Positions 1-21,553 of a DNA stretch of 21,553 bases are shown piece by piece. Source of the DNA: a virus; IMG/VR virus record IMGVR_UViG_3300035187_002205, positions 1-21,553 of that record, one strand, 5' to 3'. The notes beneath the pieces were generated by a model, which saw nothing but the letters and a program-made list of their open reading frames with translations, searched no databases and had not been told where the DNA came from. The position numbers were made by a program, and so were the translations under genes. How positions within the stretch are numbered: the first letter of the stretch is position 1; each line of letters opens with the position of its first letter.

Positions 1-63
1 GGCCCGCGCTACGCAAAACAGTCGCTTCTCGAAGAACAACGGATGTTTGAAAGGATGAAGTAA
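1..63 (+). CDS. C-terminal end of an unidentified gene (partial)
   Basis: The frame is open from the first base and ends at TAA (61-63), giving 20 residues ending in QRMFERMK. The stop directly abuts the next ATG at 64. The last codons (AAAGGATGAAG) would also serve as the ribosome binding site of the following gene. Too little is present to name it; its position before virion-type genes suggests another structural gene. Confidence 0.6.
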   Translation, partial: GPRYAKQSLLEEQRMFERMK

Positions 64-1542
64 ATGGCTACTCCTCAATTTGGAAATCTAGAACAGCAGG
101 CCACGCAGCGGATCAACCCGTTACTCAAGGGGTTGTCGATGCTTACCGGAGGAATTGCCGGCGAACTCACCGGGACCAACGAGCAGATCCGTCAGCAGCG
201 GGCCGCTCGCAGGGCTCTGCTTCAAGAGGAACTCCAGAAGCGGGACGAGCAACGAGCCCTTGAGAGACAGTTGATGATTAACGCGCTCCAGCAGAACGTT
301 GGACAGCTTGAGGGAGCTACGTTCGAGGAGAGGATGGCCGACTTCCAGAAGAAGCGGCTCCGTCAGGAGATCGCAGGGCAGCAGGGTCGAATCTTTGGGT
401 TGGGGCAATCAATCGGTCCTTCGCCTTACGAAGCCGAACCGACCTTCCAAGCCGGAATGGCCAAGGGACAGGTCGAGCTTGCCGAGAAGAAGGCGATGGC
501 TGGTGCCGAAGAGGAAATCCAGCGTCCTTCGCTGGAAGCCCAGCTTCGTGGATTCGGAGCGACTCCTCGCACTGGTGCGCCCACCGGAGAACTCCGAGGC
601 CAGCTTGAGCGTATCCGCATGGAGACCCAGAGCAGGATTCCTGTCGAAAGCAGGGCTTCTCAAGCAAAGGCTGAACTTACTGCTTTGCAGGGAATGGGCT
701 TTGTTCCTAGCCCGATGAACATTGAGTCGCTTACTCCAGAGCAGGCGATTGCCCAAGCCGACATTTACGGTCGAAAGTATCAGCAGGAATCCTACGTCGG
801 AGCTTTTGATCGGAAGGCAAAAGCTGAACGCAAGGCGATCGATGAGTTCAATGTCGAGGCTGGCAAAGACTCCCCCGATCAGACCAAGCTCAAGACCCTG
901 TTCTATGATCTCCCGACGGATGCTCAGAAAGACGCTCGCAACCGCATGATTGCCGGTGTCACTCAGGCTCCTACGCCAAAGGAACGCGAATCGCTGGTCA
1001 AATACCGGGAGATGCTCGGTGGAGCGCAAAACCTTGCGACATCTCTGTCGTCTCTGGCTGGATCCGAGAACCTAGCGAAGGTTTCTCAGGACAACTTCAA
1101 CGGATTCCAAAGCTGGTTGCGCGGAATCAAAAACAAGTACGGAGCCGAGGATTCTCGACTCAGAACCATCAACGACATCGTTCAGCAGTTCGAGGCTGTC
1201 GTCGCAGGAAAGCGCAAAGATTTGTTCGGTGCTTCGCTCACCGGCAACGAGCTTGAATCTGCTAGGCAGCAATTCGCTGATCCCAAGTCGGCCAACTTCC
1301 TGCCGCGCATGGTTCAGTTCCTCGACGGAGTGTTCAGCCGCGATGTGGTCAACGAGGACTACAAGCAGTTCGGTATCCAGGTTCCTGCGGAACTCGAGAA
1401 GACTGTTCAAGACGCCCGCCAGAAATGGCTCACGACTCGTGAGCAACTCAACTTTGGGAATCTGGGTGGGACTCGCAGAGGGTTGTCGAACGAGGAGTCA
1501 GCAAGACTCAGGCAGCTCCAACAGAAGAGGGCTCAACAGTAA
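64..1542 (+). CDS. Putative internal virion or structural protein, Gln/Arg-rich, coiled coil
   Basis: 492 aa. I do not recognise a named family. Residues 1-40 carry a short Gly-rich hydrophobic stretch (LLKGLSMLTGGIAGELTG). Residues 40-110 are a charged, Gln/Arg/Glu-rich helical region likely to form a coiled coil. The rest is helical and low in Cys, and the tail is again Gln/Arg rich (LRQLQQKRAQQ). The ATG follows the previous stop directly and has AAGGA about 8 bases upstream. The 864-aa Gly/Ala-rich gene follows nine bases later. Large, low-complexity helical proteins in such pairs are typical of internal (ejected) virion proteins of short-tailed phages; that role is inferred from composition and order only. 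Confidence 0.7.
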   Translation: MATPQFGNLEQQATQRINPLLKGLSMLTGGIAGELTGTNEQIRQQRAARRALLQEELQKRDEQRALERQLMINALQQNVGQLEGATFEERMADFQKKRLRQEIAGQQGRIFGLGQSIGPSPYEAEPTFQAGMAKGQVELAEKKAMAGAEEEIQRPSLEAQLRGFGATPRTGAPTGELRGQLERIRMETQSRIPVESRASQAKAELTALQGMGFVPSPMNIESLTPEQAIAQADIYGRKYQQESYVGAFDRKAKAERKAIDEFNVEAGKDSPDQTKLKTLFYDLPTDAQKDARNRMIAGVTQAPTPKERESLVKYREMLGGAQNLATSLSSLAGSENLAKVSQDNFNGFQSWLRGIKNKYGAEDSRLRTINDIVQQFEAVVAGKRKDLFGASLTGNELESARQQFADPKSANFLPRMVQFLDGVFSRDVVNEDYKQFGIQVPAELEKTVQDARQKWLTTREQLNFGNLGGTRRGLSNEESARLRQLQQKRAQQ

Positions 1543-1551
1543 TTTATTTGT

Positions 1552-4146
1552 ATGCCACTTACCGCTGCTGAAGAGGCCGAATTGGCCCAACTCGAAGCTA
1601 AACTTGCCGGTTCTCAAGCGGCAGAGCCGCAGCTTACGGAAGAGGAACAACAGCGCAGGATTGCGATGGCCACTGCCGCTGCCCGTGCTGGTGGCGGTGG
1701 ATTCATTACTCCTCCGCTTCAGCCTGCGGCTTTTACTTCCGAAGAAGTGGTTCCAGCACTTCTCCGCTACGGCGTCCCGCTTGGTGCCGGGTTGGCCACG
1801 GGTCCGGTCGGTGGACTCGCAGCTCTTGCCAGAACCGCAGCAATCACGGGCGGGGCCGCTGGCCTAGGAGAAGCCGGCGCGCAGACCGTTGAAAGGGTTG
1901 CCGAGGACAAAGAGTATCGACGCGGAGAAATCTTGGGCGCGACGATCCGTGGTGCTGCTCCGCTCATCAGCCGTGCCCCCATCAAGACCATCCTCGCTGC
2001 CGGAGGAGCAGGCGTGGCAGGAGGCGCAGCCGAAGGGAAGACGGGTGGGATGGAGATGGCCGGTGAGTTCGTAAAATCCGCTGCACCGGTCGGGTTCCTT
2101 CAAGGGCTTTCAGCAGGATCAAGGGCTCTCGGAGAGTTCGTCCAAGGCGGAATGCAGCGGGCATCGGAGGTGGAAAGAATCGGACCCGGAGTTCAAGCCA
2201 CCATCGGTCAGGCATTCCCCGAGTTTGCCGGCCTGGAATCTCGCGTTGCGGCCCAGACAGGAAGCCAAGAGCTTCGCAAACAGCTCCAAGACCAGTCTCA
2301 GGCCATTGCGAGAGCTGTCCAAGGGGTCATGGGGGTTCCTGCTGAGAACTATCCGAATCTGGTCAACAGGATCGCCCAGACAATCGGGGATCTCGGACCA
2401 GAAACCGGCGCACGACTGGCCAACGAAGCGCAGAATGTCACCTCTGCATTCGGTGCCGTCGAAAAGGCGCGTTCAGAAGCCCAGAAGAGCCTCGCTCAAG
2501 ACGCTCTCAAGGAAGCCCAGCAAGCGTTCCAGAAGGCCATCGAGGTCGAAACCCTCAAGGGTGGAATCCGTGGCGGAGGCGTTCGCCAGTATCAGCCAGC
2601 GACCATGGGTGCAGAGGTCGAGGATGTCATCCAAAGCACCAAGAAAGCGTTCACAGATCGATCCGCTGAACTCTACCAACCGGTCAAACAATTCGAGAAC
2701 ACGCCAGCATTCGATCTCGGCCTCCCAGCAGGCCAGAACGTAGGGTCTGTCGAGGACGAGATCCTTGGCCTGCTCAACAAGTATCCCGCACTCCAAACCG
2801 GAGAGCAGAGCCGTGTCTTCACCCCGTATCTTCGCAAGCTCGAAGAGATCCTTGCCAGCAAGACACCGGCCTCATTGAACGACCTCAGGGCAATCCGAGA
2901 CCAGCTCTACGACGCTTCCGATGTCGCTGGCCAAGCGTTCGGTACGGCTGCGAAGCGCGACATCCGCAACGTCGCCAAGCGGATCACCCAAACCATCGAC
3001 TTCCAAGCCCCGTACTTCCTAGGGCAGCCCGAGGCTCTTGCTCTCAAGGAAGCCAATGCTTTCTACAGCCAGTTCCGGCCAAGGTTCGACGAGTTCGGAG
3101 TCGTCCAAGCCTTCAAGCCGGGAACCATGGAGACCGGCCAGATGGCTGAGATGTTCACGGGCCGTGTCGCTCGCCAAGGAACCGAAACTCCAGGCTTCGC
3201 AAATCCCTACACGCTGCTGCAAGACCTCAGAAAAGCGAACGTCGCCAACGTGCCAGCCCCGGAGCGTTTGGCCGACATCACTCGGTCAGGAATCGTCGAT
3301 CGATCCATTGATCCCGTCACAGGAGATGTCGATCTTTTGAAGCTCGCTGGCGATCTCAACAGCATTTCAAAACAGGGCGGCGGCGGATTGCAGCAGCTTG
3401 GCTTCGGAACCAAGCGGGAACTCGATCGCTTCGTCCAATACGTCCAGAAACTCGACCCAGCTCAGGCGAAAGGCCCTGAGGCAGTTCTGGAACTCCTCAA
3501 GACTGGCACCCCCGCTGGCTTCGCGGTCGCTTCTCGCGCCGTCCGCACCCTGCCCGACCTCGCAACGGTCGATTCGGTCATCAAGACCCTCGAAAAGCAG
3601 GCCGTGGCAGGCTCCAAGGTTGCCGAAAACACCCTGCTGAACATCAGGGCGCGTGAAATCGAGGACTTGCTCCTCAAAGCAAGCTCCGAAGGCCGCGTGG
3701 CGAACCTCGGATCACTCACCGAGCTGGCCGATCCAGCCATGCGAGACAACGTGGAACGAATCATCGGAAGAAACCTGATGAACCAGATCGATTCGACGTT
3801 CATCCCAGGATTCCGAGTCATCGAGGAGGCTCGACAGGCTGCTGGAATGGCCGGATCTACGGTCCGAGGTGCCGCGCTCGAACGGGTTGGACGCGCAGTC
3901 GTTCAAGCCCCCACCCAGATCGCCACGGGCAACGTCACGCAGGGAATCCAGAACATGCTCGGAAACGCTGCGGCGGCTCTCGGCTACTCCGCAGTGGCCA
4001 AGGTGTTCGCCAAGGGTGCCGGAGTGACGGGTCTCCGAAAACGTCAGGATTTCCTCAAGGATTTGGAGAAAATCGCAGGCGCTCCGCAGCCGCAGCAGAT
4101 CGAACTCCTGCGCCGATACATCGGCGAGGATTCACGCGAGGAATAA
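1552..4146 (+). CDS. Putative large internal virion (ejection) protein, Gly/Ala-rich
   Basis: 864 aa. Residues about 60-170 are a long Gly/Ala-rich hydrophobic region (for example GVPLGAGLATGPVGGLAAL and ILAAGGAGVAGGAAEG) that could insert into or cross a membrane. Residues about 295-335 are a charged Ala/Glu/Lys helix of coiled-coil type. The C-terminal 100 residues have another Ala/Gly-rich segment (NMLGNAAAALGYSAVAKVFAKG). The middle is helical without recognised catalytic motifs. This architecture resembles phage proteins ejected with the DNA, but no specific homolog is recognised. The start ATG at 1552 has no clear Shine-Dalgarno sequence (leader TAATTTATTTGT). It is the last gene of the left structural block; about 50 bases later the recombination block begins. 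Confidence 0.72.
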   Translation: MPLTAAEEAELAQLEAKLAGSQAAEPQLTEEEQQRRIAMATAAARAGGGGFITPPLQPAAFTSEEVVPALLRYGVPLGAGLATGPVGGLAALARTAAITGGAAGLGEAGAQTVERVAEDKEYRRGEILGATIRGAAPLISRAPIKTILAAGGAGVAGGAAEGKTGGMEMAGEFVKSAAPVGFLQGLSAGSRALGEFVQGGMQRASEVERIGPGVQATIGQAFPEFAGLESRVAAQTGSQELRKQLQDQSQAIARAVQGVMGVPAENYPNLVNRIAQTIGDLGPETGARLANEAQNVTSAFGAVEKARSEAQKSLAQDALKEAQQAFQKAIEVETLKGGIRGGGVRQYQPATMGAEVEDVIQSTKKAFTDRSAELYQPVKQFENTPAFDLGLPAGQNVGSVEDEILGLLNKYPALQTGEQSRVFTPYLRKLEEILASKTPASLNDLRAIRDQLYDASDVAGQAFGTAAKRDIRNVAKRITQTIDFQAPYFLGQPEALALKEANAFYSQFRPRFDEFGVVQAFKPGTMETGQMAEMFTGRVARQGTETPGFANPYTLLQDLRKANVANVPAPERLADITRSGIVDRSIDPVTGDVDLLKLAGDLNSISKQGGGGLQQLGFGTKRELDRFVQYVQKLDPAQAKGPEAVLELLKTGTPAGFAVASRAVRTLPDLATVDSVIKTLEKQAVAGSKVAENTLLNIRAREIEDLLLKASSEGRVANLGSLTELADPAMRDNVERIIGRNLMNQIDSTFIPGFRVIEEARQAAGMAGSTVRGAALERVGRAVVQAPTQIATGNVTQGIQNMLGNAAAALGYSAVAKVFAKGAGVTGLRKRQDFLKDLEKIAGAPQPQQIELLRRYIGEDSREE

Positions 4147-4196
4147 TTTCAACATTTTCCTTGCGGCAGAGTACGACACGGTGCAACATCTGCCCC

Positions 4197-4376
4197 GTGA
4201 GCGTAAAACTCCTCTCAACGAAGCAGATCGCCACTGCTCTCGGGGTCCACCCCGAGACCGTGCGCCGATGGATCCGTTCGGGGCGGCTCCCAGCGATGAA
4301 GGCCACCAGCCAAGTCATCCGGGTCCGCTCCGATGTGGTCGAGCAGATGCTCCGCAATCAACAAGACAAACAATGA
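4197..4376 (+). CDS. Small helix-turn-helix DNA-binding protein (excisionase/MerR-like)
   Basis: 59 aa from GTG at 4197; the frame extends upstream to a TTG at 4161, so the start is uncertain. Residues 5-50 read LLSTKQIATALGVHPETVRRW, then a short 'wing' with SGRLPAMK and VIRVRSDVVEQML. This is the winged-HTH pattern of the excisionase/MerR-type 'helix-turn-helix domain 17' group. It could be an Xis-like directionality factor or an early-operon regulator. No integrase is in the window, so a regulator of the downstream recombination operon is equally possible. Its TGA overlaps the ATG of the RecT-like gene (ATGA), which suggests translational coupling. Confidence 0.75.
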   Translation: MSVKLLSTKQIATALGVHPETVRRWIRSGRLPAMKATSQVIRVRSDVVEQMLRNQQDKQ

Positions 4377-5143
4377 ACGCAATCGCAACGACAACGCAGC
4401 CATCATCCGAGATGTACGACAAGATCTCGGACCCCATCACCGCCATCGAGAAGATGGGCGAGTGGATCGCATCATCCGGCATGCTCGGATGCACCAAGGT
4501 CGAGCAGGGCAAACTCATCGCGTGGCAGTGCGCCGCCGAGAAGAAGACCCCGTTCGACTTCAAGCGCGAGTACCACATCATCAACGGATCCTTGAGCATG
4601 CGCTCCGATGCCATGCTCGCCGGATACCGTGTTCGCGGAGGCAAAGTCCTCTGGAAGCAGTTCGACTCGAAAGCCGCCATCGCCATCTGGAAGTACGATG
4701 GCAACGAGTGCGAGATCGGCTTCACCGAGAACGATGCCCGCACCGCTGGCCTACTCCCAGCCAAGCCGGGTTCCGGGTGGGCCAAGGATCCGTCCGCCAT
4801 GCTCCGCGCCCGCTGCATCTCCAAGGCAGTCCGCATGCTCGCGCCCGAGGTCGTCGCCGGGATCTACACCCCGGAGGAAACCGAGGACTTCCAGCCCGCT
4901 CCTTCGGAGGTCGCAGTCACACCGGCCAAGTCCTTCGACATCACCTCCAAACTCGAAGAGCTTTTCGAGTCACGCGAGACCGAGGTGAACCAACTCCTCA
5001 TCGGTGCCGGACGAATCAAGGAAGGTCAGACCTTCCGAGACATCGACGACGTGACCGCTTCCAAGTACATCAAGCGGCCCGACCTCATCCTCTCCAAGCT
5101 CCCGGCTCCCGCCGTCGAGACCACCGTGGAGGTCGCACCGTGA
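4373..5143 (+). CDS. RecT-like single-strand annealing recombinase
   Basis: 256 aa. It would anneal complementary single strands during phage recombination, working with the exonuclease encoded next. Family-like features are PFDFKREYHIINGSLSMRSDAML (about residues 60-82), the Trp/Asp-rich middle (VLWKQFDSKAAIAIWKYDG) and the conserved C-terminal core WAKDPSAMLRARCISKAVRM followed by APEVVAGIYTPEE (about 136-169). This pattern is typical of RecT/Red-beta superfamily proteins of phages. The start ATG overlaps the stop of the HTH gene, and its leader (ACAAGACAAACA) has no SD. The stop overlaps the GTG of the exonuclease gene. The tail beyond residue 170 is variable, as usual. Which annealing subfamily it belongs to cannot be settled by eye. 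Confidence 0.82.
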   Translation: MNAIATTTQPSSEMYDKISDPITAIEKMGEWIASSGMLGCTKVEQGKLIAWQCAAEKKTPFDFKREYHIINGSLSMRSDAMLAGYRVRGGKVLWKQFDSKAAIAIWKYDGNECEIGFTENDARTAGLLPAKPGSGWAKDPSAMLRARCISKAVRMLAPEVVAGIYTPEETEDFQPAPSEVAVTPAKSFDITSKLEELFESRETEVNQLLIGAGRIKEGQTFRDIDDVTASKYIKRPDLILSKLPAPAVETTVEVAP

Positions 5144-5916
5144 AGTTCAAACAGATGGCGGCAGCGGATTACCACGCCCGACGCGCTCTCTCCAAGTCTG
5201 GCCTCGACCAGTTCCGCAAGTCGCCAGCCCACTTCCGCGCATGGCAGGACGGTGATGCCAAGCAGGAGTCCACTCCTGCCATGGAGTTCGGCACCGCCGC
5301 TCACATGGCTGTCCTTGAGCCAGAACTGTTCATCCAGAAGTACAAGCCGTTCAACGGGGACAAGCGCACCAAGGAAGGCAAGGCCATCTGGCAGGCCATC
5401 CTCGACTCAGGCCACACCCCTCTGGCAGCAGAGACTTGGGACTCGATCAACCACCTCGCGGCATCCGTCCACGCACACCCTGCCGCTGCCCAACTCATCC
5501 ACCGCATCGAGCCAGAGACCTCTTGGTTCGACAACTGGAACGGCATCGAGGTCAAAGCCCGACTCGATGGCATCGGAGACGATTACATCATCGACCTCAA
5601 GACCACCCAGGACGCATCGCCATCGGCGTTCGCAAAGTCCGTCGCGCAGTTCCGCTACCATGTCCAAGCCGCTTGGTATCAGCGCATCACCTGCATCCGC
5701 CGCTTCGTATTCATCGCAGCAGAGAAGGAGCCGCCTTTCGGCATCGCCTGCTACGAGCTTGATCAGCAGGCCATCGACCTCGGCAACGAGATCATCGATG
5801 CTCAGCTCGCCACCTTCCGCGAATGCCAAGCCCTCAACTCTTGGCCCTGTTATTCCTCCTCAACCGAAACCCTTTCTCTGCCCGCGTGGGCTTTGAAGAA
5901 CAACGAAAACCAGTAA
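5140..5916 (+). CDS. PD-(D/E)XK exonuclease (RecE/Cas4-like), partner of RecT
   Basis: 258 aa from GTG at 5140, overlapping the RecT stop (GTGA). The frame is open further upstream, but that part is a shadow of recT. Motifs in order: LSKSGLDQFRKSPAHF (18-32), the RecB-type GTAAHMAVLEPE (51-62, His55), LDGIGDDYIIDLKTT (142-156) holding Asp143, Asp152 and Lys154 of the nuclease centre, and FRYHVQAAWYQ (171-181) with the conserved Gln/Tyr. These match the RecE C-terminal/DUF3799-type nucleases that degrade one strand of dsDNA to feed a RecT annealer. Length fits a stand-alone nuclease domain. Confidence 0.85.
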   Translation: MKFKQMAAADYHARRALSKSGLDQFRKSPAHFRAWQDGDAKQESTPAMEFGTAAHMAVLEPELFIQKYKPFNGDKRTKEGKAIWQAILDSGHTPLAAETWDSINHLAASVHAHPAAAQLIHRIEPETSWFDNWNGIEVKARLDGIGDDYIIDLKTTQDASPSAFAKSVAQFRYHVQAAWYQRITCIRRFVFIAAEKEPPFGIACYELDQQAIDLGNEIIDAQLATFRECQALNSWPCYSSSTETLSLPAWALKNNENQ

Positions 5917-5920
5917 CACC

Positions 5921-6337
5921 ATGAAGTTCACAGTAGATCGTTCCCAAGCAGAAGTGAAGTCCTTCGCCGGTCCCGGCGAATACACCGTCGTCGTCAACTC
6001 CGCCAAGGACGAGGGCCTCGACAAGTACGGCAACCCCGTCGTCACCCTCCGCTACAAGGCTGCCAGCGGCGAGACCGTCAGCGACCGGTTCACCCTCAAG
6101 GAAACCCTCATGTGGCGCGTCCAGTCGCTCATCTCCGCCACCGATGCCAACATCGATGACGGCAAGGAGTTCGACTTCTCGGTCCCAGGTGCCTTCCTCG
6201 CCTTCCTCCAAGGATTCGTGGGGCTCTCGCTCAACATCGTCCTCGAAGAGGAGAAGTACACCGACAAGAACGGTGCCGAACAGACCACCTTGCGCGTGAA
6301 GCGGATGAAGAAGACCCCCGCTGACGAGGCGTTCTGA
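5921..6337 (+). CDS. DUF669-like protein, putative phage ssDNA-binding protein
   Basis: 138 aa. Residues 17-60 read GPGEYTVVVNSAKDEG...YGNPVVTLRYKAASGETVSDRFTL, followed by a helical middle and a second beta-rich half ending in a Lys/Arg-rich strand (TTLRVKRMKKTP). This arrangement is that of DUF669 proteins, which sit beside recombinases in many phages and are thought to act like single-strand binding proteins. Position directly after recT and the exonuclease supports this. The start has no SD (leader AACCAGTAACACC). A strong hairpin follows the stop. The ssDNA-binding role is inferred from family and neighbours. Confidence 0.7.
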   Translation: MKFTVDRSQAEVKSFAGPGEYTVVVNSAKDEGLDKYGNPVVTLRYKAASGETVSDRFTLKETLMWRVQSLISATDANIDDGKEFDFSVPGAFLAFLQGFVGLSLNIVLEEEKYTDKNGAEQTTLRVKRMKKTPADEAF

Positions 6338-6349
6338 TCCAAAACAAAG

Positions 6350-6375
6350 CCCCCGGAGGTTCCAGCCTCCGGGGG
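6350..6375. terminator. Perfect 10-bp stem hairpin, terminator-like
   Basis: CCCCCGGAGG (6350-6359) pairs perfectly with CCTCCGGGGG (6366-6375) across the 6-base loop TTCCAG. It lies 12 bases after the stop of the DUF669-like gene. On the + strand it is not followed by a T run (TGTGCAATAG). On the - strand it is followed by CTTTGTTTT, so it looks more like a classic terminator in that direction. It could attenuate transcription between the RecT/exonuclease genes and the helicase, or protect an mRNA 3' end. Confidence 0.7.
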
Positions 6376-6414
6376 TGTGCAATAGAACAAACAAACAAAG
6401 CGCAACGAAACGCT

Positions 6415-7524
6415 ATGCACGACAAAGATTCATCACAACAGGAACCCGCGCAAGCGTTCCTTCTGCGCCCTTACCAGCAGAGAGCTGTCGATTGGGCCAA
6501 TCAGGGCGGAGGTCTCATCATCGCCCCGGCAGGAAGCGGCAAGACACTCATCGCTTCCTCCATCATCAAGCACTATTGCCAATGGCCAGATTGGAGCTTC
6601 GGCTGGCTCGCACCTACCCGCGAAACCTGCCAGCAGGCGATTGCTTCGCTCCAAGCTGTGGGCGTTGATCACTCTCGCATCGAGGTCCGGTGCCCCCACG
6701 AGTCGGTCGATTTTTCATCCAAGAAAGTCATCATCGTGGACGAGGCAAAGCATGCACCTGCCGAGTCGTGGCGCAGGATCATCGAGTCCTGTAAAGGTAT
6801 CCGATTCGGCTTCGATGCCACCCCTTGGGGCGATGATTTCAAGCGGAACGAGATCCTCCTCAAGCTCTTTGGAGATAGCGTCTACGAGATCAAGCGCGAG
6901 GAGCTGGCAGGAGTTCTGGCCCACGCAACCGTCATGATGTGTTCCGCCACGGACTTCATGATCCAGAAGAAGATCGATGACCACATCGAGAAACTCTTCA
7001 CCGACCGCAAACGCTACATGCGGATCCGACACGAGGAACTCCGCGCCATGTGCGCTTGGGAAGCCATCACCGACATCGGTATCTGCCAGAACAAGATAAG
7101 GAACGACGCCGCCGTGCGATTCGCATCCCTCGATCCTCAGACCCTCGTGCTGGTCCCAAGAGTCACGCTAGGCGAGGACTATGCGCGGAGGATCAGCGGT
7201 TCCATCCTCGTCCATTCCAAGATGCCGAAGAAGGCTCGCCGCGCTGCCATGGAAGAGTTCAAGGCTGGCAACATCAAGGCCATGATCGCCACCTCGCTGG
7301 CCGACGAGGGACTGGACCTTCCAAACGTCCGCACACTCGTGATGGTGTCCGGTGGCAGGAGCGCACAGAAAACAATCCAGCGGGCCAGCAGGGCTCTGCG
7401 TAGATGCGAAGGGAAGGACGAGGCGTTCATCCACGACTTCAAGGACAACTTCCATCCTCTCGCCCAGGCCCACGCCAAGAAGCGGATCAAGTGCTACCAA
7501 CAACTAGGATGCTCGATCCAATGA
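6415..7524 (+). CDS. Superfamily 2 DEAD-type helicase
   Basis: 369 aa. Motif order: LRPYQQRAVDWA (Q-type motif, 17-28), Walker A APAGSGKT (37-44), motif Ia LAPTRE (65-70), Walker B VDEAKH (108-113, DEAK box), FDATP (133-137, motif III position), then a second RecA-like domain with VHSKMPKKARR, IATSLADEGLDLPNVRTLV (motif V) and TIQRASRALRR (motif VI, with the arginine finger). These show an ATP-dependent DNA or RNA helicase of the type found in phage recombination and replication modules. The start ATG at 6415 lacks an SD and follows an A/C-rich leader of about 40 bases after the hairpin. The stop overlaps the ATG of the next small gene. Its partner in this phage is unknown. Confidence 0.88.
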   Translation: MHDKDSSQQEPAQAFLLRPYQQRAVDWANQGGGLIIAPAGSGKTLIASSIIKHYCQWPDWSFGWLAPTRETCQQAIASLQAVGVDHSRIEVRCPHESVDFSSKKVIIVDEAKHAPAESWRRIIESCKGIRFGFDATPWGDDFKRNEILLKLFGDSVYEIKREELAGVLAHATVMMCSATDFMIQKKIDDHIEKLFTDRKRYMRIRHEELRAMCAWEAITDIGICQNKIRNDAAVRFASLDPQTLVLVPRVTLGEDYARRISGSILVHSKMPKKARRAAMEEFKAGNIKAMIATSLADEGLDLPNVRTLVMVSGGRSAQKTIQRASRALRRCEGKDEAFIHDFKDNFHPLAQAHAKKRIKCYQQLGCSIQ

Positions 7525-7661
7525 ACACCGCGCTCACGATCATCTCGATGGCCGCGATCCTCCCGATCTTCACACTCCTCGGAGTCTTCGTAGGCCACAA
7601 ACTCACCATCAGATCACAGAAGCAACCACCAACCAATGAACCAAACAATCGTAGCCTGTGA
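7521..7661 (+). CDS. Small single-span membrane protein
   Basis: 46 aa: a hydrophobic segment from about residue 4 to 27 (ALTIISMAAILPIFTLLGVFVG) followed by a basic, Pro/Asn-rich tail. The ATG overlaps the helicase stop (ATGA), and the 3' end overlaps the resolvase gene by 26 bases in another frame. It has no SD (leader TCGATCCA). The function is unknown. A holin is conceivable from size alone, but it sits in a replication operon and no endolysin is nearby, so I do not call it one. Confidence 0.6.
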   Translation: MNTALTIISMAAILPIFTLLGVFVGHKLTIRSQKQPPTNEPNNRSL

Positions 7662-8091
7662 CCCCGGCGTGAACGGAGGGTTCGCAGTCAAAACACAGGA
7701 CAGAATCCTCCTGTTCCCAATGCCGGAATCCGTGCCGGACATCCACGAACTCCTCATGGACCTCAAACTCTCAGACTCCCACATCTGGATCGAGAAGGTG
7801 CCGAAGTTCGTTTCCAAACTCACCCCGGCCGCAGCCGTCGCCACACTCCACGAGAACTACGGCATCGTCCAAGGACTGGCCTACTCTCAAGGCTACGCAC
7901 TCCACCGCGTCGAGCCTCGAGTCTGGCAGGAACCACTCGGACTCGGCGGCAGGAAGTCCTGCGCCACCGGCCCGGAATGGAAGCGTAAGCTCAAGGCCAA
8001 GGCCCAGGAACTCTACCCCCATCTGGATGTCACCCTCGGCAACGCCGACGCCCTGCTCATCCTGCACTACGCCACCGGAGGGCACCGATGA
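7636..8091 (+). CDS. RuvC-like Holliday junction resolvase
   Basis: 151 aa. It begins with VACDPGVNGGFAV, the first strand of the RNase H fold with catalytic Asp9. A second acidic residue, Glu53, sits in IWIEKVP, and a third, Asp138, in GNADALLILHY near the C-terminus. PAAAVATLHENYGIVQGLAYSQGY and VEPRVWQEPLGL are also typical of phage RuvC-like nucleases. Such enzymes cut four-way junctions formed by RecT-type recombination or branched DNA before packaging. The start lacks an SD (ACCACCAACCA) and overlaps the previous gene; the stop overlaps the next ATG. Confidence 0.8.
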   Translation: MNQTIVACDPGVNGGFAVKTQDRILLFPMPESVPDIHELLMDLKLSDSHIWIEKVPKFVSKLTPAAAVATLHENYGIVQGLAYSQGYALHRVEPRVWQEPLGLGGRKSCATGPEWKRKLKAKAQELYPHLDVTLGNADALLILHYATGGHR

Positions 8092-8249
8092 AAAGGACCG
8101 CACCGGAACGGATGATTGCTGACGGAGACGGTGGCTATCACATGACCAAGAACGATGTGGGCCAAGCTTTCAAGGCAGCAAGGAACTACAGGTTCAAAAA
8201 CGAAACATCAGTCTGGAGAAGGAACAACAAGAAGAAAGGATCGAAGTGA
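8088..8249 (+). CDS. Small basic hypothetical protein
   Basis: 53 aa. The ATG overlaps the resolvase stop (ATGA) and the TGA overlaps the next GTG (GTGA), so it is fully embedded in the operon. The C-terminal half is strongly basic (RRNNKKKGSK), and a short segment MTKNDVGQAFKAARNYRF could be a helix that binds nucleic acid. The family is not recognised. The 3' end (AAGAAAGGATCGAA) supplies the SD of the next gene. Confidence 0.6.
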   Translation: MKRTAPERMIADGDGGYHMTKNDVGQAFKAARNYRFKNETSVWRRNNKKKGSK

Positions 8250-8452
8250 ACCGCTTCCTGTTCGGCTTCTCTGTCGGGTGCATTGCCGGAAGCTTCGTGG
8301 CAACCGCCATCGAGATGGCCAGTTACCGACTCAAGGTCCGGCAACTGGTGCAGGAGCGGATGGAGGTGGAGGCGGTGATGACCGGCCATGCTGAATGGCG
8401 GGAAGGCCAGGACGGAAGGCCGGTGTTCTACTGGAAGGAAAAATGCAGATGA
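8246..8452 (+). CDS. Small membrane-anchored protein
   Basis: 68 aa from GTG at 8246, with AAAGGA about 6 bases upstream. Residues 4-22 (FLFGFSVGCIAGSFVATAI) form one membrane span. A charged cytoplasmic-type helix follows, and the protein ends in FYWKEKCR. It resembles the next gene in plan: a short Gly-rich span of the form FLxGxxVGxxAG, then a charged helix with a WKE near the end. The pair could be an old tandem duplication. The function is unknown. Confidence 0.6.
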   Translation: MNRFLFGFSVGCIAGSFVATAIEMASYRLKVRQLVQERMEVEAVMTGHAEWREGQDGRPVFYWKEKCR

Positions 8453-8586
8453 AGGCAACAATGTCATTCCTGCTTGGCGTCTTGGTCGGCGCGTATGCAG
8501 CCGGACAAGTCTGGCAGGAGGAAGCAATCAAACGTAAGTTAGCAAAGTGGGAAAATAATCAATTCAAATGGAAGGAATCGAAATGA
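8449..8586 (+). CDS. Small membrane-anchored protein, similar in plan to its upstream neighbour
   Basis: 45 aa from ATG at 8449, overlapping the previous stop (ATGA), with AAGGA 9 bases upstream. An ATG two codons earlier (8443) has a poorer spacing. Residues 5-19 (SFLLGVLVGAYAAGQVW) are hydrophobic and the rest is a Lys/Trp-rich helix ending in FKWKESK. Both halves echo the preceding 68-aa protein. The function is unknown. Confidence 0.55.
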   Translation: MKATMSFLLGVLVGAYAAGQVWQEEAIKRKLAKWENNQFKWKESK

Positions 8587-8837
8587 CACGAGAACAAGCA
8601 ATCAAACCCACCAAGACCATGCGTCCGTGGACTGCGGACGAGGTTCCGCTGGGGGCGTGGTTGCGACACAGCAAGCAAGGCAGGAAAGCTATTATCATGG
8701 ATGTCACACCCGATCCAAGCATTGGAATCAACGGTTCCTACTTTTCGCCTCAGTTTGTTTTGGCATATTGCGAACACAGCCTCGACGGCGGCAAGACGTG
8801 GCTCCCTTGTGGAGTGGAGGAGGAGTCGAAGCCATGA
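8583..8837 (+). CDS. Hypothetical protein upstream of thyX
   Basis: 84 aa from ATG at 8583 (ATGA overlap; AAGGAATCGAA leader with good SD spacing). It reads MTREQAIKPTKTMRPWTADEVPLGAWLRHSKQ near the start, then beta-type segments (GRKAIIMDV, NGSYFSPQFVLAYCEHSLDGGKTW). Globular and compact, with no motif I recognise. The C-terminal codons GTGGAGGAGGAG provide the SD of thyX. The function is unknown. Confidence 0.6.
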   Translation: MTREQAIKPTKTMRPWTADEVPLGAWLRHSKQGRKAIIMDVTPDPSIGINGSYFSPQFVLAYCEHSLDGGKTWLPCGVEEESKP

Positions 8838-9493
8838 AAACAAAAATTGTAGCGATTACGAAACCCCTTGTTGGTGACGGCGAGATGTCGGCATCCGACT
8901 TCATCACCTATTGCGCGAGGGTGAGCAATCCGGCCAATCAGCTCAACACGCTGACAGCGCCGAGGTTGCTGGCCTACTGCATCAAGAACGGCCATTGGAG
9001 CATCTTTGAGCAGGCGAGCATGACCGTGGAGATTGTGACGAGCAGGGCGGTTGCTGCTCAGATTCTTAGGCACCGCAGCTTTTGCTTCCAAGAGTACTCG
9101 CAGCGTTACGCAACCGCTCTGGAGATGGAGCCTGTGGAGCTGAGGACGCAGGACTTGAAGAATCGTCAAGCGAGCGGTGAGGTGTTCGATCACGAGTGGG
9201 CCAAGGCTGCCGTTGAGATCGTGACGAGCCGGTCGTGGGACGTGTATCATAAGCTCATCTCGCATGGTGTGAGTCGTGAGACTGCGCGGATGATTCTTCC
9301 GATGTGTACGCAGACGACGATGTACATGACTGGAAGTGTGCGCTCATGGATTCACTACCTTGAGCAGCGGTGTGCGAAGGGAACCCAGAAGGAGCATCGG
9401 GAGATTGCCGTGTCGATTCGCGACACGATCTTCAAGGAGCATTTCGGGGATATTTACGATGCGCTTACGGCGATTGAGGAGGAATCGAAATGA
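8834..9493 (+). CDS. thyX: Flavin-dependent thymidylate synthase ThyX
   Basis: 219 aa, a normal length for the family. ThyX makes dTMP from dUMP using FAD, NADPH and methylene-tetrahydrofolate. The signature RHRSFCFQEYSQRY (residues 79-92) matches the ThyX motif RHRxxSxxxxSxRY in its key positions: Arg79-His80-Arg81, Ser89, Arg91-Tyr92. Further family segments are the N-terminal ITYCARVSNP, IKNGHWSIFEQASMTVEI, and the C-terminal SWIHYLEQRCAKGTQKEHREIA. The start at 8834 overlaps the previous stop and has GGAGGAG upstream; the frame continues upstream only as shadow. Base use is clearly G-rich compared with the flanking replication genes. A phage ThyX would raise dTMP supply for replication. 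Confidence 0.95.
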   Translation: MKTKIVAITKPLVGDGEMSASDFITYCARVSNPANQLNTLTAPRLLAYCIKNGHWSIFEQASMTVEIVTSRAVAAQILRHRSFCFQEYSQRYATALEMEPVELRTQDLKNRQASGEVFDHEWAKAAVEIVTSRSWDVYHKLISHGVSRETARMILPMCTQTTMYMTGSVRSWIHYLEQRCAKGTQKEHREIAVSIRDTIFKEHFGDIYDALTAIEEESK

Positions 9494-9858
9494 GCCCAGA
9501 AAAACAAAGAAGGACCATATTGGAAGCGTGTGGGTGGACTGCCAAAGAGGATAAGGATGGATTTTGGAGGGCTGTTGATCGGTCCGGAAACATGACGTAC
9601 ACGCTATGGGTAAGCGAAATGAATGTATGGTCGGCCGGAATGCCCGACGTCCTCGAAGACCTCAACGCTATGCATGAGGCGGAGAAGGTGCTGACAGATG
9701 AACAAGACCTAGAGTATTCTGAGGCGTTGGAACAGGTCGTTAAAGGACGATTTGCAACAGCTAACTCCGAAGACATGCGGAGACTTCGATCAGCCACCGC
9801 ATCCCAACGCGCAGAGGCTTTCCTCCGCACGATTGGCAAATGGGAGGAGGGAAAATGA
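9490..9858 (+). CDS. Phage protein with ABA-sandwich-type C-terminus
   Basis: 122 aa; ATGA overlap with thyX and GAGGAGG SD. It begins RRTILEACGWTA, has an aromatic-rich middle, then VLEDLNAMHEAEKVLTDEQ and ends ATASQRAEAFLRTIGKWEEGK. The DLNAMHEAEK ... ATAxQRAEAFLRTIGKW pattern is common in phage proteins assigned to the 'phage ABA sandwich' family. I recall this from family knowledge and have not searched it. The function is unknown. The C-terminal codons supply the next SD (GGGAGGAGG). Confidence 0.65.
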   Translation: MSPEKQRRTILEACGWTAKEDKDGFWRAVDRSGNMTYTLWVSEMNVWSAGMPDVLEDLNAMHEAEKVLTDEQDLEYSEALEQVVKGRFATANSEDMRRLRSATASQRAEAFLRTIGKWEEGK

Positions 9859-10094
9859 ACCAACCAATCAACGACGGAGGACCGGCGTTTCCGACGGCAA
9901 CGCTGGCACAGAAAACAGAAGGAGGCATGACCCTCCGCGACTACTTCGCAGCGGCGGCGTTGCAGGGGATACTTAGTGGAGCAGATCGAAGCACGGTGAA
10001 GTATCTCGAAAATATGCGATATCCAGCAGGAGAGATGTCGAGTGCTGCCTACAACATCGCCGACGCAATGCTCAAAGCGAGGGAGGCGAAATGA
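9855..10094 (+). CDS. Conserved small phage protein (DGGPAFP ... LRDYFAAAALQG type)
   Basis: 79 aa. It reads INDGGPAFPTATLAQKTEGG, MTLRDYFAAAALQGILSG and, at the end, AAYNIADAMLKAREAK. This layout recurs in many phage and prophage small proteins of unknown function. The start has GGGAGGAGG 4 bases upstream and overlaps the preceding stop. The 'DAML+ARE' end is followed by the start of the paralogous array. Confidence 0.65.
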   Translation: MNQPINDGGPAFPTATLAQKTEGGMTLRDYFAAAALQGILSGADRSTVKYLENMRYPAGEMSSAAYNIADAMLKAREAK

Positions 10095-10375
10095 GCAACC
10101 ATCTTGGTGACACCAACAAAATGGTCAGTGAGACGCCGCGCACAGATGACCGAGCCGTAATCATCGACGGAAACCCGTGGGTCAATGCACCATTCGCTCG
10201 CCAACTCGAACGAGAACTCAACGCAGCGAATCAGCGCATCCAGCGGCTGGAGGAGGCTCTAACTTGGTACGAATCCAAAGTGTCAGACTGCAATCGACGC
10301 GGACCAGAAGGTGATGCTGCACGGGATGCTCTTGCAAAAGACCTCGGACACAAAGCAAAGGAGGCCAAGCCGTGA
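10091..10375 (+). CDS. Tandem-array protein A (DTPRTD/FARQLERELNAAN family)
   Basis: 94 aa. The N-terminal 55 residues contain ETPRTDDRAVIIDGNPWVNA and FARQLERELNAANQRIQRLEE, followed by a helix and a basic end (HKAKEAKP). The FARQLERELNAAN...RLEE part is a probable coiled coil. It matches array protein C (10584) at 44 of 55 positions without gaps and shares the TPRTD and FARQLE.ELNAAN blocks with array protein B. The start ATG has GGGAGGCGAA before it. The stop overlaps the GTG of protein B at a 17-base junction that recurs. The function is unknown. Confidence 0.7.
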   Translation: MSNHLGDTNKMVSETPRTDDRAVIIDGNPWVNAPFARQLERELNAANQRIQRLEEALTWYESKVSDCNRRGPEGDAARDALAKDLGHKAKEAKP

Positions 10376-10587
10376 GTGATACACCGAGGACGGATGAAGC
10401 GCAGTTTGGAACCGGACGTGTGAGTGTCGGTTTCGCCCGCCAGTTGGAACTCGAACTGAACGCCGCCAATGACCGCATCAAGCGGTTGGAGGAGGCCGCA
10501 ATGATGGCTTTGCATGGATGCTACAACGGCCCGATGCCGGACCATGTTCGCGATGCTCTTGCGGACGCTATGGAGGCCAAGCCGTGA
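10372..10587 (+). CDS. Tandem-array protein B (DTPRTD/FARQLERELNAAN family)
   Basis: 71 aa from GTG at 10372, overlapping the stop of protein A. It begins MSDTPRTDEAQFGTG, continues SVGFARQLELELNAANDRIKRLEEA, then MALHGCYNGPMPDHVRDALADAMEAKP. It lacks the NPWVNA insert of A and C and is the more distant member. The end 'EAKP' is encoded by the same bases as in A and supplies the SD and start of the next gene. Probably a coiled-coil oligomer; the role is unknown. Confidence 0.68.
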   Translation: MSDTPRTDEAQFGTGRVSVGFARQLELELNAANDRIKRLEEAAMMALHGCYNGPMPDHVRDALADAMEAKP

Positions 10588-10925
10588 GCAACCATATTGC
10601 CGACGCCAACAAAATGGTCGGTGACACACCGAGGACGACTGATCGGGTGGTATTCATCGACGGAAACCCGTGGGTGAATGCTCCGTTTGCCAGAGGTCTT
10701 GAACGCGAACTCAACGCAGCCAACGAACGCATCCAGCGGCTGGAGGATGGAGATGCGGCATTGACCTACAGCATAGGCTTAGACCTTCAGAAGGAGAACG
10801 AGGCATTGAAGGCCCGCATCCAACGCCTGGAGGAGGCGGGGGATGCACTCAAAGCAGCAGGGTACTTCGGTGGGTTCGGTGATGCGGTCAACAAATGGAT
10901 AAAGGTGAGGGAGGACAAGCCGTGA
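10584..10925 (+). CDS. Tandem-array protein C (DTPRTD/FARQLERELNAAN family)
   Basis: 113 aa from GTG at 10584. Residues 1-55 are a close copy of protein A (MSNHIADANKMVGDTPRTTD, IDGNPWVNAPFARGLERELN, AANERIQRLED). A second coiled-coil unit follows in which the RIQRLEE element is repeated (LQKENEALKARIQRLEEAGD), then a Gly-rich turn and KVREDKP. The longer helix suggests an extension by internal repetition. The start lies in the second copy of the 17-base junction and the stop in the third. Confidence 0.7.
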   Translation: MSNHIADANKMVGDTPRTTDRVVFIDGNPWVNAPFARGLERELNAANERIQRLEDGDAALTYSIGLDLQKENEALKARIQRLEEAGDALKAAGYFGGFGDAVNKWIKVREDKP

Positions 10926-11032
10926 GCGCATCCATCCAATGCGCCAAATGCCTCCGATCCTGTCGCCCGTCAAAGAGCGGCAAGAGCTGGGTCTGCACCA
11001 TCTGCAAACACCGAGAGAGAATCAAACCATGA
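10922..11032 (+). CDS. 36-residue zinc-ribbon protein
   Basis: Starts at GTG 10922 in the third junction repeat and stops at 11030-11032, overlapping the next ATG. Cysteines 7 and 10 (CAKC) and 25 and 28 (CTIC) form two CxxC pairs 14 residues apart, a zinc-ribbon arrangement; Cys14 is extra. The rest is basic (RPSKSGKSW, KHRERIKP), so nucleic-acid binding is plausible. It is one of three or four tiny Cys-rich proteins in this operon. Confidence 0.62.
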   Translation: MSASIQCAKCLRSCRPSKSGKSWVCTICKHRERIKP

Positions 11033-11223
11033 GCAAGGAACACGCAACGCAATCCCATCTCTCCAAACTGGAGCAGGAGGTGCAGGAACTGAAGGCCTGC
11101 AACGAATACCTCCGGCAGAAGCTCGGGAAGCTCGACGCCCGCATCAGGCACCTGATCCGGCTGGGGCTGGCAACCACACGACCGGAGGCTCTGGACCAAT
11201 GGCAGGAGGAGGAGGAATTGTGA
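11029..11223 (+). CDS. Small coiled-coil protein
   Basis: 64 aa from ATG at 11029 (ATGA overlap, leader GAATCAAACC with no SD). Residues 10-45 (LSKLEQEVQELKACNEYLRQ, KLGKLDARIRHLIRL) form a heptad-like helix, and the end is acidic (WQEEEEL). The acidic codons GAGGAGGAGGAA also give a strong SD for the next gene. The function is unknown. Confidence 0.6.
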   Translation: MSKEHATQSHLSKLEQEVQELKACNEYLRQKLGKLDARIRHLIRLGLATTRPEALDQWQEEEEL

Positions 11224-11429
11224 ACATGTCCGTAGCCTTCGTCTACAAACACACAACCACAGGAGAAGTCGTCGTGGTGGACATCGAGCGCGCACGGGAA
11301 CTCGATGCAGCCAGACCGTACTGGAAGCACGTTTCAACGGTCGATCCAATCGTCATCCTCCAACTCATCGTCAAATCCAACGGCCAGAAGCGGGCCAAGA
11401 TCATCAGGGAACTCTCAGAGCAACCATGA
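11220..11429 (+). CDS. Hypothetical small protein
   Basis: 69 aa from GTG at 11220 (GTGA overlap, GGAGGAGGAATT SD at good distance); an ATG at 11226 is an alternative. Two beta strands are likely (SVAFVYKHTTTGEVVVVDIE), then a helix with IVILQLIVKSNGQKRAKIIRELS. The family is not recognised. It is the last SD-led gene before the A/C-rich block. Confidence 0.58.
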   Translation: MNMSVAFVYKHTTTGEVVVVDIERARELDAARPYWKHVSTVDPIVILQLIVKSNGQKRAKIIRELSEQP

Positions 11430-11650
11430 AACTCAACGAACTACCATTCGATCACCCATCCAGAAACACTCCCATCAAAGACCTCGACGTCCTCATCGTC
11501 TGCGCTCACACAGGCTCAAAACAAAACCATCGCACCTGGAAGATAGAAAACAACACCTACAACGAACTTAACTCGTCATGGCAGAACAACTTCTACTTCG
11601 TACTCCAAGAACCGACGCCTACGTCGAGTCCTGGCTCAAAGACCGAATAG
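11426..11650 (+). CDS. Hypothetical small protein
   Basis: 74 aa from ATG at 11426, overlapping the previous stop; the leader AGAGCAACC has no SD. Contains DLDVLIVCAHTGSKQNHRTWKIENN and SSWQNNFYFVLQEP. The last 24 codons overlap, in another frame, the start of the truncated array-family ORF at 11578, and the final PTPTSSPGSKTE looks like the shadow of that frame. The true end may therefore be the product of a rearrangement. The function is unknown. Confidence 0.5.
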   Translation: MKLNELPFDHPSRNTPIKDLDVLIVCAHTGSKQNHRTWKIENNTYNELNSSWQNNFYFVLQEPTPTSSPGSKTE

Positions 11651-11835
11651 CCCTCTGGCCAGACTTCGCACGACAACTGGAACGTGAACTCAACGCTCAA
11701 ATCCATCGGACTCACCAAGGACCAGATCGCCAAGATGCTGGGAACCCAAGTGATGCCAGACCCTCCGAAACCAAAACCACACATCTACCCAGGTCGCAAG
11801 ATCGACCCGGCAATCACCAAGGCAATCCTCAATGA
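11578..11835 (+). pseudogene. Truncated fourth member of the DTPRTD/FARQLERELN family
   Basis: Open frame of 85 codons. Residues 9-40 read TPRTDAYVESWLKDRIALWP then DFARQLERELNAQ, clearly of the same family as array proteins A-C. After residue 40 the match stops: instead of AANxRIQRLEE there is a His/Pro/Gln-rich stretch that is the shadow of the HTH gene starting at 11684 in another frame. The 5' end overlaps the tail of the preceding gene. Either a remnant left by recombination or a short expressed peptide. There is no SD before the ATG. Confidence 0.5.
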
Positions 11836-11929
11836 CAAATCAGGGAGAACCGTCCGTGAACTCGCAAAGAAACACGACGTGTCAGTCTACTACGTCTGGT
11901 CACTCAAAAACAAACAACGAAACAAATAA
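11684..11929 (+). CDS. Small HTH-type protein
   Basis: 81 aa from GTG at 11684. The N-terminal half has GLTKDQIAKMLG and a Pro-rich linker (MPDPPKPKPHIYPG). The C-terminal half has a helix-turn-helix pattern (SGRTVRELAKKHDVSVYYVW) and a basic end (SLKNKQRNK). It starts inside the truncated array ORF, so its GTG falls on the conserved ERELN codons in another frame. It has no SD. A DNA-binding role is likely; the target is unknown. Confidence 0.6.
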   Translation: MNSTLKSIGLTKDQIAKMLGTQVMPDPPKPKPHIYPGRKIDPAITKAILNDKSGRTVRELAKKHDVSVYYVWSLKNKQRNK

Positions 11930-12059
11930 TCAATGGAAAGAACTCTGTCACGAATTGGCCAACTGCTTGGGATGTGGATGCCAAAAGGAATCCGGCCTGT
12001 GCGTCCAATGCCACAAAGCCAACAAACGGTATCGAGCAATACTCACACCACTACAATGA
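11832..12059 (+). CDS. Small Cys-rich (zinc-binding) protein, start uncertain
   Basis: The convincing part begins near 11931: NQWKELCHELANCLGCGCQK followed by ESGLCVQCHKANKRYRAIL. Cysteines in LCxxxxxxCxxCxC and LCVQC suggest a zinc ribbon. The first 33 codons from the only in-frame ATG (11832) are the shadow of the HTH gene, so a GTG at 11856 or a TTG at 11961-11963 may be the real start. The TGA overlaps the next ATG. The function is unknown. Confidence 0.45.
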   Translation: MTNQGEPSVNSQRNTTCQSTTSGHSKTNNETNNQWKELCHELANCLGCGCQKESGLCVQCHKANKRYRAILTPLQ

Positions 12060-12439
12060 AACTTGAATACGCAATCGAAAGGGTCTCGGAACTCCGAGCC
12101 AAAGGACTCACCCTCCAAGCCATCGGCCAACAACTCGGAGTCTCACGCCAACGAGTCCATCAGGTCGCAAAGGCCGACGAAAGACGCAAACAACTCCAAG
12201 CCATGTGGAACTACGGCATGAGCCCACGCAACCAACGAATCACCGCAAGCCTCAAACTCACCTCAAAGGACGAACTGATCAACGCCATCAACCAAAAGAT
12301 CATCACACCCAACATGGTCCCCAACTTCGGACTCAAATCCTATCACGACCTCTGCGCGTGGGCCAACATCACCCCACCAACCGACCTCACCTACCCGCGA
12401 CGCTGCCCGCATTGCAATGAAACAATCATCCACCCATGA
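12056..12439 (+). CDS. HTH protein with C-terminal CxxC
   Basis: 127 aa from ATG at 12056 (ATGA overlap; leader ACCACTACA without SD). The N-terminal helix-turn-helix is LRAKGLTLQAIGQQLGVSRQ followed by RVHQV, as in sigma-factor region 4-like or Trp-repressor-like domains. The middle (LTSKDELINAINQKIITPNM) is helical. It ends in RRCPHCNETIIHP, a CxxC knuckle. Probably a transcription regulator of this operon; the exact family is not assigned. The frame extends upstream to 11933, but that part overlaps the Cys-rich gene and is poor. Confidence 0.65.
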   Translation: MKLEYAIERVSELRAKGLTLQAIGQQLGVSRQRVHQVAKADERRKQLQAMWNYGMSPRNQRITASLKLTSKDELINAINQKIITPNMVPNFGLKSYHDLCAWANITPPTDLTYPRRCPHCNETIIHP

Positions 12440-12671
12440 CCTCGTGAACGCGCTGAACATCATCTCAGCCGAAATCAATTCACCCGATGGAGTCCCAAAC
12501 GCCGTCTGCGCCGAGGCAGCCCAACGCCTCATTCACCTGGTCTCTCTCACAGTCCGCCTCTCAGAACACATCCTCAGCAACCCTGTCCATCACCCGAAAT
12601 GCAACGCCTACAACGGCAACTACTGTAACTGCGTACTGTCGGAGATCAGCTCCATACAAACCAAACCATGA
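12417..12671 (+). CDS. Small His/Cys-ended protein
   Basis: 84 aa from ATG at 12417, overlapping the previous gene by 23 bases. Residues 1-50 are helical (LVNALNIISAEINSP, AAQRLIHLVSLTVRLSEHI). The C-terminus HHPKCNAYNGNYCNC suggests a metal site. There is no SD (leader GCATTGCA). The function is unknown. Confidence 0.55.
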   Translation: MKQSSTHDLVNALNIISAEINSPDGVPNAVCAEAAQRLIHLVSLTVRLSEHILSNPVHHPKCNAYNGNYCNCVLSEISSIQTKP

Positions 12672-12922
12672 AGACCCCACGACACCTCCAACCATGGTAC
12701 AATACCCGCCTCCGTGATGCACGGAAACCAGAACCCATGACCGAGGCCGAACGCCTCGCAGCCTCCGAGGAAAACCGACGCATCCTCGCCAACTCAGCCG
12801 AGATCGTCGCCGCAGGAATCAGACGAGGCTGGATCTCACACGCGGTCCGAAAGCAACCTATCCCGACATGGATCCCATCGAATACACCAACCGATCAAAC
12901 CCCTCCGTCATCGTTCATCTGA
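12668..12922 (+). CDS. Hypothetical small protein
   Basis: 84 aa from ATG at 12668 (ATGA overlap, leader CATACAAACC, no SD). Charged helix MTEAERLAASEENRRILANS in the middle, then IVAAGIRRGWISHAVRKQ. The final 18 codons overlap the next gene in another frame and look like its shadow. The function is unknown. Confidence 0.5.
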   Translation: MKTPRHLQPWYNTRLRDARKPEPMTEAERLAASEENRRILANSAEIVAAGIRRGWISHAVRKQPIPTWIPSNTPTDQTPPSSFI

Positions 12923-13077
12923 TCGGCCACGCACAGTTCCGACTCGGGGAGATGAAGTCGCCAGTCGTCATCTACAGACGCGGAGACAACACCTACGTCC
13001 GACTCGCCTCAGAGTTCCACACAAAGTTCAAGCAACGAAATGAACCCACTCCAACGCGCAGCAGCATGGCTCAGTAA
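12868..13077 (+). CDS. Hypothetical small protein
   Basis: 69 aa from ATG at 12868, overlapping the previous gene by 55 bases and the primase gene by 38. Beta-rich: SVIVHLIGHAQFRLGEMKSP, VVIYRRGDNTYVRLASEF, ending near FKQRN; the last residues lie over the primase start. No SD. The strand pattern and length could fit a small single-domain protein; the function is unknown. Confidence 0.5.
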   Translation: MDPIEYTNRSNPSVIVHLIGHAQFRLGEMKSPVVIYRRGDNTYVRLASEFHTKFKQRNEPTPTRSSMAQ

Positions 13078-14815
13078 AGTACCACCAGCAGTCAGCGGCC
13101 AGAACGGCCACTCAACCACCTACACCGCAGCCGTGGGCCTCGTCCACGGCTTCGGCCTGTCCGAGGGGGACGCTCTCAGCCTCCTCTCGGACTGGAACCG
13201 CTCCTGCCAGCCACCCTGGAGCGACCGCGAACTCATCCACAAGATCCGCGACGCCGCCTCCAAACCCCACGACAAACCAGCCGGCCACCTCCTCCATGCA
13301 TCCGGCAGCCCTCAACACACAGACCTCACACGAGTCGTGTTCAAGCGACCAACAACCACACCCGACCCCACAGCCTCACAGTTCAAACGATTCCTAGAAG
13401 CCGCCTTCGCTCCCACCGAAGTCGTCTGCATCTGCGAACAAGTCGAAGACGGCAAACCCAACACCAGCGGCTCCTTCCTCCCAGTCGAGGAATGGATCAA
13501 ACGCTTCGACACCCCAGACTCCATCCTCCTCCGAAAGGACCGCCTCGATGGCGTCTTCGTCCGCATCAACCCCTTCAAGCCAAACCTCTACAGTGGCAGC
13601 GACAACGACGTAGCCGCCTATCGCCACGTCCTCGTAGAGTTCGACGAACTCCCCAAGCCCGAGCAGGAACAACGCCTCCGATCCTCCGGCCTACCCATCA
13701 GCGTCCTCATCGATTCCGGCGGCAAAAGCATCCACGCATGGGTCCGCGTAGACGCATCCTCCCGCAAGGAATGGGACGCCCGCCGCGACGAAATCTACAA
13801 GGCCATCCCCGGCGTCGATCCAAAGAACAAGAACCCATCCCGCTTCTCACGCCTCCCCGGCGCATGGCGCGGCGAATCCCAACAGAAACTGTTGGCCACC
13901 AACCTGGGCGCAGACTCATGGGAGGATTGGCTCACCAACCGCGAGAGCGAGGAAGACCAAGCCACCATCGTCTCAGTCCGAGACCTCATCTACTTCGACC
14001 CTGCCAACGATCCAGACAACCTCATCGGCAACCGCTGGCTCACACGCGGATCCTCCATGATCGTGTCCGGCGGCACAGGCATCGGCAAATCCTCCCTCAT
14101 GATGCAGATCGTCATCCGCTGGGCTCTCGGCCTCGACTTCTTCGGCATCACCCCAGTCCGACCACTCAAGATCGGCGTCGTCCAAGCAGAGAACGACAAG
14201 GGCGACCTCGCGGAAGCGTTTCAGGGGGTCGCCAAAGGGCTGGAAACGACAGGCGATGAGATGAAGCGGTTACAGGCTCAGCTTGAGTTCAGAACCGAAT
14301 CCGTCCGCACCGGCGACTCCTTCCTCGCCTACGCCCGACGCTTCATCCACCGATCCAAACTCGATGTCATCGTAGCCGATCCGCTCTTCTCCTACTTCGG
14401 TGGGGACTTGAGCGACCAAGGCGAGGTCAGCGTGTTCCTGCGCAACAAACTCCAGCCCATCCTCCACGAGACCAAGGTCGTCTGGATCTGGATGCACCAC
14501 ATCTCCAAACCCCAACGCAAGGACGGCGAACCACTCACCACCATGGAACTGGCCCACGCAGGATTCGGCTCCTCCGAACTCGCCAACTGGGCACGAGAGA
14601 TCGCCGTACTCCACGAAGTAGGCCAGTCCAAGCCCAGACGCTTCCAGCTAGCATTCTGCAAACGCGGATCACGCCTCCCAGCCAACAACCTCAACCTCCA
14701 ACACGCAGCCACAGGCATCAAATGGGAACAATGGAACCCCATGGTAATGACCGGCGCACAACTCAAAGAGAAGAAACCGTATGCCAATAAGGCCAAGCGG
14801 AGGGACGCGATATGA
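13040..14815 (+). CDS. Primase-helicase fusion (AEP-like primase plus RecA-like ATPase)
   Basis: 591 aa. Residues 1-85 resemble a primase C-terminal-type helical domain (YTAAVGLVHGFGLSEGDALS, DWNRSCQPPWSDRELIHKIR). The middle has the three signatures of an archaeo-eukaryotic primase core: HVLVEFDEL (Glu200/Asp202), IDSGGKSIHAWVRVDA (His232) and NPSRFSRLPG (265-274). The C-terminal part is a RecA/RepA-type ATPase with Walker A SGGTGIGKSS (343-352), VVQAENDKGD, Walker B DVIVADPL (442-449) and WIWMHHISKP. Together it would prime and unwind phage DNA at the fork. The start at 13040 has no SD and overlaps the previous gene. The stop overlaps the next ATG. No DNA polymerase is in the window, so host polymerase may be used. 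Confidence 0.85.
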   Translation: MNPLQRAAAWLSKVPPAVSGQNGHSTTYTAAVGLVHGFGLSEGDALSLLSDWNRSCQPPWSDRELIHKIRDAASKPHDKPAGHLLHASGSPQHTDLTRVVFKRPTTTPDPTASQFKRFLEAAFAPTEVVCICEQVEDGKPNTSGSFLPVEEWIKRFDTPDSILLRKDRLDGVFVRINPFKPNLYSGSDNDVAAYRHVLVEFDELPKPEQEQRLRSSGLPISVLIDSGGKSIHAWVRVDASSRKEWDARRDEIYKAIPGVDPKNKNPSRFSRLPGAWRGESQQKLLATNLGADSWEDWLTNRESEEDQATIVSVRDLIYFDPANDPDNLIGNRWLTRGSSMIVSGGTGIGKSSLMMQIVIRWALGLDFFGITPVRPLKIGVVQAENDKGDLAEAFQGVAKGLETTGDEMKRLQAQLEFRTESVRTGDSFLAYARRFIHRSKLDVIVADPLFSYFGGDLSDQGEVSVFLRNKLQPILHETKVVWIWMHHISKPQRKDGEPLTTMELAHAGFGSSELANWAREIAVLHEVGQSKPRRFQLAFCKRGSRLPANNLNLQHAATGIKWEQWNPMVMTGAQLKEKKPYANKAKRRDAI

Positions 14816-15138
14816 CATACAGAGATAGGTTCGGATCAATGCCCAAGCTCAAGCATGACAAGAACCCACAGCAGAGCGAAGTCATCAATCACATAGCGGG
14901 AGCGATGCAATGTGATACAGAGCGGGCCAGTCGATTGTTCAATGAACTCCGCAAGCGCGGGATCATTGTATTCGACCGCATCGACCGGGCATGGCACGGC
15001 GCCGACAACCGCACCATCAGGTACACCGACTCCGAACGCATCGAGAGGCTGGAGATCAGGCTCGAAACCCTGGAAACCAAGCACCGCCGCCTGCTCGCCG
15101 CCTACCGCGCACATATCCAACTAGGGGGGTCTCCTTAG
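14812..15138 (+). CDS. Small winged-helix/coiled-coil protein after the primase-helicase
   Basis: 108 aa, ATGA overlap with the primase-helicase gene. Residues 15-60 (NPQQSEVINHIAGAMQCDTE, RASRLFNELRKRGIIVFDRI) look like a winged-helix fold. Residues 72-100 (DSERIERLEIRLETLETKHR) are a coiled coil that could dimerise it. It may assist the primase-helicase or regulate the operon. The last codons run into the first G-run of the following hairpin region, and TAG at 15136 lies between two CTAGGGG-type elements. Confidence 0.6.
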   Translation: MTYRDRFGSMPKLKHDKNPQQSEVINHIAGAMQCDTERASRLFNELRKRGIIVFDRIDRAWHGADNRTIRYTDSERIERLEIRLETLETKHRRLLAAYRAHIQLGGSP

Positions 15139-15193
15139 GGGGGGTCTCAGGGGCCAATGGGGCACCCCTAATTGGACACTTCCTCCCCCCTAG
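15121..15193. repeat. CTAGGGGGG ... CCCCCCTAG inverted repeat
   Basis: CTAGGGGGG (15121-15129) is complementary to CCCCCCTAG (15185-15193). Between them lies CTTAGGGGGGG (15134-15144) and the hairpin at 15154-15175. The first arm lies in the last codons of the preceding gene. Confidence 0.6.
15154..15175 (+). terminator. Hairpin after the replication operon
   Basis: CCAAT-GGGG, loop CA, CCCC-(TA bulge)-ATTGG, starting 16 bases after the TAG at 15138. No T run follows (GACACTTCC), so it would not act as a standard intrinsic terminator unless helped by the second hairpin downstream. Confidence 0.4.
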
Positions 15194-15215
15194 GGCAACA
15201 CCCACTATCCCCTCT

Positions 15216-15323
15216 AAATAGGGGAGTGTCGCCCCCCCATTCCTTGGGCTACCCTGCCCAAGGGGGGGCGACACAGTACCTATCCCAATTGCGAATCGCT
15301 CGGTCGCTCTTTCTCCCCTATTT
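15216..15323. repeat. Nested inverted repeats, cruciform-type structure
   Basis: The outer arms are AAATAGGGGAG (15216-15226) and CTCCCCTATTT (15313-15323), 11 of 11 complementary. Inside, GTGTCGCCCCCCC (15226-15238) is a perfect 13-base complement of GGGGGGGCGACAC (15262-15274), with a further TTGGGC/GCCCAA stem in its loop. This is the strongest secondary structure in the window and lies between convergent transcription units. Confidence 0.75.
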
Positions 15324-15355
15324 GGAAGTCATCAATTCCGCCGAGAGTGATTTGT

Positions 15356-15377
15356 GGGGGTGGGGTTGGGAGGCGGG
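15356..15377 (+). other. G-quadruplex-type motif
   Basis: G5-T-G4-TT-G3-AGGC-G3 gives four runs of at least three G with short loops, the usual sequence rule for a quadruplex on the + strand. It lies in gene-free DNA. Confidence 0.55.
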
Positions 15378-15524
15378 AATGCCCCGCGCTGGAGCTGGAA
15401 GGGGTCAAGGAGCGCGTTTGATTGGAGGTTGGTGTGGAGACAGCGGATGAGGGGTGTCGGGCGCTTGGAAACGAGGGATTCGGGGGATGCGGATGAGCGG
15501 GTTGTCAGCCCCCCCCCGCGAGAT

Positions 15525-15563
15525 CCCCCCTAGGGGGGTGCGAAAAGGGGGGGGTGCGGGGGG
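15525..15563. repeat. 14-bp perfect palindrome followed by long G runs
   Basis: CCCCCCTAGGGGGG (15525-15538) is its own reverse complement. It is followed by G8 (15547-15554) and G6 (15558-15563), and preceded by C9 (15509-15517). On the - strand it lies just after the stop of the methyltransferase-like gene, so it may end that transcript. Confidence 0.6.
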
Positions 15564-15571
15564 TGAGTGGC

Positions 15572-16165
15572 CTACTCGACAGACCCCCACTGCTCGGCCA
15601 TCGCACGGGCAATCCCGGGGTAGGTCTTGCTCCGCTCCTTCCAACGAGTAGGACTCGGACCCAATTTGTTCTGACCACTAAGAGTCTGATTGGCCCACCT
15701 ACCAGAAGCAGGTAATGATAATACGTTTGTGGGTACCAGCGGGGGCAGGTTCCTCAGCCATAAACACGTCCGCTTGCTCGCGTCATCACCAAACTGCCAC
15801 GGCTGTATCATCTGCGTGGGTTTGCATATCCGTGTGTTGATAGCACCAACAGGATTCTCTATCGCAATACGGGGAATCCCGCTATTGAGCAACAAATGCA
15901 CAAATCCGAGCGCATCCTCGGTCAGCTTCGGGTCGCGGAGGCCGCGGGTTGTCCAATGCATCCCGCTCGCGCACAGATAGGTGCAGGGCGGGAACGCAAT
16001 CATCATGTCCCACCGCTCGGTCAGGAGATCGCGCACATCCCCACGGTAGTGCTGGCCAGGAGTGTCGCTCGGCTCAAAATCGCAACTCCATGCGTCCCAG
16101 CCCTTGCCAGCGAACGAATCACGCACCCGCCCGCTGTACTCACAAGCCACAAGCACACGCTTCAC
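15572..16165 (-). CDS. Short cytosine-5 DNA methyltransferase-like protein
   Basis: 197 aa from GTG at 16165 (GTGA overlap with the preceding gene, GGGGGTGGG upstream). It has the SAM-binding start VLVACEYSGRVRDSF with an acidic site in SCDFEPSD (28-34), the motif IV-like IAFPPCTYL (56-64) with a candidate catalytic Cys61, and the motif VI-like AIENPVG (101-107). KPTQMIQPWQFGDDASKRTC and the end RSKTYPGIARAMAEQW are typical of this short phage family. It is much shorter than full cytosine-5 methyltransferases and lacks an obvious target-recognition domain. It may modify phage DNA or be a non-standard member. Transcribed away from the skew-switch region. Confidence 0.72.
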   Translation of the reverse strand: MKRVLVACEYSGRVRDSFAGKGWDAWSCDFEPSDTPGQHYRGDVRDLLTERWDMMIAFPPCTYLCASGMHWTTRGLRDPKLTEDALGFVHLLLNSGIPRIAIENPVGAINTRICKPTQMIQPWQFGDDASKRTCLWLRNLPPLVPTNVLSLPASGRWANQTLSGQNKLGPSPTRWKERSKTYPGIARAMAEQWGSVE

Positions 16166-16335
16166 TGGCCCACCCCCATCAGATCCGGCTCCACCAGCAT
16201 CACATGGTAGTCCACCACATGACGCAGATAATGTCCCCAGCTACGGAAACCAAGCTCCCGAGCCCGAGCCTGCAACGCCATCAGCAAGGAGTAATCCATC
16301 TGGAAACTCGTGGTAACCATGCAGGAATCACTCAC
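16162..16335 (-). CDS. Small protein with ribbon-helix-helix-like pattern
   Basis: 57 aa from GTG at 16335, coupled to the preceding stop (GTGA), with GGAAGGGGG 6 bases upstream. Residues 6-48 (MVTTSFQMDYSLLMALQARA then RELGFRSWGHYLRHVVDYHV) fit a short strand plus two helices as in ribbon-helix-helix regulators. It is just before the methyltransferase-like gene and could control it. The resemblance is to the general pattern only. Confidence 0.55.
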   Translation of the reverse strand: MSDSCMVTTSFQMDYSLLMALQARARELGFRSWGHYLRHVVDYHVMLVEPDLMGVGQ

Positions 16336-16514
16336 TTGGCACCCCCTTCCTCAAGCGAACAAACAAGCAGGTTCCAATCACGCACACGCTGACGAGCCTG
16401 CTCAATCGCAAACTCCCACTCCTTCTCTTCACGCCGCATTCCACGCACCGACTGCGGCATGATACCAGCATCATGCAACCGCACCATCTCAATCAGGATC
16501 TCAATCGGACTCAC
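16332..16514 (-). CDS. Hypothetical small helical protein
   Basis: 60 aa from GTG at 16514, with AAAGGAATGCT before it. Reads PIEILIEMVRLHDAGIMPQS then a charged helix (RREEKEWEFAIEQARQRVRD) and WNLLVCSLEEGGAK. The end codons GAGGAAGGGGGTGCCAAGTGA form the SD and overlapping start of the next gene. First gene of the left - operon; the function is unknown. Confidence 0.55.
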   Translation of the reverse strand: MSPIEILIEMVRLHDAGIMPQSVRGMRREEKEWEFAIEQARQRVRDWNLLVCSLEEGGAK

Positions 16515-16559
16515 AGCATTCCTTTCGTTTCATCCACCGCTCCATGCGGCGATGGACCC

Positions 16560-16589
16560 AACCTACCGCACCATGCCCCTCCGCGTCAA
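16560..16589 (-). promoter_or_regulatory. Candidate sigma-70-type promoter of the left - operon
   Basis: Reading the - strand: TTGACG (16589-16584), 18-base spacer, TAGGTT (16565-16560). The -35 is close to consensus; the -10 is weak. It lies about 45-75 bases before the GTG at 16514. It is flanked by a repeated CATGGTGCGG element, as expected for a controlled promoter. Confidence 0.4.
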
Positions 16590-16610
16590 GCGGGAATCTG
16601 CCGCACCATG
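16563..16610 (-). repeat. Two 13-base direct repeats around the promoter, possible operators
   Basis: On the - strand CATGGTGCGGYAG occurs at 16610-16598 and 16575-16563, matching at 12 of 13 positions and 35 bases apart. One copy precedes the -35 and the other overlaps the -10, so a bound protein could block or help RNA polymerase. Confidence 0.45.
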
Positions 16611-16744
16611 AGGAAATTGATGGACGCGATTCCGGCCAATGTTTACGGGCCTCCCAAGCGAAATGCGGCAGACCACGCAGGAATTTGTCCGATTTTCCAG
16701 ACCCAGATTCCGAATCCCGAATCTCGGTATGGCGTATGCCAAGC

Positions 16745-16801
16745 ATAGGACATCCAATGTCGCACCCTGGGGGGGATAGGACATCGAGTGTCCGATGCTG
16801 G
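16745..16801 (+). repeat. Two 26-base imperfect direct repeats starting ATAGGACATC
   Basis: Copies at 16745-16770 and 16776-16801 match at 20 of 26 positions, separated by five G. Each holds a GACAT...TGTC dyad (GGACATCGAGTGTCC in the second). Such repeated dyads can be protein-binding sites (iteron or operator). Confidence 0.5.
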
Positions 16802-16825
16802 TAACCTGGCGAAGGGGTACGGGTA

Positions 16826-16854
16826 GGAAGGAAGGAAGCGGGAAGCGGGAAGCG
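16826..16854 (+). repeat. Short tandem repeats GGAA and GCGGGAA
   Basis: Three GGAA units run directly into repeated GCGGGAA units. The tract is purine-only on one strand apart from single C bases. It marks the start of the strongly G-rich side of the skew switch. Confidence 0.5.
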
Positions 16855-16889
16855 CATAACCTGGTGCCCATGGACTGGCCCACTAAGGC

Positions 16890-16924
16890 AAAGAAAATGC
16901 CCCGCTGGGCGAACCATACGGGGC
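16890..16924 (-). terminator. Intrinsic terminator of the right - operon
   Basis: Reading the - strand: GCCCCG (16924-16919), 14-base loop, CGGGGC (16904-16899), then ATTTTCTTT. It begins 23 bases after the TAG at 16948 of the last gene of that operon, as expected for a rho-independent terminator. Confidence 0.65.
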
Positions 16925-16947
16925 GCGAAAGGAATGAGGCTTCCTAG

Positions 16948-17043
16948 CTATTCAAGGTCGGAGGCTAGTGCGGAAACCAGCATCAAAAGGAAGCAGACAA
17001 TGCACAAGGCTAGGAAGCCAAGGGCGCGAAGGATGGGCTTCAT
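16948..17043 (-). CDS. 31-residue single-span membrane peptide
   Basis: ATG at 17043 overlaps the previous stop (ATGA); TAG at 16948-16950. Reads MKPILRALGFLALCIVCFLL then MLVSALASDLE: a basic start and one hydrophobic span of about 20 residues, with a short acidic end. No SD of its own, so probably translated by coupling. Last gene before the terminator. The function is unknown. Confidence 0.5.
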   Translation of the reverse strand: MKPILRALGFLALCIVCFLLMLVSALASDLE

Positions 17044-17180
17044 GGATTGCCTTTATCGCAAACAACTTTGCCGTTGAGACGCTTCGCCAGCCGTTTTGCG
17101 TCACGCTTGGCGTTCGGACCTTGGAACGTGTAGAAAGACCCACGGCCTTTGCCGTAGATGACAGTCCAATAAACCTTCAT
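17040..17180 (-). CDS. 46-residue basic protein
   Basis: ATG at 17180, TGA at 17040-17042, overlapping the next ATG. Reads MKVYWTVIYGKGRGSFYTFQ, then GPNAKRDAKRLAKRLNGKVV, CDKGNP: a beta hairpin followed by a Lys/Arg-rich helix and a last strand. The regular pattern and coupling support a real gene. The basic helix suggests nucleic-acid or protein binding; the family is not recognised. Confidence 0.58.
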   Translation of the reverse strand: MKVYWTVIYGKGRGSFYTFQGPNAKRDAKRLAKRLNGKVVCDKGNP

Positions 17181-17201
17181 GGATTCGTGGGGGATAGGGT
17201 T

Positions 17202-17519
17202 TCAGAAAGCCTGCACAACGATTCCGCCGTCAAATTCGACCACTTGGGTCCGGTTCTGGAGCCACTCAAGCGGGGTCTCTTCCTTTGAATCGATCCCGTC
17301 CTTGAATCCGTAATCCTTGGCCGCCTCAAGCGCGGAGGGGTATTCTCTCCACTCACAGCAGATTCCGACGGGGTCGAGTTCGAACTCGGTGCCGCAGGAG
17401 TCTTCGTACTCTTCCAGATATTCGAACAGCGCGCGTCGCGCGGGGACGGTGAATTGAGATTCCCGGCCGCATGCGCGGAAGGAATCGACGAAGTGATACT
17501 CTGTAACGGTTTGTTTCAT
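17202..17519 (-). CDS. Conserved phage protein with ELDPVGICCE motif
   Basis: 105 aa from ATG at 17519; the frame extends to 17651, but that part is a poor shadow. The leader CGGAACAAACATC has no SD. The core FTVPARRALFEYLEEYEDSC followed by GTEFELDPVGICCEWREYPS resembles a widespread small phage protein with 'YLEEYEEDTGEEIELDxIAICCEYxEY'. The function is unknown. The acidic character could mean a DNA-mimic or inhibitor, but this is a guess. Confidence 0.65.
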   Translation of the reverse strand: MKQTVTEYHFVDSFRACGRESQFTVPARRALFEYLEEYEDSCGTEFELDPVGICCEWREYPSALEAAKDYGFKDGIDSKEETPLEWLQNRTQVVEFDGGIVVQAF

Positions 17520-17586
17520 GATGTTTGTTCCGGGCATCGATTGCCCGCCGGATCCCACCAGTTGCCCGATGGGATCGGACGGGGAA

Positions 17587-17964
17587 TCAGTCGCAATCGG
17601 TGACCAGCGATTCCTCAGCTTCAATCGCTGAGTGGATTTCAAACCAGACACACTCTAATTCGGAGGAAACCTGCGCCAAGGCTTCGGTGACTTCGGCGGG
17701 GAAGAGGTCCGCGTTTTCCCCGTCCATTCCCCGATACCGGAATGACTCGGCGGCGGCGGACATAAAGGAAAGCAACGTCTCAAAAGCGGATTCGATGGAC
17801 GGATTCCCACGCAAGGCAAGGTCCGTCACTTTGTGTTCCCCGAATGGGCCGTCCAGAATGAAACCGGACGGGGACAGGGAAACGGTGACCTGCTCTTCCC
17901 CTTTGCCGATGGCGACGGACGGAAGCAAGCGAGCAGAGATGATGAAGGGATGGGATAGGGTCAC
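17587..17964 (-). CDS. Hypothetical acidic protein
   Basis: 125 aa from GTG at 17964 (GTGA overlap, AAAGGGGG 6 bases upstream); the frame runs further upstream only as shadow. The N-terminal part is beta-rich (FIISARLLPSVAIG, EEQVTVSLSPSGFILD). The second half is helical and acidic, with SAFETLLSFMSAAAESFRYR and ELECVWFEIHSAIEAEESLV. The family is not recognised. Confidence 0.6.
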   Translation of the reverse strand: MTLSHPFIISARLLPSVAIGKGEEQVTVSLSPSGFILDGPFGEHKVTDLALRGNPSIESAFETLLSFMSAAAESFRYRGMDGENADLFPAEVTEALAQVSSELECVWFEIHSAIEAEESLVTDCD

Positions 17965-18215
17965 AGGGCACCCCCTTTCGTAACCGTGAACCGGATGTTG
18001 TGTCCCGTGGTTTCGTTGCGGCCCGACGCGTAGCCGATGAAAGCGGAGAACTCGATCAAGGAGAAATCCTTGGTCCACGACTCTTCGTTCAGGGTTCGGA
18101 CGATGCCGCGACGACCGAACGCGCGACGGGCCGCGCGCTTCGCGAACACTTCCGCAGCGTCAAGGATTCCATCAGCGCGGACGCAGCGGAAGCCGTTGCA
18201 ATGGTAGAGGTTCAC
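17961..18215 (-). CDS. Small phage protein with AARRAFG core
   Basis: 84 aa from GTG at 18215 (GTGA overlap with the preceding gene; GGGGGTGTTCT upstream). Reads NLYHCNGFRCVRADGILDAA, EVFAKRAARRAFGRRGIVRT, then FSLIEFSAFIGYASGRNETT and a C-terminal strand. The layout resembles common small phage proteins of unknown role with 'ARRxYGxxGxVRT ... FEAFIGxxxGRxxTTGxN'. The basic helix may bind nucleic acid. Confidence 0.6.
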   Translation of the reverse strand: MNLYHCNGFRCVRADGILDAAEVFAKRAARRAFGRRGIVRTLNEESWTKDFSLIEFSAFIGYASGRNETTGHNIRFTVTKGGAL

Positions 18216-18325
18216 AGAACACCCCCAAGGATTGCGTCAACCAGAAGGAAGACGATAGTTGCGACGACAAGGAAGCCCAAGGCAAGGATCGCAAGGGCAG
18301 AGGCTAAGGATTGGAGTTTTTTCAT
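18212..18325 (-). CDS. 37-residue single-span membrane protein
   Basis: ATG at 18325, stop overlapping the next GTG. Reads MKKLQSLASALAILALGFLV then VATIVFLLVDAILGGVL: basic start and a long hydrophobic span. The frame continues to 18403, but the upstream part has no feature. First gene of the right - operon, divergent from the terminase genes. No SD is visible. The function is unknown. Confidence 0.5.
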   Translation of the reverse strand: MKKLQSLASALAILALGFLVVATIVFLLVDAILGGVL

Positions 18326-18452
18326 GGGATCAGCGAAGGATTTCCAGACCCGTTTCTCGGGGCGCGGCGACATAGTGCAACGGAGAACGACGGAGAGCAA
18401 CAAAAAAATTTAGGGGATCGCCAGGTTAGCTTTGTGGTGCAAAGTGGGGGGC
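18326..18452. promoter_or_regulatory. Divergent intergenic region, - operon versus terminase genes
   Basis: 127 bases between divergent genes, including an A/T stretch CAAAAAAATTTAG (18400-18412) in otherwise GC-rich DNA and a small dyad CTTTG-TGGTG-CAAAG (18430-18444) just before the terminase start. CGGAGAACGACGGAGA is a short direct repeat. No clear -35/-10 pair could be fixed in either direction, but both transcripts must start near here unless transcribed from outside. Confidence 0.45.
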
Positions 18453-18905
18453 ATGATGGGGACGAGCGAAATGGTGCCGAAGGTGCAGGGGAAACGGAAG
18501 GGGTGGAAGGTCCAAGGAATTCGTCGCTCCAATCCAAACAAAAAAAATGGTCCCGATCCAAAGGAGATTGCCGATCCCGATTGGGCTCGGGTGTTGGATG
18601 GTGCATCGCTCGGGATCCCGTTTGAGCGTCTCTGCCATCTCGCAGGGATGAGCGAAAAGACATTCGCCAAGTATTTATTGAGGCACCCCGATAGGAAGGA
18701 AGCAATCGAAGCAGCTAAGACCAGAGGAGAATACGATCTTACCTCTGTCGTTCGCACTTGCGGCCCCGGCTGGCAAGGTTCCGCGTGGTTGTTAGAAAGA
18801 ACACGTGGATATGTAGCTAGGGCTTCGCTAGAACATACAGGAAAGGGCGGCAAAGATTTATCAATAAGCGGTGCTCTGCTGGGAGCTTTCGGTAATACTA
18901 AATAA
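18453..18905 (+). CDS. Terminase small subunit
   Basis: 150 aa from ATG at 18453; ATG at 18456 and 18471 and an upstream TTG at 18432 are alternatives. GTGGGGGG lies just before and best suits 18456. The basic N-terminus (QGKRKGWKV, NPNKKNG) is followed by an HTH-type DNA-binding region (DWARVLDGASLGIPFERLCH then LAGMSEKTFAKYLLRHPD). After it come the typical helix EAIEAAKTRGEYDLTSVV, and WQGSAWLLERTRGYVARASL. This order is that of phage small terminases, which recognise the packaging site and bring in the large subunit. The gene directly precedes the large subunit. Confidence 0.78.
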   Translation: MMGTSEMVPKVQGKRKGWKVQGIRRSNPNKKNGPDPKEIADPDWARVLDGASLGIPFERLCHLAGMSEKTFAKYLLRHPDRKEAIEAAKTRGEYDLTSVVRTCGPGWQGSAWLLERTRGYVARASLEHTGKGGKDLSISGALLGAFGNTK

Positions 18906-18984
18906 AGACCACGGGGGGGGGACGACCCCCAGGGTGGGGGTTGAGGTTACCTGATACCCCCCTCTTCCAACCGCCCACAATTTT
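18906..18984 (+). promoter_or_regulatory. G-run/hairpin spacer before the large terminase gene
   Basis: 79 bases. It contains G9 (18913-18921), the hairpin ACCCCC-AGGGT-... GGGGGT (18925-18930 with 18936-18941), and C6 (18957-18962). No SD precedes the ATG at 18985 (leader CCACAATTTT). The structure could limit translation or be a packaging-site element, as cos/pac sites often lie beside or within small terminase genes; the latter is inference. Confidence 0.45.
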
Positions 18985-20520
18985 ATGCCTGTCAAGCAAA
19001 TAAAGCGTAAACGTTCTCCATCGTTGGGGATGGGTTCGCATATCCCTGCGTGGAAGCAGCGGAAGATGTTGGAGGAGGCGCAGAGGCTGGAGAACTTTCC
19101 TGAGATGATGCTTGGCCTACGGGATGTGTATCCGTGGCAGAAGGCAGTGTTGGGGGCGTTGAATGAGAAGCATGCGAAGGTGGCGTTGAAGGCTGCGAAT
19201 GGGTCTGGCAAGACGAGCATGGTGGCGGCGAGTGTGGTGATTTGGCATATGCTTCGTTGGCCGGGGAGTTTGGTGGTGTGTACGGCTGGTGTGTATCGTC
19301 AGGTGGCGGATGCGTTGTGGCCGCATTTGCGGAAGATGATCAATGGGTTGGGGGGTGAGGAGAATGGTTTCTCGATCAAGGATGGTGAGGTGCGGTATGT
19401 GTATCCGAGGAAGGTGGATGGTCAGGAGTTGGTGAGTCGGTGTATTGGGTTTTCGGCTAGTAATCCTGAGAAGGCTGAGGGGTGGCATGTGCAGGGGCCG
19501 AGTGGGGATTTGTTGTATGTGGTGGATGAGGCGAAGGCTGTGCCGGACGGGATTTTTCAGTCGATGGAGCGGTGTCAGCCGACGCGGGTGTTGTTGATGA
19601 GTAGTCCTGGAGGGAGCAGTGGGTATTTCTATGAGGTGTTTCGGAGGAATGATGGGAAGTGGAAGACGTTTACGGTGACGGCGTATGATTGTCCGCATAT
19701 TCGGAAGGAGTGGATTGAGGAGCAGGTGGCGAGGTGGGGAGAGGGTCATCCGTTGGTGCGGTCGATGATACATGCGGAGTTCATGGAGGATGACGGGAGT
19801 TTGACGGCGGTGCGGACGGCGGACTGGCAGAGGTTGGTGAGTGGCCCGCCGAAGGAGGATACGGAAGGTCACCGTTTGACTGCTGGTTGTGATTTCAGTG
19901 CTGGTGGGGATGAGAGTGTTCTTGTGGTGAGGCAGGGGAACGTGGTGAAGGGTTTGGTGAGGTGGCGGGACAAGGACACGATGGCGAGTGTTGGGAGGTT
20001 TATCAGTGAGTTTCGGAAGTGGAAGTTGAAGGCGGAGGATGTGTATGCGGATGTGGGTGGGATGGGGATCGTGATGTGCGACGCTCTCCGAGCGGAGGGT
20101 TGGGATGTGAGGCGGGTGAATTTTGGGGAGCGGGCGATTCGGGATGATCAGTTTGTGAATCGTGCGGCGGAGATGTGGATTGAGTTTGGTCGGATGGTGG
20201 AGGAGGGGAAGGTGAACTTGGGGCCTGTTGGGAATGACGAGGTGTTGTTGCAGCAGTTGGTTACCCGGAAGGTGCGGACGAATGGGAAGGGGAAGCTGAC
20301 GCTGGAGGGGAAGGACGAGTTGAGGGCGAGGGGGATCAACAGTCCTGATCGTGCGGATGCGCTTGTCCTGGCGTTCTGTGGTGGTGGTGGGAAGAGGATG
20401 GATGAGTATCTGAGGGCGGTGGGAGAGGATGGGAGGAGTTTGTTGGAGAGGATGGAGGAGGAGATTGGCCCACTGGAGCCGGAGGGGGTTGCGCTTGCTG
20501 GATGTGAGGTAGGGGGGTAG
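18985..20520 (+). CDS. Terminase large subunit (packaging ATPase-nuclease)
   Basis: 511 aa, a normal length. ATPase: Walker A KAANGSGKT (69-77), Walker B LLYVVDEA (176-183) with Asp181-Glu182, coupling motif LLMSSPGG (203-210). RNase H-type nuclease: TAGCDFSAGGDES (Asp303), VYADVGGMG (Asp356) and INSPDRADAL (Asp455/Asp458). It translocates DNA into the capsid through the portal and cuts it at the end. The start at 18985 has no SD. The gene is extremely G-rich on the coding strand (19381-19440 has 29 G and 5 C). The portal gene follows 16 bases after the stop. Confidence 0.93.
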   Translation: MPVKQIKRKRSPSLGMGSHIPAWKQRKMLEEAQRLENFPEMMLGLRDVYPWQKAVLGALNEKHAKVALKAANGSGKTSMVAASVVIWHMLRWPGSLVVCTAGVYRQVADALWPHLRKMINGLGGEENGFSIKDGEVRYVYPRKVDGQELVSRCIGFSASNPEKAEGWHVQGPSGDLLYVVDEAKAVPDGIFQSMERCQPTRVLLMSSPGGSSGYFYEVFRRNDGKWKTFTVTAYDCPHIRKEWIEEQVARWGEGHPLVRSMIHAEFMEDDGSLTAVRTADWQRLVSGPPKEDTEGHRLTAGCDFSAGGDESVLVVRQGNVVKGLVRWRDKDTMASVGRFISEFRKWKLKAEDVYADVGGMGIVMCDALRAEGWDVRRVNFGERAIRDDQFVNRAAEMWIEFGRMVEEGKVNLGPVGNDEVLLQQLVTRKVRTNGKGKLTLEGKDELRARGINSPDRADALVLAFCGGGGKRMDEYLRAVGEDGRSLLERMEEEIGPLEPEGVALAGCEVGG

Positions 20521-20536
20521 GAAGGGGTGAAGGAAT

Positions 20537-21553
20537 ATGATGACTGAAAAGGGGCGGAGTGATTTGCAGGGGCAGATACTGACGAGTATCGAGCAGCGGA
20601 GTCCTTGGGAGTTGCGGCAGACTCGGTGGTATGAGTTGCGGCATCATGGGCTTCGGCGGACGAACAAGCCGTGGCCGAAGGCTGCGGACCTGCATTGGCC
20701 GTTGATTGACACGGCGATTGAGAAGCTGAAGCCGTTGTTCTTGCAGCAGGCGTTGGGGATGGATGTTGTGGCCAGCTTTGTGCCGATGAGGGCGCAGTTG
20801 AATGCGTACACGAAGGTCGCGGAGGACTGGTTCAACTACAAGATTCGGGAGAAGACGAACTTTGTGGATGAGGTGTTGAGCTGGGTGGATTACACGCTGA
20901 TGAGTGGGCGTGGGGTGATGAAGTGTTTCTGGAATCCTGGGGACAAGAGGGTTGGGTTTGAGGCGGTGGATCCGATGTATTTCGTGGTGCCGCCGTACAC
21001 GACGGATTTGCAGGATGCGGACTGGGCGGTGCATGTGATGCCGATGAGTGTGGGTGCGTACAAGCGCATGGCTGGCCAGTTTGGTTGGAAGGCGGATTCG
21101 AAGACGATAGCGAAGATCCGTGGGAACCCGCAGGAGGACGACAACATTCCGGGTGCGGCGAGTGAGAATGACGCGAAGCAACTGCGTGAGGGTATTACTT
21201 ACACGAGCAACACGGATGGGGTGATCATCTGGGAGGTGTATCGGAAGACGGATGCTGGGAAGTGGGAGGTGTATTTGTACAGTCCTGCTGCTGTGGATCT
21301 CGATCTCCGAGATCCCATGGAGTTGCCGTACGACCATGGGCAGTGTCCCTTCGTGGATTTCCCGTATGAGATCAAGGACAAGGGGTGGTTCAGTCCGCGA
21401 GGGGTGTGTGAGATCTTGGCTCCGTTTGAGCTGAGCATGACCTCGATGTGGAACCACAAGCATGATGCGATGACGTTGTACAACCGTCCGTTGTTCCGGG
21501 CGGAGCGGGAGTTGCCGAACAGCATCAATCTGCGGTTTCAGCCGGGGCAGATC
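20537..21553 (+). CDS. Portal protein (partial, runs off the window)
   Basis: 339 codons are present with no stop; the frame is open at the right edge. It begins MMTEKGRSDLQGQILTSIEQ (ATG 20537, or ATG 20540; AAGGAAT upstream). Portal-like features are WPKAADLHWPLIDTAIEKLK, DWFNYKIREKTNFVDEVLSW, VDYTLMSGRGVMKCFWNPGD, then YDHGQCPFVDFPYEIKDKGW and SPRGVCEILAPFELSMTSMW with NHKHDAMTLYNRPL. Small polar substitutions aside, this is the arrangement of portal proteins that follow terL in podovirus- and siphovirus-like phages. Base use is the same G-rich style as terL. Confidence 0.82.
   Translation, partial: MMTEKGRSDLQGQILTSIEQRSPWELRQTRWYELRHHGLRRTNKPWPKAADLHWPLIDTAIEKLKPLFLQQALGMDVVASFVPMRAQLNAYTKVAEDWFNYKIREKTNFVDEVLSWVDYTLMSGRGVMKCFWNPGDKRVGFEAVDPMYFVVPPYTTDLQDADWAVHVMPMSVGAYKRMAGQFGWKADSKTIAKIRGNPQEDDNIPGAASENDAKQLREGITYTSNTDGVIIWEVYRKTDAGKWEVYLYSPAAVDLDLRDPMELPYDHGQCPFVDFPYEIKDKGWFSPRGVCEILAPFELSMTSMWNHKHDAMTLYNRPLFRAERELPNSINLRFQPGQI

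Follow-up and report, generated by a model that had tools for sequence, protein, structure and literature searches.

The small genes, predicted to encode coiled coils, that carry a TPRTD block in the viral DNA analyzed here (the window, a stretch of 21,553 nt, positions 1 to 21,553 of IMG/VR record IMGVR_UViG_3300035187_002205) are probably cassettes of a gene-shuffling island, exchanged by recombination at short stretches of homology; the support for shuffling is comparative and comes from partial metagenomic contigs. The first-pass annotation had described a tandem array at 10091-11835. A tandem family does lie there, but the chain of which it is part extends far past it, comprising 14 small genes at 8088-11650 in which every pair of neighbors overlaps by exactly 4 nt. 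The TPRTD tandem family is the visible corner of this longer cassette chain, which is flanked upstream, on the same strand, by recombination genes and downstream by an HTH-like gene and a primase/helicase. Among related contigs the longest such chain has 22 genes (L070), whereas in the controls runs of 4-nt overlaps reach at most 4 genes, both in three phages of Akkermansia and on the loci's opposite strand, and at most 3 genes elsewhere in the window. The island is made up as follows:

8088-8249, + strand: island gene 1, the conserved left end, in first place in seven of eight compared islands, L079 starting within the island
8246-8452, 8449-8586 and 8583-8837, + strand: cassettes 2-4, with exact 4-nt overlaps
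8834-9493, + strand: cassette 5, a ThyX thymidylate synthase (PF02511, 1.8e-41)
9490-9858, + strand: cassette 6, with no assigned function, placed by its 4-nt overlaps
9855-10094, + strand: cassette 7, with a phrog_2201-type head (GMTLRDYFAAAALQG; 4.8e-22)
10091-10375, + strand: gene A (TPRTD family, cassette 8), ATG start, 94 aa, tail ALTWYESKVSDC..HKAKEAKP
10372-10587, + strand: gene B (TPRTD family, cassette 9), GTG start, 71 aa, matching the core profile
10584-10925, + strand: gene C (TPRTD family, cassette 10), GTG start, 113 aa, tail DALKAAGYFGGFGDAVNKWIKVREDKP
10922-11032, + strand: cassette 11, a 36-aa CxxC..CxxC zinc-ribbon-like protein recognized by sequence and chain, also present in L138
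11029-11223, + strand: cassette 12, a coiled coil in the 4-nt overlap chain
11220-11429, + strand: cassette 13, in the 4-nt overlap chain
11426-11650, + strand: island gene 14, the conserved right end, last gene in 8 of the 8 compared islands

Genes A, B and C have the TPRTD and FARQLERELNAAN blocks in common, and the A/B and B/C overlaps measure 4 nt each. The blocks first noticed in these three adjacent genes are seen both in the proteins and as DNA repeats: repeat D1, of 65 nt, occurs in four copies, one of them at 11665-11729, and repeat D2, of 163 nt, relates A to C with 80% identity at a distance of 493 nt. The count of 44 identical residues among the 55 N-terminal ones of A and C proved exact. 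A profile of the TPRTD core, built from copies in the window and in relatives, recovers all four window copies (E 4e-25, 9e-25, 1e-19 and 6e-16) and dozens of further matches in IMG/VR contigs, and the resemblance is therefore not due to chance. The proposal of a related tandem family with a helical, putatively coiled-coil core was upheld. At least two TPRTD copies are found in 43 of 110 loci and one copy in the other 67, the contigs being partial; among the 110 loci we found no single-copy gene with a known structural function, nor any copy of known function.

What the members of the chain share is the DNA at their ends. The gene ends (..KAKEAKP-stop) correspond to a DNA repeat, AAGGAGGCCAAGCCGTGAGC, that spans the last codons, the ribosome site and the next start, and KAKEAKP or a close variant ends most cassettes. 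In the window, the joints around the TPRTD genes are:

10361-10375, + strand: joint A/B, gene end with SD and GTG start (repeat D4, junction scan)
10573-10587, + strand: joint B/C (repeats, junction scan)
10911-10925, + strand: joint C/cassette 11 (repeats, junction scan)

When gene ends are selected by the peptide only, giving 124 distinct ends, the stop is a TGA inside GTGA or ATGA at 124/124, and the codon used for lysine depends on its position, with AAA in 98% at -7, AAG in 99% at -5 and AAG in 97% at -2. Since the same amino acid is written with different fixed codons at different positions, the joint is conserved as DNA and not as protein alone. Selection by DNA only leads to the same place: 104 of 109 exact copies of the 19-mer AAGGAGGCCAAGCCGTGAG, which is also the joint consensus, are gene-gene joints at which one ORF ends and another starts, and these joints lead into 57 different N-termini. 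All copies lie on the coding strand, and the 19-mer is present in at least 120 IMG/VR stretches. The joint includes the start codon as well as GGAGG, and the SD and the start account for part of its conservation. The internal genes of the chain are without any other leader.

Two other reasons for keeping such a sequence have to be weighed. It is highly improbable that the C-terminal peptide W.KAKEAKP is kept for its function in the protein, for example as a binding tag or a degradation signal: a tryptophan and KAKE are indeed common at the ends, but codon choice is fixed by position, both the residue after E (A/D/S/V) and the last residue (P/L) vary as the DNA joint allows, and every one of the 124 ends is tied to the 4-nt overlap. 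The other reason would be translation only, an optimal SD and an overlap coupling the genes of an operon, with no part in recombination. The presence of GGAGG and a start codon within the joint, and of no second leader for the internal genes, would agree with such a role; however, the fixation exceeds the SD and the start (AAA GCC at -7/-6, AAG CCG at -2/-1), a second DNA-fixed site is found inside the genes, and homology edges gather at sites of both kinds. We therefore regard a purely translational role as distinctly unlikely, and retain exchange at the joints as the preferred reading.

The second site encodes the peptide RIKRLEEAG:

10232-10257, + strand: internal joint RI[QK]RLEEA of gene A (repeat D3, codon fixation, homology edges)
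10471-10496, 10725-10750 and 10812-10837, + strand: further copies of the internal joint (repeat D3)

In 63 copies of RIKRLEEAG the first Arg is CGC in 90%, the second Arg CGG in 97% and the first Glu GAG in 97%, unlike the Glu in ARQLERELN, which is mostly GAA. By this codon usage, RIKRLEEAG is a second joint fixed as DNA, located inside genes.

Comparison with other loci shows where homology begins and ends. Between the window and the other loci, 66 of 150 homology edges fall within 20 nt of a gene overlap, with 25.7 expected, and 0 of 5000 random sets reached 66; within A-B-C, 56 of 79 edges lie at an overlap or at an RIKRLEE site, with 28 expected. The edges of the HSPs, as well as the gene pairs, are not fully independent in these counts, because related contigs share history. 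The heads of 276 cassettes fall into 77 clusters and their tails into 69, paired with each other in 135 combinations; of the 33 tail clusters with more than one member, 20 are found on at least two heads, and 18 of 30 head clusters carry at least two tails, all of these counts being approximate because the clusters were formed by single linkage. The tail of gene C (DALKAAGYFGGFGDAVNKW..) is carried by unrelated heads in L136 (3008-3325), L098 (1650-2246) and L135 (191-436), the tail type of gene A by other heads in L009, L064 and L001, and in L040 (445-729) a Lar-type zinc ribbon head is followed by a tail of the TPRTD family, RIKRLEEAGD..KAKEAKP. Thus, of the pattern of a constant N-terminus and a variable tail proposed at first, the swapping of C-terminal modules stands, but the tails also occur on unrelated heads. 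Heads are exchanged as well as tails, and the unit of exchange is any small gene of the chain. These observations also bear on a dedicated tandem family that was duplicated in place and whose products, constant at the N-terminus and variable in an effector tail, would be interchangeable inhibitors or adaptors of host proteins. The tandem of three related genes, the 80% identity of the A and C DNA over 163 nt, the loci with at least two copies and the hairpin and two long helices of the gene A model (see below) could all be explained in this way. In other phages, however, the neighbors are mostly unrelated genes with the same joint, tails sit on heads that lack TPRTD, and neither family nor fold searches gave a functional match; a dedicated family of this kind is thus unlikely, and we keep to the account of cassettes exchanged within a chain.

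The island is hypervariable: its relatives keep the ends and differ in the genes inside. Across eight islands with shared flanks, the window included, 36 whole-cassette families occur between the conserved end genes. L098, whose flanks are 97.9% identical to those of the window, has 4 of 10 genes in common with it when the ends 1 and 14 are not counted; in the family matrix the common genes are 1, 2, 3, 12, 13 and 14, that is, 6/10, four of them internal. L079 (97.8% flank identity) has 5 of 9 genes in common with the window, belonging to families 2, 3, 7, 10 and 14. L137 (89.9% identity) retains genes 1, 13 and 14 only, with gene 1 joined straight to gene 13. Its gene 1 ends with GGCCAAGCCGTGAGC (KAKGAKP), as against GGATCGAAGTGAACC (KKKGSK) in the window, which is the kind of end that a crossover within the joint would leave. 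The ThyX family is found in the window and is absent from the other seven islands; even this enzyme gene behaves as a cassette.

At the right border of the island, a fourth copy of the TPRTD core lies against the HTH gene:

11578-11835, + strand: fourth TPRTD ORF (D), with its core at 11602-11694, followed by an out-of-frame overlap with the HTH gene
11684-11929, + strand: HTH-like protein (PF13384, E 0.004, under the curated cut-off), conserved in 27 loci

This ORF had been described as breaking off after the core. The core is present, but the frame stays open and runs out of frame across the HTH gene, a layout (D core open, HTH gene following in another frame) shared by 11 near relatives. 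Comparison of the D core of the window with that of L040 gives 12 synonymous and 4 non-synonymous codons in D's own frame, and 0/17 and 0/16 (synonymous/non-synonymous) in the other two frames; the corresponding values in comparison with L142 and L136 are 9/4 and 5/2. Because the changes between the window and L040 are mostly synonymous in D's own frame only, the D core appears to have been translated in that lineage. In the window, D starts with an ATG at 11578 without an obvious SD, and in L040 and L145 it begins directly after a gene overlap. Since it starts after an overlap in those two loci and is followed by the HTH gene in relatives, D is a cassette that has ended up next to that gene, its normal end gone. 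A programmed frameshift from D into the HTH gene was also considered, as relatives keep the layout; no slippery site for it was established.

The cassettes appear to encode real proteins, because dN/dS is low: the median is 0.26 for 139 cassette pairs and 0.35 for 30 TPRTD pairs, values that show purifying selection. The AlphaFold model of gene A (mean pLDDT 77) consists of a small hairpin and two helices, 33-68 and 72-91, after a start that is disordered, and a fold search of this model against PDB and BFVD returned no match at E <= 0.001. In Pfam, PHROG and NCBIfam, genes A-D gave weak coiled-coil noise only, and genes A and B have no convincing relative among GenBank phages. The suggestion that the TPRTD products are interchangeable inhibitors or adaptors of host proteins found no backing here, as 0 of 46 members had a convincing family match and the model was without a fold match. 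The profile of Lar, a restriction alleviation protein, does not match genes A, B or C; the cassette type at L040 445-729 alone matches it. Most of 100 diverse non-TPRTD cassettes are without a database match, phrog_2201 being found in 8 and named functions (Lar-like, HTH) in single cases only; Lar-like proteins and phrog_2201 heads are thus single cassette types in the island. Given the position of the island, its turnover and the Lar-like member, the cassette products may be accessory proteins for host takeover or counter-defence. A search of host genomes gave a single 5.9-kb MAG contig (L056), which is likely a piece of phage DNA binned wrongly and so does not identify a host. Among terminases, the best relatives come from Akkermansia phages (32-36% identity), a weak hint at Verrucomicrobiota, and no cassettes were found in those phages.

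How exchange might occur is suggested by the genes just upstream of the island:

4373-5143, + strand: RecT-like single-strand annealing protein (PF03837, 25.2 bits, cut-off 24; phrog_561, RecT-like, 4e-23)
5155-5916, + strand: RecE-type exonuclease, exonuclease VIII (PF12684, 9e-37; phrog_412, exonuclease VIII, 5e-76)
5921-6337, + strand: single-strand DNA binding protein, SSB (phrog_378, 1.6e-11)
6415-7524, + strand: helicase (PF00271, 3.5e-15; PF04851, 7e-15)
7636-8091, + strand: Holliday junction resolvase (phrog_1770, 8.5e-16), overlapping island gene 1 by 4 nt

The island lies between the recombination and the replication genes of the phage. In the mechanism that we propose, each cassette consists of a single small gene; the SD of the gene that follows lies within its last ~6 codons, and its stop shares 4 nt (GTGA or ATGA) with the following start. 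A crossover in the ~20-nt joint would allow any cassette to be gained, lost or replaced, because the joint is nearly identical between unrelated genes; owing to the 4-nt overlap design, insertion would not break expression, and the recombinant would still be a translatable, translationally coupled operon. The RIKRLEEAG joint, located in the coiled-coil region, would permit swaps of heads and tails and so give new chimeric proteins. The candidate agent is the phage's own set of RecT, exonuclease VIII, SSB and resolvase, which, judging from position and precedent, plausibly performs the exchange, as RecT-like recombinases promote recombination in phages between stretches of homology that are short and diverged (PMC3945230). 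Integron-like, site-specific recombination by a dedicated recombinase acting at the joint would also deal in cassettes of one gene with a uniform orientation and a common boundary sequence, but half-gene exchange at RIKRLEEAG is not expected from it. We rejected it, as very improbable, because the repeat listing of the window shows no inverted-repeat recombination site at the joints, scattered pairs only, and no such integrase or resolvase is found among the 20 window proteins tested, the window being a fragment. Exchange by homology at the joints remains our preferred account. It is possible, and we put it forward tentatively, that the locus goes further and acts as a programmed-like diversifier of proteins, in which uniform joints serve simultaneously as ends of coding sequences, as ribosome sites and as sites of recombination, so that each recombinant operon stays in frame and can be translated, the internal joint yields head-tail chimeras on an ecological time scale, and the phage's own annealing recombinase serves as the engine.

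The origin and exchange of small accessory phage genes are usually inferred from smooth mosaic maps, and the island offers a visible and testable example of a virus reshuffling its accessory proteins. Because the joints are uniform, countable and at defined places, the rate, the agent and the product of exchange can be tested. The island also supplies many small phage proteins that lack annotation and turn over fast, as is often the case for genes facing host defences, which these may be. Some of our literature searches for previous accounts of joints of this type gave no relevant result.

Most mosaic boundaries have no recognizable sequence in common (PMC3029335). For lambdoid phages, short conserved boundary or linker sequences between modules have been described (Susskind and Botstein 1978; Clark et al. 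2001, HK620; cited in PMC3029335), and homologous recombination at such sequences between early-region modules, as given there, is a likeness to what we propose. The features of boundary mosaicism found in the island are a repeated short sequence at module boundaries and homology that starts and stops there. Compared with that account, however, one joint recurs here many times per genome, always as gene end, RBS and start joined through an overlap of 4 nt, and there is a further joint within genes. In cluster K mycobacteriophages, start-associated sequences (SAS), first read as translational, are 13-bp repeated and oriented sequences just upstream of the starts of different gene families, for which roles in both translation and recombination have been suggested (PMC3203893). 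The island joint likewise keeps one orientation and stands directly at the starts of genes of different families; it does not match the SAS consensus GGGATAGGAGCCC, the 4-nt overlap links it to the end of the preceding coding sequence, which is not the case for SAS, and the ESAS inverted repeats have no counterpart seen in the island. Rad52-like phage recombinases carry out relaxed homologous recombination between short diverged homologies, demonstrated for phage-prophage exchange in E. coli (PMC3945230), whereas here their involvement is suggested by gene content. A survey of domain mosaicism found that unrelated phage proteins share fragments, with annotated functions central and unknown or accessory proteins under-covered (PMC10684548); in the island, in contrast, the exchange points are fixed in the DNA, and it is small proteins lacking annotation that are shuffled. 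The island is set apart from the boundary sequences of lambdoid phages and from SAS, its closest known counterparts, by an architecture in which the overlap is always 4 nt, by how long the chain is and by the additional joint within genes.

The gene for the ThyX thymidylate synthase (8834-9493) is an ordinary cassette of the island, the chain of small overlapping genes in the window, and overlaps its neighbour by 4 nt at each end; the ThyX cassette is absent from all seven of the other islands compared. A cassette of 200 aa in a related locus, L138 (1759-2361), contains long Ala-Arg-Asp-Ala and Ala-Trp-Asp-Ala repeats and is flanked on either side by normal joints, the short repeated DNA at cassette borders.

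Elsewhere in the window, the region 64-4146 holds a pair of large ORFs, of 492 aa and 864 aa, neither of which had a PHROG match at 0.001, and one gene lies immediately downstream of the replication genes, on the strand opposite to them:

15572-16165, minus strand, DNA methyltransferase (phrog_757, 2.6e-61)

Within the internal joint, the second DNA-fixed joint, which lies inside genes (RIKRLEEAGDAM sites), GGAGGAGG stands a few bases 5' of an ATG (for example, L040 640-668), so this joint could additionally serve as an internal ribosome site.

In several lineages (window 11578-11929; L040 729-1095; L145; L142), the HTH gene and the TPRTD core share a stretch of DNA but are read in different frames, an arrangement that may represent an overlap gene or a frameshift fusion. 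A TPRTD gene is also present on a 5.9-kb contig assigned to a Paceibacterota bin (L056, JASGCE010000153.1); the contig is probably a wrongly binned phage fragment.
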